DNA of 64,000 nt from Sunxiuqinia elliptica (GTDB taxonomy: Bacteria; Bacteroidota; Bacteroidia; Bacteroidales; Prolixibacteraceae), in contig NZ_FONW01000002.1 in the NCBI RefSeq assembly GCF_900113005.1, forward strand, positions 372,001 through 436,000, read 5' to 3'. The translations under genes were made by a program, and so were the position numbers. Shown here in pieces: positions 1 to 64,000 of this stretch. The notes beneath the pieces are model-generated. The model searched no databases, was not told where the DNA came from, and was given only the letters and a program-made list of their open reading frames with translations. The first letter of the stretch is position 1. Every line of letters begins with the position of its first letter.

Positions 1-2372
1 GCAACACCTTTGAGCTGGCAGATTTGCTCGCTCAGGAAGTGATTGACTTTGCGGCAAATGACTATGAGTGGACAACAACAGCAATTGGCATTGATAGCTT
101 GGTGCTTGAGGAAACAAAAGCCGATCAGCTGCTTTTGATGAAAGGTTTTCTAACTGTTGATCGCTGGACGAAAGGGAAACTAGTTTTAAGTTCAAATGCG
201 GCTTACGAGTTGTATGTTGATAACGAGTTGGTAAAAACGCAGAAAGAAGCGAAGCTATCAACACAGGAGGTGGCCGTGAGCCTGCAAATAGGAAAACATG
301 CAGTTCATCTAAAGTTGATTAGCTCGGAAGAGCCTTTAAAGTTGGCTGCCCAGTTTAAAGCCGATGACGATTTTGAAGCAAGCGTAACGGAATGGAGTTT
401 GGAGCCAACTCGCTTTTTGACCATTCATGATGTGCTTGATGGCAAGTCAGTCAAGTCAGCTCAAATTTCAGCATCTGGAAAGTACGCCTTGCTGAAGTAT
501 AGCGAAGTGATTGCCGGCAATGGAAAAAGCAAGCAGTGGTACGAATTGGTTGATTTGGAGCAGCAGCGCACAGTTCAGGTGTTTCGTGAACCGAAACTCG
601 GGCAGGTAAAATGGTTGCCAACAACCGATCGTCTCAGTTATACTGCTAGTTTCGATGGCAAATCAGATTTGTTTGTTTATGATCCAACGCTGGGAACCGA
701 GCAAACCATTGCGACGGCCATTGAAGATTTAGCCGGTTATTCGTGGGCTGAACAAGAGAACTTCATCATTTATTCACGAAAGAAAGATGCAGAGAAGCCG
801 GGCGACTTGAAACGGATTTATGGAAACGACGACCGCCTGCCTTATTTCAGAACGCGCTATTATTTGTATCAGCTTGATGTTGAAACAGGAAGTCGGATGC
901 CTTTAACAGCAGGTGTTTGGAGTGCTAGTTTGCATGATATTCATCCGGATGGAAGCCGGATTCTATTTTCTACCAGCCGAAGAGATTACCGTGAAGTTCC
1001 CTTCTCGAAGCAAAACCTGTACGAGCTAAATTTGGAAACAATGGCTTTGGATACCTTGTGGAAAGACAAATTGTATGGAGGATCGTGCCAGTATTCTCCA
1101 AATGGCAAAATGCTTTTGGTGCAGGGCGGACCTGAATGCTTTGATGAGCTGGGCGTGAATGTTGAAGGTGATAAAATTCCGAATAGCTACGATAGTCAGC
1201 TCTACTTATTCAATTTGGATAACAAAAAAGCGACCAGCCTGACCTATGACTTTGATCCGGCTATTGCTGACGCTTTTTGGGCATCCGATGACCAGGTTTT
1301 TGTATCGGTGACCGAGCGTGATTACAAGAAACTGTATGAGTTAAACCCCAATAAAAAGAATTTCCGCGAGATAAAGCTGGACGTGGATGTGCTTAGATCA
1401 ATTGATTATTCAGCTGATGGCTCGGTGGCTGTTTATACCGGAAGCAGTATTTCATCACCTCAGCAAGTCTATACCTTGCAACTGCCCAAAGGCAAGGGAC
1501 AGTTATTGTCAGCACCGGCCAAAGAACAGTTTGAAACAATCGCTTTTGGAAAAACAACCGATTGGAATTTTACAAACAGCAAGGGAACAACCATTTACGG
1601 TCGGGTGTACTACCCACCGAACTATGAAGAAGGAAAACAATATCCGCTTATTGTGAATTTCTACGGCGGAACGTCACCAACTGATCGTTCATTCGATGGG
1701 CGTTACCCCAAAAATATTTGGGCGGCCAATGGTTATGTAGTATATGTGATGCAGCCTAGTGGAGCAACCGGTTTTGGACAGGACTTTTCAGCGCTTCACG
1801 TGAATGGTTGGGGCGAGGATGCCATTGACGATATCATTGAGGGAACGGAAAAGTTTCTTGAAGCGCATGATGAAGTTGATGCGGCTAATGTCGGATGTAT
1901 TGGTGCTTCGTATGGCGGATTTACAACCATGTTGTTGCAAACACGCACCAAGCTGTTTAAAACAGCGATCTCCCATGCCGGAATTAGTTCTATCTCCAGT
2001 TATTGGGGAGAAGGATACTGGGGCTATTCCTACAATGCTGGAGCGGCGAAAAACAGCTACCCTTGGAGTCGAAAAGATATTTTCGTTGAAAACAGCCCGC
2101 TATACAATGCTGACCAGTTTAATAATTCCATTTTGCTGTTGCACGGAACCTCGGATACGAACGTGCCGGTAGGCGAAAGCTTGCAATACTACGCTGCGCT
2201 CAAACTGTTGGGCAAAGATGTGGAGATGGTTTTAGTGGCTGGCGAGGACCACTGGATTTTGGACTACAAAAAGCGCTTGGAATGGCACAACACCATCATG
2301 TCGTGGTTCGACCTGAAACTGAAAGACCAGGCACAACAATGGAATGATCTTTATCCTGACCGGGAATTGTAA
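1..2372 (+). CDS. S9 family prolyl oligopeptidase-like serine peptidase (5' end outside window)
   Basis: Probably a secreted or periplasmic S9-family serine peptidase that trims peptides. The frame is open from base 3 to the window edge without a convincing start; the first start-like codon, a TTG at 24, lies inside what looks like ordinary coding sequence, so the gene is cut on the left. At least 789 residues are present. The N-terminal two thirds have the repeated beta-strand texture of a WD40/DPP-IV-like propeller. The C-terminal third is an alpha/beta-hydrolase with GASYGG (nucleophile Ser codon 1908-1910), the acid Asp in HGTSDTNVP (codon 2154-2156) and the base His in EDHW (codon 2250-2252). 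The complete triad suggests an active enzyme. Family assignment is secure; substrate is unknown. Confidence 0.88.
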   Translation, partial: NTFELADLLAQEVIDFAANDYEWTTTAIGIDSLVLEETKADQLLLMKGFLTVDRWTKGKLVLSSNAAYELYVDNELVKTQKEAKLSTQEVAVSLQIGKHAVHLKLISSEEPLKLAAQFKADDDFEASVTEWSLEPTRFLTIHDVLDGKSVKSAQISASGKYALLKYSEVIAGNGKSKQWYELVDLEQQRTVQVFREPKLGQVKWLPTTDRLSYTASFDGKSDLFVYDPTLGTEQTIATAIEDLAGYSWAEQENFIIYSRKKDAEKPGDLKRIYGNDDRLPYFRTRYYLYQLDVETGSRMPLTAGVWSASLHDIHPDGSRILFSTSRRDYREVPFSKQNLYELNLETMALDTLWKDKLYGGSCQYSPNGKMLLVQGGPECFDELGVNVEGDKIPNSYDSQLYLFNLDNKKATSLTYDFDPAIADAFWASDDQVFVSVTERDYKKLYELNPNKKNFREIKLDVDVLRSIDYSADGSVAVYTGSSISSPQQVYTLQLPKGKGQLLSAPAKEQFETIAFGKTTDWNFTNSKGTTIYGRVYYPPNYEEGKQYPLIVNFYGGTSPTDRSFDGRYPKNIWAANGYVVYVMQPSGATGFGQDFSALHVNGWGEDAIDDIIEGTEKFLEAHDEVDAANVGCIGASYGGFTTMLLQTRTKLFKTAISHAGISSISSYWGEGYWGYSYNAGAAKNSYPWSRKDIFVENSPLYNADQFNNSILLLHGTSDTNVPVGESLQYYAALKLLGKDVEMVLVAGEDHWILDYKKRLEWHNTIMSWFDLKLKDQAQQWNDLYPDREL

Positions 2373-2395
2373 TCCTTAGCTCAGTTGATTTCGAA

Positions 2396-2434
2396 ACAGG
2401 CAGGTCCGGTGCAAACAGGGCCTGCCTGTTTTTG
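2396..2434 (+). terminator. Probable terminator after the S9 peptidase
   Basis: Stem ACAGGCAGG (2396-2404) pairs with CCTGCCTGT (2421-2429) and is followed by a short T-rich run. It begins 24 bases after the peptidase stop codon. Confidence 0.6.
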
Positions 2435-2601
2435 TTTAGGTAGGCGATGCAGGAAGGTCGAAAGGCCGGGGAGCACCTCAATCAGCGTGTTTTTGAACGA
2501 GCCAGTGGAGGGACTTCTGAACTCTGTAACTTATAAATCAAGGGAATATTAAATTTTGGTAGAACGGCTTTCTTTGATTTTACATACCGCCTAAAAAAGA
2601 A

Positions 2602-2609
2602 TACTTTTG
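2602..2609 (+). promoter_or_regulatory. -7 promoter element of gpmI
   Basis: TACTTTTG matches the Bacteroidota -7 consensus TAnnTTTG exactly and lies 38 bases before the gpmI start codon. A TTTG at 2573-2576 could be the -33 element, though its spacing (25 bases) is longer than usual. Confidence 0.5.
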
Positions 2610-2647
2610 TGCGGAAAATAGTTATTTATTTAAAACGATTATAAATT

Positions 2648-4180
2648 ATGGCTGATGTACAAAAAACCCTGTTAATGATTCTGGATGGATGGGGAATTGG
2701 TGATGGTTCAAAGCGTGATGTTGTCACAACTGCACCGACTCCGTTTATCGATTCATTAGAAAAAGAATATCCCAATTCTCAACTACTGACTTCTGGTGAA
2801 AACGTTGGTTTGCCTGACGGACAGATGGGGAACTCAGAGGTAGGCCACCTGAATATTGGCGCTGGTCGCGTTCTTTATCAGGATATGGTAAAAATTACCA
2901 AAGCAATTAAAGATAAGTCGTTGTGGGAAAATCCACAATTGCTAAAAGCATACAATTACGCCAAGGATAACAACAAAAAAGTACACCTGATTGGCTTAAT
3001 CGGCCCTGGTGGAGTACACGCTTTAAGCTCACACATGGTTGCACTTTGCCAAATGGCTACAGACCTGGGGCTAGAAGATGTGTTTGTTCATGGTTTGACT
3101 GACGGACGTGACACCGACCCTCGTTCAGGGTATGGATTCCTGGAAAAAGACCTGGAAGACCTGAAAGGAACGAACGGTAAATTCGCTTCAATCATCGGGC
3201 GTTACTACGGAATGGACCGCGATAAAAACTACGATCGTTTGAAGTTGGCTTACGACCTGTACACAGAAGGTAAGGGTGAGAAAGCAACCGACTTGTTGGC
3301 TGCCATTCAAGCTTCATATGATGCAGGTGTTACCGATGAGTTCATCAAGCCAATTTGCATGGTGAAAGAAGATGGTAGCCCGGTGGGAGTGATTGAAGAA
3401 GGTGATGTGGTTATCTGTTTCAACTTCCGTACCGACCGTTTGCGTCAAACAACAATTGCATTCACCCAGGAAAACTTGCCTGAGTTTGGAATGAAAACCA
3501 TGGACTTGCAGTGGTACACCATGACCACTTACAAAGCCGACTTTAAAGGCGTCAATGTCATTTTCGAAAAAGCAAACCCAACCAATACCATGGGAGAAAT
3601 TGTTTCGAAAGCTGGCTTGAAGCAAATCCGGATTGCAGAGACTGAAAAATACGCTCACGTAACCTTCTTCTTTAGCGGTGGCCGCGAAGACGAGTTTGAC
3701 GGAGAAAGCCGTATTTTGATTCCTTCTCCTAAAGTTCCTACTTACGATCATCAGCCAGAAATGTCGGCTCCTAAAATTAAGGATGCGATTGTTCCTGAGC
3801 TGCAAAAAGGAGAAGTTGATTTTGTTTGCTTGAACTTTGCAAATGGCGATATGGTAGGACATACCGGTGATTACGAAGCGATTTCGAAAGCCGTATCTGC
3901 TGTTGACTCATGCGCAAAAGAAGTGGTTGAGGCTGCTCGCGCAAACAACTACAATGTATTGATTATTGCTGACCACGGAAACGCGGATAACGCGGTGAAC
4001 GAAGATGGCTCAGCTAATACAGCTCACTCGTTGAACCCCGTTCCATGTATTTATGTGAGCGACGACAAGAACCTGACCATTGAAAATGGTATTTTGGCTG
4101 ATGTAGCGCCAACCTTGTTGTCTGAAATGGGATTGGAAATTCCGGCTGAAATGACCGGTAAAGTTTTGATTAAACGCTAA
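2648..4180 (+). CDS. gpmI: 2,3-bisphosphoglycerate-independent phosphoglycerate mutase
   Basis: Interconverts 3- and 2-phosphoglycerate in glycolysis and gluconeogenesis in the cytoplasm. At 510 residues it has the normal length for the cofactor-independent, alkaline-phosphatase-fold, two-metal enzyme. DGWG near residue 13 provides a metal-binding Asp, and GNSEVGH carries the phosphorylated Ser at about residue 63. HGLTDGRDT, the RYYGMDRD stretch and the C-terminal ADHGNAD metal motif are all present. The ATG is preceded by an exact TAnnTTTG promoter and the gene is followed by a strong terminator, so it is probably monocistronic. The assignment is secure. Confidence 0.97.
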   Translation: MADVQKTLLMILDGWGIGDGSKRDVVTTAPTPFIDSLEKEYPNSQLLTSGENVGLPDGQMGNSEVGHLNIGAGRVLYQDMVKITKAIKDKSLWENPQLLKAYNYAKDNNKKVHLIGLIGPGGVHALSSHMVALCQMATDLGLEDVFVHGLTDGRDTDPRSGYGFLEKDLEDLKGTNGKFASIIGRYYGMDRDKNYDRLKLAYDLYTEGKGEKATDLLAAIQASYDAGVTDEFIKPICMVKEDGSPVGVIEEGDVVICFNFRTDRLRQTTIAFTQENLPEFGMKTMDLQWYTMTTYKADFKGVNVIFEKANPTNTMGEIVSKAGLKQIRIAETEKYAHVTFFFSGGREDEFDGESRILIPSPKVPTYDHQPEMSAPKIKDAIVPELQKGEVDFVCLNFANGDMVGHTGDYEAISKAVSAVDSCAKEVVEAARANNYNVLIIADHGNADNAVNEDGSANTAHSLNPVPCIYVSDDKNLTIENGILADVAPTLLSEMGLEIPAEMTGKVLIKR

Positions 4181-4199
4181 GTTTTTTTAGATATCTTTG

Positions 4200-4238
4200 A
4201 GCCCTCCCGGATGGTTCGGGAGGGCTTTATTTTTTTAT
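4200..4238 (+). terminator. Rho-independent terminator of gpmI
   Basis: Ten-base-pair stem AGCCCTCCCG / CGGGAGGGCT with a six-base loop, followed by TTATTTTTT. It starts 20 bases after the gpmI stop. The hairpin ends only 17 bases before the next start codon, so the downstream gene may be expressed by read-through or from a promoter overlapping this element. Confidence 0.85.
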
Positions 4239-4243
4239 GTGCT

Positions 4244-4828
4244 ATGCTGGAAATTGGAAAAACCATTGTTAGTTTCGATGTGATTGAGGAACACTTTCTG
4301 TGTGACTTATTTAAGTGTAAAGGTGCTTGTTGTGTTGAAGGCGATTCAGGTGCGCCATTAACCGCAGAGGAGGCGTTAAAGCTGGAAGAGATTTATCCGA
4401 TTGTGGAGCCTTACATGACGCAGGAAGGAAAAGCAGTGATTGCACACCAGGGAACCAGCATGGTTGATGAGGATGGCGATACCGTTACTCCCTTGGTTAA
4501 CAACCGCGAGTGCGCTTATACCTTTACCGATGATAAAGGGATTGTCAAGTGCGGAATCGAAAAAGCCTTTTTGGAAGGGAAGATCGATTTTCGTAAGCCG
4601 GTTTCCTGCCACCTGTTTCCTGTTCGGATTACCGAATACAAACGTTTTGACGCGGTCAATTACCAAGAGCTTAAAATCTGCAAGCCCGGTCGGGAGTGCG
4701 GACGCGGACAAAAATTGCCACTTTACCAATTCTTAAAAGAACCACTGATTCGCAAGTACGGAAAAGACTGGTACGAACAACTAGCCTTTGCCGCGAAAGA
4801 ACGTCCTTGGGAAAAGTCAGCGGAGTAA
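4244..4828 (+). CDS. DUF3109 family cysteine-rich protein
   Basis: A 194-residue protein of the DUF3109 family, conserved in Bacteroidota and of unknown function. It is rich in cysteines: a CDLFKCKGACC cluster near the N terminus, then isolated cysteines around NRECAYTF, VKCGIEKA, VSCHLFP, KICKPGRECG. The spacing resembles the YkgJ-type CxxxCxxCC metal-binding proteins, so an Fe-S or zinc site is plausible (inference). An in-frame ATG at 4211 exists, but it lies inside the gpmI terminator hairpin, so ATG 4244 (MLEIGKT) is preferred. The gene faces a minus-strand aldehyde dehydrogenase. Confidence 0.8.
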   Translation: MLEIGKTIVSFDVIEEHFLCDLFKCKGACCVEGDSGAPLTAEEALKLEEIYPIVEPYMTQEGKAVIAHQGTSMVDEDGDTVTPLVNNRECAYTFTDDKGIVKCGIEKAFLEGKIDFRKPVSCHLFPVRITEYKRFDAVNYQELKICKPGRECGRGQKLPLYQFLKEPLIRKYGKDWYEQLAFAAKERPWEKSAE

Positions 4829-4881
4829 ATCACACCCATTACCCCTAGGGAAAGGAGTTTGGGGCAGCTGATCCTGGAGTC

Positions 4882-4902
4882 CTTCTATGTGATTCATAGA
4901 AG
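4882..4902. other. Small hairpin between convergent genes
   Basis: CTTCTATG and CATAGAAG form an 8-bp perfect stem with a five-base loop in the 81-base gap between the converging DUF3109 and aldehyde dehydrogenase genes. There is no clear T-run on either side, so it is at best a weak two-way terminator. Confidence 0.35.
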
Positions 4903-4909
4903 CGGCTGT

Positions 4910-6280
4910 TTACTCAAAAAGCCATTTTATCAGTTTTAACTTGGTATCCGTATAAGGCGGATACTTTATGTTGGGCTCAAACCAAAAGGGTTTATCCAAT
5001 ATACTTTTTCGGTGAGAGAATGCATCGAAGCCAGCCTTTCCGTGGTAGCTTCCAATTCCGCTTGAGCCAACGCCTCCAAAGGGGAGTTTGCTGTTTGAAA
5101 GGTGCATCACACTGTCATTAACAGCCCCGCCACCAAAGGAAATCTCTTTTAATAGTTGACGAATTAGCTTTCGGTTTTTCGAGTAAATGTAACAAGCCAG
5201 TGGTTTGGGCCTGGCCTTAACTTCCTGAACGGCTTCATTCAAATGATCAAAGCTTAGAACCGGAAGAATGGGGCCAAATATCTCATCTTTCATCACCTCA
5301 TCATCAAAGGTCACATTCTTCAGAATGGTGGGTTTGATCAGTCTTTTTTCGCGATTGGAGTAGCCTCCATAAACGGTTTTTGCCGGATCAATCAGCTTGG
5401 TCAACCGATCAAAATGAGCGGTGGTTATAATTTTTAAATAATTGTCATCCAGCGAATCGTCATTGCTGTGATACTTGTCTAACTCGTTTGTAAGTGCTTC
5501 GAGAAACGGGCTTTCAATAACCCGGTCAACCAAAATATAATCGGGCGCAACACAGGTTTGTCCGGCATTCAGAAACTTAGCCCAGGCAATTCGTTTGGCC
5601 GTCAGCTTGAGGTCGCAGTCGGCAAGGACAAATGTTGGGCTTTTGCCTCCCAGCTCCAGCGTTACCGGCGTGAGGTGCTTGGCTGCAGCTTGGTAAATAA
5701 TTTTACCCACGGGAATGCTGCCAGTGAAGAAGATCTTGTCAAACCGATACTCCAAGAGTTCACTCGTTTCTTTGACGCCTCCTTCGGCAACATGGAAATA
5801 CTCGCTCGGAAAATTCTCGTTGATTATTTGAGCCATCACTTGTGAGGTGCGGGCCGGAAGCTCGCTGGGCTTTAAAATAACCGTATTGCCCGCGGCAAGC
5901 GAGGTGATTGCCGGAACCAGCGACAGTTGAAACGGGTAATTCCAGGCACCAATGACCAAGGTGTTTCCTAAAGGCTCGACAAGCTGATAACTTCTGGCCG
6001 GGAAATTGGCTAGTCCGGTGGCTACCTTTCGGGCTTTGCTCCACTTCGGAATTTTCTTGATGAAACCATTGATCTCATGATACAAGAGGGAGAGCTCAGA
6101 GATGTAGGTTTCAAACTCCGACTTGCCGAAATCCTGGTAAATTGCCTGGTAGAGCAAATCTTCATTTTCTTTTAGGACACGCTTAAATTTTTGGAGTTGT
6201 GCGATCCTGAAATTGACATCCTTGGTGGTATTGCTATTGAAAAACGCTTTTTGGAGTGTGTGAATGTTTTGAATGGTCAT
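4910..6280 (-). CDS. Aldehyde dehydrogenase, class 3-like
   Basis: NAD(P)-dependent oxidation of an aldehyde to a carboxylic acid. The 456 residues match the short class-3/fatty-aldehyde group rather than the roughly 500-residue class 1/2 enzymes. Visible motifs are PWNYPF-like GAWNYPFQLS, KPSELPART, the catalytic Glu in TLELGGKSP (about E209) and the nucleophile in NAGQTCVAPDY (about C243), followed by EIFGPILPV and PFGGVGSSG. All key residues are present. Coniferyl or long-chain aldehyde dehydrogenase is the likeliest specialisation, but the substrate cannot be read from the sequence. It may be co-transcribed with the upstream hydrolase (62 bases apart). Confidence 0.9.
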   Translation of the reverse strand: MTIQNIHTLQKAFFNSNTTKDVNFRIAQLQKFKRVLKENEDLLYQAIYQDFGKSEFETYISELSLLYHEINGFIKKIPKWSKARKVATGLANFPARSYQLVEPLGNTLVIGAWNYPFQLSLVPAITSLAAGNTVILKPSELPARTSQVMAQIINENFPSEYFHVAEGGVKETSELLEYRFDKIFFTGSIPVGKIIYQAAAKHLTPVTLELGGKSPTFVLADCDLKLTAKRIAWAKFLNAGQTCVAPDYILVDRVIESPFLEALTNELDKYHSNDDSLDDNYLKIITTAHFDRLTKLIDPAKTVYGGYSNREKRLIKPTILKNVTFDDEVMKDEIFGPILPVLSFDHLNEAVQEVKARPKPLACYIYSKNRKLIRQLLKEISFGGGAVNDSVMHLSNSKLPFGGVGSSGIGSYHGKAGFDAFSHRKSILDKPFWFEPNIKYPPYTDTKLKLIKWLFE

Positions 6281-6342
6281 GGTTTGGTTGCTGGTTTCAA
6301 GATGGTGGTTGCTAAACTTTTGCGTTTAGCTACTTCCGTAGT

Positions 6343-7134
6343 TCATAGATAGTCAATTTTTCGTAATTCTTCCCGCAGAATTTCAAAGAATTGCACGCTG
6401 GCTTGTTTTTCGAACCAAGGGGTATGTCCACATTTATTGAGACGGATCATTTTAAAATCGGGGAGGAGGGCTGCTAATGGTTGTTCAACGCCATCGATGG
6501 GATGAGGGTCGTAGCTTCCGTGGATGGCTACAACGGGACATGAGATGTTGGCGGCACGGTGTAGCAACTTTTTTGTAGCCCGTAATTTTGAGGCTTCCGG
6601 CCAAACCGACTGGTAAATTTCCATATCGAGTTCAATTTGCTCTTGGCTGTTGCCTTCGTAATCAAACGAATCGGCCAAATTCATGAGTCGTCCAAAATCG
6701 CGCAAGGTTTGGTTGTCGGTGTTTCCTGAATGGATTTTGCAAAGCAGGTACTCTGCCTCTTCTCTGTTTGCTTGACTCAACCGACTGAGCCTGATGTCTA
6801 TCAGATTTTTGTTGTATTTTTCGTCGAAAGCCCCGGAGCCAATTAAAATGAGCTGGCGAACTAAATCGGGGTAGTTGGCTGCAAAGAGAAAAGCCAACCA
6901 TGCACCCCACGAATGGCCAATCAGGGAAACCGGTAAGTCGGCTTGCCGGCTAAGCTGTTTGTGCAGCTCCAAAAGTTGGGTACTAACTGAGCGTTCACTT
7001 TGCAACAACTCTAAAACGCCAAACTCATGCGCTAAATTTTCGGCTACCGGTTTTAGTTCTCCGGCAGCGCCCGGTCCGCCATGCAACAGGGCTATGCGGT
7101 AAGGTTTGGAGCCGTATTTTCGAATGGATTTCAT
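6343..7134 (-). CDS. Alpha/beta hydrolase (proline iminopeptidase-like)
   Basis: A 263-residue cytoplasmic alpha/beta hydrolase. HGGPG at residues 18-22 is the oxyanion-hole motif typical of prolyl aminopeptidases, GHSWGAW carries the nucleophile (S75), the acid Asp is in HGSYDPHP and the base His in KCGHTPWFE. It lacks an export signal. The GHSWG variant and the small lid resemble the peptidase S33 group, but general esterase activity is equally possible. It lies 62 bases upstream of the aldehyde dehydrogenase and 62 bases downstream of the methyltransferase, all on the minus strand. Confidence 0.8.
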   Translation of the reverse strand: MKSIRKYGSKPYRIALLHGGPGAAGELKPVAENLAHEFGVLELLQSERSVSTQLLELHKQLSRQADLPVSLIGHSWGAWLAFLFAANYPDLVRQLILIGSGAFDEKYNKNLIDIRLSRLSQANREEAEYLLCKIHSGNTDNQTLRDFGRLMNLADSFDYEGNSQEQIELDMEIYQSVWPEASKLRATKKLLHRAANISCPVVAIHGSYDPHPIDGVEQPLAALLPDFKMIRLNKCGHTPWFEKQASVQFFEILREELRKIDYL

Positions 7135-7196
7135 GTCGGTTCGTGGAAACAGTATTTTGTTTTTTGAGTTATTGCGGTCTTCAACTTCCCATCATG

Positions 7197-8138
7197 CTAC
7201 ATTCTTTCGCAAACCCAGATGTTACGTGCAAATTTCTTTCCTTTTTTCTCAACCGTACAGCTATCCGAGACTTTTAGCCCCGAATTGCGGATGTGGGTTT
7301 CAATTCCAACAGTGGATACAATCACCACCCGCGGAGCCAACTTCGCTGTCGATTCAATAATGTTGAACGTGCTGGCGTCGTTCGATGAGGTGTATAAATT
7401 GTAGGGCAGATCGATAATGGCCGTGTCGTATTGCTGGGTCAGGTCTTTAACATCGGAGCGATAGACCTTGGCGGTGTAATTGTAGTGTGCCAGGTTTGTG
7501 CGGGTGGACCTGCAGGCTTTCCAGTTGATGTCACAGCCTTCAATATCGAATCCGGCAATACAGGCTTCCAACATCACGGTGCCAACGCCACAACACGCAT
7601 CCAGCATCCGTTGGTTTTGATCGCCTTTGGAGGCAATGCCAACCAGCGCTTTCGCAATGTCCATATTGATGGCACTGCTAAACGAACATGGTTTTTTCTT
7701 GTGCGCTAACCAATCGGTTTGGTGCTTGGTTAAAACCCCAAAATACCAGGTGTTTTTGTACTGGCCAATAGCGTAGGTGATCGACGGATTCGTGTAATCC
7801 GGGTCTCCTTCAATGCAATAACCAGTATCTTTTAATTTGCTCAGTCTGTCGGCATACTTGGTTGGGTCGCCACTCAGGACCAGGTATTCCACCTTAAATC
7901 CATCAACATGAATGTTCTTTTGCTTGATCTTTTCGAGCAGACCGGAATAATCGGTTGCCGACAAAATAAGCTCAAACCGACTTCTGATAAAAGGGCTGAT
8001 TGAAGGATTAAGCTTGAGATTTGAAAACAGCAAATTGTCCTGCTCTTCTTCCCCAAAAATCTGCCTCGACTCCAGCTTACATAGTTCTTCGTTATGAATG
8101 TCGTAGTTAATTGAATAGATGTAGCTGTGTGTATGCAT
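7197..8138 (-). CDS. TRM11-like/UPF0020 RNA methyltransferase
   Basis: Predicted SAM-dependent N2-guanine RNA methyltransferase of the TRM11/UPF0020 group, acting on tRNA or rRNA in the cytoplasm. The C-terminal half has the Rossmann motif I DACCGVGTVMLEA (about D180-A192), the acidic GCDIN motif II and the catalytic DLPY motif (about 243-246), hallmarks of N2-G methyltransferases. The N-terminal half is poorly conserved and may be a divergent THUMP-like RNA-binding region. I start at ATG 8138 (MHTHSYIYS) rather than the TTG four codons upstream. The palindrome array lies further upstream. Confidence 0.75.
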   Translation of the reverse strand: MHTHSYIYSINYDIHNEELCKLESRQIFGEEEQDNLLFSNLKLNPSISPFIRSRFELILSATDYSGLLEKIKQKNIHVDGFKVEYLVLSGDPTKYADRLSKLKDTGYCIEGDPDYTNPSITYAIGQYKNTWYFGVLTKHQTDWLAHKKKPCSFSSAINMDIAKALVGIASKGDQNQRMLDACCGVGTVMLEACIAGFDIEGCDINWKACRSTRTNLAHYNYTAKVYRSDVKDLTQQYDTAIIDLPYNLYTSSNDASTFNIIESTAKLAPRVVIVSTVGIETHIRNSGLKVSDSCTVEKKGKKFARNIWVCERM

Positions 8139-8311
8139 ATTTAAGGTCAAATTGTTGAGAAATAAGATTCATTCGTGGATCAAGCTTAAGTAGCCCCAAG
8201 TTTTATTGGGAGGCAAAAATACAAAAGAAAGTGGGAGAATGCATGTTTCTTTTTGATGCTTTAGAACGGAAAGTGCTTGTTGCAAGCGGATTTCAGGGGG
8301 AAGGGGTATTT

Positions 8312-8580
8312 TCTCGCAGGCTCGCGAGAGCCTTTTCTGGATCGGAATTCGCTCTCGCAGCGCTGCGAGAGCATTTCTTGGATTGGGTTTGGACTCTCGC
8401 AGCACTGCGAGAGTCTTTTCTGGATCAGAATTTATTGTCGCAGCGCTGCGAGAGTCTTTTTTTAATCGGAATTAGCTCCCGCAATCCTGCGAGAGCATTT
8501 CTTGGACTGGCTTTGGGCTCTCGCAGCACGGTGAGAGCATTTTCTGGCTAGGGTTTTAGCTCTTACAATTCTGCTCAGCT
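8312..8580. repeat. Tandem array of about seven palindromes, 41-42 bp period
   Basis: Inverted repeats are centred at about 8320, 8361, 8403, 8444, 8485, 8527 and 8569. The second unit (8351-8372) is a perfect 22-bp palindrome of half-site GCTCTCGCAGC. The third (8392-8415) has an 11-bp stem GACTCTCGCAG with a two-base centre. Units 1 and 4-7 are degenerate, and the last is barely recognisable. Spacers of about 19-20 bases share a TTTCTGGAT-like core. Because the period is close to 14 codons, several frames stay open and give false 14-residue-repeat ORFs (containing LAALRE) on both strands. It lies in the 635-base gap between the spondin and methyltransferase genes. Function is unknown. Confidence 0.85.
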
Positions 8581-8597
8581 AGTTATTGGGCTAATTT

Positions 8598-8642
8598 CCT
8601 TTGCCTCAACCTCAACCTTCGCCTGTGCCTTCCCCTGCGCCT
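8598..8642 (-). repeat. Pyrimidine-rich degenerate hexamer tract (left copy)
   Basis: Read on the minus strand this is a degenerate run of AAGGCN/TTGAGG-type purine hexamers. A similar tract lies on the other side of the spondin gene at 10151-10211 in the opposite orientation. A shorter run of the same kind is at 8730-8760. Confidence 0.5.
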
Positions 8643-8649
8643 CTTTAAA

Positions 8650-8689
8650 AAAAGAAAGCCCGCTATTCCTGTTACAGAAATTGCGGGCT
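8650..8689 (-). terminator. Terminator of the spondin lipoprotein gene
   Basis: Stem AGCCCGC (8657-8663) pairs with GCGGGCT (8683-8689). Read on the minus strand it is followed by a T-rich run (TTCTTTTTTT). It lies 85 bases after the spondin stop codon and separates that gene from the palindrome array. Confidence 0.7.
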
Positions 8690-8773
8690 GTTTGCTTCTC
8701 CCCAAATCGTCAATTGTATCAATCTTAATTGACTTTGCCTTCGCCTCATCCTTTGACTTTTATAAATCTCTTC

Positions 8774-10054
8774 CTAATTGCGTTGGATCGTTACTTTTAT
8801 GATCTGATCCACATCAGGATACATGAAACCATCGTCGACCAGTCGGACATTACCTCCTTCAACAGTGTCATCAGCGGATTGGGCTCCGGGATACTCGTTG
8901 ACTTCGGTACCGGCGTCCCAAAGCATGAATAGCTTGGTGATATCTTTGTCAACAGGCGAGAAGGATAGCTTAATGCCATCGTCGTCAGGGGCAAAGAAGA
9001 TGTCGTTTGATGCCCCAAGCATAAAGGCCAGGCTAAGTTGTTTGCCCACTTGGCCTTCGAACGAGAACATGTATTTGTCACCGGGGAAAAGCGGACCAGC
9101 TTCGGTGCTTCCCTCGGGCATGTTGGCCACGCCAACGGTATAACCAGCATTGGTGAGTGACTCGGCCAATGTTGCTGGGTTTCCGGTTTCAGCCAAGGTT
9201 TCCAGTCCCATGCCATAGTCAGGCTGTCCGTCCATAAAGACCGGCATCTCGGTTTTGTCGTGCAATACCCAAAGAACAGGTGCTACGGGTGATACATAGC
9301 CCGTGTTCATCGCAAGGTAATCAGCCAAAGGCATGAAATTGCCATCTTCGGCTACGTGTTCCAAGCCATGTCCGTAATTCATCATTCCTTCGTGAAACAA
9401 GGCATAAGCTTGTGCATGAACGCCCCAAACAACGGGTGAAATACCGGTGGAGCTTTCGCTTAGGTTGTCAATGGTCACGGTAAACATATTGCTTTCGCCA
9501 TCGTAGTCCAACATCACTTTCAGGTTGGCACTCACGGCCGGGTAGGAATAACCATCATCGACTTCGGTGATGTTGCGAACGGTGCCGTTTTCGTCGGGAC
9601 CGGTGTTGGGGGCTGGTTGTTGTGGACCGGTGTTTGGGCCTACGCCAGGCTCTTCGTTAATCTCAGTTCCGGCATCCCACAGCTGAATCCAATCGGTGAT
9701 ATCGCCTGTTGTTGGCGTATCGCCATCGTAAAGTGGAATTCCTTCGCCTGATGGTCCGTAAAATAAGTCGTTGGATGCGCCATACATGGTGGCAAACGAT
9801 AAGCGGTGGTTTTTACCTGCATAAAATGAGAAGGTGTACGATTGGCCGGGATGAGCAGGTCCTGCTTCCGAAGTGCCTTCGGGCATGGTAGCTGCTCCCG
9901 ACTGAAAGAAGTCGTAGGGCATGGAGACATTTTCAACGGTTACGGTGTACATTCCCGTGGGCGGAGCGACTGCTCCAGGGTGGTCTTTGTCTAAACATTG
10001 GGTAAAAGTTGCTGCTAAGAACAACATAATCAAAGATAAGCGCATAACTTTCAT
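8774..10054 (-). CDS. Spondin-domain lipoprotein, one and a half Spondin_N units
   Basis: A 426-residue predicted lipoprotein; the signal peptide ends in a lipobox-like FTQC (Cys about 20). The body resembles the Spondin_N family: residues 35-190 hold one C-terminal-type half (MPEGTSEAGP, MYGASNDLF, LWDAGTEINEEPG) and residues 195-426 a full unit with an FHEGMMNYGHGLE stretch and a second MPEGSTEAGP...LGASNDIFF...LWDAGTEVNE series. It is unusually rich in methionine (21 of 426), many at the conserved motif positions. A triple TCACA-type repeat shared with msrAB and the response-regulator gene lies 50-76 bases upstream, suggesting co-regulation (inference). The molecular function of bacterial spondin proteins is not known to me. 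Confidence 0.85.
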   Translation of the reverse strand: MKVMRLSLIMLFLAATFTQCLDKDHPGAVAPPTGMYTVTVENVSMPYDFFQSGAATMPEGTSEAGPAHPGQSYTFSFYAGKNHRLSFATMYGASNDLFYGPSGEGIPLYDGDTPTTGDITDWIQLWDAGTEINEEPGVGPNTGPQQPAPNTGPDENGTVRNITEVDDGYSYPAVSANLKVMLDYDGESNMFTVTIDNLSESSTGISPVVWGVHAQAYALFHEGMMNYGHGLEHVAEDGNFMPLADYLAMNTGYVSPVAPVLWVLHDKTEMPVFMDGQPDYGMGLETLAETGNPATLAESLTNAGYTVGVANMPEGSTEAGPLFPGDKYMFSFEGQVGKQLSLAFMLGASNDIFFAPDDDGIKLSFSPVDKDITKLFMLWDAGTEVNEYPGAQSADDTVEGGNVRLVDDGFMYPDVDQIIKVTIQRN

Positions 10055-10084
10055 AGCAATAAATTTTTAAGAATTAATGTATCA

Positions 10085-10130
10085 GCAAGTTCCGCTTAAA
10101 GTATCACAGGAGGGTCACAACAAATTCAAA
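10085..10130 (-). promoter_or_regulatory. Proposed response-regulator box C and -7 region of the spondin gene
   Basis: On the plus strand TCACA at 10104-10108, TCACA at 10115-10119 and TCAAA at 10126-10130 repeat with an exact 11-bp period. On the coding strand this reads TTTGA-N6-TGTGA-N6-TGTGA, then 11 bases, then GAACTTGC (10085-10092) where the -7 element would sit. The same layout is found upstream of msrAB and of the response-regulator gene. Confidence 0.7.
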
Positions 10131-10150
10131 CTTTTATAACGATTTTGTGG

Positions 10151-10211
10151 CGGAGGAGAAGGAATAGGACAGGCAAAGGCAAAGGCGGAGGCTAAGGTAC
10201 AGGTTGAGGAT
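10151..10211 (+). repeat. Purine-rich degenerate hexamer tract (right copy)
   Basis: A run of degenerate AAGGCN hexamers (AGGCAAAGGCAAAGGCGG and on) resembling the reverse complement of 8598-8642. Together they flank the spondin gene as imperfect inverted copies. The rest of the 379-base gap up to 10433 holds box C, an AT-rich stretch with TCTGAAAATCT (10255-10265) and the msrAB terminator; I see no gene in it. Confidence 0.45.
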
Positions 10212-10360
10212 CAGTTGTTCTAATTTAAGGTGTTACAAATGTTTGATAGTCTGATATCTGAAAATCTAATGATCTATTAATAGTGAGATGAAGGGGGTAT
10301 TAGCTGTGTTGTCGGTGTTGGGCTTTGGAATAACTATTTATTGACATTCAATTAGTCATG

Positions 10361-10387
10361 AAAAAAGCCAGGGAGTTGTCCCTGGCT
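10361..10387 (-). terminator. Rho-independent terminator of msrAB
   Basis: Nine-base-pair stem AGCCAGGGA (10366-10374) / TCCCTGGCT (10379-10387) with a four-base loop. On the minus strand it is followed by six T residues. It lies 46 bases after the msrAB stop codon. Confidence 0.85.
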
Positions 10388-10433
10388 TCGTTGCTTCTGG
10401 CCCGCAGGGGGCCTTATCGTTGCGCCTTCCTCT

Positions 10434-11375
10434 TTAAAACCGATTTACGCGCTGGTGGCAATAGGGCGTTCCTCCCTTTTTGACGTAATAGTCTTGGTGG
10501 TAGCCTTCAGCTTTCCAGAACGTGGCTGCCGGTGCTACCTGGGTGGTTACCTTGTAGCCTTTGCCTTTCAAGAGCTGGATCAGCCCCTCGACAATTTTTT
10601 TCTGCTCTTCGGTTCGGTAAAAAACGGCCGATCGGTATTGCTCGCCAATGTCTGGCCCTTGCCGGTTGAGCTGTGTCGGATCATGGATCTCAAAAAACAA
10701 GCGGGTCAGTTCTTCATACGAAGTTTCTGACGGCCTGAAAATAACGCGAACCGTTTCGGCGTGCCCGGTTTTGTGGTGGCTCACATCCTGGTACGAAGGA
10801 TTTTTCTTGCTACCTCCCATGTAGCCCGACTCCACTGAAATGACTCCTGGTGCTTGCTCTAGGTAATATTCTACGCCCCAAAAGCAGCCACCGGCAAAGT
10901 AGGCTGTATCGGTTGAGGCAGTCGTGCCCGTTTTGGCTGGAATAAACTCCAGCGAAATGGAATTTACACAGTGGCGCGTGTTCTTGGCTGTAAATCCTTC
11001 ATTGAGGAATACATGCCCCAGGTGGGCCCCACAGGCGTTGCAGGTAATTTCGGTCCGCATGCCATCGGCATCGGGCGTCCGTTTCACTGCACCCGGAATT
11101 TCATCGTCGAAGCTCGGCCAGCCACAGCCTGCATCAAACTTGTTAGTTGAATGGTACAACTCAGCTCCACAGCGTTTACATACGTAGGTTCCTTCCTCAA
11201 AAAACTGATCGTACTTCCCGGTAAAAGGGCGTTCGGTGCCTTTATGCACGATAACATGTTCTTCCTGCGGCGTTAGTGCGCGAAATTGGCTGTTCATTTT
11301 TTGTTGCTTATTGTTTTGAGCGCAGCCAGCCAGTGTCCAGCTACCCATCAGAATAATAAAGATTGTCCGTTTCAT
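10434..11375 (-). CDS. msrAB: Fused peptide methionine sulfoxide reductase MsrB-MsrA, predicted lipoprotein
   Basis: Reduces both R- and S-methionine sulfoxide in proteins, here probably in the periplasm because the 313-residue product starts with a lipoprotein signal (LAGC, C18). The MsrB domain comes first: zinc cysteines in CKRC (C66, C69) and CNAC (C112, C115) and the catalytic RHCVNS (C136). The MsrA domain follows with GGCFWG (C164). The B-then-A order differs from the A-then-B order of Neisseria PilB. The start is ATG 11375, which has a strong AAAGGAGA Shine-Dalgarno, unusual in this phylum; an ATG eight codons upstream is less likely. It is downstream of the histidine kinase gene but has its own box and promoter-like element, so it may be both co-transcribed and independently induced. 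Confidence 0.95.
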   Translation of the reverse strand: MKRTIFIILMGSWTLAGCAQNNKQQKMNSQFRALTPQEEHVIVHKGTERPFTGKYDQFFEEGTYVCKRCGAELYHSTNKFDAGCGWPSFDDEIPGAVKRTPDADGMRTEITCNACGAHLGHVFLNEGFTAKNTRHCVNSISLEFIPAKTGTTASTDTAYFAGGCFWGVEYYLEQAPGVISVESGYMGGSKKNPSYQDVSHHKTGHAETVRVIFRPSETSYEELTRLFFEIHDPTQLNRQGPDIGEQYRSAVFYRTEEQKKIVEGLIQLLKGKGYKVTTQVAPAATFWKAEGYHQDYYVKKGGTPYCHQRVNRF

Positions 11376-11460
11376 CACTTGTCTCCTTTCTACTAGCATT
11401 AAATAAGCTTTCTGGTCTTTTTTTCGCTTCGGTTTGTTGCGGCGACCAATTACTCTGTAA

Positions 11461-11506
11461 CAAAGTTGGGAGCATTAAGTCACAGGAACATCACAAAGCC
11501 TTCAAA
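11461..11506 (-). promoter_or_regulatory. Proposed response-regulator box B and -7 region of msrAB
   Basis: On the plus strand TCACA at 11480-11484, TCACA at 11491-11495 and TCAAA at 11502-11506 repeat with an exact 11-bp period. On the coding strand CAACTTTG (11461-11468) sits 11 bases downstream and matches seven of eight -7 positions. A further block, CTTTTATAACGATT, is shared with box C. The block ends at the histidine kinase stop codon (11519-11521). Confidence 0.75.
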
Positions 11507-11518
11507 CTTTTATAACGA

Positions 11519-12997
11519 TTAAGCTCTGTTGGCAATGGGTAAATCAAAGCTGAAGGTGGTTCCTTTTCCCAACTGGCTATACACACGGATGGAAGATTGG
11601 TGCAGTTCGATGATTTTCTTCACGATGGCCAGCCCCAAGCCTGTGCTTTGCCGGTCTTCGCGCCCTTTGTAGTAACGTTGAAAGACGTGTTCCAAATCTT
11701 CCTGCTTAATTCCCTGTCCTGAGTCAGCGACGCGCACCTCAACGGTTTGGGGATTTTTGGTATCAATTTCAATATTGATGGTGTCGCCTTCTCGGCAATA
11801 TTTTACGGCATTGTCGATGAGGTTTTGCAAAACCCGGTCAATCATCGAAATGTCGGCTTCCACCAAAGGCACTTCTTTGGCAATGACGGTATTAACGCTG
11901 ATGCCTTTCTTTTGAGAGATGATCCGGTATTTGTTGGCAATATCGTAAACGAGCTCAGCAATGGAGAAAGGCTCCGGCTGCGGTTTTACCTGGTGGGCTT
12001 CCAATTTCGACAATTCAAATAAATCTTCAACTAACTTTTTAAGTCGCCCACAACTTTTGTAAATCACCTCCAGGTATTTCTCCTGTTCCTGGGGCTGAAT
12101 GGTCTCTTTTTTCAGCAGCAGGGTTTCAGCATATCCCTGGATCGAAGCTACCGGCGTCCGCAAGTCGTGGGATACATTACTGATCAGTTCGCGCCGTAAG
12201 TTATCCACCCCTTTTAGTTCCTGAATGTTTTGCTCAATGGTGTCCGCCATTTCGTTAAAAACCAGGCCAATTCGGTCCAGTTCGCCTTCGTTCTTTACCT
12301 CAATTCGCTTGCTTAGGTTGCCTTCCCGAAAGGTGCTGATTCCCTCAATGATGGGGTTCAGCTTGCGGGTGATCATCCAAATGGCCCACAATCCTACCAA
12401 TGCCGAAATAATCAGGATGGTGATCACCGATCGAATAGACAGGCCGAGGATGTAACTTCCCAAAACGGCTTGGGATGCCGAAACATATTCCTGGCTGGCT
12501 AAAACAATGTAGATGTAGCCGGTGAGTTGGTCGCCATTGACGACCCGCGCTGCAGAAAAGGTTTTGTATTCGCCGGGATTTCGGGGATCATCGCCGTAAA
12601 TGATGCTGTGCTCGGGATCTGCCAAAAAGCTTTTCACCGGAGTCAGATTGACGTGTTCCAGTTGCACAACTTTATCGGGAGCCACATATTGCAGGATTTT
12701 TCCCTCGGGATTGAGCAGGTAAACTTCCACAATGGGGTTGATCACCATCATGGAGTGCATCAAATCTTTGACTCCTTCTTCGCTGATAATACCGTCCTTT
12801 ATAAACGGGTTGATCATGGCAATGGTGTTTTGCGCCAGCTCGCTGTTGAGGCGCTGGTTAACCTCAACGGAATAGCTGCGGGCTGACTCCACCGAAATGT
12901 AAAGGACGATGGCCGTAAACAGGAAAAGCACCAACAAAAAGATGGCGGAAACCTGCATGTACAGGCGATTGAATATTTTTGGTCTGGCAATTTGCAT
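11519..12997 (-). CDS. Membrane sensor histidine kinase
   Basis: A 492-residue inner-membrane sensor kinase. The first transmembrane helix spans about residues 15-35. A periplasmic sensing region of about 145 residues follows, with a PAS/Cache-like texture (VEVYLLNPEGKILQY, YIYIVLASQ). The second helix is at about 185-208, then HAMP, the HisKA phosphoacceptor in NVSHDLRTP (H277), and an HATPase domain with the N box NLIDNAVKYC, ADSGQGI and GLGLAIV. It lies 17 bases downstream of its response-regulator gene. From its neighbours I infer that it senses envelope or oxidative stress and controls msrAB and the spondin lipoprotein; the actual ligand is unknown. Confidence 0.92.
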   Translation of the reverse strand: MQIARPKIFNRLYMQVSAIFLLVLFLFTAIVLYISVESARSYSVEVNQRLNSELAQNTIAMINPFIKDGIISEEGVKDLMHSMMVINPIVEVYLLNPEGKILQYVAPDKVVQLEHVNLTPVKSFLADPEHSIIYGDDPRNPGEYKTFSAARVVNGDQLTGYIYIVLASQEYVSASQAVLGSYILGLSIRSVITILIISALVGLWAIWMITRKLNPIIEGISTFREGNLSKRIEVKNEGELDRIGLVFNEMADTIEQNIQELKGVDNLRRELISNVSHDLRTPVASIQGYAETLLLKKETIQPQEQEKYLEVIYKSCGRLKKLVEDLFELSKLEAHQVKPQPEPFSIAELVYDIANKYRIISQKKGISVNTVIAKEVPLVEADISMIDRVLQNLIDNAVKYCREGDTINIEIDTKNPQTVEVRVADSGQGIKQEDLEHVFQRYYKGREDRQSTGLGLAIVKKIIELHQSSIRVYSQLGKGTTFSFDLPIANRA

Positions 12998-13014
12998 CGG
13001 TTAAATTTTTAAGC

Positions 13015-13710
13015 TCAGGATTCCCTGAATTTATAGCCCACGCCCCAGGTGGTTAAAATGTATTCCGGCTTACTCATGTCCTTTTCCACCTTGGAACGTA
13101 GCCGGTTAATATGTGAGTTAACAGTGTGTTCAAAGCCCTCAAACTCGTATCCCCAAACCTGGTTGAGCAGCTGCATGCGGGAGTAGGTTTTCCCGGGATT
13201 TGAAGCGAGGTGAACCAAGAGGTCAAATTCTTTCGGTGATAGTTCAATCCGTTCGCCTGCAATTTCCACAATTCGCATTCCAACGTTGATGTACAGTTGG
13301 TCGTAGCGCAACTCCAATTCCTCTTGGTCTTTTGCAGCGGTGTGTTGCTCCGTTCGGCGTAAAACTGCTTTAATACGGGCCAGTAACTCGCGAATACCAA
13401 ATGGTTTGGAAATGTAGTCGTCAGCACCAATCTCTAGTCCAAGCACCTTGTCAATTTCTTCTGATTTGGAGGTAATCATCAACACAGGGGTGTTGTTCTT
13501 CTCCATGCGAAGACGTTTGCACACCTCAAAGCCATCCAGCAAGGGTAGGCGAATGTCGAGCAAGATAAACCGGTAATGGTTGTTTAAGGCTTTCATCAGT
13601 CCGTCCTGACCATCGTAGGCTTTGTCCACTTCCAGGGCCATATCAGCTAAATGAATCGCAATCAGTTCCGAAATATCTTTATCATCCTCTATAATTAAAG
13701 CTTTTTCCAT
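13015..13710 (-). CDS. OmpR/PhoB-family response regulator
   Basis: A 231-residue transcription factor: receiver domain (acidic pair E8-D10, phosphoacceptor D52 in LLDIRLP, MITSKS, and Lys in ISKPFG), followed by a winged-helix Trans_reg_C DNA-binding domain (ELSPKEFDLL, HTVNSHINRLRSKVE, TTWGVGYKF). The start is ATG 13710 (MEKALIIED); the upstream in-frame start at 13746 would add a non-homologous tail and overlap the promoter. It heads a minus-strand operon with the kinase. Three 11-bp-spaced direct repeats lie just upstream, which is the expected target geometry for this family, so autoregulation is likely (inference). Confidence 0.93.
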   Translation of the reverse strand: MEKALIIEDDKDISELIAIHLADMALEVDKAYDGQDGLMKALNNHYRFILLDIRLPLLDGFEVCKRLRMEKNNTPVLMITSKSEEIDKVLGLEIGADDYISKPFGIRELLARIKAVLRRTEQHTAAKDQEELELRYDQLYINVGMRIVEIAGERIELSPKEFDLLVHLASNPGKTYSRMQLLNQVWGYEFEGFEHTVNSHINRLRSKVEKDMSKPEYILTTWGVGYKFRES

Positions 13711-13734
13711 GAGTGTTTTTCTATGAAAACATTC

Positions 13735-13780
13735 GAAAGGTAGCATGTGTTTATCACAGAAGTATCACAAAGTCATTAAA
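13735..13780 (-). promoter_or_regulatory. Proposed autoregulatory box A and -7 region of the response-regulator operon
   Basis: On the plus strand TCACA at 13754-13758, TCACA at 13765-13769 and TTAAA at 13776-13780 repeat with an exact 11-bp period. On the coding strand TACCTTTC (13735-13742), a seven-of-eight match to TAnnTTTG, sits 11 bases downstream, the same spacing as in boxes B and C. Confidence 0.75.
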
Positions 13781-13853
13781 TTAGGTTCACAGTGCTTGTG
13801 GATAAGTTGGTTGTTGTGCTGAAAGGCCCAAGTGGTGGATTGTTTCGGGGGTA

Positions 13854-13884
13854 TTGTGAGTAGGGCACAAATCAGTTACATTTG
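13854..13884 (+). promoter_or_regulatory. Promoter of the 153-residue membrane protein gene
   Basis: TACATTTG (13877-13884) matches the Bacteroidota -7 consensus exactly and a TTG (13854-13856) lies 20 bases upstream, a normal -33 spacing. The start codon is 23 bases downstream. Confidence 0.6.
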
Positions 13885-13907
13885 AACCAATATTCAAAAA
13901 AAAAATC

Positions 13908-14369
13908 ATGTCATCCAATACACCCACCATTCGTCAGGAGCTGAAGTCGCTTCGGACTATTTATGGAGCATTAATTGTCGGAGTTGTTCTTTTTGCTTTG
14001 ATTGCAATTGCTCTAACCTTAAATGGAGGAGTCAAACAGGAGGATCCTGGGTTTGCGCAAATATTGCTAATTGTTGCAACCCTTACGGCCTTGGTTAATA
14101 TTCCTATGGGGCTTTCATTGTTTAAGCGCCGAACGGCTACAATTAGCGATGAACCTTTGAAAAATAAGATTGAAATTTACCGTTCTGCAATGATCATTCG
14201 CACAGCAATCTTAGAAGGGAATGGCTTCTTTTTTATTGTTTGCTATATCCTAACTGGAGCTACTGTCTTTTTGATCGAGTTGCTTGCTATTATCGTGCTG
14301 ATGATCTATTTCTTTCCAACATCAAGTCGTTTGTCCAAAGAGATGCAGCATGACCTCCGGGAATTGTAG
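13908..14369 (+). CDS. Small multi-spanning membrane protein of unknown function
   Basis: A 153-residue protein I do not recognise. It has a short soluble N terminus and four hydrophobic segments: about residues 20-40 (IVGVVLFALIAIALTL), 52-72 (ILLIVATLTALVNIPMG), 100-120 and 123-143 (FLIELLAIIVLMIYFF), with basic loops between them. It probably sits in the inner membrane. It is transcribed divergently from the response-regulator operon across a 197-base gap and has its own good promoter. It converges on the end of the DUF4249/TonB operon, leaving 52 bases between stop codons. The exact start is well supported because the frame opens right after an A-rich leader. Confidence 0.7.
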   Translation: MSSNTPTIRQELKSLRTIYGALIVGVVLFALIAIALTLNGGVKQEDPGFAQILLIVATLTALVNIPMGLSLFKRRTATISDEPLKNKIEIYRSAMIIRTAILEGNGFFFIVCYILTGATVFLIELLAIIVLMIYFFPTSSRLSKEMQHDLREL

Positions 14370-14421
14370 GGAAGTGATTTCTTTTATTTCTACCAGAAAA
14401 CTTTAGCGTTTACAAGTTCAC

Positions 14422-16116
14422 TTATTGAATTTGAATTTCGTGACTGGCCTGCCAGGTTTTACCATTCTGATTAATTCCTTGCAGGATGATGAGGTAAGTC
14501 CCGGTATTGTCTCCTGTATGAAATGAGAAGGAGCCAGTTCCTTGTTTATCTGTGGTTAACTCAGAAGACCAGAACAAGCAGTTTCGGAGGTCAGGGATAC
14601 GTTCACCTGGAAGTTCAGGCTGAAATGTAGCTTGAGTCTCAGCAAGTAACTTGTAGGAAATAAATCGCCCGGCTGAAGGTAAATCGAGTCCGGCCAAATC
14701 ACCTTTGCGGGAAAAGAAACTGATAATTCCTCCGTAAGTGATGTCGCCGCGGATATAAGGCTGGCTGATGACTTCCATCTTTTTGAGTCTTTTAGGATCC
14801 AGAGCTAGTATTTTTTCGGTATCGAAAACAGAGACCATGTCAATGAGCACCAATGGTGAGTAAATTGAGAGTTCAGGATCGGCTCCAGTTACGGCTAAGG
14901 TTTTTCGAGTGTGATTTTTCTTGACCCTTACTCGAGGGACCAACTCATGCAGGTACTCTTCAACAGAGGGCAGCTCGATGTAGGCATCAAAATCAAGCGA
15001 GAAGTCAGGAGTTCCATAAAAGGCTGCTTCCTTTTGATGCTTTTGAGCCTGCTTTTGAGCTTGCTGTTCCTGGTAGAGCTGGTGTACTTGGCTGGTGAAA
15101 CTTAGCGTTTCGTATAGCTCCCTGTATTTCGGCGAAAAATCGATAGGCACAAAAGGGAGAGTCGTAAGTCGAGTTTCAAAATCGTTGTCAACTAAAATAA
15201 GCGGATGAACTCCTTCTTCTTTTCCTTTTGAGGAAATAAATAACTCATAGTTGCCTTTTAGATTGCCCAAGTCAAAAAAGAATCGACCATTTTCATTGGT
15301 TAGTAGGTTTAGGTTCTCCGGATTATCCTTGAAAACAGTCAGCCCCACTAAGGTATAGGGTAAAGGCAACGAGTCGGTTTCATTAACCACTGTCCCTGAT
15401 ACAGATACTCCCCGGGTTTCAGGAATGAATTCGGAAGTGGTGGCGTTGTTCGTTGTGTTTATTACAGAGGCTGCTTGTGATTGTTCAGTCCCTTTGCGGA
15501 CGACAGTTGCAAGGACTGGGCCTTGCTGATAGTTAGGTTCGGCAATGGTATAGCCAACGGTAACTTGTTCTCGCTGAATATAGTTTTGTTTAGTTGTTTC
15601 AATTTCAACCCCAGGAGTATACTTTGGGGAAGAATGATTTTTATTCTGGAGACTTTGCTGTCCATTGGATTCAAGTAGTTCTTGACGAAATGGATTAATG
15701 ATGCTGACCATTTTGTAGTCCTGAAGCTGAGATGGAAAATTGCGCATCCATCGGGTATAGGCTCTTAAATAGTAGTTACCCGTAAGCACCCACCGTGGAA
15801 GTTTTATCTTTCCAGATGCTTTTCGAGAATAGTTCAACTTTTGCTGCTCAATAATTTCGCCATCGGGAGTGAGTAGATCGATGTATACGACTTGACTCCA
15901 GTCATTTCGCTGCATTGGCCTAGCCGAGTTGTTATAAATAGAGAATAAGATTGATTCTTCAGCACAATAGATTTGTCGGTCAGTTGTTAGCCATATTTGT
16001 TCTATCAGCTTTTGCTTTTTTACTTCAGGTAAGTCTGTCTGAGCCATCAGGTTTTTCTCAACAAAGAGAAACGTGATTAAAATGGCTAAATAGTATGCAA
16101 TTTGTTTTGTGTTCAT
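14422..16116 (-). CDS. Secreted macroglobulin/plug-like protein of a TonB receptor operon
   Basis: A 564-residue exported protein (signal peptide to about residue 25). Residues 35-140 resemble an MG2 macroglobulin domain (TTDRQIYCAEESILF, GNYYLRAYTRWM). Residues 240-310 look like a CarboxypepD_reg beta-sandwich (VSVSGTVVNE, NENGRFFFDLG). Residues 380-490 resemble the TonB-receptor plug (SPLVLIDMV, KKMEVISQPYIRGDITYGG), but no beta-barrel follows. It ends with a short beta-rich domain. Its ATG overlaps the DUF4249 stop (ATGA), so the two are translationally coupled, and it is last in the operon. Possibly a periplasmic or surface partner of the receptor; no function is established. Confidence 0.75.
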   Translation of the reverse strand: MNTKQIAYYLAILITFLFVEKNLMAQTDLPEVKKQKLIEQIWLTTDRQIYCAEESILFSIYNNSARPMQRNDWSQVVYIDLLTPDGEIIEQQKLNYSRKASGKIKLPRWVLTGNYYLRAYTRWMRNFPSQLQDYKMVSIINPFRQELLESNGQQSLQNKNHSSPKYTPGVEIETTKQNYIQREQVTVGYTIAEPNYQQGPVLATVVRKGTEQSQAASVINTTNNATTSEFIPETRGVSVSGTVVNETDSLPLPYTLVGLTVFKDNPENLNLLTNENGRFFFDLGNLKGNYELFISSKGKEEGVHPLILVDNDFETRLTTLPFVPIDFSPKYRELYETLSFTSQVHQLYQEQQAQKQAQKHQKEAAFYGTPDFSLDFDAYIELPSVEEYLHELVPRVRVKKNHTRKTLAVTGADPELSIYSPLVLIDMVSVFDTEKILALDPKRLKKMEVISQPYIRGDITYGGIISFFSRKGDLAGLDLPSAGRFISYKLLAETQATFQPELPGERIPDLRNCLFWSSELTTDKQGTGSFSFHTGDNTGTYLIILQGINQNGKTWQASHEIQIQ

Positions 16117-17285
16117 TCGTCAATCCAATAAGGTGGTTTTTCGGTTGTTCCTCCAAGCAAGGTGCAGATAAAACAGCTCGTGTTAGCATAGCCCCAAGCG
16201 TCGTTCCCATTTAAATCTTTTATTGGGACCATATAGAGTGGTCGTGGTTGGGCAGGTAAGGGCTCAGTTGTATCTAGGAGAGCTGCTGTGCAATATTCAA
16301 CTTCGCTAAAGGAAAGTTCGGGAACATCCAATATATGAATACGTTTAGTCTTCACCGATGAGACTCCAAAATAGCCTAGAACAACTTCATTCGGATTAGA
16401 TGGATTGGAGATATTTCCTTTGACATTGCCAGGTTGTTTGCCAAAAAGGTCTGTTGCTTCCTTGTTATTTTTGCGGAGGTTTTCCCAGTATTCATAGGCA
16501 TTTCTTGAGAGGGAAAGCTGTTTGACTAACAGGCTATATTGGTACATCAATCGTTGCGTGTGATCATTTACAAAATGGAGCGGGTATTTTTTGTAGCTGT
16601 TTTGAGTAAATCCCTCTGTTGACAAGGCAAAGATTTGGTTCAGCTCTTCAGTTTTGTAACAGTAATAGTAGGAGTAGTCGGTACCAGACTCGTGGATAAC
16701 TCCTTCTTCATCCAAATAGCGAATGATGGGCCAGGTAGAGTGATATTCGTAAGTTTCTTCCAGTTTCCAACGATAGTAGTTTCCAGATTGGCTGTCTCCT
16801 TCAAAGTCGATGTAAAATTGTAATCCATCTTCTTCTGAGCCACGTCCATAGGTTGATTTTGTTTCTAAGTCATAGTAAACATCAGCAATATCGGGAGAGG
16901 GAGTCAGTGTTTCTTCACTGCTTTCATAACTAGTTCCATCGGGAAGGTTTACTTTTAGTTGAAAGGATTTGCCAACTTCAAGCATTGAAGGTTCTAATTC
17001 TGCTTCATAATGCCCTTGACCTGCAGTTTCTTGAAAAACAATCTGGTTTCCCGTATTATCTTCAACAATGACTTGACAGCCGGAGATCGGAATAAATTTA
17101 GGATTTTCAGGCGACGAGGATCTGGAAATCTGAATTTGTTGATTGCCTCCTTCATCTGTAATTGTTCCACTGATGACGATTTTTCCTTCAATATCTTCAT
17201 CGGCATTGATAAAATACCGATCGATACAGGAAGGCGAGAGCCACAGTAGGAGCCCGATTAATAATATGAGTTTAGTTATTCGCAT
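16113..17285 (-). CDS. DUF4249 family lipoprotein
   Basis: A 390-residue DUF4249 protein with a lipoprotein signal ending in LSPSC. DUF4249 proteins are common partners of TonB receptors in Bacteroidota, with no assigned biochemical role that I know of. The N-terminal region (KIVISGTITDEGGNQQIQISRS, CQVIVEDNTGN) has the expected beta-sandwich start; the C-terminal half is helical around KQLSLSRNAYEYWENL and ends in a cysteine-containing tail (NTSCFICTLLGG). I start at ATG 17285, which overlaps the TonB receptor stop by 14 bases; the upstream in-frame start at 17333 would put a non-signal tail ahead of the signal peptide. By position it takes the place a SusD-like lipoprotein would occupy. Confidence 0.85.
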   Translation of the reverse strand: MRITKLILLIGLLLWLSPSCIDRYFINADEDIEGKIVISGTITDEGGNQQIQISRSSSPENPKFIPISGCQVIVEDNTGNQIVFQETAGQGHYEAELEPSMLEVGKSFQLKVNLPDGTSYESSEETLTPSPDIADVYYDLETKSTYGRGSEEDGLQFYIDFEGDSQSGNYYRWKLEETYEYHSTWPIIRYLDEEGVIHESGTDYSYYYCYKTEELNQIFALSTEGFTQNSYKKYPLHFVNDHTQRLMYQYSLLVKQLSLSRNAYEYWENLRKNNKEATDLFGKQPGNVKGNISNPSNPNEVVLGYFGVSSVKTKRIHILDVPELSFSEVEYCTAALLDTTEPLPAQPRPLYMVPIKDLNGNDAWGYANTSCFICTLLGGTTEKPPYWIDE

Positions 17286-20052
17286 AATTTCCAAGTTTCC
17301 AGTTCCATGATAGAGTGATAATTGGAATACCAATTACGGCATATTGATATCCTCGCAACTGGCCTTCTTCTGATTGAAAATAAACAGAATTGGCATTTCT
17401 CCTTCCGGTAAGGTTGTAAACACTTAACATCCAATAGCTGTGCATTGGTTTTTTCGATCTTAGATTTCCTTCTAATTTTATAGAAGCGTCCATTCTGATG
17501 TAATCAGGAATGCGGTAGGCATTTCGATCAGAGTAATCTACAAAAGGTTGATCTTCCACATAATATACGCCTTCAGGCATGGTGATTGGCCGGCCGGTAT
17601 TATAAACTAAATTAAATGAGAAGGAGATCCGTCTGAGAGGTTTATAGTTTGTAACTAAATTGAAGACATGCGGTTTGTCAAAATTAGAAGGGTATGTTTT
17701 TCCTCCGTTTATTTGTTCAAAATCATGTTCTCCGTCAACGGTCATGAGGGATCGAGAATAGGTGTAAGAGGCCCATCCGTTAAAGCGCCCTGTTTCTTTT
17801 GATAGCATAAATTCGGCACCATAGGCTTCCTGATCGCCTTGCAAGATTGTTGTTTCGACAAAGGGGCTGGCTAAAAAGTCGGCACCATCCTTATATTCCA
17901 CAATGCCTTCGCCTGTTTTATAGTAGAATTCGGCTGTTGCTGCGAGTCCAATACGAGGAATGTCGTGATAATATCCGGCAGAGTACTGCAATGATTTCGG
18001 TGGTGTTATATGAGAATCAACTAATTTCCACTGATCATTTGGGGCAATGGAATACGTATTGCTAAGCATGAAAAGGTATTGCGTCATCTGAGTGACCGAA
18101 AGCTTGATTGAATTGTGACTTCGTATTTTAAAATCAAGACCAACTCTCAATTCGGGATTGGTGTATGAAACAATTTGCTCTCCTTTCTTATAGTCCACAG
18201 TTTCTTCTACATTAAGATCATTGAAGGGAGCTCCTGCAACATATTGACGAACTGATCGTGGTCCAAAGGCTGTGAAATTACTCAGGCGAAATCCTGCGTA
18301 TAAGTTGAGTCTGGGGCCGAGAGATAAATTGTCATCGATAAAGAATGCCGTTTCTAAGCCTCTTTCTTCTCCTAAGTCAACAGGCACTTTTAATGACTCA
18401 TCTCCGAAAGGAGTAACACTTCCTCTGTCTAATTGGTAGAGAATTGCCGACGCACCAGCAGTTAAGGAATGTCGATCATTTGGAATCCATCCTAGTTTAA
18501 GTTTTGCCTCGTAATGATCCAGACGATAGTCATGCTTGTAAGACTCACTTACTAAGCGAGTGTTTGCTGTTGAAAAATCATAACGAGAGCCAATTACAGA
18601 TACGGATGATTTGATTGCCGGCGAAAACTGATGCCTGTAATTGACTGAAAGTCCTGTATTGCCATATTCGTATTCGGTGTAATTATTCAATGTAAAATCA
18701 TCATTGCTATTGTAAGCGAATATGCCGAGTTGATCTTTATCGTTCAAATCTATGTTGATGGCTCCAGCAAAGTCATAAAACGAAGCACTACTATTTCTGA
18801 GATCTGGATCATCTAGCCGCTTTAAGATCCAGTCGGAATAGGATGATCGCGCACTTAACATGAGTGAAACTTTATCTTGGACCAGTGGTGTTTCAATTTC
18901 AGCATTGGCGGAAATAGGGCTAACACCTCCTTGGGTGAAGAACTTTTTCTTATTGCCCTTGCGGGTTTCTACATTGAAAATTGAAGCTAAACGACCACCA
19001 TACTCAGAGGGAATTTGTGCTTTGTAGACAGAAAAATTATCGATTATTCCAGAGTTTATGGCTGAAAAGAACCCGAAGAGATGAGAACTGTTGTAGATTG
19101 GAATTTCGTTGATATAGAAAAGGTTTTGGTCGGCATTTCCTCCCCGTACATTAACGCCTGCAGCACCTTCGCCAACACTGACAATCCCAGGCAAAAGCTG
19201 GGCTACCTTGAGGACATCTTTTTCGCCCATCAAGGTAGGGAGTTCTTTCATGGTTTTAACGGAAACACTTTCCATTCCGACTTTAGCTCCGCGAGTTGTT
19301 GATTCGGCGCCTTGGACGACGACTTCCTGAATGGCTTCAATTTTCTGCCCCAAAGACATCGTAAAATACCCAGCTGAACGAACATCTAGTCTGCATTTCA
19401 CTTCCTTCATTCCGAGGCTTTGAAAAACAGCTTGGTATACGCCAGGCTTAAGCGATAGACTTAAACGTCCGTCTGGTCCTGTTGCTGCTCCTCGTTGTAG
19501 CTCTTGGATAAATAGTGTGGCGCCAATTAAGGCTTCTCCAGTTTCTGAGTCGGTCAATCTCCCGTTAATTGCTACAGATCTTCCATTAACAGCCTTATTC
19601 TTGTTGCCTATAACAATCGTTTTTAGCATGTCAGGTCTTCTGCCTTGCAAGTATTTGTCCGTGGAAGATGTTTGTTCTGTGTCTTTGGTTTGTGTTTTAT
19701 CTTCATGCAGTGCATTGTGGTATGTTGGTAAAGAAGATAGTGCACTTTTTTTGGGAAGAATATAAATTGTTCCAGGTGCTTTAAACGTAAAACCTACCTT
19801 TTCATCTGCTAGTATGTTTTGCATAACAGCGGTGATCGGTTCGTTCTGGATGTTAAGGGTTACCTGAACGGAGTCTATCCAGCTGTCTTTAAAGAAGAAA
19901 TGAAGATCATATTCTCTTTCGGCTTGCATCACGAACTCTTTAAAAGTAAGATTCGAGTAGGAGCCGCTAATATGCACTTCATGTCCCGTTTGAGCAACTA
20001 GAGCCAATGATAATAAGTTTAGGAATAGGAAGTTTATTAGTCGTAGTTTCAT
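17272..20052 (-). CDS. TonB-dependent receptor with STN and carboxypeptidase-regulatory domains
   Basis: A 926-residue outer-membrane active-transport receptor. After a signal peptide (to about residue 22) there is an STN domain (about 35-100: LTFKEFVMQA, ITAVMQNILADEKVGFTF), a CarboxypepD_reg sandwich (about 160-245: AINGRLTDSETGEALIGA), the plug (about 250-380: MKELPTLMGEKDVLKVAQLLPG, NVRGGNADQNLFYI) and a C-terminal beta-barrel. An STN domain often signals to a FecR/sigma pair, but neither is encoded nearby. It lies four bases after the 234-residue secreted protein and overlaps the DUF4249 gene. The imported ligand is unknown. Confidence 0.92.
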   Translation of the reverse strand: MKLRLINFLFLNLLSLALVAQTGHEVHISGSYSNLTFKEFVMQAEREYDLHFFFKDSWIDSVQVTLNIQNEPITAVMQNILADEKVGFTFKAPGTIYILPKKSALSSLPTYHNALHEDKTQTKDTEQTSSTDKYLQGRRPDMLKTIVIGNKNKAVNGRSVAINGRLTDSETGEALIGATLFIQELQRGAATGPDGRLSLSLKPGVYQAVFQSLGMKEVKCRLDVRSAGYFTMSLGQKIEAIQEVVVQGAESTTRGAKVGMESVSVKTMKELPTLMGEKDVLKVAQLLPGIVSVGEGAAGVNVRGGNADQNLFYINEIPIYNSSHLFGFFSAINSGIIDNFSVYKAQIPSEYGGRLASIFNVETRKGNKKKFFTQGGVSPISANAEIETPLVQDKVSLMLSARSSYSDWILKRLDDPDLRNSSASFYDFAGAINIDLNDKDQLGIFAYNSNDDFTLNNYTEYEYGNTGLSVNYRHQFSPAIKSSVSVIGSRYDFSTANTRLVSESYKHDYRLDHYEAKLKLGWIPNDRHSLTAGASAILYQLDRGSVTPFGDESLKVPVDLGEERGLETAFFIDDNLSLGPRLNLYAGFRLSNFTAFGPRSVRQYVAGAPFNDLNVEETVDYKKGEQIVSYTNPELRVGLDFKIRSHNSIKLSVTQMTQYLFMLSNTYSIAPNDQWKLVDSHITPPKSLQYSAGYYHDIPRIGLAATAEFYYKTGEGIVEYKDGADFLASPFVETTILQGDQEAYGAEFMLSKETGRFNGWASYTYSRSLMTVDGEHDFEQINGGKTYPSNFDKPHVFNLVTNYKPLRRISFSFNLVYNTGRPITMPEGVYYVEDQPFVDYSDRNAYRIPDYIRMDASIKLEGNLRSKKPMHSYWMLSVYNLTGRRNANSVYFQSEEGQLRGYQYAVIGIPIITLSWNWKLGNYANN

Positions 20053-20056
20053 GGTA

Positions 20057-20761
20057 TTAATCGATACGTTCGCAATAGGCTATTAAGGTTTTTAGTTCGT
20101 GGTTATCCAGTGTCTTTATTTTGGAGAGTTTATTGGCTGCCATAAATTTTCGAATTGTTTTTCTTTCTGATTTTGGGAAGATTTTGAGAAAGGTTTTCTT
20201 TCGATTGAAAGGATAGAGCTTTCCTTTTCGAATTAGATAGTTGTGCTTAATTTCTTCGGTGTAATAGTGTCCAATATTTTGACCTTCAGACTTGAAGTTT
20301 AAAAACTTTTTGGAAGAAACGTAACATTTTAGTTCTCCTTGAAAAATGGATTGAATAAACTGCTGTTCAATTTGTGGATAACTATTCTTTATCCAAAGAG
20401 TTTGGTCAATTCGAACCGAATCAAGGAGGTTTGAATTCAGCGAAATTTGATGAGGCTGTCCATTATAGTCTTTATAAAAAAGGATGAAGCTTTGTTTTTG
20501 CAAGTGATACTTTAGTCTTTGTTTCGGATAGGATTTTCCTTTGCTCCAAACGGTTCCTTTCAGCTCATCTTGCGATTGCCAAAAAGGATGGCTATTAATG
20601 GCACGAACTTCTTCAACATATTTTGCTCCATTGTAGAGTAACATATCTACCCCATAATGTTGATCGTACTTTGTTTGCAGTGAATCAATCCATGTTGATT
20701 GTGCTGCACTAATCAATACAGATCCCAAAATGAGAAAGAATAAGACAATAAGTTTTCGCAT
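20057..20761 (-). CDS. Conserved secreted protein heading the TonB/DUF4249 operon
   Basis: A 234-residue exported protein (signal peptide to about residue 20, cleavage near SAAQS). The body has the pattern YNGAKYVEE, HPFWQSQDELKGTVWSKGKSY, LKYHLQKQSFILFY that I recognise from secreted proteins encoded beside Bacteroidota receptors, but I know no function or domain name with certainty. The C terminus is strongly basic (KGKLYPFNRKKTFLK, SERKTIRKF). The receptor gene starts four bases after it, so it is part of the operon and is probably expressed first. Confidence 0.65.
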   Translation of the reverse strand: MRKLIVLFFLILGSVLISAAQSTWIDSLQTKYDQHYGVDMLLYNGAKYVEEVRAINSHPFWQSQDELKGTVWSKGKSYPKQRLKYHLQKQSFILFYKDYNGQPHQISLNSNLLDSVRIDQTLWIKNSYPQIEQQFIQSIFQGELKCYVSSKKFLNFKSEGQNIGHYYTEEIKHNYLIRKGKLYPFNRKKTFLKIFPKSERKTIRKFMAANKLSKIKTLDNHELKTLIAYCERID

Positions 20762-20796
20762 AGAACTGCTCCTTTTGGTTGCTTCTAGTCTTTTTT

Positions 20797-21000
20797 TTAT
20801 GAAAAGTAAGAATGGTCAGAATTCGTTTCTACTACCCCCATATCAGAAACGAGCGTGAACCCGGTATTGTCCCCTCTAGATGCTTTTGACTCTCCTTCTG
20901 AACCAAAAATAAAGACTAAAAATAATGAAATTATTTGTAAGACAAGGATTTCGAATGGAAAATCAATAAGGACGAGCTGTTTTACTATAAATATATAACT
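20797..21000 (-). other. Open frame without a recognisable start, between a terminator and the TonB operon
   Basis: About 65 codons are open and would encode a hydrophobic stretch (VLQIISLFLVFIFG) followed by a polar tail ending in NSDHSYFS. The only start-like codon, a TTG near 21015, is inside the acyl-CoA synthetase terminator, and there is no ATG, GTG or TTG ahead of the hydrophobic segment. It could be a leftover signal-peptide gene or chance. It ends 35 bases before the operon's first start codon. Confidence 0.2.
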
Positions 21001-21034
21001 AAAAAAAATCCCCAAGCTCTAATGAACTCGGGGA
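21001..21034 (-). terminator. Rho-independent terminator of the acyl-CoA synthetase gene
   Basis: Ten-base-pair stem on the minus strand, CCCCGAGTTC / GAGCTTGGGG (two G-T wobbles), with an ATTA loop and a run of eight T residues. It lies 34 bases after the stop codon. Confidence 0.85.
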
Positions 21035-21068
21035 CTTTGTATGCAATGAAATTGCCTAAACTTTTTTA

Positions 21069-22718
21069 TTAATGATATAAAAAGCGTTTAATCTTTTGCG
21101 TTGGTGTTTTCTCAAAAGGAACAGGTTGCAAAACGACCATTTGAATACGCGAAAACTTGTTCACTTCTTCGTTCACCTTTTGTTGAATTTCTTCCAGGAT
21201 CTCATCAACTCGGGAGTTAATTCGAAGAACCGCTTCATCACGAATTGATTTCATATTTTGAACGCGCGTTTCAATTTCTTCCATATTCAAATGAACCATG
21301 GCAACCAAGCGTCCTTTTTTCTCAACAACCAAGCTTTCCAGAACATATTCCATTCGGTTGATGAGTGATTCAATTTCTTCTGGATAAATATTTTCGCCAC
21401 TGGCACCTACAATCATATTCTTGATTCGGCCTTTGATGTAGAGAAAACCATTTTTATCAAATTTTCCTAAGTCGCCGGTTCTGAACCAGCCATCTTCGGT
21501 AAATACATCTTTGGTAAGATCGGGCTCTTTGTAATAGCCTTTCATGATATTTTTACCTTGAGCCTGAATTTCGCCTTCCCCAGTGGCTGGGTCTGCACTG
21601 GCGATGCGCAGTTTTACGCCTTTCATCGGAATCCCGGTTGACAGGTAACGAACGTTTTTACCAACAGCACCAGCCAATAGTGGCGACGTTTCTGTTAGTC
21701 CATAGCCAATAGCCAGCGGAAATTTAGCATCCATAAGGAATCGCTCTACCTGGTTGTCCAGTTTAGCTCCGCCAATACCAAAGAATTTCAGTTGCCCCCC
21801 AAAAGTTTGGTATAACTTCTTGCCAGCAATGCGACTGAGCAATTTCTGGAACGGACGAATTTTATACAAGCTTCGGGTAATTGCCTTACTATTGATTTGA
21901 GGTAGAATTTTACCTTTATAAACCTTCTCAATAATTAGAGGAACAACCAACATAATGGTTGGCTTCACTGTTTGCAAAGCAGGTAGTAAAACCGATGCAA
22001 TGGGCGGTTTTTTCAGGTAGTGAACCGAAGCCCCAAACATAATTGGAAGAATGAGTCCTAAGGTGTTTTCAAAGGTGTGCGATAGTGGCAACACCGATAA
22101 AAATCGGTCTTCTTCAATTATGTGTTGTAAGGTGCGACTTTGCTGGCCTGTCCAAATAATGTTTTGGTGGCTAAGCATAACCCCTTTGGATTTGCCAGTC
22201 GTGCCACTTGTGTAAATGATTGACAACAAGTCTTCTTTATCGACATCTTCATACTGAAAATCAGTAGTCGGAGTGGATTCAGCTTGTGGGTAATCTTCAG
22301 TGTTTTGCTCAGTCAGTGTTTCAATATGAAAGACTTTGACCATTGGATATTCCTCTGGCTCAACCTTACTAAGCAAATTTTCTGAAACAAAAATAGCTTC
22401 CGCTTCAGCATGTTGGATGATATTCCGAATTTCAGTTGGATGAAAGTCCGGTAAAATTGGAACTGCAACAGCACCAATTGATCCTATGGCAAAAAAGGTA
22501 ACTCCCCAATTTGGCATGTTGGTGCTTAAAATAGCGACCTTGCTTCCTTTTCGAATTCCTTTATTTCTCAGCTGGGTTCCTAAGGCTTCGACCTCAGTTT
22601 GAAGTTGCCGATAAGTCATCATCTCTTCACCTACAAAACCAAGCGAACGACGATCGGCAAACTGCTTATAACTTGCCTGCAACATGGCAGGCATGGTCAT
22701 CTTTTTTGATTCTTTCAT
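21069..22718 (-). CDS. Long-chain fatty acid-CoA ligase (AMP-binding)
   Basis: Activates a fatty acid to acyl-CoA through an acyl-adenylate; cytoplasmic or membrane-associated. The 549 residues carry the adenylate-forming motifs in order: the P-loop IIYTSGTTGKSKG (about 168-180), GYGLTETSP (about 335), WFRTGDLG (about 412) and IVGASGENIYPEEIE with the region around the C-terminal catalytic Lys (QKIKRFLY). FadD-like proteins of this size with a long C-terminal helix (RINSRVDEILEEIQQKVNE) are common in Bacteroidota. It is monocistronic by its promoter at 22775-22782 and terminator at 21001-21034. Chain-length preference cannot be inferred. Confidence 0.9.
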   Translation of the reverse strand: MKESKKMTMPAMLQASYKQFADRRSLGFVGEEMMTYRQLQTEVEALGTQLRNKGIRKGSKVAILSTNMPNWGVTFFAIGSIGAVAVPILPDFHPTEIRNIIQHAEAEAIFVSENLLSKVEPEEYPMVKVFHIETLTEQNTEDYPQAESTPTTDFQYEDVDKEDLLSIIYTSGTTGKSKGVMLSHQNIIWTGQQSRTLQHIIEEDRFLSVLPLSHTFENTLGLILPIMFGASVHYLKKPPIASVLLPALQTVKPTIMLVVPLIIEKVYKGKILPQINSKAITRSLYKIRPFQKLLSRIAGKKLYQTFGGQLKFFGIGGAKLDNQVERFLMDAKFPLAIGYGLTETSPLLAGAVGKNVRYLSTGIPMKGVKLRIASADPATGEGEIQAQGKNIMKGYYKEPDLTKDVFTEDGWFRTGDLGKFDKNGFLYIKGRIKNMIVGASGENIYPEEIESLINRMEYVLESLVVEKKGRLVAMVHLNMEEIETRVQNMKSIRDEAVLRINSRVDEILEEIQQKVNEEVNKFSRIQMVVLQPVPFEKTPTQKIKRFLYH

Positions 22719-22774
22719 TCTATAGTCCCCTCGCTTAACTCCCTTAAAATAAGAGAGAAAATAATTTTAAACAA

Positions 22775-22782
22775 CAAAATTA
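22775..22782 (-). promoter_or_regulatory. -7 promoter element of the acyl-CoA synthetase gene
   Basis: On the minus strand TAATTTTG matches TAnnTTTG exactly, 56 bases upstream of the start codon. Confidence 0.5.
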
Positions 22783-22962
22783 ATGAAATCTTTGAGATGT
22801 TATCATTTTTTAACATGTTTTAGTAATGTTCTCGAAGTCTGTTATCGCTTCGTTGCAGTATGTAATAAGCTCATTATTAGTGCGGAGTATGTTAAAATGA
22901 AGCACAGGCAACTTGAAGTTGAATTAAGGCAAAGGATTGTCTTACTTGTCCATAGAATTATG

Positions 22963-22970
22963 TAGCTTTG
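22963..22970 (+). promoter_or_regulatory. -7 promoter element very close to the HD-domain start codon
   Basis: TAGCTTTG matches TAnnTTTG exactly but ends only eight bases before ATG 22979. If real, the transcript would have a leader of just a few bases. Confidence 0.35.
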
Positions 22971-22978
22971 GTTTAGTG

Positions 22979-23635
22979 ATGAAAAAAGAACAATTGATAC
23001 AGGAAACAGCGGTATTTATCCGACAGCATTTTGAACAGGAAGGAAGTGGACACGATTGGTGGCATATTTACCGGGTATGGCAAATGGCTCGACAGATAGG
23101 GGAGAAAGAACAGGTTGATCCGTTTCGTGTTGAAATGGCAGCTTTACTGCATGATTTGGATGATTGGAAGTTTAGCGAATCACGGGAATCACGAGCAAAA
23201 AAGTGGCTGAGTTCAATTCAGGTTGCGGATGTGGATCTACAGGCGATCTTGCAGATTATTGATGAGGTTTCGTTTAAAGGATCTGGAGTAAAGACTAGGC
23301 CGACGTCTTTGGAGGGAATGGTGGTTCAGGATGCGGATCGCTTGGATGCTATCGGGGCAATTGGTATTGCACGAACATTTGCCTATGGCGGGAATAAAAA
23401 CCGACTGATCTACGATCCGGAAGTAGCTCCGGAGCAACATGATTCATTTAAGGCTTATCAGCAATCAACGGCTCCTACAATTAATCATTTTTACGAGAAA
23501 TTGCTTTTGCTGAAAGATCGGATGAATACAGAAACTGGGAAAAGGCTAGCGGAGGAAAGACATCAGTTTATGGAAGCTTTTTTAGAACAGTTTTTTAGGG
23601 AGTGGCAGCTGGAAGAAGAACAATCGACAACTTAA
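22979..23635 (+). CDS. HD-domain phosphohydrolase
   Basis: A 218-residue cytoplasmic HD-superfamily metal-dependent phosphohydrolase. The metal ligands are visible: HDWWHIYRVW near the N terminus, LLHDLDDWKF (the HD pair) and VQDADRLDAIGAIG towards the middle, the arrangement of the YedJ/YpgQ-like family whose substrates are probably nucleotides. I start at ATG 22979 (MKKEQLIQE); an upstream in-frame start at 22937 would add 14 residues without similarity to the family. It is followed 79 bases later by the VOC protein gene on the same strand, so a shared transcript is possible. Confidence 0.85.
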   Translation: MKKEQLIQETAVFIRQHFEQEGSGHDWWHIYRVWQMARQIGEKEQVDPFRVEMAALLHDLDDWKFSESRESRAKKWLSSIQVADVDLQAILQIIDEVSFKGSGVKTRPTSLEGMVVQDADRLDAIGAIGIARTFAYGGNKNRLIYDPEVAPEQHDSFKAYQQSTAPTINHFYEKLLLLKDRMNTETGKRLAEERHQFMEAFLEQFFREWQLEEEQSTT

Positions 23636-23714
23636 ATCTGGACAATGGTTGTAGCCATAGTTGAGTTTATTACGAGTTGCATTTTTTACAAGTAAAAACA
23701 TACATTCAAAATTT

Positions 23715-24104
23715 ATGAAAATTTCACACATTGCTATCTGGACTTACAATTTGGAAGGCATGCGGAATTTTTACATCCATTATTTCGATGCCAGTTCCGG
23801 GGAAGCTTATTATAATCATTCCCGCGATTTTAAGTCATACTTCTTGACTTTTGGAGGCGATTGCTCAATTGAATTGATGCAGATGCCAGGAATTCCAAAA
23901 ACGAAGGACAGTTCGCGCAAGCAATTCACTGGTTTAATTCATTTTGCCATTGAGGTTGGATCAAAACAAAAGGTGGATGAGCTAACGGAGAAGCTTAGAA
24001 GAGATGGTTTCTCAGTAGTTGGAGAACCACGGACTACGGGCGATGGCTTCTATGAGTCCACCATTCTCGATCCCGAAGGTAACCGGGTTGAAATCGTCGC
24101 TTGA
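23715..24104 (+). CDS. VOC family (glyoxalase-like) protein
   Basis: A 129-residue vicinal-oxygen-chelate protein with two beta-alpha-beta-beta-beta halves. Likely metal ligands are the His in KISHIAIW (residue 5), Glu in SIELMQMP, His in GLIHFAIEV and the Glu in NRVEIVA at the C terminus, as in lactoylglutathione lyase-like enzymes. The sequence DPEGNRVEI is a family signature. ATG 23715 is chosen because it places the first beta-strand at the N terminus; an upstream start at 23661 adds an unrelated tail. The sulfatase start is 22 bases after its stop, so the two are probably co-transcribed. The substrate is unknown. Confidence 0.82.
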   Translation: MKISHIAIWTYNLEGMRNFYIHYFDASSGEAYYNHSRDFKSYFLTFGGDCSIELMQMPGIPKTKDSSRKQFTGLIHFAIEVGSKQKVDELTEKLRRDGFSVVGEPRTTGDGFYESTILDPEGNRVEIVA

Positions 24105-24126
24105 AATAGGATCTAACCTAATAATT

Positions 24127-26013
24127 ATGAAAAGAACCAACCAGCTTTTGGGCCTGGCAGTCGTTGGGCTTAGTTTCGGAGCCTGTCAGCCAGAAACTCC
24201 CCAAGAGTTACCCAATATATTATGGCTTACCAGTGAAGACAACAGCCCTTTTGCGGGATGTTATGGCGACAGTCTGGCAACAACTCCGAACCTTGATCAA
24301 CTGGCTTCTTCCGGCTTTTTATATACCCATGCTTATGCAAACGCACCGGTTTGTGCTCCAGCTCGAAATACCATTATCACGGGTGTTTATGCCAATTCCG
24401 GTGGGCATCAGCACATGAGGAGCTATTATCCCAAGTCGGATCAAGTTCGGTTTTTCCCTCAGTTTTTGAGAGAGAAGGGCTATTACTGCACCAACAATCA
24501 CAAGCAGGATTATAACATGGCTGCCAATCAAATTAAGGGTGTATGGGATGAAAGTAGCCGAGAGGCACACTATAAGAATCGGCAAGCAGGTCAGCCGTTT
24601 TTTGCCATCTTCAATACCGGAATCAGCCATGAAAGCAGTATTCATACTTCAATTCCAACCGAAGAATTGAAGCATGATCCTCAGCAAATGCAATTGCCCC
24701 CTTACCATCCTGACACGCCGGAGATGCGACATGATTGGGCGCAATACTACGATAAGATTCAAGCTATGGATGCCTGGGTTGGTGAGAAACTGAGAGAGCT
24801 GGACGAAGCTGGTTTGGCCGAGAACACCATCGTTTTTTATTATGGTGATCATGGTGGGGTGTTGGCTCGAAGCAAGCGCTTCGTCTATGAATCAGGAACC
24901 CATGTGCCCTTTATTATTCGCATTCCCCAAAAGTTTAAGCACCTGTTTCCTGCAGCGAAGCCCGGCGATAAAGTCGATCGCTTGATTAGTTTTGTGGACT
25001 TGGCGCCAACCATACTTAGCTTGGCTGATATTAAAGTGCCTGATTATATGCAGGGGAAAGCTTTCTTGGGAAAACAGCGGACTGCTGATCCCGAATACGC
25101 TTACATGTTTCGGGGAAGAATGGATGAACGTTATGATATGAGTCGGGCAGTGCGCGATGAACGATTTCGCTACATCCGAAATTACATGCCTTACCGGATT
25201 TATGGGCAGCACATTAATTACTTGTGGAAAGCACTTTCCATGCAGTCGTGGGAGCAAGCTTACCTCGAGGGGCGTTGTAATCCGGCTCAGTCTGCATTTT
25301 GGCAAACCAAGCCAGCAGAAGAGCTTTATGATACTTCTGTCGACCCTTGGGAAGTAAATAATCTGGCCCAAGATCAGTCTTATCAGGAGGTGCTATTGCG
25401 TATGCGAAAGGCTTCCAGTGATTGGAGTAACCGTATTCTGGATACTGGTTTTATTCCTGAAGGCATTCATTATGATCTAGGAAGAGAGCAGGCCATTTAC
25501 GATTGGATGAGGCAGGGGAATCTTGATTTGCCTGAGATTATTGAACTTGCGGATAAGGCTAGTTTAGGTTTGGAGGCTAACCGAGATGAGTTCGTTAAAT
25601 TACTTCAGCATGAAAGTGAGTTGATTCGTTATTGGGCAACTACTGGTTTGTTAATTTTGGGAGAAGACGCCCAGCCAGCTCGGAACGATTTGACTATAGC
25701 TCTTCAGGACTCATCAAGCTGTGTGGCTCTTGTTGCAGCCGAAGCTGTCTACTATTTAGGGAGCGAGCAGCAGGCATTAACTGTTATGTTGAAGGCATTG
25801 GAAGATCCTAATCCCTATATTCGGACGCAGGCGCTTAACATCTTGGATTATACCAACGAATTCTCTCCAGAAATTCAGCAGGCATTGTTTGCTATGGTGA
25901 AACGCTTTGAAAAAATTCAAACCTCGGATCGTTACGACTTGAGAGTTGTCCATTGGCTTTTGGACAAGCACGGAGTTGACAAGAGCTTATTAAAATTAAA
26001 TGCTGCGATATAG
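24127..26013 (+). CDS. Sulfatase lipoprotein with C-terminal HEAT-like repeats
   Basis: Hydrolyses a sulfate ester (or sulfamate), probably from a glycan, at the cell envelope. The 628-residue product begins with a lipoprotein signal (FGAC, C20). The active-site motif CAPARNTIITG gives the Cys (C76) that must be converted to formylglycine by an anSME-type enzyme not present in this window. Other metal-site motifs are SEDNSPFAGCYGD near the N terminus and YYGDHGG. Residues about 505-628 look like HEAT-type helical repeats (VKLLQHESELIRYWATTGLLILG, PNPYIRTQALNIL), seen in some heparan-N-sulfatase-like members. Start ATG 24127; the longer upstream frame overlaps the VOC gene. No polysaccharide-utilisation genes are adjacent, so the substrate is open. 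Confidence 0.9.
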   Translation: MKRTNQLLGLAVVGLSFGACQPETPQELPNILWLTSEDNSPFAGCYGDSLATTPNLDQLASSGFLYTHAYANAPVCAPARNTIITGVYANSGGHQHMRSYYPKSDQVRFFPQFLREKGYYCTNNHKQDYNMAANQIKGVWDESSREAHYKNRQAGQPFFAIFNTGISHESSIHTSIPTEELKHDPQQMQLPPYHPDTPEMRHDWAQYYDKIQAMDAWVGEKLRELDEAGLAENTIVFYYGDHGGVLARSKRFVYESGTHVPFIIRIPQKFKHLFPAAKPGDKVDRLISFVDLAPTILSLADIKVPDYMQGKAFLGKQRTADPEYAYMFRGRMDERYDMSRAVRDERFRYIRNYMPYRIYGQHINYLWKALSMQSWEQAYLEGRCNPAQSAFWQTKPAEELYDTSVDPWEVNNLAQDQSYQEVLLRMRKASSDWSNRILDTGFIPEGIHYDLGREQAIYDWMRQGNLDLPEIIELADKASLGLEANRDEFVKLLQHESELIRYWATTGLLILGEDAQPARNDLTIALQDSSSCVALVAAEAVYYLGSEQQALTVMLKALEDPNPYIRTQALNILDYTNEFSPEIQQALFAMVKRFEKIQTSDRYDLRVVHWLLDKHGVDKSLLKLNAAI

Positions 26014-26032
26014 AAGTAAATTAGAATAACGG

Positions 26033-26070
26033 ACAAGGGAGCTTATCTGAAAGATGATAAGCTCCCTTGT
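26033..26070 (+). terminator. Terminator of the VOC-sulfatase unit
   Basis: Perfect 15-bp stem ACAAGGGAGCTTATC / GATAAGCTCCCTTGT with an eight-base loop, starting 20 bases after the sulfatase stop and followed by a T-rich region. It also separates the convergent M20 dipeptidase gene. Confidence 0.75.
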
Positions 26071-26094
26071 TTGTATCTGGCAATATTTTTTTAC

Positions 26095-27462
26095 TTAAGC
26101 CATTTCTGCAAAATATTTGTAGAAGCGAGGAATGGTCCGTATGCCTTTATAGAATTGTTCCAGTGGGAAGTTTTCATTAGGCGAGTGGATGGCATCCGAT
26201 TCCAACCCAAAACCAAGTAAGATGGATTTGATGCCCAGGATTTCTTCGAAGGTTGAAATAATGGGGATTGAACCACCGCTTCGGTTTGGAACGGGACGAC
26301 GGCCAAATACATCAACACAGGCTTGCTCGGCAGCACGATATGCTGGCAAATCAATTGGGCAAACATAGGCTTGTCCCCCGTGCAGCGGGCTTACTTCTAC
26401 TTTTACTGTATTAGGAGCAATGCTTTCGAAGTGTTGTTTAAACAGCTCGGCAATTTTCTCATGGTCTTGGTTGGGAACCAGCCTGCTGCTAATTTTTGCA
26501 TAAGCTTTGGATGGCAGTACCGTTTTTGCGCCTTCTCCGGTATAGCCTCCCCAAATTCCGCATACATCAAATGAAGGCCGAATGCCGGTTCGTTCATTGG
26601 TAGCAAAACCACTTTCTCCGGCAACTTCTTCAATATCCAATGCTTTTTTATAGTCTTCAAGCTGGAAAGGAATTTCAGCCATGAGCTCGCGTTCTTCTTT
26701 CGAAACTTCTAAAACATCGTCATAAAAACCTGGAATTGTGATGTGCCCGTTTTCATCAGTCATTTGAGCAATCATTTTTGATAGCACGTTAATGGGGTTG
26801 GCCACAGCTCCACCAAACATGCCGGAGTGCAAGTCGCGATTAGGACCGGTTACTTCAACCTGCCAATAGGCTAATCCTCGTAGTCCTGTAGTAATGGTTG
26901 GTGTTTCGGGATTAATCATGGTGGTGTCCGAAACCAAAATAACATCGGCTTTCAGCATGTCTTTGTGCTCTTCACACCATTGGCCAAGGTTGGGCGAGCC
27001 AATTTCTTCTTCTCCTTCAATCATGAATTTTACGTTGCAGGGAAGGGTATTGGTTTTCACCATCAATTCGAATGCTTTGGCATGCATCATTCCTTGCCCT
27101 TTATCATCATCGGCACCACGGGCAAATATTTTGCCATCGCGAACTTCTGGTTCAAATGGAGCTGATTCCCAAAGTTCAAGAGGTTCAACCGGCATAACAT
27201 CCATATGGCTGTACACCAGTACGGTTGGTTTGGATGGATCGATAATTTTCTCAGCATAAGTTACTGGGTTGCCAGCTGTTTCAAAAACTTCAGCTTTATC
27301 GGCACCTGAGCTTAGTAATAGTTCCTTCCAATACTCAGCAGCTTTATACATGTCGGGTTTGTGTGCTGAAACTGAGCTAATCGAAGGAATGCGGATAAGA
27401 CCAAAAAGTTCGTTTAGGAACCGGTCTTTATTTTCTTCCAAATAGTTTTCAATAATCGTCAT
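26095..27462 (-). CDS. M20 family dipeptidase
   Basis: Zinc-dependent dipeptidase or aminoacylase of the M20 family (455 residues, cytoplasmic). The two-metal site is fully visible: His and Asp in SHMDVMP, the bridging Asp in RGADDDKGQ, the catalytic Glu pair in EGEEEIGS, Asp in VSDTTM and the last His in SDAIHSPNE. A dimerisation/lid domain occupies about residues 200-370. Related proteins include carnosinase-like and Xaa-His dipeptidases. The frame can be read back to a TTG at 27483 but ATG 27462 is the natural start (MTIIENYLEENKDRF). It converges with the sulfatase gene. Confidence 0.92.
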   Translation of the reverse strand: MTIIENYLEENKDRFLNELFGLIRIPSISSVSAHKPDMYKAAEYWKELLLSSGADKAEVFETAGNPVTYAEKIIDPSKPTVLVYSHMDVMPVEPLELWESAPFEPEVRDGKIFARGADDDKGQGMMHAKAFELMVKTNTLPCNVKFMIEGEEEIGSPNLGQWCEEHKDMLKADVILVSDTTMINPETPTITTGLRGLAYWQVEVTGPNRDLHSGMFGGAVANPINVLSKMIAQMTDENGHITIPGFYDDVLEVSKEERELMAEIPFQLEDYKKALDIEEVAGESGFATNERTGIRPSFDVCGIWGGYTGEGAKTVLPSKAYAKISSRLVPNQDHEKIAELFKQHFESIAPNTVKVEVSPLHGGQAYVCPIDLPAYRAAEQACVDVFGRRPVPNRSGGSIPIISTFEEILGIKSILLGFGLESDAIHSPNENFPLEQFYKGIRTIPRFYKYFAEMA

Positions 27463-27812
27463 ATCGTTTTGTTTTAATTTCAATTCAAGATGGCTAAAAA
27501 TAGGTCTTTTCGTTGATCCAGACTATGAATTTATCCCATTTTAACAGAATACCTGCAGTTCGAAGTCATGGTTTTCAGGTTTCTGTTGTTTCAGGTTGCG
27601 GGGCGTTGGAAGATAGAAGTTTGAAATAGTTTGAGGTTGTGCGGTGTTCAAAGCCCGAAGTTCCAGAATCTTGGTTCCTGGCTCTTGATTCTAACTTTTA
27701 AGTTTGAAGGGGGTCCAATCTCGACTTTCCAATTTCTAATTTTGAAGTTGTCTGAAAATCTGATGTCTTATCTAACTTTCTGTATTAACTAGCCCTTTAA
27801 AATTTGTCATTC
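27463..27812. other. 350-base gap with degenerate short repeats, no gene seen
   Basis: Contains three consecutive seven-base units TCTTGGT, TCCTGGC, TCTTGAT at 27669-27689 and an AT-rich stretch with TCTGAAAATCT near 27751-27761. The same eleven-mer occurs downstream of the spondin box at 10255-10265. No convincing ORF, promoter or hairpin was found. Confidence 0.4.
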
Positions 27813-29987
27813 TTAAACTTCATTGCCTGTTTTTTGTGGGAGCAGGTTGGCCAACTCAAGCATCTGGGCAGTGACATCGGCAATATTATAAAGAAGCGTG
27901 AATTGTTGTCGGGTTACACCTTGTTCCGAACTTAGTATGCGTTTGCGAATGGCCTGAAGCAGGTTAACCACATGCTTATGCTCTTCGGTGTTTGGTGTCA
28001 GTTGTGACGGTTCTGCTTTTTGCAAGGTTTGCAAGGTTTCTTTGGCAAGATCAAGCAATGCCTGATTGGTGCTTACTTGTTGTTGCCGATGTGCTCCTAA
28101 AGCCGACAAATAGGACAACAAAGCATGGTTGAGGTAGGTGAGAGCAAAGGCTTGTTTCCGGAATTGTTGATGTTGGCGGGGCTCAACTTGCATATCTTGC
28201 CAGGCCAAAACCAAGGCATTATCAGCTCGGTGGGCTTCGCGACGAGCAATGCGGTATTGCAGATCATCTGCAGTTGAGCCTTGCGCATATTCGGTGACAA
28301 TGGCTTGAAAGTAAGCGGTGTTCTTGGTCAGTGCTTTTGCCAGTAAGCCGGGTAGTCTTTTGTGTTGCCAGTCGGGCCACATTAAACGAACCGTAAGAAT
28401 AGCTAAGGCCGAACCAATAAGGGTGTCAATTACCCGAGGAAGCATCAGGGCAACACCTTTGTTGGCAATCAGGTTGAATGCGCTGAGTACAAATATGGTG
28501 ATGAAAATGACCGAAACAGCATATTTCTTACGGAGCCATAAAAAGAAAGCAAAGGCCGCCGCCAGCAGTAACAGCAGTTGTCCCGGAACTGTTGGAAGGA
28601 TTTGGACAATGAGCACTCCGCCGACTACGCCACTTAGGGTTCCCAGAATCCGTTGAAACAAGCGGCGGCGTGTTTCGCTGTAGCTGGGCTGACAAACAAA
28701 CAAGCTGGTAAGAATGATCCATTCCCCTTTCACCACCTCAAAGCTTTCGGAAATCGTAAAGCCAATAAGAAAGCAAAGGCTTAAGCGGATGGCATGGCGA
28801 AAACGTGGATGATTCCAATTGAGTTGATCTTTTAGTCGCTGGATTAGGTTTCGTTCATCTTTTTCGAGCCTTGGCGCCAGATTACGTTGCAAGTCTTCGC
28901 GTAAGTTGAGTAATGAACGATGCGAACGGGTCAGGTTGGTGACCAGCAGAGCCAAGGGCTGGCTTTCATCGGTTTTACTTTTAGCAAGCTGGTCGTTTAA
29001 GACGTTGACAGTCCAACCTAAGGAAACCGGGTGGCGATAAGGAACTCCGGTTAATAGGCTGTTGGCAAATTGTTTGGTTGCCATAGCTAACTGTTGCAAA
29101 GTTTGTCCAATTCCTTCAAGCAATTCCAGGTTTGCCGGGTCACTGCTTAATAAGTCATACCGTTCATGGCTGGATGCTGCCCGTTCGTGCAAGCTTTGCA
29201 GCAACATAAAATAGCGGAGATAAGGCTTTAGTGGGGTATCATCCTTGAGAGAATCGCCATAACTATTGAGCACTTCTTTGATGCGGTCCAATGCACCAAC
29301 CAACTGTACATTTTGGATGGCCAGTTGGTTGCGGATTTTTTCTTGCAATTTTTCATCGCTTGGAAACAGGCTGGCTTTTACATTCAAATAATCAGAAAGT
29401 GCTATAAATCCACGGGCAAGCTGTTCTTCTAGAAGTCGGTAAGGGTGAAGAAAAAGTAAGGCCAGGGACAGCAACCCGTAAAAAAGAGCTCCTCCCGACA
29501 AAAGAATTGGTTGCCAATACCAAGCTGGACTGATCTCTGTTCCGAGCATGGCATAAATACCCACCAATAGAGCACCAAAGGTGACGCCACGGTATCGCTC
29601 ACTTAAGCCTCCAATTAACAAGAAAACAATGGTGGAAATGGCTAGTCCTACTCCCAGAAGAATCGGATACGGGCGAAGCAATTCTACTGCCAGACTCGAA
29701 ATTCCGAAGCTGATAACCTTTAGCGCAAGCGACTTAATTCGTCCTTTGGGATGATCATCGGTTTCCGAAAGTGCTCCGGCTAAGGCTCCCAAGGCGAGGG
29801 TGACAGCCATAAACGACTGCCCAGCCCAAACAAAGGGAATCGCAAGCAGCGCAATTGCGAGCGTGGCTTTACTTGCCATTAGTAAATCCGGATTGGCCCA
29901 AAACTTTCTACGTACGGGTTCAAACCAGGCTTGTTGTCCTAGGAACCGCATTAATTTGCCAGTCGTCTGTTGATTTTCTTTGATCAT
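27813..29987 (-). CDS. FUSC family (YccS-like) inner-membrane protein
   Basis: A 724-residue integral membrane protein with the duplicated architecture of YccS/aromatic acid exporter-like proteins: hydrophobic bundle at about residues 38-185 (ATLAIALLAIPFVWAG, GALAGALSETDDHPKGR), a soluble helical region at about 190-390, a second bundle at about 400-540 (FRHAIRLSLCFLIGFTISE, LLLLLAAAFAFFLWL) and a C-terminal cytoplasmic helical domain. The length is close to E. coli YccS (about 717). A GGGAAG Shine-Dalgarno lies in front of ATG 29987. Predicted as an exporter of small acids, but transport has not been shown for this type. Confidence 0.85.
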   Translation of the reverse strand: MIKENQQTTGKLMRFLGQQAWFEPVRRKFWANPDLLMASKATLAIALLAIPFVWAGQSFMAVTLALGALAGALSETDDHPKGRIKSLALKVISFGISSLAVELLRPYPILLGVGLAISTIVFLLIGGLSERYRGVTFGALLVGIYAMLGTEISPAWYWQPILLSGGALFYGLLSLALLFLHPYRLLEEQLARGFIALSDYLNVKASLFPSDEKLQEKIRNQLAIQNVQLVGALDRIKEVLNSYGDSLKDDTPLKPYLRYFMLLQSLHERAASSHERYDLLSSDPANLELLEGIGQTLQQLAMATKQFANSLLTGVPYRHPVSLGWTVNVLNDQLAKSKTDESQPLALLVTNLTRSHRSLLNLREDLQRNLAPRLEKDERNLIQRLKDQLNWNHPRFRHAIRLSLCFLIGFTISESFEVVKGEWIILTSLFVCQPSYSETRRRLFQRILGTLSGVVGGVLIVQILPTVPGQLLLLLAAAFAFFLWLRKKYAVSVIFITIFVLSAFNLIANKGVALMLPRVIDTLIGSALAILTVRLMWPDWQHKRLPGLLAKALTKNTAYFQAIVTEYAQGSTADDLQYRIARREAHRADNALVLAWQDMQVEPRQHQQFRKQAFALTYLNHALLSYLSALGAHRQQQVSTNQALLDLAKETLQTLQKAEPSQLTPNTEEHKHVVNLLQAIRKRILSSEQGVTRQQFTLLYNIADVTAQMLELANLLPQKTGNEV

Positions 29988-30046
29988 CTTCCCTGCATTT
30001 CATTCTGTTTGGAACAACAAAAGTAGCAAATAGTTGGGCATTGCTT

Positions 30047-30081
30047 AAAAACAAAAAAACATCAACCTAAACGATTGATGT
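30047..30081 (-). terminator. Terminator of the acyl-CoA dehydrogenase gene
   Basis: Minus-strand stem ACATCAA (30075-30081 complement) / TTGATGT followed by TTTTTTTGTTTTT. It begins 26 bases after the stop codon. Confidence 0.7.
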
Positions 30082-30106
30082 CTTCACTATGAGAATGAAA
30101 AGTGGT

Positions 30107-31648
30107 TTAGAGTGAAAATTTTAGCCAAGAGCTATTTTCCTGGTAATCTTCAACCACTAAATCTTGTGTTTGCAATTTGAAATTACTCATGGTTTGCTGA
30201 ATTTCTTGGTGTAACATATTCAAACCACCCTCAATTAAATCAGCCCGGAAACCTTCATCGGCCAGTTGGTGTACCATGTCCATCGAGATCACCCGTCCTA
30301 AAACTTGTCCCAGCTCGACCAGCTTACGTTGTGGTAATTGAAGGTTCAGTTCAAAATTGAAAAGCTCTTTCAACTGGTCAGCCGAACGGTGAGTTAATTC
30401 ATGAGTCTTTAAAAACTGGAAGAGGTTCTTTTCTTTCAGTTTACGCATTTGCTTTACAATTCCCTCAGATATTTGAGCATATAGAATATCGTTTGATCCC
30501 TCAAAAATCTGGAACGGACGGCTGTCCACAATGCTGCGCCCACCAATATGGCTTAGCTTATACGCTTTGGCTCCAACCAATTGTGTTAATGATTGAGCTG
30601 CCTGTTGCATCAGGTCGGTAACGACTGATTTTACCGCATTGGCTTCAATTCCGATTCCTGTCAGATCATTCTCTACGCCAGCTTTTTTTGCACTGTTTGA
30701 ACACATGGCCGAGCAAATGGTAAATGAAGCTTGTAGTTTGGATAAACGCTCCTGAACCTGATCGTAATTGAACAGGCTCTTCCCGCCAACCAGTCGCTGT
30801 TTACAGTGGGTAATTGCTTCGTCCATGAGGCGTTGTAAAAATCCCATTCCCATACCCGGGAACTGCATGCGCGAACGGTGGAGCAAATCAAGCATCATTT
30901 TCACACCTGTTGAATGCGGTTTAAGCTTGTGAGTCTTCGGAATTTTTACATCGATGTGATTTCTTCCGTAAGGAATTTGATACAAGCCGAGGTTATCAAA
31001 GAATTCCTCGACTTTAATTCCTTGATCCGGTTGCGTAACATCACAAATAAAGAAGTCGATGTCGCGCTGCAAATCTGCTTGATTTCTTTTACGAGCAGTC
31101 AACAACCAGAAATCAGCCCATCCGGTTAAGCCAGCCCAATGCTTTTTCCCCTTCAACCAAAAATGCTCTTCTTCTTCGGTAAATGAGGTCTGCATATTTA
31201 AAGCATCACTACCATAATCTGGTTCAGTGATCATTAAGCCTCCCATATTCTTATGCTGAAGGAATCGCTTAAAAACCTGTTGTTTGGCTTTTTCTTGGCC
31301 ATATTTGCCAACTGGCTGTAAAAATAAGGCCGAGTTGATTCCAAAAGTTAAGGATAGTGCCAGCGATTCGTAAGAGGCTGCTTCCAATAAAGCGATGTTT
31401 TCGTGCATGAGTGCGCCACGACCACCATAAGCTTTGGGAATGCCAATCGACAAAGGATTGCATTCCATGATTTCGCGTAAAACAAACGGGGGAAGCCCTC
31501 GTTGTTGACTGTATTTGTTGTTATCACCCCGTTGGTGATAAACTTGTTTCATTTTTTCTTTTAGTTTCCCTAAGAAGTGTTGGATTGATTCTTGGTTAGT
31601 TGTTTGGGTTTCGTTAGAGGCGTTTGTCATCTCAATAGTCTCATTCAT
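30107..31648 (-). CDS. Acyl-CoA dehydrogenase family protein
   Basis: A 513-residue FAD flavoenzyme of the acyl-CoA dehydrogenase fold that forms a double bond alpha-beta to the CoA thioester. Recognisable parts are the N-terminal helical domain (LPPFVLREIMECNPLSIGIPKAYGGRG), the beta-domain with the FAD-binding LMITEPDYGSDA and FWLKGKKHWAG, and the C-terminal domain with GGRSIVDSRPFQIFEGSNDILY. It is longer than the typical 380 residues because of a C-terminal extension of about 110 residues (from about 400). Start ATG 31648; the frame opens further at a TTG but that gives no family similarity. Substrate unknown. Confidence 0.85.
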   Translation of the reverse strand: MNETIEMTNASNETQTTNQESIQHFLGKLKEKMKQVYHQRGDNNKYSQQRGLPPFVLREIMECNPLSIGIPKAYGGRGALMHENIALLEAASYESLALSLTFGINSALFLQPVGKYGQEKAKQQVFKRFLQHKNMGGLMITEPDYGSDALNMQTSFTEEEEHFWLKGKKHWAGLTGWADFWLLTARKRNQADLQRDIDFFICDVTQPDQGIKVEEFFDNLGLYQIPYGRNHIDVKIPKTHKLKPHSTGVKMMLDLLHRSRMQFPGMGMGFLQRLMDEAITHCKQRLVGGKSLFNYDQVQERLSKLQASFTICSAMCSNSAKKAGVENDLTGIGIEANAVKSVVTDLMQQAAQSLTQLVGAKAYKLSHIGGRSIVDSRPFQIFEGSNDILYAQISEGIVKQMRKLKEKNLFQFLKTHELTHRSADQLKELFNFELNLQLPQRKLVELGQVLGRVISMDMVHQLADEGFRADLIEGGLNMLHQEIQQTMSNFKLQTQDLVVEDYQENSSWLKFSL

Positions 31649-31828
31649 ACTTTTTTTATTTGTTATAAAGGGCAAAATCGGCCCCGTAAAAACTGAAAAC
31701 AGCTTGTTGCTCAGATTGTTCTTTGTCTGTGAAATTTAGAATGATGCTTATTATGTATTATAGATATGAAAGGAGAGAGTAGCGTGAGGAGTTTAAGGTG
31801 AGTACTAGACAGCATTTTTTTAGGTATA

Positions 31829-32305
31829 TTATCCCTGCTGGACTTTTTGAATCAAACGTGAGGTGATGAGAACACCGGATTCATAGGCTTTATCCCACTG
31901 GCTGGCTCTTGGACCTGCAACATTGAGCACCCTAACCTGGTGGGTTTCCAGAAAACGGAACAAATCTTCGAGAGTATTTTCAATAAAAAAAGGAGATACC
32001 TGAAATAGGAAAACAGGATGATGATTTGATTTAGCAATGGAGTAGGTGAGCAAGCTGCCTCCTGTTAGCTTGTGGTTATACAGGATGAGCGTTGCATTGG
32101 CGCTTTCAATATTCTGACGGGTACGATCGTCATAATAAAGGCTGTGAGTTTCCTGCAAAGGATAGCGTGCCGGAATCGGGCCATCTTCAGCTCTTCGTCC
32201 TGCAGGGCACCAGCCTCCACAGTCAAATTTCAGATTCAGGCAAGCATCCAAAGCACCGCGATCGACACCGGTTTGGCCTCCGCTAATTATTTTCTGAAGA
32301 ATCAT
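31829..32305 (-). CDS. SLOG-type putative molybdenum carrier protein
   Basis: A 158-residue Rossmann-like protein of the family annotated as putative molybdenum carrier (YpsA/SLOG superfamily). The nucleotide-binding glycine-rich loop SGGQTGVDRGALDAC is at residues 8-22, followed by CGGWCPAGRRAEDGPIP and a second loop TGGSLLTYSIA. SLOG proteins bind nucleotide-derived ligands; the molybdenum link is by family name only and no molybdenum gene is nearby. Short gaps on both sides (180 bases upstream of the acyl-CoA dehydrogenase end, 49 bases downstream of the aldo/keto reductase) place it after the reductase, possibly co-transcribed. Confidence 0.8.
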   Translation of the reverse strand: MILQKIISGGQTGVDRGALDACLNLKFDCGGWCPAGRRAEDGPIPARYPLQETHSLYYDDRTRQNIESANATLILYNHKLTGGSLLTYSIAKSNHHPVFLFQVSPFFIENTLEDLFRFLETHQVRVLNVAGPRASQWDKAYESGVLITSRLIQKVQQG

Positions 32306-32354
32306 CTTCTAAAATAAACAATTGTGGAAAAACAGAATGTTGTTTAGGCTTATT

Positions 32355-33359
32355 TTAAACCGGCTTTTGTTTGAAATATTCAATCGAGCCATCTTGCGCT
32401 TTGTTGCTGACTTTTTCAATTAGAGCTAACCGTTCAGTATCTGATAATTTGACAAATGATTTGGCTAAGTCAATCTTTTCTCGAATGTAGCTTGCTTTCT
32501 CCGCCCCGGTTATCAAGGAGCTCACCGGAAGTGACCAAACAAAGTGTAAAGCTTCTTTAATGCTCAGGTAATTGGGAATTAACGGATCATCCGTTTTCCA
32601 GTTAGCACGTTCTTTTGTTGCAAAGAATCGACCATCGGCCAAGGTTTTCATGGCAAGTACGCCAATATTATTTTCAAGTAGCAGGGGCATTACTTCCTGG
32701 GTAAAGCTGAAATAAGATTGGTCAAGCAAATTGACTGGCATTTGAACGGTGTCAAACGGATTGTTTTCTTGAGTTTGTTCGAGCATGCGCCGATGGGCAA
32801 ATGGATTTTGATGACCGGTAAAACCGATGTGCCGCACTTGGCCTTTTTCTTTGGCTTTTATTAGAACTTCTAACACGCCATTGCTTAATCGCTCATCAGC
32901 ATCAGCTGGTGTTGTTAGTGAATGCATCTGCCACAGATCAAGGTAGTCGGTATTCAGTCTGCGTAGCGAATCTTCAAGATGCTGTTGTGCCTCTTTTGCA
33001 GTTCGTGCCAAGGTTTTGGTCATTAAAAATACAAGATCCCGGTATTTTGGCATAAGGTATTTTCCATAACGTTTTTCGCTGGTCCCCGGCCCATATTGCT
33101 CGGCCGTATCAAAGAAGCGAACGCCTCCTTCCAGCGCCGTTTCAATAACCTCTTGGGCATCTCGCTCACTGGTCCAACCAATATGGTATCCTCCAACTCC
33201 AAGCATGGTGACTTGCTGTCCTGTTTTTCCTAACAGTCGTGTTGGAAGAATCTCACCCAAGCGGTCTTGTGCAGCTGATTGTCCATGTAAAAGGGAGGGA
33301 ACAGAAATAGCCGCGGTCATCGCAGCCATGGTCTTTAGAAAGTCTCGTCTGTCAGTCAT
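32355..33359 (-). CDS. Tat-exported aldo/keto reductase
   Basis: A 334-residue NADPH-type aldo/keto reductase. A twin-arginine signal (RRDFLKT at residues 4-10, then a hydrophobic stretch ending SLLHG) predicts export of the folded protein to the periplasm. The catalytic tetrad is present: D84 and Y89 in FDTAEQYG, K115 in LMTKT, H146 in LWQMHS. An exported AKR raises the question of how it obtains its nicotinamide cofactor; Tat export allows cofactor loading first. It is divergent from a DUF1080 gene across 213 bases. The substrate is probably a sugar or aldehyde (inference). Confidence 0.88.
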   Translation of the reverse strand: MTDRRDFLKTMAAMTAAISVPSLLHGQSAAQDRLGEILPTRLLGKTGQQVTMLGVGGYHIGWTSERDAQEVIETALEGGVRFFDTAEQYGPGTSEKRYGKYLMPKYRDLVFLMTKTLARTAKEAQQHLEDSLRRLNTDYLDLWQMHSLTTPADADERLSNGVLEVLIKAKEKGQVRHIGFTGHQNPFAHRRMLEQTQENNPFDTVQMPVNLLDQSYFSFTQEVMPLLLENNIGVLAMKTLADGRFFATKERANWKTDDPLIPNYLSIKEALHFVWSLPVSSLITGAEKASYIREKIDLAKSFVKLSDTERLALIEKVSNKAQDGSIEYFKQKPV

Positions 33360-33572
33360 GATTTAGTTTTTTTATTCATTGACAAATGGCAAGGTGTTTT
33401 TGTTCAGATGATTAGAGCTGTGTGGCAAAATAGAGTCGTTCCGTTTTTGATTCAAATTTTGATGAATGAAAGCGCTTGGATAATTTTCTTGCTTTTCAGC
33501 CGTTAAAATTCGAACTTTAAGCTTCTCTAAAATGTGTAAACAAATAACTAAAACCAAGCTTAAGGGTGATAT

Positions 33573-34295
33573 ATGATGAACCTGCGACTAAAATTACTTG
33601 CACTAACCTTTTTATCGATTATTTCTGTTTCGGCTCAAGATGATTTTATATCCTTATTTAATGGGAAGAATTTGGATGGTTGGGTTGAAAAGAAGGCTCA
33701 TCGTGACCGCTATTACCATTTCTTTCGGGTCATTGATGGGACGATCATGGCCAATTCTTTGAATAATCCGGAACATGATTATGCCTGGTTATATTCAGAA
33801 AAAGAATACAGCGATTTTGAATTGAAGTTTAAGTTCCGGGCATTTAAAACCAGCACCGGAAATAGCGGTGTTCAGGTGCGGTCCCGTTATGATGATGAGG
33901 CTTATTGGATGAATGGGCCTCAAATTGATATTCATCCTCCAGGTCCTTGGCGTACGGGGATGATTTGGGATGAAACAAAAGGGAACCAGCGTTGGATTTT
34001 TCCCAATATTCCTAAAAATGCCTGGGTGAATGAGTCGATGCAACGCAAGAAATTGATGTTTTACTATGCCGAGGAAACCAACCAGTGGAATGTGATGCGG
34101 ATTCGATGTGTGGGAACCTCTATTGAAGCTTGGCTCAATGGAATGAAAATTACAAACTACGAAGGAGCTGGCGTGTTGAATGACGAAACACATCGTAGTC
34201 TTGGCGTTGGCATGAAAGGGCACATTGCTTTCCAAATTCATGAAAAAGATGCACTGATTCTCCAGCTAAAAGAGATTTTCATTAAAGAGTTGTAA
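33573..34295 (+). CDS. Secreted DUF1080 (3-keto-disaccharide hydrolase-like) protein
   Basis: A 240-residue exported protein (signal peptide to about residue 22) made of one concanavalin-like DUF1080/3-keto-disaccharide hydrolase domain. Typical marks are LFNGKNLDGW at the start, SGVQVRSR and the WNVMRIRCVGTSIEAWLNGMKIT segment that forms the jelly-roll edge, ending in HIAFQIHEKDALILQLKEIFIKEL. Family members cleave or bind 3-keto sugars; activity is not proven here. It is transcribed divergently from the Tat aldo/keto reductase, which suggests joint use in sugar oxidation/reduction outside the cytoplasm (inference). ATG 33573 is followed immediately by a second ATG; either may serve. Confidence 0.85.
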   Translation: MMNLRLKLLALTFLSIISVSAQDDFISLFNGKNLDGWVEKKAHRDRYYHFFRVIDGTIMANSLNNPEHDYAWLYSEKEYSDFELKFKFRAFKTSTGNSGVQVRSRYDDEAYWMNGPQIDIHPPGPWRTGMIWDETKGNQRWIFPNIPKNAWVNESMQRKKLMFYYAEETNQWNVMRIRCVGTSIEAWLNGMKITNYEGAGVLNDETHRSLGVGMKGHIAFQIHEKDALILQLKEIFIKEL

Positions 34296-34366
34296 GCGTT
34301 TGGGACAGACTTTTTTGTGGATTATCGAGCTAACAGTTCAATAGCTTTAATCAAGCGTGTTTTTGG

Positions 34367-34398
34367 CTAGCTAGAAAGTTTGTAATCTTTCTAGCTAG
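34367..34398. repeat. Perfect 12-bp inverted repeat in a 381-base gap
   Basis: CTAGCTAGAAAG (34367-34378) and CTTTCTAGCTAG (34387-34398) flank an eight-base loop. There is no T-run directly after it on either strand, so a terminator is doubtful; an operator or RNA hairpin is possible. The rest of the gap (34296-34676) holds the foldase terminator and no recognisable gene. Confidence 0.5.
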
Positions 34399-34623
34399 TT
34401 GATTGCCCGCCTTTTTTGAGTGATGTCGTGTGAGCTATTCTGAAAAGGAAATAGATCGTCTTTGGATTGGTTTTTACCTCATCCTATAAGATTGGTGTTT
34501 CTATTGGAAGATCCTTGTGATACTTCTTCAAGAAATAGCAGAGTCGGAATCTAGCTCGATTTGGAATGAAAGGATCTTCTTAATCTTTTGCTTCGGATAA
34601 GCAGCAAAGGAAAGTTTAGGACA

Positions 34624-34650
34624 TAAAAAAAGCAGGCTGATTAGCCTGCT
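34624..34650 (-). terminator. Rho-independent terminator of the eight-gene nadB-ppiD run
   Basis: Eight-base-pair stem AGCAGGCT (34631-34638) / AGCCTGCT (34643-34650) with a four-base loop; the minus-strand tail is a run of seven T residues. It lies 26 bases after the ppiD stop. Confidence 0.85.
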
Positions 34651-34676
34651 TCCTTATATTTTGACTGGAAATCCGA

Positions 34677-36791
34677 TTAATAGAACTTCGCACGTTTGTC
34701 TTCAATTTCAATGGCATTTCTTTGAGCTTCGTAAGCTTGGTAAGCTGCACGATAACCCATGGCTTGGTTCAAGCGTGATTGCTCAGCCAATACATCTTCG
34801 TCTGATCCTTCAGAGATCGAAACAACTTTGGCTAGGTAAACTCCGTTGTTACCTACGATTGGAGCAGAAACCTGATCTTGTTTTAGGTTGGCTACTGTAC
34901 CAATAACGGCAGGTTCCATGCCTACTGCAGGTATTGAAGTAGAATTGAACGTTAAGCCATTGGCATCTTTCACGTCAACATTCAGTTTTGTTGCTGCAAC
35001 TTGTAGGTCGTTTCCTTGAATGGCTTCGGCCATCTTAGTTTTTAAAGCTTCACCTTTCTTTTGTTTCTTCACAGCCAACTCAACGCGAGGACGAACTTCT
35101 TCAAAGCTAGCAGTTCCTTCTTCGGTTGCTCCGGCCAAGGCCGCAATTACAAAGCTATCACCCAATTCGAAAATAGCAGAACCTTCGTTGTTGTGAAGAA
35201 TATCTTCCATATCGGCTTGGTAAGCAGCGCGAATTAAAGAACGCGATTGTTCCAAACCTCTAACTTCACGGTCATTTTCACCTACAGTTGCAATCTTTTT
35301 AGTCAATTTTTCGTTGGCTATTGCTTCATTGAATGCTTCGTAGTTTTGGTTCTCTGCTACAAATTTACTAGCCAAAGAGTAGACATTTTGGTAGGTTTGA
35401 GTACTTGGTTCAACAGCACGTGATAAAATTGCCAAGCGAACATTTTTGACTTCTTTTCCACGTTTTGTTGGTTGAATCAAGTGAACACCAAACTGAGATG
35501 TTGTCGTATAAAGTTCATTAACTTCTCCGTTGAAAGCAGCATCTTCGAAAGGTTTTACCATTTGATTTCTTTTGAACCAACCAAGGTCTCCTCCTTTGCG
35601 AGCCGAACCTGGATCTTCAGAATACTGCTCAGCCAAGGTTGCAAATTTAGTTCCGTTCTCAATCAATCCTTTCAGGCTGTCGGCTAAGGCCATGGCAGCA
35701 GGGTAGCTACCTACAGTTTCTGGCTTAATCAGGATATGACGAGCTTGAACTGAATCTGGCAGGTCTTTGAAATCATCAATTTTTACCAATTGATAAGCGT
35801 TGCCTTCTTTGTAAGGGCCATAAACATCACCAACTTTTCCTTCAAAAGCAAAGTCTGCCAAGTTTGCAGGCAGTTCACTTTTCTTTTGGTAAAGGTCTTC
35901 GAAGCGAATGTCTGAATTTACGTTTACGTACTGTTCGTTGTCAGCAACGTTGGCAAATTCAGTTTTTACATCTTCAACCCATTTTAGGGTGTTGGCGTCA
36001 TCAGCTTCTGATGCTTTTACATCGAAGGTAATGTATTCGATGGTGCGGCTTTCCGCTTGTTTGTAATCGTCAAGGTGCTCGTTGTAATAGTCTTTCAGTT
36101 CTTTGTCTGTTACCGCAATTGCGCTATCAGGCATGGCGCTAAAAGGCAAACGAACGTACTGCATATTCACTTGGTGATTTTTAGCAGTCAGGCTGTTTTT
36201 AGCTTCAGCACTGGTTGTATAAAGTCCTTGGCGAACCAAATTGGTGTATTTGGTTTGAATACGCTCTTCTTTAATTTGTTGCTCAATATATAGCCAATAA
36301 GCTTTTTGTTGGGCTGTAGCATTGGTCTCCAACGATTTCAGGAATTGCAGAACAGCAGTTTTATCCACTTGTCCGGTTTGAGGGTTACGGAAAAGTTGTT
36401 GGATGATTGGGTGCAGGTTAGATCCCTGAACCATATCGAAAAGCTCATCCGAAGTTACTGTTAAACCTAAATCGTCATAAACTTCGCTCATTACGATTTC
36501 ACGAACTAAATTTTGCCAAGCTTGCTCACGCACCTGAACCCAAGCGTTATCATCAAGCTGTGTGCTCCCGGTGTTCATTTTGTAAATTTCGGCAATTTCT
36601 TCAATCCGCTTTTGGAAATCAGGATACTGCACAGATTCACCATTAATATCGGCCACTTCAAGCTGTTGTGGTCTTAATAATGAACTACCTGAGCGAAGCA
36701 TGTCACCTAAAATAAAGGCAACCAATGCGAGACCAATAATGATCGCTACCAATAATCCGGCACGATTTCTTATTCTCTGTAGTGTAGCCAT
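34677..36791 (-). CDS. PpiD/SurA-like periplasmic peptidyl-prolyl isomerase
   Basis: Inner-membrane-anchored periplasmic foldase of 704 residues that probably assists outer-membrane protein folding. The N terminus is a membrane anchor (residues 12-32, GLLVAIIIGLALVAFILGDM), then a SurA-N-like chaperone region, a parvulin rotamase domain at about 345-450 (ARHILIKPETVGS, EDPGSARKGGDLGWF, FEDAAFNGEVNE, FGVHLIQPTKRG) and a C-terminal chaperone region. The general size and topology match E. coli PpiD (623 residues). It is last in the eight-gene co-directional set read from nadB and is 95 bases from the CorC-like gene. Confidence 0.9.
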   Translation of the reverse strand: MATLQRIRNRAGLLVAIIIGLALVAFILGDMLRSGSSLLRPQQLEVADINGESVQYPDFQKRIEEIAEIYKMNTGSTQLDDNAWVQVREQAWQNLVREIVMSEVYDDLGLTVTSDELFDMVQGSNLHPIIQQLFRNPQTGQVDKTAVLQFLKSLETNATAQQKAYWLYIEQQIKEERIQTKYTNLVRQGLYTTSAEAKNSLTAKNHQVNMQYVRLPFSAMPDSAIAVTDKELKDYYNEHLDDYKQAESRTIEYITFDVKASEADDANTLKWVEDVKTEFANVADNEQYVNVNSDIRFEDLYQKKSELPANLADFAFEGKVGDVYGPYKEGNAYQLVKIDDFKDLPDSVQARHILIKPETVGSYPAAMALADSLKGLIENGTKFATLAEQYSEDPGSARKGGDLGWFKRNQMVKPFEDAAFNGEVNELYTTTSQFGVHLIQPTKRGKEVKNVRLAILSRAVEPSTQTYQNVYSLASKFVAENQNYEAFNEAIANEKLTKKIATVGENDREVRGLEQSRSLIRAAYQADMEDILHNNEGSAIFELGDSFVIAALAGATEEGTASFEEVRPRVELAVKKQKKGEALKTKMAEAIQGNDLQVAATKLNVDVKDANGLTFNSTSIPAVGMEPAVIGTVANLKQDQVSAPIVGNNGVYLAKVVSISEGSDEDVLAEQSRLNQAMGYRAAYQAYEAQRNAIEIEDKRAKFY

Positions 36792-36886
36792 TGACTAAAT
36801 AATTATTGAATTATGATTCTACTTATTTTTTTCGAGCTACGAAGATAGCAATTTTAAGAATTAATCCTTAAGATTCATTTTTTATT

Positions 36887-38158
36887 TTAGGTGTTGTCCA
36901 ATATCTTAAGGTTTACCAGCTCGATCTTGGTATTTGTAGCTTTTAATATCTTAAAACGGTAGTGCTCAATGTCTATGACGGTATTTATTTTGGGAATACT
37001 CTCGTGATGGAAAAGGATAAATCCAGCAAGCGTTTCAAAATTTTCTTCAACGGGGAATCCGAGGTTGTATTTTTCGTTTAGATCATCCAACTCTATTCGA
37101 GCTGAAAGAATGTATTCGTTTTCACTCAGTTTACGTTCTACAAAATCAATGGTGTCGTGCTCATCTTCAATTTCACCAAAAATTTCTTCCAAAATATCTT
37201 CGCTGGTAACCATGCCAGAGGTTCCTCCAAATTCATCGACAACAATGGCGATACTGCGGTGTTGCTGGATAAATTTACTCAGCAATTTGCTTGCAGGCAT
37301 TGTTTCGGGAACAATGAGCACCTTATTTAGGTTTGAGCGGATTGATCCTGGATTGGAGAATATGGTGGAGTGGTGGATGTATCCAATGATATTGTCGATA
37401 TTATCCTGGTAGAAAAGGATACGGGAATACCCGGTTTCAATGAATTTTTGGATCAATTCATCCATGGACGAATTAACATCCATAACTTCCATTTCGGTTC
37501 GAGGAACCATAACTTCTCGCAGCTTGACTTTGGAGAAGTCTAATGCATTTCGAAATAGTTTTACCTCGTTTTCAACTTCTTCCTCGCCAAATGTTTGATC
37601 TTCGTTTTGCTCTTTAACAAAGTGATCAAGGTCGACTCGGTTAAAGACTGTTTTTTTGACTTGTTTGCTGTAGGTGGATTTAAAAAACACTTTTAGCAAA
37701 GCACTGGAAATTCCCATGGTTAATTTGGTCACCGGGTAAAAAAGAAAGTAGAAAAAGGCCAAAGGGATGGAAAAAAAACGCAAAAAGGTATTGGGATTGA
37801 TTCGGAATAATGTTTTGGGTAAAAACTCAGCTGTCACCAGAATCAATAAGGTTGAGCTGATGGTTTGTAACAGTAAGACGAGACTGTCAGTCTGAACCCA
37901 CCGAAAGAAAAAGGGTTCCAGAAGTTTAGCAAAGGCAATCCCGTAAATTACCAAAGCAATATTGTTCCCGACCAACATGGTGGCAATGTATTGCCCCGGA
38001 TGCTGCGTAAATAGCGATAAAATACGAGCGCTAACAAAATTTTGTTGTTTGTCGAGTTCAAGCCGGAGTTTATTGGCTGAAACGAATGCAATTTCCATCC
38101 CGGAAAAAAAAGCTGAAAAGAGAATGGTGACAAAAATCGTGATAATCAGGACTTCCAT
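36887..38158 (-). CDS. CNNM/CorC-type hemolysin family membrane protein
   Basis: A 423-residue member of the DUF21-CBS-CorC family, linked to Mg2+/Co2+ homeostasis. The DUF21 membrane domain occupies about residues 1-190 (MEVLIITIFVTILFSAFFSGMEIAF, FVSANKLRLELDK), two CBS domains follow at about 210-330 (LREVMVPRTEMEVMD, GYSRILFYQDNIDNIIGYIH, IVVDEFGGTSGMVTSEDILEEIFGEIEDEHD), and a CorC_HlyC domain ends the protein (about 340-423). Gene order next to lptC and a TPR protein is conserved in Bacteroidota as far as I know. Transport substrate is uncertain. Confidence 0.88.
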   Translation of the reverse strand: MEVLIITIFVTILFSAFFSGMEIAFVSANKLRLELDKQQNFVSARILSLFTQHPGQYIATMLVGNNIALVIYGIAFAKLLEPFFFRWVQTDSLVLLLQTISSTLLILVTAEFLPKTLFRINPNTFLRFFSIPLAFFYFLFYPVTKLTMGISSALLKVFFKSTYSKQVKKTVFNRVDLDHFVKEQNEDQTFGEEEVENEVKLFRNALDFSKVKLREVMVPRTEMEVMDVNSSMDELIQKFIETGYSRILFYQDNIDNIIGYIHHSTIFSNPGSIRSNLNKVLIVPETMPASKLLSKFIQQHRSIAIVVDEFGGTSGMVTSEDILEEIFGEIEDEHDTIDFVERKLSENEYILSARIELDDLNEKYNLGFPVEENFETLAGFILFHHESIPKINTVIDIEHYRFKILKATNTKIELVNLKILDNT

Positions 38159-38164
38159 GGAGTT

Positions 38165-38761
38165 TTATTCTTCTACTTCGAAATAAAGTGGGCCTCTCGG
38201 CTTTTTAATTTGCCAATTGGATAAATTCTGGTCTGACTCAAGGCCAATCCCTGTTAGTACTCCATCTTTACGGATAATTTTGACAAATTGTTCAGAATAA
38301 ATTTTTCCCTTCTCTTCTTCCCAAATCAACTCTTCTGTTTTTAGCGTGTCTCCTTGAGGGTTGACAGCAACGACATCATTCTGTGCTTCCCAGCGTTGAT
38401 CTTTTTCGAAGTACCGGGCATAGTTGGATGTGATGCTTGCAATTTGCTCCATCTTTTCATTGTAACGTTGAATGGCTACCCCTTCAGGAAATTCAATGAA
38501 TGGAGGCTCTGCTTGATCGAAATGAATAAATTTTGGGGTAGTTAACTTGAAGCGAATAATCGATGAGTCAGACTGAATCATTTCATAATTTTCAGCTTCA
38601 ATGCTTGCCAATTTTTCCCCAGCTGAGAATTCTTTGATCTTCTCAATTTTATTGGCACAAGAAAAGAAAAGCATCGCAATTCCCATTGAGAGAATTGCAA
38701 TGCTTACTTTTGAATATTGTGTGTGTGCTAACTTACTTCGCACGAGCTTTTGTTGTTTCAT
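38165..38761 (-). CDS. lptC: LPS export periplasmic protein LptC
   Basis: Component of the LPS transport bridge that passes lipopolysaccharide from the inner-membrane ABC complex to LptA. The product is about 198 residues with a lipoprotein-type signal (FFSC), a jelly-roll beta-strand-rich body (DSSIIRFKLTTPKFIHFD, GVAIQRYNEKMEQIASITSNYARYF, LIWEEEKGKIYSEQFVKIIRKDG) and a short C terminus. The gene starts within the 3' end of the TPR protein gene (29-base overlap if ATG 38761 is right; ATG 38794 is the alternative), so translation is probably coupled. LptC in Bacteroidota is often annotated from context. Confidence 0.83.
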   Translation of the reverse strand: MKQQKLVRSKLAHTQYSKVSIAILSMGIAMLFFSCANKIEKIKEFSAGEKLASIEAENYEMIQSDSSIIRFKLTTPKFIHFDQAEPPFIEFPEGVAIQRYNEKMEQIASITSNYARYFEKDQRWEAQNDVVAVNPQGDTLKTEELIWEEEKGKIYSEQFVKIIRKDGVLTGIGLESDQNLSNWQIKKPRGPLYFEVEE

Positions 38762-40367
38762 TAATCCAGCTACCAATTTTATAGCTTTGTCCATCTTGTA
38801 ATCCCTGGAAGAACATAGTCTCTTTATCAGGGAAGTAACGTTTGTAAATATTGATCTTTTCGTTTGCCGAAGTAAATACCTCAGGATCTACTCTTTTGGC
38901 TTTTTGATAGTAGTCAATAGCTAACCAATACAAAGTCAGGTGCTCGAATTCACTTTCACCATAGTGCTTGCTGTATTGTGCGTAAATGTCGCCAATCAGG
39001 ATGTAAGAACGGCCAGAATTTGGATTATTGGCAATTGCTTTGCGAGCTAAATTACGAGCTTCCTGGAAGTTGTGTTCTTTAGCAAAAATGAACAAACCTA
39101 ATTCGTAATAGTATTTAGCTAACAATTCTTTATCTGTTTCTGACTCAATCGCATTTCTATAATATTCTTTGGCACGATCAAATTGATCACGTTTTACGAA
39201 CAGACGAGCCATGTTGAATGCTGCCTCAGCCGAAGGTTCCATGCTATACAGTTTTTCTGATGCTGAAGCAAATAATTCACTTTCGGTACAGTCTTGACGA
39301 TCAAGAATACGAAGCATCTTTTTCAGTTCGTCAATATCTTGTGCAATTTCATCAAACTGTGGCTCATAAAGTGCGATTAGTGCTTCACAGTCAGCTGCAC
39401 CACTGGTTTGGAACAAGCGATCAAGCAATTCTTTCGCAGTCGTGTATTTTTCGCTGTCTGGTTCTTTGCTCAAATAGTTGTTGACAATTTCAGAAGCTGT
39501 TTGGTAGTTGGCTGCCACTTTTTCTTTTGGGAATTCACCCATGGCAAATAGACGTCTTGTTGCTTGCATGTATACAACTAATACAGCAACTTCAGTTTCG
39601 TTTTTTTCTAACTCAATGGCTTCTTCCAGGTAACCATATCCTTCTTTAAGGATTGATTTAAGTTGATTGTCATCAAGATTTTCATTTCCTAGCTTGTACT
39701 TCAATAAATCAGTACCCTGACGTCCACGAACGTAACCTTTTTGGTCAAAGTATTTGATTCGACGGTTATATACAGACATTAACGAGTCAATCATTGCATT
39801 TTTCTCATCCCAATTTTCTGTATCATTAACGAATGAGTCATACATGTTAGCTCCATGGATGTATAGGTTAAGTGTCGCTTTTGGGTATTTGCTATACACT
39901 TTTCTCCAAGGTGCAAGAGCTGATTTGTAGTCATCCTGTTTGTAAAATTGGTCATACATTGACAGGTTATTCATGAAGTCACGATCTTTAGCCTTAATCA
40001 ACTCTTGGCTTGTTCTAAGATCAATTCCTCCAGCAACGGTTGGTGTTGCTCCTTTAGCAGGAAGCTCGCCATCAAAACTGAAGTCAATTGAATTACTGGT
40101 ATTGCCTTCAATGTCCAGTTTGCGGCTATCGTCAATAAACGTAAATTTTAAGTACTTTGACTTATCGCTCGCTTCAATCTCATACTTCCCGTCAAAGCTG
40201 GTCATGTATGTGTCGTTCGATTTGTGTGCTTCTACAGTAACCCCGGCAGCAGGTTCCCCTCCCCGGTAAACGGTGCCTTTGATAACTCGTTGTGCAATTG
40301 ACGCTAAGCTTGTCATTGCTACAAGAGCTACGGTAAGCAAAATAGTTTTGGAAAATAAAGGTTTCAT
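38733..40367 (-). CDS. TPR-repeat protein with a carboxypeptidase-regulatory-like N terminus
   Basis: A 544-residue exported protein (signal peptide to about residue 25, SIAQR). Residues 30-100 form a CarboxypepD_reg-like sandwich (VIKGTVYRGGEPAAGVTVEAHK, FDGKYEIEASD). The rest is helical with tetratricopeptide-type pairs (YKSALAPWRKVYSKYP, AAFNMARLFVKRDQFDRAKEYYRNAIE, AKYYYELGLFIFAKEHNFQEARNLARKAI, ALYWLAIDYYQKAKRVDP-like). It sits between the outer-membrane barrel gene and lptC, whose start it overlaps, so a periplasmic scaffolding role in envelope assembly is plausible. Function is not established. Confidence 0.78.
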   Translation of the reverse strand: MKPLFSKTILLTVALVAMTSLASIAQRVIKGTVYRGGEPAAGVTVEAHKSNDTYMTSFDGKYEIEASDKSKYLKFTFIDDSRKLDIEGNTSNSIDFSFDGELPAKGATPTVAGGIDLRTSQELIKAKDRDFMNNLSMYDQFYKQDDYKSALAPWRKVYSKYPKATLNLYIHGANMYDSFVNDTENWDEKNAMIDSLMSVYNRRIKYFDQKGYVRGRQGTDLLKYKLGNENLDDNQLKSILKEGYGYLEEAIELEKNETEVAVLVVYMQATRRLFAMGEFPKEKVAANYQTASEIVNNYLSKEPDSEKYTTAKELLDRLFQTSGAADCEALIALYEPQFDEIAQDIDELKKMLRILDRQDCTESELFASASEKLYSMEPSAEAAFNMARLFVKRDQFDRAKEYYRNAIESETDKELLAKYYYELGLFIFAKEHNFQEARNLARKAIANNPNSGRSYILIGDIYAQYSKHYGESEFEHLTLYWLAIDYYQKAKRVDPEVFTSANEKINIYKRYFPDKETMFFQGLQDGQSYKIGSWINETTKARAK

Positions 40368-40399
40368 GATCAAGAATATTTTAGTTACACTTTTTTTGA

Positions 40400-41680
40400 T
40401 TAGTCAAATTTCTGTTGCATAAACCAGCGATCAGCCAGGTTCAAATATAAACTTATTTTGGTATAGTTTTCACGGATCAAGTTATCTTTAACCGTACCTC
40501 GACGACCAAACTCTACAGCCAAATTAATCGTTGATTTAGAACGTGTGACTGGTAATCCTACACCAAAACTCATGCCAGTTTCATTAAGCTGTTGGTTATT
40601 AATCTTCAAGTAGGACTTGTCGGTATGTATTCCGGCCCGGTAGCGGATGCGTTTAAAGTAGCTTCTGATGGAAGATCCTTCTGGAATATACTCAGCGCCC
40701 AAGCTAAGTCTTGTTTGGTTTGTTAACTCAGGAATTGTGCTTCCGAAGAATTTGGCGTCACTCCATTTTGAGTGATAGAAATCAGCGTTTACTTCGAGTT
40801 TGTGAAGTTGCGTATAAGTCACCCCAAAGCCAAAGCTGGTTGGTAGTTGAATGGCGTTCTTGTCATCAACGATTGTACTAATTGAATCGGCAATGGTGTT
40901 ACTCCCTAGTCTTAAAAGCTTTTGCTGGTTGAGTGAATGGAAGGCTGTAAAATCAGATTTTTTCTCAAAGGTTGCTCCCAGAGTTAGGTGTTTATCGTTT
41001 TGCAATGGGATATTGTATTGCATCCCTAGTAAGTAGGCAAAGTCTCTTAAGCGAGTACGTTCCACCTCTTGAAAAGTGTATTGCGAAGCATCGTCCAGAA
41101 AATGGATGGAGTTGTTCTGGTCAAGCGTTCCGAAGAGGTAATATACATTTGCTCCAACAGACAAGGATTCGTTGATATTGAATCCGGCGCCAATATAAGC
41201 CTTGGAAATTGTTCCAGTTCCGAAGTAGTCCGACTGGACTCTGCCGACTCCGGGAAGTTCTTCTACAACCGATATTTCATAGCCTTTATCTGCAAAAGGA
41301 GTGATTCCCATAGTTGCAGCAGCCCACCGTGTAATTGGGAAACTGAAAGAAAAGTAGCGGAAGTTGACATCGTTAGTGGTATACTTTGAATTGGCGGATT
41401 TGTACTCAGAAAAGCGTCCGTCTGCTCCAAATTCAAAGATGAAAGACATACTGTCAACGGCAGCATAGGATGCTGGGTTGGCGGTGTTGATTTGCAGTTG
41501 ATGTCTGCTACCTAATGATGCACCTCCCATGCCAGCAAAACGCCCGTATGAGTAAGAATGAAGATCTCCTAACCCAAAACGAGAAAATGGTGACGAAGTG
41601 TTGTTATTTTGCGCGAACGAAGTCAATCCAATTAGAACGAATAATCCGCTGATGAAAATTCCGTTAAGTCTCTTTAACAT
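40400..41680 (-). CDS. Outer-membrane beta-barrel protein (FadL/OmpP1-like)
   Basis: A 426-residue exported protein (signal peptide to about residue 23) whose body is a run of amphipathic beta-strands typical of a beta-barrel. The N-terminal NNNTSSPFSRFGLGDL and MGGASLGSRHQLQINTANPASYAAVD are characteristic of Bacteroidota OmpP1/FadL-like and PorV-type outer-membrane proteins. The last residues, DRWFMQQKFD, end in a charged residue and the barrel-closing aromatic pattern is modest. It overlaps the coaX stop by 17 bases and is followed after 32 bases by the TPR protein gene. Ligand unknown. Confidence 0.75.
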   Translation of the reverse strand: MLKRLNGIFISGLFVLIGLTSFAQNNNTSSPFSRFGLGDLHSYSYGRFAGMGGASLGSRHQLQINTANPASYAAVDSMSFIFEFGADGRFSEYKSANSKYTTNDVNFRYFSFSFPITRWAAATMGITPFADKGYEISVVEELPGVGRVQSDYFGTGTISKAYIGAGFNINESLSVGANVYYLFGTLDQNNSIHFLDDASQYTFQEVERTRLRDFAYLLGMQYNIPLQNDKHLTLGATFEKKSDFTAFHSLNQQKLLRLGSNTIADSISTIVDDKNAIQLPTSFGFGVTYTQLHKLEVNADFYHSKWSDAKFFGSTIPELTNQTRLSLGAEYIPEGSSIRSYFKRIRYRAGIHTDKSYLKINNQQLNETGMSFGVGLPVTRSKSTINLAVEFGRRGTVKDNLIRENYTKISLYLNLADRWFMQQKFD

Positions 41681-42398
41681 TGTATTCCAGAATTCTGTTT
41701 AAACCGATGAGCGTTAAATTAAAGTTTACAAAGATGGAATTTTTTAACTTCTTATCAAAGAATTTAGCATCACCGCCAGTAATAATGATTTCTAAATTTT
41801 CGTAAATAGTGTTAAAGTATTCGATGTATTGTTGTACCTCGAATAATAATCCCATTTGCACCCCTGCCTGAATGGCTGTTGAGGTGTTCGAACCAAGCAT
41901 TGGAAAATCGTCTGAACTTTCAACCAAAGGTAACTTCCCTGTAAAATGACTTAAAGCTTTAAAACGCGTGCTTAAGCCTGGAGAAATATTGCCGCCTAAA
42001 TACTCGTTATTGGCTGTCACCAACTCGTAAGTAATGGCTGTTCCGGCATCAATTACCAAAACATTTTTTCCTGGAAAAATTTCGGTAGCTCCAACAGCTG
42101 CTGCCAAACGATCCTTTCCCAAGGTGTCTGGTGTTTCATACCGATTGATCAAAGGAACTGGCGTACTAGCATCAAGTTCAATAAAGTACTTGAAGGATTT
42201 TTGTAGAAATTGCTTGAGTTCTTTCGGATACTCGCGAACCGAGGAAAGAATCGCATGGTTTAGGTCGGCATGCTCATCGAGCAGTAGCTGCAGGTGTGCA
42301 ACATTCAGCTCGTCCAATGGCACATTGAACATGAGGTCCCGTTCATTAAACAGGGCCAGTTTGATGCGACTGTTGCCGATGTCGATAACTAAATTCAT
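41664..42398 (-). CDS. coaX: Type III pantothenate kinase
   Basis: First step of coenzyme A synthesis: pantothenate + ATP to 4'-phosphopantothenate. The 244-residue protein begins MNLVIDIGNSRIKLALF, the phosphate-1 motif of the ASKHA fold, and has ILSSVREYP, NRYETPDTLGKDRLAAA (substrate-binding and catalytic region with the conserved Asp) and VLVIDAGTAITYELV (phosphate-2). The reading frame is open to 42506, but the true start is ATG 42398 because the upstream part overlaps nadC. It lies 19 bases after nadC and overlaps the barrel gene, so it is coupled to both. Confidence 0.93.
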   Translation of the reverse strand: MNLVIDIGNSRIKLALFNERDLMFNVPLDELNVAHLQLLLDEHADLNHAILSSVREYPKELKQFLQKSFKYFIELDASTPVPLINRYETPDTLGKDRLAAAVGATEIFPGKNVLVIDAGTAITYELVTANNEYLGGNISPGLSTRFKALSHFTGKLPLVESSDDFPMLGSNTSTAIQAGVQMGLLFEVQQYIEYFNTIYENLEIIITGGDAKFFDKKLKNSIFVNFNLTLIGLNRILEYNVKET

Positions 42399-42417
42399 GC
42401 GAGACGTTCTCTTGTTT

Positions 42418-43266
42418 TTATTCTTCCAGTCGTTGGCTGATGTCCATCGCCTGAACGGAATGCGTAAGTGCGCCAATGGAGATGTAATCAACACCTGTGG
42501 CAGCAACCTCTTTTAAGCGTTCGAGCGTCATGTTTCCGGAAGCTTCTACTTTCGCTTTTCCGTTAATCATTGCTACTGCTTTACTCATGGTTGCATTGTC
42601 CATATTGTCAAGCATAATGATGTCGGCTCCGGCATTCAAGGCTTCCTGCACTTGCTCAAGCGTTGTCGTTTCAACCTCGATTTTGATCTCTGCTGGAATT
42701 TTGGCCTTAATCTGTTCAACTGCTGGCGTAATTCCTCCGGCGACTTCGATGTGGTTATCTTTAATCATTACCATGTCGAAAAGGCCGATCCGATGGTTGG
42801 TTGCACCTCCTGTTTTGACGGCATACTTATCCAGCATTCTGAATCCAGGTAAGGTTTTGCGTGTGTCTAAAATAACCGTCTTGGTATCTTTCACGGCTTC
42901 GGCATATTTGCCGGCCATTGTGGCAATACCTGAAAGGCGTTGGAAAAAGTTAAGTGCTGTACGTTCAGCGGTAAGTAAAGCCCGGTACGATGCTTCAAAG
43001 CGCACCAAGACGGTGCCATTTGTTACTTTAGCTCCTTCTTCAACCTGAGGTTCCCAAACCAAACTTTGGTCAAGCTGACGGAAAACCATCTCAGCGATAG
43101 GAAGTCCGGCAATTACGCCATCAGCTTTAGCTACCATGTAGGCTTTGCGTCGGGTTTCGGCCGGAATTAAATTATCAGTGGTAATATCGCCGATGTTGGC
43201 TACATCTTCATCTAAAGCCAACCGGATTAATGTTTCTGCTGCTTGCAGTTCTTTTGAATTCATCAT
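42418..43266 (-). CDS. nadC: Nicotinate-nucleotide pyrophosphorylase (carboxylating)
   Basis: Converts quinolinate and PRPP to nicotinate mononucleotide in de novo NAD synthesis. 282 residues, normal length. Seen motifs: DEDVANIGDITTD near the N terminus, ERTALNFFQRLSGIAT, DTRKTLPGFRMLDKYAVKTGG with the arginine/lysine PRPP-site residues, HRIGLFDMVMIKDNH, and DIIMLDNMDN with SGNMTLE at the C terminus. It overlaps the nadB stop (ATGA at 43263-43266), which couples the two sequential steps. A second ATG follows immediately; either may be used. Confidence 0.96.
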   Translation of the reverse strand: MMNSKELQAAETLIRLALDEDVANIGDITTDNLIPAETRRKAYMVAKADGVIAGLPIAEMVFRQLDQSLVWEPQVEEGAKVTNGTVLVRFEASYRALLTAERTALNFFQRLSGIATMAGKYAEAVKDTKTVILDTRKTLPGFRMLDKYAVKTGGATNHRIGLFDMVMIKDNHIEVAGGITPAVEQIKAKIPAEIKIEVETTTLEQVQEALNAGADIIMLDNMDNATMSKAVAMINGKAKVEASGNMTLERLKEVAATGVDYISIGALTHSVQAMDISQRLEE

Positions 43267-44834
43267 TTTTTGATTGGAATAAAAATGGGTTCTTGATTTT
43301 TTTGTTGCACAATGTGCAGTCTAAACTCTGGAGATTCTTGTTGAAAATCTTCGCGGATATGCCCACCCCGGCTTTCTTCCCGGAGAAGAGCCGACTGGGT
43401 TATTAGTAAACAAATTGCAGTGATTTGTTTTATCTTGAGTTCATTGTAGTCCGAAATTGTGTTGGGGAGCTTTTTCGCTAGGTCTTGTAATTGAGCGATG
43501 GCTTCCGCTAATTTTTTACCTTCCCGAACAATTCCTACATTTTCAGACATTAAGTCTGCAATCTCGTTTTTTACTTCCAGGTAGGCTTGTTCGTTTTTCG
43601 GATCATTGGTGAATGGCGCAAAGTCTGTTGTTGCTGGCTTTTTATGACTTCTCTTGGCTGCTTTTTCGCTGGCTCTTTTTCCAAAAACCAGGCATTCCAA
43701 TAAGGAGTTGCTGGCCAGTCGGTTTGCTCCCATAACCCCCGTTGATGCGACTTCCCCACATGCAAAAAGCCCGGGAATATTGGTCTCGCCGTCCAAGTCT
43801 GTTTTTATGCCACCAACCATATAGTGTGCGGCAGGAGCGATCGGGAGCAGATCCGACGTCATGTCATAACCATATTCTTTCAATTGCTTGTAAATGTTTG
43901 AAAAGCGCTTCTTTATCTTCTCCGCATCCAAATGTTTTAAAGACAAATAAAGGTGTGGCGTTTTCAGCTTCTGCATTTGACGATAAATTGAAAAAGCGAC
44001 GATGTCTCGCGGAGCAAGCTCAGCCAACGGGTGTACCTCTTTCATAAAGCGCTCTCCTTCGGTATTTAACATCCAGGCTCCTTCTCCGCGAACAGCTTCA
44101 CTGATCAAAAAGGCATCTTTGTCTTTTAAATACAGCGCTGACGGATGGAATTGAATAAACTCCATATCGGCCAATTGCGCTCCGGCCTCATAAGCTAAAG
44201 CGATACCATCTCCTGTGGCCGTGTGAGGGTTAGTCGTTCGACTAAAAATCCGAGAGAGTCCGCCAGTTGCCAGAATACTTGCTTTACCCTTAAATACAAG
44301 GTTTTTCCCGGATACAAAGTCAATCGCTTGAGCTCCGGTACATTCACCCTCTTCAATAAGCAGTTGGGTAACAGCCGTATATTCAAAAGAGGTAATGTTG
44401 GGCTGCTTTTGAACCTGTTCCAACATAAAACAGGTAAGTGCTTTTCCTGTGGCATCTCCTCCGGCATGCAGAATGCGGCGTTTGCTATGCCCACCTTCCA
44501 ATCCTAAAACAAACTCATTGTTTTGCTTGTCGAACTGCATTCCAAGCTCAATCAACTCCAAAATTCGGTCTTTTCCTTCGTTGACCAGAATTTCTACCGG
44601 GTCTTTTTCGCAAAGCCCTCGCCCTGCAACCATTGTGTCGTCAAAGTGAAGCTTGGGGGAGTCCGCTGCAGAGATGGCTCCGGCAATACCGCCTTGAGCG
44701 TAATAAGAATTACTGGTGTCGAGTTGTGATTTGGTGATAATTGCTACTGTTCCGTATTTGGAAGCATGATAAGCAGCCGACAAGCCTGCCAGGCCACTGC
44801 CAATTATAATGGTGTCGAAATTTAAAACTTGCAT
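43263..44834 (-). CDS. nadB: L-aspartate oxidase
   Basis: FAD-dependent oxidation of L-aspartate to iminoaspartate, the first step of de novo NAD synthesis. 523 residues, close to the family's usual length. FAD-binding IIIGSGLAGLSAAYHAS near residue 10, the SYYAQGGIAG substrate loop, RILHAGGDATGKAL, FIQFHPSALY, LISEAVRGEGAWM and APAAHYMVGGIKTDLDG are all visible. The start is ATG 44834 (MQVLNFDT); the longer frame adds a tail without similarity. An exact TAnnTTTG promoter lies upstream, and seven further genes follow on the same strand. NadA is not encoded in this window. Confidence 0.96.
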   Translation of the reverse strand: MQVLNFDTIIIGSGLAGLSAAYHASKYGTVAIITKSQLDTSNSYYAQGGIAGAISAADSPKLHFDDTMVAGRGLCEKDPVEILVNEGKDRILELIELGMQFDKQNNEFVLGLEGGHSKRRILHAGGDATGKALTCFMLEQVQKQPNITSFEYTAVTQLLIEEGECTGAQAIDFVSGKNLVFKGKASILATGGLSRIFSRTTNPHTATGDGIALAYEAGAQLADMEFIQFHPSALYLKDKDAFLISEAVRGEGAWMLNTEGERFMKEVHPLAELAPRDIVAFSIYRQMQKLKTPHLYLSLKHLDAEKIKKRFSNIYKQLKEYGYDMTSDLLPIAPAAHYMVGGIKTDLDGETNIPGLFACGEVASTGVMGANRLASNSLLECLVFGKRASEKAAKRSHKKPATTDFAPFTNDPKNEQAYLEVKNEIADLMSENVGIVREGKKLAEAIAQLQDLAKKLPNTISDYNELKIKQITAICLLITQSALLREESRGGHIREDFQQESPEFRLHIVQQKNQEPIFIPIKK

Positions 44835-44852
44835 CGAAATGGAAATTCGTGT

Positions 44853-44875
44853 CAAAATTACGAGGAGCAAAGGTA
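44853..44875 (-). promoter_or_regulatory. Two -7 promoter elements upstream of nadB
   Basis: On the minus strand TACCTTTG (44868-44875) and TAATTTTG (44853-44860) both match TAnnTTTG exactly, 18-41 bases before ATG 44834. Whichever is used, this is the likely promoter of the nadB-to-ppiD run. Confidence 0.55.
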
Positions 44876-45277
44876 ACTAAAACTGCTATACTGCATACGA
44901 TTAATTCGTTGTTTTTGTAATGGATTTAAATGACTTTTAACCACGGAAATTATTTTTGTGTATTTAGAAATATTTACATTCTAAGTTTTTTGCGATTGTA
45001 ATTATATTCGGATATTGCATACCATTGGAAGGTGAAGTCTCATTTTTTTGAGTTTGGTAATGTATTGTTGGGATGTTCACTATCCAGAAACAGCATTAAA
45101 CCATTGGTTGTGTCTGAAGTCAAAGAAAAGATCGATTATTTTTGCCCTGATCACGAGAAAGAATACGGCTGGTTGTTACAATCCCGCTTGTTGGGCGTTT
45201 TGTAGAGAGAAGTAGACCGTTTGCTCAAGAATCACGAAATAACTTGAATCACGACTGAAATAACTTAACTAGAAACT
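44876..45277 (+). other. Gap upstream of the RND operon with a possible gene relic
   Basis: About 400 AT-rich bases. A frame from 45071 to 45247, interrupted by one TAG at 45203-45205, would read KEKIDYFCPDHEKEYGWLL ... LLGVL stop REVDRLLKNHEIT. It has a protein-like composition but no start codon and no family I recognise; a decayed regulator gene is one possibility. Confidence 0.25.
45229..45266 (+). repeat. Adjacent direct repeats before the RND operon
   Basis: GAATCACGA-AATAACTT (45229-45245) is followed directly by GAATCACGA-CTG-AAATAACTT (45246-45266). They end 11 bases before the adaptor start codon and could be an operator for a local regulator. Confidence 0.45.
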
Positions 45278-46447
45278 ATGAATTGGAGAAAAATTACGTT
45301 TGTTGTAGTTGCCCTAATTATTTTACTCGGAGGCTCTGCAGCACTGTCAAAGTTGTTTATATCAATGAAGCCGGAGCCACCCAGTAGACCTGAGTCAGAG
45401 GTGAAGCGTTACGTTGCTGCCGAGCAAGTGAAATACCAAAAGATAACATCAGAAGTGAGGGCTGAGGGCCGAGTGATTTCTGGCAACGAAGTGTTGTTGG
45501 TTGCTGAGGCGGCAGGAAAAATAGAGCAAGGAGATGTTCCGCTAAAAAAAGGGGCTTCTTTTAAAAAAGGACAGCATCTGGCAACGATTTATAAAGATGA
45601 GGCCGAGTTGGCTTTAAAAAGTAAGAAAAGCATCTTTTTAAACCGGCTGACCAATATTTTACCCGACCTAAAGATTGACTTCCCTGATCATTATGAGACT
45701 TTTCTGACCTTTTTTGATAAAATTGAATTGAGTCAGTCTTTGCCTGATTTGCCCGATTATGAAAGTGAGAAACTGAAAGTTTTCTTAGCCAGCCAGGGCA
45801 TTCTGAATGATTTTTATAGCATTCGTCAGGATGAGAAGAAACTGGAGCGCCACTCGATGTATGCTCCTTTTAACGGAACTTTTACTCAAGTAAATTATGA
45901 GGTTGGGGGCTATGCCAATACGGGCGGACAAATTGCTCGAATGATTCGGACCGACTTATTGGAGTTGGAAGTTCCGGTGGAAAATAGCTTTTCCAGATGG
46001 ATTAAAATAGGAGATCGGGTTACCGCTCAAAAAGGAACTCGCAGTGCTCAGGGAATTGTTGTTCGAAAGGCAGCTTTTGTTGATGAAGATACCCAATCGC
46101 GAAGCATTTTTGTGAAAATTGATTCGAATTCAGGATCGGAAATGCTTCCCGGAGAATACTGGCCGGTGGTTTTTCCAGGTTTTCCAATCGAGGATGCGAT
46201 GGAGATACCTCGAAGTGCGGTCTTTAATTCGAATACCGTTTTTACAGTAGAAAATGGGTTCCTGAAAAAGCGTTTGATTGAGGTGATTAAAGTTAACCCA
46301 TCAACCTTAATTTTTGAGGGATTGGAAGAAGGTACCTATGTGGTTACTGAGGCGCTAATCAACGTGAAAGAACGTACGCCAGTAGAAATTCTGGAAAATC
46401 AATCGAATGTGAACTCAGAAAAAGAGGAAGATGAAAAAAATAGTTGA
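45278..46447 (+). CDS. RND efflux periplasmic adaptor (HlyD-like membrane fusion protein)
   Basis: A 389-residue periplasmic adaptor that bridges the RND pump and the outer-membrane channel. It has an N-terminal membrane anchor (residues 6-24) and then the biotinyl/lipoyl-like domain (EVRAEGRVISGNEVLLVAEAAGKI ... FKKGQHLATI), with an unusually short coiled hairpin, a second lipoyl half (MYAPFNGTFTQVNYEVGGYANTG) and the beta-barrel region (LELEVPVENSFSRWI, FVKIDSNSGSEMLPGEYWPVVFPG). The gene overlaps the permease start by 17 bases, as is typical of co-translated pump operons. The substrate is unknown. Confidence 0.9.
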   Translation: MNWRKITFVVVALIILLGGSAALSKLFISMKPEPPSRPESEVKRYVAAEQVKYQKITSEVRAEGRVISGNEVLLVAEAAGKIEQGDVPLKKGASFKKGQHLATIYKDEAELALKSKKSIFLNRLTNILPDLKIDFPDHYETFLTFFDKIELSQSLPDLPDYESEKLKVFLASQGILNDFYSIRQDEKKLERHSMYAPFNGTFTQVNYEVGGYANTGGQIARMIRTDLLELEVPVENSFSRWIKIGDRVTAQKGTRSAQGIVVRKAAFVDEDTQSRSIFVKIDSNSGSEMLPGEYWPVVFPGFPIEDAMEIPRSAVFNSNTVFTVENGFLKKRLIEVIKVNPSTLIFEGLEEGTYVVTEALINVKERTPVEILENQSNVNSEKEEDEKNS

Positions 46448-49400
46448 GATTTTTGTACGCTTTCCCTTTTATGCTAATCTGATCATTGTCTTTCTTGTCG
46501 TTGTCGGTGGCTTAAGTATGGTTACTATGAAGAAGTCTTTCTTTCCCGAAAGGCCTTCGAGGAACATTTATGTTTCGGTGTTTTATCCCGGAGCTTCGCC
46601 GGTTGAAATGGAAGAAGGGGTGACTTCTCGTATTGAAGAAGCAGTAAGAGGAATTCCCGGAATTTATGAGATCACATCGACTTCATCGGAAAATTCAACG
46701 CGAGTTCAAATTGAGATTACTGGTGATATTGATATTGATGAGACCCTGATTGAGGTGAAGAATGCTGTTGATGGGATTTCGTCATTTCCAACAGCAGCCG
46801 AGCGGCCAATCGTTTATAAGCAACGGACGACCTCAAGAGCTATGTTTTTGCGTATGTCGGGAGATGTCGATCTAATGACCCTGAAAGAGTATGCCCAGCA
46901 AGTAGAAGAGGAGTTGTTAGCTTCTGGAAGAGTAAGCCAAGTGGGGATTTATGGTTTTCCTCAGTTGGAGATATCGGTAGAGTCAACGGAGCAAAATTTA
47001 TTGCGCTATGGGCTGACGTTTACCGATTTGCAAAATGCGATTTCAGCGAATAACCGAGATATCTCGGGAGGCGAAATTCGTTCGATGGAGGAGGAGTTGA
47101 TTATTCGTATGCGCTCGCGAAGTGCCGATCCTAATAAGATTGGAGATATTGTTTTGCGCGCCAATACCGATGGTAGTTTGATTCGGATTCGTGATGTAGC
47201 CGAGGTAAAAAAGAAGTTTGCTGATACGCCGGTGAAGAGTTTGTTGAAAGGGAAGCCGGTGATTACCATTAGCATTTCGAAATTGATTGTTGAAGACCTG
47301 GAAGATATTGACAATTACGTTCGTGAGTATGTTGATCAATTTAACGCCGAACATCCTGGCGTTGAAGTTGGGATTACCTTCTCCTTTTTAGAACTACTTC
47401 AGAGTCGATTGAAATTACTTTACACCAATGGGCTGCAAGGGTTAATTTTGGTGGTAATTGCTCTTGCCCTGATGTTAAGCACTCGGTTGTCCTTGTGGGT
47501 AGCCTGGGGGATTCCATCTTCTTTTTTGGCCATGTTTATTGTGGCTAACCTGATGGGGGTTACAATCAATATGATTTCGCTTTTCGGAATGATTCTGGTG
47601 ATTGGTATTTTGGTGGATGATGGCATTGTGATCGGTGAAAATATTTTTCAACATTTCGAGATGGGAAAAAGCCCGATGCGCGCAGCAATTGACGGTACCG
47701 TTGAGGTGATTCCTGCAGTCATAACTTCGGTAACGACAACTATGGTTGCTTTTTCTCCGCTGTTTTTCATTACGGGTCGAATGGAAATGATGTATGAGAT
47801 GGCCTTTATTGTTTGTGCCAGCTTATTCTTTTCGTTATTCGAGGCCTTCCTCGTTTTACCGGCTCACATCGGTAATCATGGCGTGTTAAGCGAGCGGACG
47901 ATCAATGCAAAGGCAAAAGGATTCCGAAAATATGTAGAAAAAGTCTTCGATTGGCTGCGAAATTATGCTTACGACCGGGTTTTGAAACTCATTGTTCAGT
48001 GGCGATATCTTGTGCTGGGAGTTCCTTTGGGGATGATTTTAATAACAATTGGCTTACTGGGAGGACAGATTATTAAAACCACCTTTTTCCCGCGGATGGA
48101 GTTTGACTCATTCAATATTAATCTTGCTTTTACCCCCGGTCAGGGCGAGCGGCAAACCATGGCTTTCCTTACTCGTTTTGAGGATGCTGTTTGGGAAGTA
48201 AATGATGAGCTGAAAGAAGAGTATCAAGATTCCGTAGATATCATCGAAAACGCTTTTCTAAATCTGGGAACTGCTTTTGATGGGCAGGAAACAGGTGCCC
48301 ATGCAGGGAACATCAATGTATTTCCTCGTAACTCAGAAGAAACGGGCATAAGTACTTATGAGATTATCAATCGGGTAACCAAAAAGGTAGGTCCAGTGCT
48401 GGAGGCTGAGAAATTTACCATTGGGGCTCGGGGACGTTTTGGCGATCCGGTATCCATTAGCTTGCTTTCAAGAAATATAAAAGAATTGGAAGCGGGCCGG
48501 GATTTTCTAATGGCGAAGTTGGAGGAAATGCCTCAATTAAAGGATGTGGTTGATAACAATGCCTTGGGAAAACAAGAAGTGCGTCTGAAGTTGAAGCCCA
48601 TCGCTTATATGTTAGGACTTACTGAATCTTCAATTGCCAACCAGGTTCGACAAGGATTTTACGGTGGGCAGGCACAGCGGATTCAGGAAGGGCGTGATGA
48701 ACTACGGATCTGGGTGCGTTATCCGCGCGAGGATCGGGAAACTATTGGGCAAATGGAACGCATGAAAATTAAAACAGTTGCCGGAGAATATCCGCTGGCC
48801 GAGCTGGTGGATTATCACTTGGAACGTGGCCCTGTGAATATTCAGCGTTTCAATGGAAAACGAGAAATTCGGGTAAGCGCTGAAATGGTTGATCCGGATG
48901 CTTCTGTAACCGAAGTGTTGGAGTTGATAGGAGCCAATGTAATTCCAGAACTGGAAGCTTTATTGCCCGGCATTGATATTGAATATCAGGGGCAGCAAAA
49001 AGAAAGCCAACGAAATATGAGTGATATGATTATCTACTTCCCGTTGGCATTCATGGTTATTGTTTTTATCCTGATGATTAACTTTAAGTCCTTTGAACAG
49101 CCCTTGCTAATTCTGATTATGATTCCGTTGGCAGTTTTGGGTTCTATTTGGGGGCATGGGATTCATGGCAAGCCGGTTTCTATTTTGAGTTTGTGGGGAA
49201 TTGTAGCCCTAACTGGGGTGATTGTGAATGATGCGGTGGTCTTTTTAGCCAAGTATAATTTGTTGATTGCAGAAGGCCGAAAAGTGCGCGAAGCCATCAT
49301 TGAAGCAGGAAAGAATCGTTTGCGTCCGATTATTTTGACAACATTGACAACCTCTTTTGGGCTGTTTCCTCTAATTCTGGAAAAGAGCTTTCAGGCGCAG

Positions 49401-49637
49401 TTCCTCATTCCGATGGCCATATCATTGGTTTACGGTGTCGCATTTGGAACTTTGTTTATCTTGCTTTTCTTCCCCGCATTAATTATGGTGCTAAATGATG
49501 TTCGACGCGTAGTCCGTCAGTTGTGGACTGGACGTAAGTTTGAGCCCGAAGAGGTTGAAATCGCGTATTTGCATAGTTTACGGAAACTCGACAATGGAGA
49601 CAAAAAGGAAGATCATCATGAGGGACATTCAAAATAG
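46431..49637 (+). CDS. RND-family efflux permease
   Basis: Proton-driven inner-membrane multidrug-type exporter of 1068 residues. The N-terminal helix (residues about 12-30) and the two pseudo-repeats are clear: porter domain, TM2-6 with the proton-relay acidic pair in ILVIGILVDDGIVIGENIFQH (around residue 395), a second porter domain and TM8-12 with LWGIVALTGVIVNDAVVFLAKYN. Its 1068 residues match AcrB/HAE1 size. Its two porter domains include GASPVEMEEGVTSRIEEAV and MEFDSFNINLAFTPGQGERQ. The RND specialisation (drug, bile-type, lipid) cannot be read from the sequence. Confidence 0.93.
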   Translation: MKKIVEIFVRFPFYANLIIVFLVVVGGLSMVTMKKSFFPERPSRNIYVSVFYPGASPVEMEEGVTSRIEEAVRGIPGIYEITSTSSENSTRVQIEITGDIDIDETLIEVKNAVDGISSFPTAAERPIVYKQRTTSRAMFLRMSGDVDLMTLKEYAQQVEEELLASGRVSQVGIYGFPQLEISVESTEQNLLRYGLTFTDLQNAISANNRDISGGEIRSMEEELIIRMRSRSADPNKIGDIVLRANTDGSLIRIRDVAEVKKKFADTPVKSLLKGKPVITISISKLIVEDLEDIDNYVREYVDQFNAEHPGVEVGITFSFLELLQSRLKLLYTNGLQGLILVVIALALMLSTRLSLWVAWGIPSSFLAMFIVANLMGVTINMISLFGMILVIGILVDDGIVIGENIFQHFEMGKSPMRAAIDGTVEVIPAVITSVTTTMVAFSPLFFITGRMEMMYEMAFIVCASLFFSLFEAFLVLPAHIGNHGVLSERTINAKAKGFRKYVEKVFDWLRNYAYDRVLKLIVQWRYLVLGVPLGMILITIGLLGGQIIKTTFFPRMEFDSFNINLAFTPGQGERQTMAFLTRFEDAVWEVNDELKEEYQDSVDIIENAFLNLGTAFDGQETGAHAGNINVFPRNSEETGISTYEIINRVTKKVGPVLEAEKFTIGARGRFGDPVSISLLSRNIKELEAGRDFLMAKLEEMPQLKDVVDNNALGKQEVRLKLKPIAYMLGLTESSIANQVRQGFYGGQAQRIQEGRDELRIWVRYPREDRETIGQMERMKIKTVAGEYPLAELVDYHLERGPVNIQRFNGKREIRVSAEMVDPDASVTEVLELIGANVIPELEALLPGIDIEYQGQQKESQRNMSDMIIYFPLAFMVIVFILMINFKSFEQPLLILIMIPLAVLGSIWGHGIHGKPVSILSLWGIVALTGVIVNDAVVFLAKYNLLIAEGRKVREAIIEAGKNRLRPIILTTLTTSFGLFPLILEKSFQAQFLIPMAISLVYGVAFGTLFILLFFPALIMVLNDVRRVVRQLWTGRKFEPEEVEIAYLHSLRKLDNGDKKEDHHEGHSK

Positions 49638-49644
49638 AAGAAAG

Positions 49645-50967
49645 ATGTATTTTAATCAAGATAAAATAGTCATGTTAGGCCGAATGAGTAAGTTGCTTTT
49701 ATTGTTCTTGTTGGTCGGATTCAGTGTGCAAGGACAAAATTTGCTTAGCTTGGAAGAGGCAATTGCTAAGTCGTTGGAGAACAATTACGATATCACTTTA
49801 ATTCGTCGGAATCAGCAAATTGCTGAAATACGTAACAATTGGGGGACTGCGGGACGCTATCCTTATATCTCGGCTTCTTTGGGAGCTGACTATTCCCTTA
49901 ACGATAACTCCAATGACGACTTCATTCAGAATCGGTACTCTGGGGGCGTTACTGTTAACTGGACTCTGTTTGACGGTTTTGCCGTGAATATCAGTAAACA
50001 ACGCTTGGTTGAATTGGAGGACTTATCCCAACAAAATACGGCTATTGTGGTTGAAGGAACGATCCAAGCTGTTGTCTTAGCCTACTATGCTGTTTTGTTG
50101 GAAAAGGAGCGTTTGGATGTTTTGAAGGAGGTGATGTTGCTGTCCGAAGATCGTTTTGATCGGGTTGATCAGCGCCGGGAATTTGGCTCGGCGGTTACAT
50201 TCGATGTGTTGCAGGCCCAGAATGCCTTCCTGTCTGATAAGACCAGCTTTTTAAATCAAGAAGTAGCTTATAAAAATGCTTTACGAGATCTGAAGTTTTT
50301 GATGGCGGATAATGGCTCAGTGAGTTATGAATTGAATGGAACTTTTGAAGCGATTCCGGTTGAGTATAAGCTAAGTGATTTGCATGGGCAAATGGCAGCT
50401 AACAACAAGAGTTTGAAGAATCAGTATATTAATCAGAACTTGTTGGAGAATGCAGTTCTGGAGGCAAAGAGCGCTTACTATCCTAGCTTGAGCTTTGCTG
50501 GAGGAGCAACGCATACCCGAACCGGGAATGATTATGAAAGTAGTGGAATATCTTGGGCTAATGTGAATAACATGTATGGAAACTTCACCCTAAGTTATAA
50601 CCTGTTTAGTGGAGGGAATCGGAAGCGCGCTGTACAAATTGCCAAAATTGAAGAAAGCAATGGAGAGGTGGAACTGACCCAGATGAAGCATGAGCTTTCA
50701 AACAAAATGGACAACCTGTATGAGCTTTACCTGGTTCGCAAGGAGTTGCTTGGTATTGCCAATGAGAATATGGAAACGGCTCGTCTTAACTATCAAATAG
50801 CTCAAGAAAAGTTTGAAAATGGGGCAATCAACTCCTTCAATTTTCGGGATGTACAGTTGATTTACCTGAATGCATCTTTACAAAAGTTACAGGCCGTTTA
50901 CAATTTTATCGATACACATACGGCATTGTTGCGGATGGCAGGAACCATCATTCAGCAATATGAATAA
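49645..50967 (+). CDS. TolC-family outer-membrane efflux protein
   Basis: Outer-membrane channel of the tripartite pump, about 440 residues: signal peptide (SKLLLLFLLVGFSVQGQ), then the duplicated helical-hairpin/beta-strand pattern of OEP domains (LSLEEAIAKSLENNYDITLI, NWTLFDGFAVNISKQR, YNLFSGGNRKRAVQIAKIEE). Start choice is not certain: ATG 49645 sits eight bases after the permease stop with a purine-rich leader; ATG 49618 overlaps the permease and ATG 49672 or 49684 would give shorter signal peptides. Third gene of the adaptor-permease-channel operon, closed by a long hairpin at 50985. Confidence 0.9.
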   Translation: MYFNQDKIVMLGRMSKLLLLFLLVGFSVQGQNLLSLEEAIAKSLENNYDITLIRRNQQIAEIRNNWGTAGRYPYISASLGADYSLNDNSNDDFIQNRYSGGVTVNWTLFDGFAVNISKQRLVELEDLSQQNTAIVVEGTIQAVVLAYYAVLLEKERLDVLKEVMLLSEDRFDRVDQRREFGSAVTFDVLQAQNAFLSDKTSFLNQEVAYKNALRDLKFLMADNGSVSYELNGTFEAIPVEYKLSDLHGQMAANNKSLKNQYINQNLLENAVLEAKSAYYPSLSFAGGATHTRTGNDYESSGISWANVNNMYGNFTLSYNLFSGGNRKRAVQIAKIEESNGEVELTQMKHELSNKMDNLYELYLVRKELLGIANENMETARLNYQIAQEKFENGAINSFNFRDVQLIYLNASLQKLQAVYNFIDTHTALLRMAGTIIQQYE

Positions 50968-50984
50968 GTGATTTCGAGGATGGA

Positions 50985-51024
50985 AAGAACTAAGGCCTGG
51001 CTTTTTTGCCGGGCCTTAGTTCTT
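50985..51024 (+). terminator. Long-stem terminator of the RND operon
   Basis: AAGAACTAAGGCCTGGC (50985-51001) pairs with GCCGGGCCTTAGTTCTT (51008-51024) along 17 bp with one G-T wobble and a six-T loop. The RND operon ends 17 bases earlier. T-rich sequence follows. Confidence 0.7.
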
Positions 51025-51054
51025 ATTGTTTTGTGCAGAAGTGCTTAGTGGTTG

Positions 51055-51451
51055 TTAAAGAGCTTGTTGTGTTTGATTTTCTTTGCCCTCTTGAATCAGT
51101 ATGCCCAGTGCCACTGCAAGGCCAGTAAATGTAAGTCCCCAGCCGAAGCTGATTAGTTGCCATGCAGTAGAGGTCTTGGTTTGAAATTCGGAGAACTCAG
51201 ACCAGACAGCCAAAGTCATATAGCAGCTAATGAGCATAAGTGAAATGCCCAATAGCCAATTTAAAACAGGAAGCTGAAACAGTAGCTGAACAAGTAAAAT
51301 CGGAACTAGAAGGCTGGTGAAAAGAACTTCAAATGTTAATGGTTCCTGAGTTAGTGTGATGTTCAGAATTAGGGCAAAACTTGCGATGAAGCAGAAAATG
51401 TGACTAAAAGATACGTTCGGGATGAACGTATTTTACAATTGCTGTTTTCAT
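51055..51451 (-). pseudogene. Small multi-spanning membrane protein interrupted by a frameshift
   Basis: From ATG 51451 the frame reads MKTAIVKYVHP and then stops. A different frame, open from just after that point to 51055, reads NVSFSHIFCFIASFALILNI and on through four hydrophobic segments to a soluble tail ending ENQTQQAL. Deleting one G of the GGG run at 51419-51421 (plus strand) would join them into about 130 residues with four transmembrane helices. Either the gene is decayed or this is a homopolymer sequencing error. If the internal ATG 51252 is used instead, only a 65-residue two-helix protein is made. No family recognised. Confidence 0.55.
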
Positions 51452-51525
51452 AAATAAAGTTTTAGCTTATTTGTAAAACGTGTCTTTGCAGAATCGTATT
51501 GTCTTTTCTGATTGATTTTTAGAAG

Positions 51526-52545
51526 TTATAAAGATAGAATGGTATTCCAAACGTCTGGATGAACCGGTATTCCTTTCTGTTGATTTTCGGATCGGGTTTT
51601 AAGTACGTGCTGTCCTGGATAGCGAAGCGTGGTCTCAGGAGATATCTTGTCTGCTGCTAAAAAATCGTTTAAAATGTGCTGAATGCTTTGCTCTAATGTT
51701 GGAAAATTTTGAAGTTGTGATAGACGGATGGCAATAAATACCTGCGAGACAGAATATTCATCGTGCTTTTGATTCGTTATTTGAGCTGTTGATAGCCCGG
51801 CGGAAAGAATGGTGGCAAGCAGGTCGAGCATAAGTGAAAGTCCGGCACCTTTCCAATAGCCAATAGGAAGTGGTCGCCCCGATTTTATAATGTCTCCTGG
51901 ATTGGAGCTCAGCTCTCCTAGCTCGTTAAATCCTCCTGGTAAGGGGAGTTGTTCTCCAGCCTGATGAGTCGCCTCCAGCTTGCCGTAAGAGTATTGCGAT
52001 AAAGCCATATCAAGTACAATCGCTTCGTTTTGATGGGGAATGGCAATAACCAACGGATTATTGCCCAGCTTGCACTGGGTAGCTCCCCACGCTGGCAGGT
52101 TGGCAATTGTGTTGGTCCAACCAATAAATGCATAGCCTTTTGAGGCACAGTGCCAGCCGTAAGTTCCTCCCCGCATCCAGTGGTTCGTGTTGGCAAGGGC
52201 AACTAAGCCCAAACCATGCTTGTTGGCTAATTCCATGGCTCGGTCGGCTGCAATAAGTGCATTGGTTGGCCCGGGGCCCAATTGTCCATCCCATTGTTCA
52301 AGGCAGCCCGAGCTGGAAATGTTTTGTGCTTCGGCCTTGGGATTGATGTAGGCTTTTTGGGTGTACTCAATAAAACGGGGAAAGCGATTGATGCCGTGTG
52401 AATAAACGCCATCCAGACTATTGTTTGTAAAAATGGATGCGCATGCCTTTGCCTTTTCTTCAGGGAAATGGTGTTGCCGCAAAATCCGAAGAAATTGAGA
52501 ATACATTTCGTCAAAGGAGATCCGAATGGGTGAATTTGCTGGCAT
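51526..52545 (-). CDS. Malate/lactate dehydrogenase-superfamily oxidoreductase (YiaK-like)
   Basis: A 339-residue NAD(P)H-dependent 2-oxo-acid reductase of the Ldh_2 superfamily. It closely resembles what I recall of E. coli YiaK (2,3-diketo-L-gulonate reductase, about 332 residues) at diagnostic points: VYSHGINRFPRF with the catalytic His, LVALANTNHWMRGGTYGW, IGWTNTIANLPAWGA, LGNNPLVIAIP, LDMALSQYSYGKLE, and PIGYWKGAGLSLMLDLLATILS. Relatives in the same superfamily reduce cyclic imino acids, so that remains an alternative. It lies 11 bases downstream of the racemase-like gene, in the same operon. Confidence 0.82.
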   Translation of the reverse strand: MPANSPIRISFDEMYSQFLRILRQHHFPEEKAKACASIFTNNSLDGVYSHGINRFPRFIEYTQKAYINPKAEAQNISSSGCLEQWDGQLGPGPTNALIAADRAMELANKHGLGLVALANTNHWMRGGTYGWHCASKGYAFIGWTNTIANLPAWGATQCKLGNNPLVIAIPHQNEAIVLDMALSQYSYGKLEATHQAGEQLPLPGGFNELGELSSNPGDIIKSGRPLPIGYWKGAGLSLMLDLLATILSAGLSTAQITNQKHDEYSVSQVFIAIRLSQLQNFPTLEQSIQHILNDFLAADKISPETTLRYPGQHVLKTRSENQQKGIPVHPDVWNTILSL

Positions 52546-52556
52546 CTTTAACTGTT

Positions 52557-53243
52557 TTATTGTGCAAAGTCGACAGCAGCTTGCGCATGAATTTGCGTCG
52601 TGTTAAACAACGGAAGCTCACAGTCTTCGGGGGTTATAAGCAGTGGGATCTCAGTACAACCCAATACAATTCCTTCGGCGCCCTCGGCTTGTAGTTGTTG
52701 AATAATTTGCAGAAAACGGCTTTTCGTTTCTGGAAGAAATTGATTCTGTAACAACTCTTCAGAAATACGTTGGTGAATGAAGTTTCGGTCTTCTTCTCCT
52801 GGAATGAGTGTTTCAATGCCTTGTTCGGCCAGCTTTTCTTTATAGAAATCCATTTCCATGGTATAGCTTGTGCCTAGCAATCCAACTTTTTTCAGTCCTG
52901 AGCTGACAATTGAATTGGCCGTTTCTTCGCCGATGTGGATCAGCGGAACACGTAAAGCCTGTTGAATATCTTCGGCATATTGGTGGGCGGTGTTTGCTCC
53001 AAGAAGCAAGCAGTCGGCACCAGCACCTTCCAGTTTCAAGGCGGCATGCTTCATGGTGAGCATAACCGAGAGCTTGTCTCCTTTTTGATTAAGAGCATCA
53101 ATTTCGCCGTAATTCAACGAGTAAATCAGAATGCGGGCTGCCTGCAGGCCTCCTTTTTTTTGGTTCATCAATTGATTGATTAGCCGGTAATATTCCATTG
53201 TTGAAACCCAGCCGGTTCCACCTACAAGTCCTATTGTCTTCAT
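52557..53243 (-). CDS. Aspartate/glutamate racemase family protein (YgeA-like)
   Basis: A 228-residue protein of the cofactor-independent Asp/Glu racemase family, close in outline to YgeA: MKTIGLVGGTGWVSTMEYYRLINQ at the start, LLGTSYTMEMDFYKEKL in the middle and VLGCTEIPLLI near the C terminus with the second catalytic Cys. At the first catalytic position (the CNT/TNT-H motif) it has GANTAH, with Ala in place of the Cys or Thr. That may reduce or alter racemase activity. It precedes the YiaK-like gene by 13 bases and starts at ATG 53243. Confidence 0.8.
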   Translation of the reverse strand: MKTIGLVGGTGWVSTMEYYRLINQLMNQKKGGLQAARILIYSLNYGEIDALNQKGDKLSVMLTMKHAALKLEGAGADCLLLGANTAHQYAEDIQQALRVPLIHIGEETANSIVSSGLKKVGLLGTSYTMEMDFYKEKLAEQGIETLIPGEEDRNFIHQRISEELLQNQFLPETKSRFLQIIQQLQAEGAEGIVLGCTEIPLLITPEDCELPLFNTTQIHAQAAVDFAQ

Positions 53244-53483
53244 TCGTTTTATTTTTCAGTGCTTGTTGGTTCTGCACTTGTAAGCTGATTGAAAAACATA
53301 CAAGTGTAATTATACAAGCGAATGAGAATTGAATTATATTCTTAATGTTTGAAAGTTGAATGCCTTGCCTGTTAATCGCTCGTGAATTTTCGCGGGCATT
53401 AGCGGATATGAAAGTATGAAATAGCTAGGAGAAATACAATTGCCTTGCTCCTTGTCAAAAGAATATTTGATCTGTTAAGACAT

Positions 53484-53509
53484 AAAAAAAGGGCTGCCGT
53501 GGCAACCCT
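53484..53509 (-). terminator. Terminator of the DUF1080 lipoprotein gene
   Basis: Nine-base-pair stem AGGGCTGCC (53490-53498) / GGCAACCCT (53501-53509) with one wobble and a two-base centre; the minus-strand tail is seven T residues. It lies 26 bases after the stop codon. Confidence 0.75.
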
Positions 53510-53535
53510 TTCATTTATGCAGTAAGCATGCTTTT

Positions 53536-54330
53536 TTACATCTCTTTGATTTTGATGTTTTTGAACCAAACATCGTCACCGTGATCTTGCAATCCAAAGT
53601 AACCTTCTTTAGCAACATCAGCCCAGTTTTCGTTCAATCCAGGGAATTTACTATCGGCAACCAAGTTGTTCCAATCATCAGTCCACAAGTGATATTCTAC
53701 AACCACTTCACCGTTTTGCTTGTGAACAACAGTGCCTTTGTAGCTGATAATTTCAATGCTGTTCCACTGTCCTGCAGGTTTTGTATTTTGTGGTTTGGCA
53801 GGAATTAAGTCGTACAACGAACCGGCCATGCGGTTGCCATCTTTTCCAAGCATTGCATCAGGGTGACGTTCGTTATCCAGTACTTGCATTTCAGGTGCTG
53901 TTTTCCAGATAGGCCAATCTTCTTTTTCTTGTCCCAGGTAGAAAATACCAGAGTTACCACCTTCTGAAATTTTCCAATCCAATTTTAAATGGAAGTTAGA
54001 GAATTTTTTGTCATAAATGATGTCTCCACCATCTTCAGCTCCGGCTTCTCCTTCTCCTGAACCTTTACACATTAATGTGCCATCAACAATTTGCCAACCG
54101 GCGGGGAAATGATCTTTGTTTACACCACGCCAACCTTCGCTGGTTTTTCCGTCAAACAAAAGAATCCATCCCGCTCCTTTTTCGGCAGCACTCAACGCAT
54201 TGTCAGGGACTACTTCTTCAACTTTTGCTGTTTTTTCTTCTTTGGTTTCATCGGTTTTTTTGGTGCCGGAATTACATGCAGTCGCAAATGATAATACAGC
54301 GGCAAATAGTAGCAAATAAACTCTTCTCAT
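53536..54330 (-). CDS. DUF1080 (3-keto-disaccharide hydrolase-like) lipoprotein
   Basis: A 264-residue lipoprotein (FATAC, C19) with an acidic/lysine-rich linker and one DUF1080 jelly-roll domain from about residue 50 (WILLFDGKTSEGWRG). It contains SEGGNSGIFYLGQE, the WKTAPEMQVLDNERHPDA loop with candidate acidic catalytic or calcium-binding residues, and the closing GYFGLQDHGDDVWFKNIKI. Proteins of this family act on glycosides in the Bacteroidota envelope, but I cannot name the substrate. It is a single-gene unit flanked by intergenic DNA (54331-54733 holds no gene) and is the second DUF1080 protein of the window. Confidence 0.88.
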   Translation of the reverse strand: MRRVYLLLFAAVLSFATACNSGTKKTDETKEEKTAKVEEVVPDNALSAAEKGAGWILLFDGKTSEGWRGVNKDHFPAGWQIVDGTLMCKGSGEGEAGAEDGGDIIYDKKFSNFHLKLDWKISEGGNSGIFYLGQEKEDWPIWKTAPEMQVLDNERHPDAMLGKDGNRMAGSLYDLIPAKPQNTKPAGQWNSIEIISYKGTVVHKQNGEVVVEYHLWTDDWNNLVADSKFPGLNENWADVAKEGYFGLQDHGDDVWFKNIKIKEM

Positions 54331-54733
54331 TGGTAATTAAATTTTAGGTTACGGATTTAAATGTAATTGTTTTACAATTAGTCGGTACGAATTTAATAAA
54401 AAAACTTGGGTATTTCCAGTATTGAAGGCGTATAACCACAGGGGGTTAAACAAAAAGAAAATGCTTTTAGGTATTTTGTAAAAGGAGTGATGAAAGGGGA
54501 AGAAAAGGCTTTAATGAAACCATGTATTTCTTTTGTTCATTTTAATGATCGTTCTCGGGGAACTGATTGAAGGATAGTCGTTGTAGTCAACGTCCTGTTT
54601 TTCATTTTTTTGACAATTTAGATGAAGATCTTATTGATTTATTTTATACAAAAAAGAATATCTTTTAGTAATTTCGGATAGATATTAATTAAACTGGTCA
54701 CGTGCGAGTGGCACTTTCAAAAAAATATTTTAT

Positions 54734-55777
54734 ATGAGTAATCCAAAACCAAAGCGAATTGGAATTTTGACAGCCGGAGGCGATTGTCCTGGCTTGAATG
54801 CCGCCATCAGAGGGGTTGGTAAAACAGCAATAGTTGATTACGGAATGGATGTGATTGGATTTACTGCTGGTTACACGGGTCTGATAGAGAAGGATTTTGT
54901 TGAGCTGAAGGAGTCCCATTTATCGGGAATTCTGACTTTAGGAGGGACTATACTCGGAACGTCAAGGGAAAAGCCCTATAAGTTTGTGAAAGAAGGTGAC
55001 AGCGACAAACCTGCTTTGATTAAGAAGAATTATCAGGATTTGGGGCTGGATGCCGTTGTGTGTATTGGAGGAAATGGAACCATGAAAACAGCCCATCGCT
55101 TGCAGCAGGAAGGATTGAATGTCGTTGGTATTCCCAAAACGATTGATAATGATGTGTGGGGAACTGACGTAACGTTTGGTTTTGACTCCGCAGTTCATAT
55201 TGCAACTGAAGCGATTGACCGGCTTCATACAACAGCAAACTCGCACCAACGGGTGATGATTATTGAGGTGATGGGGCATCATGCCGGGTGGATTGCTCTG
55301 TATGCTGGAATGGCCGGTGGAGGTGATATTGTTCTGATTCCGGAAGTCGAATACAATATCCGTTCAATTTGTAAGAAGATTGAAGAGCGTTACGAAAGCA
55401 AAAAGCCTTATTCCATCGTTGTGGTGGCTGAGGGAATCAATCACCCTAAGAAAGTTTCAGCCGCTGCGCATATTGGAGAAGCCATTCAAACCTATACTGG
55501 TATTGAAACCCGTGAGACCGTGTTGGGTTATGTCCAACGGGGAGGAAGCCCAACTCCAATGGACCGGATTTTGGCAACTCGCTATGGCGCGTATGCTGCT
55601 CAGTGCATTGCTGAAGAGAATTATGGAACCATGGTGGCGATTCGGAATAACTTTTTGACAACTGTTCCATTAGAGGAAGTGGGCGGTAAGCTTAGCTTAG
55701 TTGAGCCGGAGAATCCACTAATTCAAAAAGCTCGAAAAATGGGCATGGCATTTGGCGACGAGTACGACTTAATGTGA
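54734..55777 (+). CDS. pfkA: 6-phosphofructokinase with atypical substrate-site residues
   Basis: Phosphorylates fructose 6-phosphate in glycolysis. 347 residues, PFK-A fold. The donor loop reads GGNGT (residues 112-116) and the catalytic motif PKTIDND (134-140, base D138). The glycine in the first motif matches ATP-type enzymes, but the lysine in the second is typical of pyrophosphate-dependent or actinobacterial group III enzymes, where classical ATP enzymes have glycine. I therefore call it ATP-dependent group III-like with reservation. Further motifs: ITAGGDCPGLNAAIRG, MGHHAGWIALYAG, YVQRGGSPTPMDRILATRYG. A seven-of-eight -7 match (TATCTTTT, 54659-54666) precedes it. Confidence 0.92.
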   Translation: MSNPKPKRIGILTAGGDCPGLNAAIRGVGKTAIVDYGMDVIGFTAGYTGLIEKDFVELKESHLSGILTLGGTILGTSREKPYKFVKEGDSDKPALIKKNYQDLGLDAVVCIGGNGTMKTAHRLQQEGLNVVGIPKTIDNDVWGTDVTFGFDSAVHIATEAIDRLHTTANSHQRVMIIEVMGHHAGWIALYAGMAGGGDIVLIPEVEYNIRSICKKIEERYESKKPYSIVVVAEGINHPKKVSAAAHIGEAIQTYTGIETRETVLGYVQRGGSPTPMDRILATRYGAYAAQCIAEENYGTMVAIRNNFLTTVPLEEVGGKLSLVEPENPLIQKARKMGMAFGDEYDLM

Positions 55778-55798
55778 AAACGAGAACATTAGATATAC

Positions 55799-55829
55799 AA
55801 AAAATCCCTGTTTCAACAGGGATTTTTTT
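55799..55829. terminator. Two-way terminator between pfkA and the response-regulator gene
   Basis: AATCCCTG / CAGGGATT stem with a six-base loop, flanked by an A-run on the left and a T-run on the right, so it can serve both converging genes. Confidence 0.8.
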
Positions 55830-55848
55830 ATAGTGTTTTTTTGTCGTT

Positions 55849-56559
55849 TTAAACTTTTTCTACCGAAGCATTAAATCGAAAGCCGATACCATGCAGGTTG
55901 ATAATTTTGATACTTGGATCACTTTTGAGGTATTTCCTTAATCGAGAAATAAATACATCTAAACTGCGACCTAAGTAATAATCGTCCGATCCCCAGACAT
56001 TTTTCAGAATATCGGATCGGCTAAGTACCGAATTCGAATTTTCACAAAAGTATTTAAGTAGTTCAGCTTCTTTGTATGTTAGAGTACGTTTTTCGTCACC
56101 ATTTTGAAGGGTGAGATTGTCAAATAGAAAATCGAACTGACCAATTTTGCATCGGTTTAATTCTTCGGACTCAATGGCGTCGGTGTGGCTGCGTTTCAGG
56201 AAAACTTTGATTCGAAGCAACAATTCTTCCATGCTGAATGGCTTGGTAATATAATCGTCTCCGCCAATTGTAAAACCATTGATTTTATCTTCGGTCATCG
56301 CTTTAGCGGTTAGAAAAAGAATCGGGATTGACTGATTTTTTTCACGGATCTTTTTGGCTAGCGAAAAACCATCGAGCTTGGGAAGCATCACATCCAATAA
56401 GCACAAGTCAAAAGCATGCTTGGAAAACGTGTCAAACGCTTGTACGCCATCTTCTGCGGCCTGAACTTCGTATCCTGCTTCTTCAAGATTGTCTCGAATG
56501 ATGAAATTCAAAGTTTTATCGTCTTCAACCAAAAGAATTTTTTTTCCGGTAAGTTCCAT
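55849..56559 (-). CDS. OmpR-family response regulator, RprY-like
   Basis: A 236-residue two-component transcription factor. The receiver has D13-D14, the phosphoacceptor D56 in LCLLDVMLP, LFLTAKA and TKPFSMEEL; the winged-helix domain has TYKEAELLKYFC, GRSLDVFISRLRKYLK and NLHGIGFRF. The resemblance to Bacteroides RprY, including the GDDYITKPFSMEEL stretch, is strong, but gene name is withheld because no target is known. It begins just two bases after the kinase gene's stop codon, so the pair is co-transcribed with the kinase first, opposite in order to the 11.5-13.7 kb pair. Confidence 0.9.
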   Translation of the reverse strand: MELTGKKILLVEDDKTLNFIIRDNLEEAGYEVQAAEDGVQAFDTFSKHAFDLCLLDVMLPKLDGFSLAKKIREKNQSIPILFLTAKAMTEDKINGFTIGGDDYITKPFSMEELLLRIKVFLKRSHTDAIESEELNRCKIGQFDFLFDNLTLQNGDEKRTLTYKEAELLKYFCENSNSVLSRSDILKNVWGSDDYYLGRSLDVFISRLRKYLKSDPSIKIINLHGIGFRFNASVEKV

Positions 56560-56561
56560 AG

Positions 56562-57926
56562 TTATTTGGGAATTGTTATCGTAAATATACTTCCTTTTGG
56601 GGAATTATCAGCAACTTCAATTTTCCAGTGGTGGCGCTCAATAATCTTACGAACGTAATCGAGCCCCAGTCCAAAACCTTTGACATTGTGGATATCGCCG
56701 GTAGGAACCCGGAAAAAGCGGCTAAACACTTTTTTGTGAAACTCCTTCGGGATTCCAATGCCATTGTCTGCAAAACTAATTTGAAGCTCTTTTTTTGTTT
56801 CAGATAGCTTGATCTGAACGTGTGGATTTTCATCACAATATTTAAAGGCATTGTCCAGAATGTTAAAAATAACATTTGAGAAATGCAGGGTGTCCGCCTT
56901 TAAATTCCAAGCTTTTACCGTGCTTTCAAAATCAATGTCGTAGGCATGCCCGTTTTGACTGGTCTTGAAATCTTCAATGCTTTTCTGGATGAAATGATTG
57001 AGTTCAATATCCTGGTAATCGAGCTGCAATTGTTGTTTTTCGATACTGGCCATTTGCAGCACTTTATCAACTTGAAGGGACAGCCTTTGGGTTTGCTCTC
57101 CAATGATGGTGACATACTTTTGCAAGCGTTTTGGGTGTTTAATAATGGCTGGATCCTGAATGACTTTGGACGATAAGTCAATGGAAGCGATGGGGGTTTT
57201 GAATTCGTGGGTCAGGTTGTTGATAAAGTTCTTTTGAATTTCACTCAACCGTCGTTGCTTAAAAATAACGTACAAAGTGTAGCCAAAAAATAAAATGACA
57301 ATCAACAAAAATCCATTGACCACATACCAGGCGTGTACTTGGCTGCTGTAATATTTGGAACGGTTGGGAAAGGAAACCCCGAAATAGTAAGTATACTTTT
57401 CGCACACTGGTAAACCACAGTGTTTGGCTTTGGTTGATGTTTTGTAGTGTTTTTCAAAAAGTGCCTCTTCTGTTGTGCACTCGTCAGATTGCTTGCTAAC
57501 CAGGGAAGTACTTCTTATGGTGTCATTTATTTCAGTGACATACTTCCCGTGCATCATGCCATCACTTTCACAATCGTAAATTGCAAATTCGAAGTCAATT
57601 TTCAGGTTGTGATTTTTGAACTCTTTAATTAAAAAATGTTCGAGTAAATCCGGGTGAATGTCTTCGTTTACATTGACCACATAATAGTTATTCGAAATTT
57701 GATCAACCGCATTGGGGAGATCGCTTTTTGAATTTTTACCAGGAAGGTTCTGGTTGTACAAAGCAAGCCGGTAAGCAACCGCATTTAGTGCTTGCGTGGT
57801 TGATTCATGAAACTTTTTTTCATTGAGATCAACCGTATTTTTAAGAAAGAAAAATTGAATTAAAATGATTCCTAAGACCGAGAAGGTCGCTAGAATGATC
57901 ACGTATCTTATTGTGTTCCGTCCCAT
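56562..57926 (-). CDS. Membrane sensor histidine kinase, RprX-like
   Basis: A 454-residue inner-membrane kinase: TM1 at about 7-28 (VIILATFSVLGIILIQFFF), a periplasmic domain of about 170 residues, TM2 at about 201-222 (YVVNGFLLIVILFFGYTLYVIF), then HisKA with NLTHEFKTPIAS (H240) and the HATPase motifs NILDNAFKYC, ADNGIGIP, GFGLGLDYV. No HAMP domain is obvious. The periplasmic part contains four cysteines (CESDG, DECTTE, HCGLPVCEKY), possibly disulfide-bonded. The start is ATG 57926. Partner of the response regulator directly downstream. Confidence 0.9.
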   Translation of the reverse strand: MGRNTIRYVIILATFSVLGIILIQFFFLKNTVDLNEKKFHESTTQALNAVAYRLALYNQNLPGKNSKSDLPNAVDQISNNYYVVNVNEDIHPDLLEHFLIKEFKNHNLKIDFEFAIYDCESDGMMHGKYVTEINDTIRSTSLVSKQSDECTTEEALFEKHYKTSTKAKHCGLPVCEKYTYYFGVSFPNRSKYYSSQVHAWYVVNGFLLIVILFFGYTLYVIFKQRRLSEIQKNFINNLTHEFKTPIASIDLSSKVIQDPAIIKHPKRLQKYVTIIGEQTQRLSLQVDKVLQMASIEKQQLQLDYQDIELNHFIQKSIEDFKTSQNGHAYDIDFESTVKAWNLKADTLHFSNVIFNILDNAFKYCDENPHVQIKLSETKKELQISFADNGIGIPKEFHKKVFSRFFRVPTGDIHNVKGFGLGLDYVRKIIERHHWKIEVADNSPKGSIFTITIPK

Positions 57927-58088
57927 GTTTAAAATCCTTACGTGCTTGGCAACCACGAAACTACTGATTCTTTTGGAATGCTGCGTTTTGTTAACAACTC
58001 ATTAACAAAAGTTAGTGATGCATTAACATCAACGGAAATCAAGCTTTTATAGTTTTGTTTTTACTTAGTGATTTCATTATTGAAATCT

Positions 58089-58096
58089 TATCTTTG
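58089..58096 (+). promoter_or_regulatory. -7 promoter element of the DUF1573 gene
   Basis: TATCTTTG matches TAnnTTTG exactly, 37 bases before ATG 58134. Confidence 0.55.
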
Positions 58097-58133
58097 ATTA
58101 AACAAATCAAATTTTTATAAACTTCATCTTGTC

Positions 58134-59222
58134 ATGAGAAAATTCTATGTTTTACTGATTTTAGTGGCTGTTGCCTTTAACTATAGCATCGGACAAACAG
58201 TAAAAGCAAAAATTGATTTTGAAAGCCTTGAGCATGATTTTGGGACTTTCAAGGAAGAGCAAGGCTCTCAGTCTTACAGCTTTAAATTTACAAACAATGG
58301 CGCTTCGCCATTAATTTTAAATAACGTGCGCGCTGCTTGTGGCTGTACTACACCACAATGGACGAAAGAGCCTGTCGCACCGGGACAAAGTGGATTTATT
58401 AAAGTAAGTTACAACCCTCGTAACCGGCCAGGACCATTCAATAAAACAGTAACAGTAACATCTAATGCTGAAAATACAACCGTTGTTTTACGTATTAAAG
58501 GAGTTGTAGAGCAACGCGAAAAGACTTTGGCTGAGAAATACCCTCGTGAAATTGGACCGTTGCGTGCAAAAACGAACCATCTTTCATTTGTTAAGATCGC
58601 TGAAAATGATGTTAAAACTGAAGAGCTGGAAGTGATTAATGATTCAGGCGAGTCGGTTAAGGTTGATTTTAAAACACCTCCGGGACATTTGACCGTGAAA
58701 GCAGAACCCGCAACAATTCCTGCGAAAGGAAAAGGAAAGATTATTGTAACCTACGATGCCGGAAAAATAAATTCTTATGGATTTATGATGCATCGAATCT
58801 ACCTAACGCTGAACGGAGAGTCGAACTACCGTAATTCAATTGGAATTTCGGCGACCATTGAAGAGGATTTTTCAGCATTGACTCCCGAGGAGTTGGCTAG
58901 TGCTCCGGTTGTTTCGTTTGACGAGAAGGCCTACGACTTTGGCGATATCAACCAAGGAGACGAAGTGGAGCATACATTTACCATCAAAAATAGCGGGAAA
59001 CGCGATTTGATTATTCGTCGGGTAAAAACATCTTGTGGATGTACAGCGGTTACGCCTGAGAAAAAAATTATTTCAGCTAATGAAAGTGTGCCGTTGAAAG
59101 TGAAGTTTAACTCGCGTGGAAAACGCGGGCGGCAGAACAAATCGATAACAGTGATTACGAATGACCCGAAAAATCCAACAACAATTTTGCGGGTTTCAAC
59201 TAATATTAAAAGCGCCGGATAA
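58134..59222 (+). CDS. Secreted DUF1573 protein with two domains
   Basis: A 362-residue exported protein (signal peptide to about residue 20, YSIGQ) containing two DUF1573 beta-sandwich domains. Both carry the family signature: FESLEHDFGTFKEEQG ... NVRAACGCTTP (about 25-85) and FDEKAYDFGDINQGDEVEHTF ... RVKTSCGCTAV (about 260-320), each with the paired Cys in CGCT. A third immunoglobulin-like segment lies between them (LEVINDSGESVKVDF). Function unknown; such proteins are usually abundant envelope or gliding-associated proteins in Bacteroidota. Its own promoter and terminator bracket it. Confidence 0.88.
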   Translation: MRKFYVLLILVAVAFNYSIGQTVKAKIDFESLEHDFGTFKEEQGSQSYSFKFTNNGASPLILNNVRAACGCTTPQWTKEPVAPGQSGFIKVSYNPRNRPGPFNKTVTVTSNAENTTVVLRIKGVVEQREKTLAEKYPREIGPLRAKTNHLSFVKIAENDVKTEELEVINDSGESVKVDFKTPPGHLTVKAEPATIPAKGKGKIIVTYDAGKINSYGFMMHRIYLTLNGESNYRNSIGISATIEEDFSALTPEELASAPVVSFDEKAYDFGDINQGDEVEHTFTIKNSGKRDLIIRRVKTSCGCTAVTPEKKIISANESVPLKVKFNSRGKRGRQNKSITVITNDPKNPTTILRVSTNIKSAG

Positions 59223-59245
59223 CAACAAATATTCAAATGAATTTG

Positions 59246-59281
59246 AAGCCGCTTCATGTTTTTTGGAGCGGCTTATTTTTT
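59246..59281 (+). terminator. Rho-independent terminator of the DUF1573 gene
   Basis: Stem AAGCCGCT (59246-59253) / AGCGGCTT (59267-59274) followed by ATTTTTT, 23 bases after the stop codon. Confidence 0.8.
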
Positions 59282-59323
59282 AGTTATTCAACGAAACTTT
59301 AACTTCGTACAAAATTTTTCGAA

Positions 59324-60454
59324 ATGATAGGAGATAAGAGTCATAAACACGTTGAGAACGACGATCAATATAAAGGATTGAATGTAAATGAAGGGGTAGC
59401 GCAACCCAATACATTTAATGAAGATTCAATCAAGCGTTTTTTAAAAAACAAGCGAAAAAAGTTGCTGACTCCCGATGCTTATGTTGAGGGAATTCTAAAC
59501 GGAAACATTACCACCCTGAGCCAAGCGGTAACTTTAGTCGAAAGTGCCAAAAAAGAGCACCAGGAAATAGCGCAGGAAATTATCACCAAATGTTTGCCGT
59601 ATAGTGGCAAGTCGCTACGGATCGGGATTACTGGAGTGCCGGGAGTTGGAAAAAGTACCTTCATCGAGTCGATGGGAAAATACATCACCAAGCGCGGAGG
59701 CAAGTTAGCTGTCTTGGCGATTGACCCCAGTAGTGAACGGTCCAAAGGAAGTATTTTGGGAGATAAAACCCGGATGGAAGAGTTGTCGTCTGATCCGAAT
59801 GCTTACATTCGGCCTTCGCCATCAGCTGGTTCTTTGGGAGGCGTAGCCCGGAAAACCCGCGAAACCATTGTGTTGTGTGAAGCAGCCGGTTTTGATACCA
59901 TTTTTATTGAAACGGTGGGAGTTGGGCAAAGTGAAACAATGGTGCATTCCATGGTTGACTTTTTCTTACTTTTGATGTTGGCCGGTGCTGGTGACGAGCT
60001 GCAGGGAATTAAGCGGGGAATTATGGAAATGGCTGATGCCATCACCATCAATAAGGCAGATGGCAATAATATTGAGAAGGCCGAGATGGCACGCGTTCAA
60101 TATAAAAATGCCTTACACCTGTTTCCGCCAACCGACTCTGGCTGGAATCCAAAGGTTTTGACTTGTTCTGCATTCCATCATATTGGCATCGATAAAATTT
60201 GGGACACCATTCAAGGCTATGTCGACTTAGTGAAAAAAAATGGTTATTTTCAGCACAAGCGAAACGAGCAGTCTAAGTTCTGGATGTATGAGACCATTAA
60301 CGATCGTTTGAAGTCAGATTTTTATCAGAACGATGCGCTTAAAACGATGACCAAAGGGTTTGAGCAAAAGGTGTTGGGCGAAGAAATGAGTTCTTTTGTT
60401 GCTGCCCGCGAATTATTGGATTTTTATTATCAATCACAAAAAAATAACAAATGA
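59324..60454 (+). CDS. meaB: Methylmalonyl-CoA mutase-associated GTPase MeaB
   Basis: A 376-residue G3E-family GTPase that protects and reloads adenosylcobalamin-dependent methylmalonyl-CoA mutase. The P-loop GVPGVGKS is at about residues 104-111, followed by LAVLAIDPSSERSKGSILGDKTRME, TIFIETVGVGQSE and the base-specificity region ADAITINKADGNN. The first 90 residues form the usual helical arm. No mutase gene is present in this window. The downstream thioredoxin-like gene overlaps its stop by four bases (ATGA). Confidence 0.93.
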   Translation: MIGDKSHKHVENDDQYKGLNVNEGVAQPNTFNEDSIKRFLKNKRKKLLTPDAYVEGILNGNITTLSQAVTLVESAKKEHQEIAQEIITKCLPYSGKSLRIGITGVPGVGKSTFIESMGKYITKRGGKLAVLAIDPSSERSKGSILGDKTRMEELSSDPNAYIRPSPSAGSLGGVARKTRETIVLCEAAGFDTIFIETVGVGQSETMVHSMVDFFLLLMLAGAGDELQGIKRGIMEMADAITINKADGNNIEKAEMARVQYKNALHLFPPTDSGWNPKVLTCSAFHHIGIDKIWDTIQGYVDLVKKNGYFQHKRNEQSKFWMYETINDRLKSDFYQNDALKTMTKGFEQKVLGEEMSSFVAARELLDFYYQSQKNNK

Positions 60455-61548
60455 GAAATTTAAGCTTGTTAACTCTTGTCGTGCTGTTTTTTGCTGCCTG
60501 CCAGAGTAACTCAACCCAGTACAAGGTAAGTGGAACGGTTGCCGGACTGGATTCAGGTATCGTTTATTTGGTGAAAACCGAAAACGGACGACCAGTAACA
60601 ACAGATACAACAGATTTGGTCAACGGTGAATTTAGCTTCGAGGGCAGTATTGCAGTACCAGAATTATATTATTTGAGATTGAATGCTCAGGATTACTTCG
60701 GTCGGTTCTTCCTCGAAAATGATAAAATTGAGGTAACAGCAAATATTGACAGCCTTCAAAATACGGAAATTACCGGTTCTCCTTCAAACGATGTGTTTAA
60801 TAAATACCTGGATGAAGTGCAGGTAATGAATGAAAAGATGCAGGAGTATCAGCAACAATATGCTGCAGCACGGGCATCAGGTAATGAAGATGAGGTTAAG
60901 CGTATCGAATTCGACGCTAAAGCAACCAATGATAACATGGCTGTATTTGCCAAGAATTTTGTGCGAGAAAATAATACCTCTGTTGTTGCTCCTTTTATTT
61001 TGTTGACTCAGCTTTCACAACAATTGCAATATGTCGATCTAAAAGAATTGTATGACTTGTTTCCGGCAGAATTGTCAGAGTCTCTTTATATGAAGGAATT
61101 AACAAAAATTATTGAAACGAAAGGGCGCACGGCTGTTGGTGTTCAGGCACCAGAGTTTACCATGAATGATGTTGATGGTACTCCAGTCAGTCTTTCTTCT
61201 TTTAAAGGAAAATATTTGTTGATTGACTTTTGGGCATCGTGGTGTGGACCATGTCGTCGTGAAAACCCGAATGTGGTTGAAGCATACCAAAAGTACAAAG
61301 ACAAAGGCTTTGATATTTTGGGAGTTTCTTTAGATCGTGACAAGAGTGCCTGGTTGAAAGGAATTGAGGAAGATCAGTTGACTTGGACTCATGTGTCAGA
61401 TCTGAAATACTGGCAAAATGAAGTGGCTCAGCTGTACGGTGTCAGCGCGATCCCTCACTCGGTATTGTTAGATAAGGATGGTAAAATCATTGCCAAGAAC
61501 CTTCGAGGCGAAGATCTGCACAAGAAATTAGAAGAGTTATTAAATTAA
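60451..61548 (+). CDS. TlpA-like thioredoxin lipoprotein with an N-terminal DUF4369 domain
   Basis: A 365-residue periplasmic thioredoxin-fold protein with a lipoprotein signal (FFAAC). Residues about 25-120 form the DUF4369 beta-domain ([39 protein letters not shown]). A helical linker follows ([19 protein letters not shown]). The C-terminal 140 residues are TlpA/AhpC-TSA-like: [39 protein letters not shown], with the redox CGPC, and [27 protein letters not shown] with the cis-Pro. Likely a disulfide reductase or isomerase. It overlaps meaB by ATGA. Confidence 0.92.
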
Positions 61549-61560
61549 TTACCGCATATG

Positions 61561-61588
61561 AAAACCGGCAAAGCAGCCGGTTTTTTTA
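61561..61588 (+). terminator. Rho-independent terminator of the meaB-tlpA unit
   Basis: AACCGGC (61563-61569) / GCCGGTT (61576-61582) with a six-base loop and a run of T, 14 bases after the stop codon. Confidence 0.8.
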
Positions 61589-61700
61589 TCGCCTGTCGTG
61601 TCCGTTCAGAAATGACATGCAGGAGAAAACTGTTTTGAAAACTTTTTAGCTTTTAAGCTGTTTGTAAAATCGACAAATCAAATTCAGTTAATCAATCATT

Positions 61701-63092
61701 ATGAGTTACGATGTAATAGTAATAGGTAGTGGTCCTGGTGGCTATGTAGCTGCTATTCGGGCTGCTCAATTGGGTTTTAAAGTTGGAGTTGTTGAAAAAG
61801 AAAATATTGGAGGAGTCTGCCTGAACTGGGGATGCATTCCAACCAAATCCTTATTGAAAAGTGCTCAGGCTCTTGAGTATGCGAAGCATGCTGCTGATTA
61901 TGGTGTGAGTATTTCCGGAGAAGTAAAAGCCGATTTTGAAGCCATGGTTAAGCGAAGCCGCGATGTTGCCGGTGGAATGAGCCAGGGAATTCAGTTCTTG
62001 TTCAAAAAGAATAAAATTGAAGCAATCAACGGTTACGGCCGCCTAAAAGCAAAAGGAACAGTTGAAGTGGAAGACGACAAAGGCGAGAAAAAAAGCTACT
62101 CGGCCAAACACATTATTTTGGCTACAGGAGCACGTTCACGTCAGTTGCCTAACTTGCCACAGGATGGAAAGAAAATTATTGGCTATCGCGAAGCGATGAC
62201 TTTACCGAAGCAGCCTAAATCAATGGTTGTTGTTGGTTCTGGTGCCATTGGTAGCGAGTTTGCCAACTTTTACCACAACATTGGAACTGCAGTAACTTTG
62301 GTGGAGTACATGCCAACTGTAGTGCCAAACGAGGATGAAGAAGTAGCCAAAACATTGGAGCGTTCATTTAAGAAAGCGAAAATGAAGGTGATGACCAATG
62401 CTTCAGTGGAGTCGGTGGATACCAAAGGAAAAACTTGCAAGGTGCAGGTGAAAACCAAAAAAGGTGAAGAGACTATCGAAGCAGAAGTGGTGCTGTCGGC
62501 TGTTGGTATTGCTCCAAACATCGAAAATATCGGGCTTGAAGAGCTTGGTGTTGAGGTGGAAAATGGCAAAGTAAAAGTCGATGACTTTTACCGTACCAAT
62601 GTTGAGGGCGTTTATGCTATCGGCGATATTGTTCACGGACCAGCTTTAGCACACGTTGCTTCGGCTGAGGGAATTACCTGCGTTGAGAAAATTGCAGGAC
62701 AAAATCCTGATCCGGTTGATTATGGTAATATCCCGGGATGTACGTATACCAGTCCGGAAGTTTCATCAGTGGGGCTGACCGAGAAGAAAGCCAAAGAAGC
62801 TGGTTATGAAATTAAGGTTGGTAAATTTCCTTACACAGCTAGTGGTAAAGCCAAAGCTGCCGGACAGCCTGAAGGTTTTGTGAAACTTATTTTTGATGCC
62901 AAATATGGTGAGTTATTGGGTGCCCACATGATTGGTGGTAACGTGACTGAGATGATCGCAGAAATGGTGGTTGCCAAGAAATTGGAAATCACAGGACACG
63001 AACTGATTAAGACCATTCACCCTCACCCAACAATGAGCGAAGCAATCATGGAAGCAGCGGCTGCGGCTTACGATGAGGTAATCCACTTGTAA
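61701..63092 (+). CDS. lpdA: Dihydrolipoyl dehydrogenase
   Basis: Reoxidises dihydrolipoamide in 2-oxo-acid dehydrogenase or glycine-cleavage complexes with NAD+. 463 residues. FAD-binding VIVIGSGPGGYVAAIRAAQLG at the start, redox-active GGVCLNWGCIPTKSLLKS, NAD-binding MVVVGSGAIGSEFANFYHNIG (about 173), the second FAD motif VYAIGDIVHGPALAHVA and the catalytic base pair region IHPHPTMSEAIMEAA near the C terminus. Classical pyridine-nucleotide disulfide oxidoreductase with all key residues. No E1, E2 or lipoyl-protein gene is adjacent, so it probably serves several complexes. Confidence 0.95.
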   Translation: MSYDVIVIGSGPGGYVAAIRAAQLGFKVGVVEKENIGGVCLNWGCIPTKSLLKSAQALEYAKHAADYGVSISGEVKADFEAMVKRSRDVAGGMSQGIQFLFKKNKIEAINGYGRLKAKGTVEVEDDKGEKKSYSAKHIILATGARSRQLPNLPQDGKKIIGYREAMTLPKQPKSMVVVGSGAIGSEFANFYHNIGTAVTLVEYMPTVVPNEDEEVAKTLERSFKKAKMKVMTNASVESVDTKGKTCKVQVKTKKGEETIEAEVVLSAVGIAPNIENIGLEELGVEVENGKVKVDDFYRTNVEGVYAIGDIVHGPALAHVASAEGITCVEKIAGQNPDPVDYGNIPGCTYTSPEVSSVGLTEKKAKEAGYEIKVGKFPYTASGKAKAAGQPEGFVKLIFDAKYGELLGAHMIGGNVTEMIAEMVVAKKLEITGHELIKTIHPHPTMSEAIMEAAAAAYDEVIHL

Positions 63093-63138
63093 TAAAATGC
63101 CTACTGAATAGATACTTCAGTAACGAGTTGAGATAAAT

Positions 63139-63176
63139 CAAAAAACCGTTCCGAAATTTCGGAACGGTTTTTTTGT
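63139..63176. terminator. Two-way terminator after lpdA
   Basis: AACCGTTCCGAAA and its exact complement TTTCGGAACGGTT form a long perfect palindrome flanked by A and T runs, so it can serve lpdA on the plus strand and perhaps tsaC on the minus strand. Confidence 0.85.
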
Positions 63177-63249
63177 TTTTTATCCTTCAGTCGTTTTCCG
63201 ATTGAAGGAGGCTATCGTAACTTATTTCGATAAGGTCTTAAAAATTAAG

Positions 63250-63813
63250 TTATTGTCTTAATACCTGAATTTCTCCACCTGTTCCTAATTTAATAATGCT
63301 TGATGGACTTTTAGGGCTGTGGTCATCCTGCCGGTACTCAACTACATAGTCAACAGCATCGATAATTTCCGAACTGATTTCATCGAAAAAGGCAGGGGAA
63401 GGCTCTCCGCTGATATTAGCAGAGGTGCTCACGAGTGGCTTTTTGAAACGTTGAATCAGCTGTTGAGTAAAAGCCTCGCTGGTCAACCGAATTCCAATAC
63501 TTCCATCTTCTGCAACCAGGTTTTTGGCTAAATTTTTAGCACCCGAGTAGATAATGGTCATTGGCTTTTCGGTCACTTCAATTAAATCGTAAGCAATTTC
63601 GGGGACTTCCTCCACGTACCGTTCCAGCGCATTGATGTTTTCAAGGAGAACGAGCATGCTTTTGGAGTCTTCCCGTTTTTTGAGCTGATAGATGCGGCGA
63701 ACAGCTTCTTCATTGGTGGCATCGCAGCCAATTCCCCAAATGGTATCAGTCGGGTAAAGAATGATTCCGCCTTGTTGCAGCACTTCAAGTGCCTTTTTAA
63801 TGTCGTTATGCAT
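63250..63813 (-). CDS. tsaC: L-threonylcarbamoyladenylate synthase
   Basis: Makes threonylcarbamoyl-AMP from threonine, bicarbonate and ATP for the t6A modification of tRNA (Sua5/YrdC/YciO family). 187 residues: GGIILYPTDTIWGIGCDATN near the N terminus, the KKREDSKSMLVLLEN region with the invariant basic residues that bind ATP, and KPLVSTSANISGEPS. At 187 residues it lacks the C-terminal domain of long Sua5 proteins. Its start codon overlaps the last codons of an upstream glycosyltransferase-like gene by eight bases, so the two are coupled. Confidence 0.92.
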   Translation of the reverse strand: MHNDIKKALEVLQQGGIILYPTDTIWGIGCDATNEEAVRRIYQLKKREDSKSMLVLLENINALERYVEEVPEIAYDLIEVTEKPMTIIYSGAKNLAKNLVAEDGSIGIRLTSEAFTQQLIQRFKKPLVSTSANISGEPSPAFFDEISSEIIDAVDYVVEYRQDDHSPKSPSSIIKLGTGGEIQVLRQ

Positions 63814-64000
63814 GATATACTTTTTGATATAATTTCATGAGTTGGGTGGCGTAGGCTTCGGGGGTGAAGCGTTGCGCATTTTGAAATCCCTTTTCAATAA
63901 GTTGGTTCCGGTAATCTTCGTCATTCAGTATTTGCTTAATCCCAGCGCTTAGCTCGTTGTAGTTGGGGGGCTTGATGTAGTGGGCTCCCTCGCCACCTGC
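63806..64000 (-). CDS. Glycosyltransferase C-terminal end (5' part outside window)
   Basis: The frame is open from the right window edge to a stop at 63806-63808 and shows 64 residues: AGGEGAHYIKPPNYNELSAGI, then LNDEDYRNQLIEKGFQNAQRFTPEAYATQLMKLYQK. This has the texture of the GT-B glycosyltransferase family 1/4 C terminus, with a P-loop-like GEGAHYIKP segment and the final helix. The rest, including the donor-binding Glu region, lies outside. The assignment is a likely but not certain reading of a short fragment. Confidence 0.65.
   Translation of the reverse strand, partial: AGGEGAHYIKPPNYNELSAGIKQILNDEDYRNQLIEKGFQNAQRFTPEAYATQLMKLYQKVYHA

Follow-up and report, generated by a model that had tools for sequence, protein, structure and literature searches.

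The locus and its repeated promoter elements

We analysed a 64,000-nucleotide stretch of the Sunxiuqinia elliptica genome (the window), with the following features on its minus strand:

8774..10054, minus strand: spondin-domain protein, 426 aa, lipoprotein-like N-terminus (NCBIfam NF038123, 218.2 bits, cut-off 40)
10085..10092, minus strand: -7-like octamer GAACTTGC of the spondin promoter, exactly 11 bp downstream of the triple
10104..10130, minus strand: boxes 1-3 of the spondin promoter, TTTGA-N6-TGTGA-N6-TGTGA
10434..11375, minus strand: fused MsrB/MsrA methionine sulfoxide reductase, lipoprotein-like N-terminus (Pfam PMSR and SelR; start MKRTIF assigned by eye)
11461..11468, minus strand: -7-like octamer CAACTTTG of the msrAB promoter, exactly 11 bp downstream of the triple
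11480..11506, minus strand: boxes 1-3 of the msrAB promoter, TTTGA-N6-TGTGA-N6-TGTGA
11519..12997, minus strand: sensor histidine kinase of 492 aa (HAMP, HisKA, HATPase_c); its extracytoplasmic sensor region, which contains Met84, is unrecognised
13015..13710, minus strand: OmpR/PhoB-family response regulator (RR), 231 aa (Pfam Response_reg 2.3e-26, Trans_reg_C 6e-28)
13735..13742, minus strand: -7-like octamer TACCTTTC of the RR promoter, 11 bp past box 3
13754..13780, minus strand: boxes 1-3 of the RR promoter, TTTAA-N6-TGTGA-N6-TGTGA, with boxes 2 and 3 kept in RR orthologue promoters
13787..13791, minus strand: additional TGTGA, in 11-bp register with the RR triple and upstream of it (match 13765-13791, three mismatches)

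The receiver and winged-helix domains of the RR confirm the family to which the original prediction had assigned it. Its most likely start is 13710 (MEKALIIEDD), where the orthologues begin, and the longer ORF start at 13746 is disfavoured; with the start at 13710, the RR's -7 element sits upstream of the gene. Relatives of the RR were not found in viral contigs, and the kinase sensor region had no relative in the PDB at E below 0.1. MsrAB scored 447.7 bits against NCBIfam NF004042 (cut-off 330). The spondin protein contains 4.49% Met past residue 25.

The original prediction held that the same triple, with 11-bp spacing, precedes the RR, msrAB and spondin genes, that an octamer with invariant A2, C4, T5 and T6 lies exactly 11 bases beyond each, and, from a scan by eye, that the triple occurs nowhere else. 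All three points proved correct. The pattern TTTRA-N6-TGTGA-N6-TGTGA has three exact matches in the window, all on the minus strand and at the positions predicted, and the four bases are common to the three octamers at the distance claimed. A search of the whole genome (5,094,324 bases) returned only these three exact triples, all within one 3.7-kb stretch, against 0.04 expected from the window base composition and 0 for the reversed pattern used as control: the motif is not common at unrelated sites. Allowing up to three mismatches gave nine matches in the window versus 6.06 expected, and two mismatches gave 30 genome-wide versus 25 for the control, with no clear excess beyond the three sites. 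A stretch of 20 bp is identical between the site of msrAB (11501-11520) and that of the spondin gene (10125-10144), which are thus not independent; to judge from these shared letters, two of the three sites in the window are related by descent.

The putative operator core and its candidate targets in relatives

We aligned 26 sites from 12 RR, five msr and nine lipoprotein promoters. They were chosen on the two core boxes with at most two mismatches, the -7 element being outside the picking rule. The sites aligned without gaps: GTGA is present in 25/26 in box 2 and 26/26 in box 3, and the T and A after box 3 are each found in 25/26. Bacteroidota sigma-A promoters carry a -33 TTTG and a -7 TAnnTTTG. 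The -7 element lies at the fixed distance of +11 (A 25, T 25, T 26, T 22 and G 12 of the 26 sites). A -33 TTTG about 19-21 bp upstream of it was not seen in the alignment, where, by eye, box 2 and its spacer fill that place.

In each of the 12 RR promoters examined, TGTGA-N6-TGTGA occurs upstream of the gene with at most one mismatch. At the 26 RR loci of the wider class, the box pair with at most one mismatch lies directly upstream in 14 and is absent from 12. When sites there were picked by the boxes alone, the -7 motif peaked exactly at +11 (3.54/5; next offset 2.23). The same loci gave no clear signal for a third box at -11 (1.46/4, equalled at -19), so we do not claim this box beyond the family. 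As aligned, the conserved core is the double repeat of boxes 2 and 3, with a weaker third box. The exact triple occurs in five of 61 genomes including this one, and two of the other four carry it at the RR locus. Exact triples in G057 and G033 were rejected as regulon sites: the former falls within an ORF and the latter is ahead of no listed-class gene. The triple proposed as the defining pattern is therefore real in this genome, but it is boxes 2 and 3 that are widely conserved.

A profile built from the 26 sites was run against 140 genomes of the family (E<=1e-3) and returned 86 sites, 24 from the training set and 62 new. RR orthologues follow 22 of the new sites. Of the other 40, 37 precede a short list of genes (22 spondin, four DUF7482, four RskA_C, three rhodanese, three Msr and one redoxin plus DsbD); for 33 of the 37, the class was already represented in training. 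Fifteen of these 40 lie on another contig or at least 59 kb from the RR; the seven that share its contig are 59 kb to 1.6 Mb away. In relatives, a site also stands before spondin, MsrB and redoxin-DsbD genes distant from the RR locus. In S. elliptica itself, among the best 150 of 2472 candidates, the three sites scored 37.5-46.2 bits versus 15.2 for the next. At E<=10, those 150 gave 13 rows in all, 10 of which scored at most 15.2 bits; the best of the 10 (C10:1143962), the one looked at, was rejected as a further regulon member as it lies inside a 1078-aa ORF.

The sites also co-occur with the RR. Every family genome with the RR has a site (33/33, or 22/22 leaving out 11 training genomes), versus 5/107 genomes without it (Fisher 2e-20 excluding training genomes); part of this co-occurrence is built in because the RR's promoter itself contributes one of the sites. 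A class sample of 395 genomes, searched at E<=1e-4 with the best 13 candidates scored per genome, had sites in 10/26 genomes with the RR versus 0/369 without; the remaining 16 of the 26 had no site at that threshold among those candidates. A few sites lack a sensible target: G140 and G085 in the family, G056 in the 61-genome set and G468:C35 in the class.

Msr enzymes behaved differently from the RR. Matches at E<=1e-60 were found in 4/9 genomes with the RR and 17/52 others (Fisher 0.71), which rules out MsrAB as a constant partner. By the genes behind the sites, the constant target is a lipoprotein gene and Msr is accessory. A repair role consequently rests on a minority of sites (eight Msr of 86, training counted) and on gene content. 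The candidate regulon originally proposed is thus supported by the sites at RR, msr and lipoprotein genes of relatives, but msrAB is not its constant target.

Predicted regulation and its signal

Since the same sites recur before similar genes in many related bacteria, they look like parts of a real stress response. We consider it likely that the three sites are bound by the RR, which would regulate its own expression and activate genes for envelope lipoproteins and some redox-repair enzymes. The phosphorylated RR would bind two well-conserved TGTGA half-sites, 11 bp apart, as a head-to-tail dimer or a longer oligomer, and weaker upstream half-sites may add to its binding. The RR would take the place of a -33 element, at a constant distance of 11 bp ahead of the Bacteroidota-type -7 element, and from there activate transcription. 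It would control its own RR-kinase operon and induce an envelope lipoprotein, of the spondin type here and of DUF7482, RskA_C or DM13 types in relatives. In some genomes it may also induce redox-repair genes (msrAB here; MsrB, a rhodanese lipoprotein or redoxin plus DsbD elsewhere). The DNA itself shows the sites, how they are spaced and conserved, that they co-occur with the RR, and the gene content; from these we infer binding by this RR, activation over repression and dependence on phosphorylation. Three repeats seen by eye have thereby become a predicted regulon whose operator, regulator and gene set are defined and which recurs well beyond one genome.

Judged by its genes, the regulon appears to answer oxidative damage to exported proteins, and it would offer a handle on how Bacteroidota respond to envelope-protein damage; we are least sure that the signal is oxidative or hypohalous stress. 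It is quite conceivable, if somewhat doubtful, that the same RR and regulon answer a non-oxidative signal, such as a metal, for example copper, or envelope stress in general, msrAB being one accessory member. Most of the new non-RR sites precede lipoproteins without assigned function, pointing away from an oxidative signal, and in E. coli the msrP promoter is a meeting point for copper and HOCl, via CusR and HprR boxes (PMC9302797). Msr, redoxin plus DsbD and rhodanese domains among the targets speak instead for sulfur/thiol redox chemistry. That MsrAB does not track the RR counts towards the non-oxidative signal; we have marked this alternative up for that reason, and marked down both the preferred explanation and the oxidant-sink proposal that follows.

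This proposal, which we regard as unlikely, is a Bacteroidia-wide response to envelope methionine oxidation. Met84 of the kinase, conserved in 45/45 rows (40 distinct), would read oxidation, and Met-rich lipoproteins (spondin, DUF7482 and RskA_C; in other families a DM13 electron-transfer domain) would serve as renewable oxidant sinks, recharged by the co-regulated lipoprotein MsrAB and redoxin/DsbD only where these are present. If true, bacterial spondin, DUF7482, RskA_C and DM13 lipoproteins would gain a function; the predicted regulon as such already gives a handle on their roles in bacteria.

Partial parallels exist for the regulon with its redox targets. E. coli HprSR-msrPQ likewise places extracytoplasmic methionine sulfoxide repair under an OmpR-family two-component system, with a different box (CATTACAAAATTGTAATG) and a different enzyme, MsrPQ (PMC9302797); the RR scored 151.7 bits against the HprR equivalog NF008567, below its cut-off of 353. 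Fusobacterium nucleatum ModRS-msrAB-trx-ccdA has two-component genes adjoining a fused msrAB, as here, and ccdA/trx for thiol electron supply, comparable to the redoxin plus DsbD that carries a site in one relative (PMC9239216). ModRS is from a different phylum, the text consulted gives no motif for it, and this likeness is one of gene content. Azospira MrpX and Brucella BcrSXQP resemble the present system in co-regulating an exported methionine-rich protein with an envelope Msr, and differ in being controlled by an ECF sigma factor and in having a peptide of MXKDX repeats (PMC8315932); here we find a two-component system, domain lipoproteins and moderate Met enrichment. This system, with its unrecognised sensor domain and lipoprotein output, was not recognisable in the literature covered, which mostly excludes subscription papers and preprints, and neither was a bacterial spondin protein under two-component control.

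Other regulators and the repeat architecture

Tandem repeats bound by OmpR/PhoB regulators are a known architecture. The WalR motif is TGTWAH-N5-TGTWAH, and the WalR and SaeR regulons are Gram-positive; such repeats have the 11-bp period and a TGTxA core in common with our sites. PDB relatives of the RR DNA-binding domain include WalR/YycF and SaeR, and the RR scored 217 against the YycF equivalog, below the cut-off of 340. Regulators of this family bind direct repeats as tandem dimers, with longer arrays of three or four repeats bound more tightly (PMC4832192). M. tuberculosis PhoP (TCACAGC-N4-TCACAGC) and E. coli PhoB use 11-bp direct repeats as here; on the opposite strand the PhoP motif, GCTGTGA-N4-GCTGTGA, is close to our CTGTGA-N5-CTGTGA (PMC4832192). 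Unlike in those systems, other regulators and targets are involved here, with a Bacteroidota-type -7 element, and the base-contacting Asn212, Glu215, Tyr217 and Tyr220 of PhoP seem by eye not to be kept in the RR.

Could another regulator, PhoB or a different OmpR-family RR of this genome, bind the sites, the local RR being merely a target? The 11-bp period does recall a Pho box, and TGTGAC-N5-TGTGAC lies just past the gene of a different OmpR-family RR (L007, C10:859249). We nevertheless find this improbable: the sites track the RR of the window in the 140 and 395 genomes, none of the targets was recognised as a phosphate gene, and the RR falls below the PhoB equivalog cut-offs (NF053854, 192.4 bits, cut-off 270; TIGR02154, 191.3, cut-off 296.2). 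The Pho box core is GTCA. With these scores, and a GTGA core with G in place of that C in 25/26 sites in box 2 and 26/26 in box 3, we rejected membership in the Pho regulon.

TGTGA is also a Crp half-site, and Crp sites are inverted (TGTGA-N6-TCACA). A Crp/Fnr-type regulator is hardly credible here: in two class genomes the ORF behind a site (L215, L221) resembles Crp on inspection by eye, but the inverted form occurs in 0/26 sites, ruling out a Crp-type palindrome. Equally little speaks for a local duplication devoid of regulatory function: the 20 identical bp and the confinement of all exact sites to 3.7 kb would fit it, but the boxes persist from genus to genus, and the site also precedes spondin, MsrB and redoxin-DsbD genes outside the RR locus.

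Triple direct repeats at the regulator locus

The original prediction placed a triple direct repeat with an 11-bp period (boxes 1-3) upstream of three genes: an OmpR/PhoB-type response regulator (RR), msrAB, and a spondin-domain gene. The sites and genes of the locus are:

13754-13780, minus strand: site before the RR gene
13015-13710, minus strand: RR, OmpR/PhoB family
11519-12997: neighbouring sensor kinase, HAMP-HisKA-HATPase
11480-11506, minus strand: site before msrAB
10434-11375: fused MsrB/MsrA (NF004042, above cut-off)
10104-10130, minus strand: site before the spondin gene
8774-10054: spondin-domain protein (NF038123, 218.2 bits)

The repeats were where claimed, and the window held no other mismatch-free match to TTTRA-N6-TGTGA-N6-TGTGA. 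Searching the whole genome (26 contigs, 5,094,324 bases) returned just these three exact matches and none (0) for a reversed-pattern control; the chance expectation for the exact triple, from the window composition (42.7% GC), is 0.04. With two mismatches allowed, the genome gave 30 matches versus 25 for the control. As stated there, the -7-like octamer lies exactly 11 bp past the last TGTGA at all three sites. The family assignment of the RR was also confirmed; its start should be set at 13710 because orthologues begin there. Judged by eye, MsrAB and the spondin protein have lipoprotein-signal-like N-termini. The nearest named relatives were Mangrovibacterium, Draconibacterium, and a Prolixibacteraceae MAG.

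Twenty identical bp (11501-11520 and 10125-10144), extending upstream of box 1, are common to the promoters of msrAB and the spondin gene; these two sites are probably related by duplication. The stretch is absent from the msr sites of four relatives in the site alignment, and the window msrAB promoter may therefore be a copy of the spondin promoter. Downstream of the spondin gene, approximately 230 bp from its 3' end, lies a tandem array (8312-8547; ~41-bp units, 5.7 copies) with palindromes of the CTCGCAGC.GCTGCGAG type.

Site alignment and predicted direction of control

RR orthologues were retrieved together with their gene neighbourhoods. The exact triple occurred in just 5 of 61 genomes. 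We picked sites on two core boxes with at most two mismatches, one per gene, upstream of 12 RR, 5 msr, and 9 lipoprotein genes; the -7 element was outside this rule, though the downstream sequence was in view during picking. The 26 sites aligned without gaps across 62 columns. Box 3 read GTGA in 26/26, with the following T and A in 25 each; the GTGA of box 2 occurred in 26, 26, 25, and 26 rows by position, and box 1 read TTTxA (T 17, 19, and 23, A 26). In the -7 element, A stood in 25 rows, the three T positions in 25, 26, and 22, and G in 12. The RR sites of three loci (L036, L075, L077) have a poor box 1 and retain boxes 2 and 3. GTGA also occurs three times at 11-bp intervals 363 bp upstream of MsrAB in G075 (L181 560-610) and upstream of a DUF7482 lipoprotein in G061 (L182).

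This architecture is of a known kind. According to PMC4832192, regulators of the OmpR/PhoB family occupy direct repeats as dimers arranged in tandem; Mycobacterium tuberculosis PhoP requires a 4-bp spacer between 7-bp motifs, an 11-bp period, and binds three or four motifs more tightly. The PhoP sequence given there, TCACAGC-N4-TCACAGC (GCTGTGA-N4-GCTGTGA on the opposite strand), is close to the window sequence. The PDB entries nearest to the RR DNA-binding domain were of the WalR/YycF, MtrA, and SaeR types. PhoB activates from the -35 position. An RR bound to boxes that stand in place of a -33 element would likewise activate transcription: this placement and the constant 11-bp distance from the -7 element suggest activation as the direction of control, by analogy with PhoB.

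Predicted sites follow the regulator across genomes

We built a profile, R1, from the sequences of the 26 sites alone. On its own genome, R1 scored the window sites at 46.2, 45.0, and 37.5 bits, and the next row at 15.2 (best 150 of 2472 candidates scored). On the 61 genomes, 27 rows had E<1e-3, of which 19 were training sites and 8 were new. The new sites preceded spondin genes (G014, G004, G005), an RskA_C lipoprotein adjoining a kinase (G031), an RR (G049), an MsrB (G002), and, in G014, a redoxin followed by DsbD (L123 2130-4878), plausibly an electron supply for envelope Msr; one lay within an ORF (G056).

On 140 family genomes, R1 found at least 86 sites (E<=1e-3; 24 training, 62 new), counts that are lower bounds because 38 candidates were scored per genome. 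By coordinates, 22 new sites immediately precede an RR orthologue. Targets of the other 40 were named by Pfam/NCBIfam on representatives and by phmmer similarity for the rest.

Targets of the 40 new family sites not upstream of the RR
Spondin: 22 (one fragment, one split gene)
DUF7482: 4
RskA_C: 4
Rhodanese lipoproteins: 3
Msr: 3 (2 MsrAB, 1 MsrB)
Redoxin and DsbD: 1
Kinase fragment: 1 (G107)
No sensible target: 2 (G140, G085)

Gene classes already present in training account for 33 of the 40; rhodanese and redoxin with DsbD are new. Fifteen (10 spondin, 3 rhodanese, 1 redoxin with DsbD, 1 MsrB) lie on another contig, which in a draft genome is no proof of distance, or at least 59 kb from the RR locus, G107 being measured from its decayed locus; 7 of them share a contig with the RR, 59 kb to 1.6 Mb off. 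Elsewhere in the S. elliptica genome, a similar 11-bp direct repeat, TTGTGACAAAACTGTGACAACTT (L007 1480-1560; G000:C10:859249), directly follows a different HK/OmpR-type RR pair. The gene after it encodes a protein of 126 aa that looks exported, and a second regulator may run a parallel system here.

Every family genome with the RR (E<=1e-75) had a site (33/33; 22/22 without the 11 training-source genomes), versus 5/107 genomes lacking it (Fisher 2e-20, training genomes left out). These five were G085, G104, G107, G111, and G140 (G104 and G111 70-75% complete; best RR matches 35-44% identical). In a class sample of 395 genomes, with 13 candidates scored per genome, the RR occurred in 26 (E<=1e-62) and a site (E<=1e-4) in 10, all among those 26, versus 0/369 without the RR (Fisher 4e-12, own genome left out). 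The RR promoter counts as a site, which makes part of this co-occurrence automatic. Beyond S. elliptica, the class sample held 10 sites in 9 genomes: two RR promoters (G373, G468:C15), sites before a spondin (G490) and a DUF7482 gene (G238) at the RR locus, one adjoining the RR and pointing away from it (G434), one following the kinase (G174), and four away from the RR (G248, G403, G258 at 4 kb, G468:C35), those of G248 and G258 preceding DM13 proteins. Choosing sites on boxes only (1 mismatch) at the 26 class RR loci gave 26 sites, some overlapping. The RR had one directly upstream at 14/26 loci; other genes included spondin (L237, L240), DUF7482 (L231), RskA_C (L243), and DM13 (L248) types. 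The -7 motif scored 3.54 of 5 at offset 11 and 2.23 at the next best offset.

Predicted lipoprotein output and candidate signal

On these sequence comparisons, the predicted regulon is real; its sensor is unrecognised and its lipoprotein output unusual. HprSR-msrPQ (PMC9302797) and ModRS-msrAB (PMC9239216) are its nearest functional parallels; our literature search found no report of this regulon. MsrAB (E<=1e-60) did not track the RR (4/9 RR genomes, 17/52 others), which counts against a repair role. Of the 86 family sites, training included, 8 precede Msr genes and 28 spondin genes, and the constant predicted output is the lipoprotein.

Two genomes carry decayed loci. In G005, an internal deletion has reduced RR and kinase to one fused frame (L074 5137-5793), the spondin gene is split into two frames (L126 2693-3948), and the msr site has drifted, with the RR-type promoter still intact. 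In G107, the spondin gene and the kinase persist as fragments after the sites (L167 2291-2578; L168 2191-2529), and no close RR was found. Joint decay of regulator and target fits one pathway; assembly errors are an alternative.

The extracytoplasmic region of the kinase had no Pfam domain and no convincing PDB relative. Its Met84, invariant across 45 rows (40 distinct), is a candidate redox residue, no more. The lipoproteins are moderately Met-rich: after residue 25, Met averaged 3.84% in spondin (26 proteins; one of the 27, a fragment, was excluded), 3.48% in DUF7482 (6), and 4.05% in RskA_C proteins (5), versus 2.08% (sd 1.07) in the 42 window ORFs of at least 200 aa, a general set taken regardless of export. 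Among those ORFs, the spondin protein ranked second in Met content; just two internal Met positions are invariant across the spondin proteins (26/26). This composition is compatible with the lipoproteins being oxidant sinks that Msr recycles, the role proposed for BcrX/MrpX in PMC8315932, without demonstrating it.
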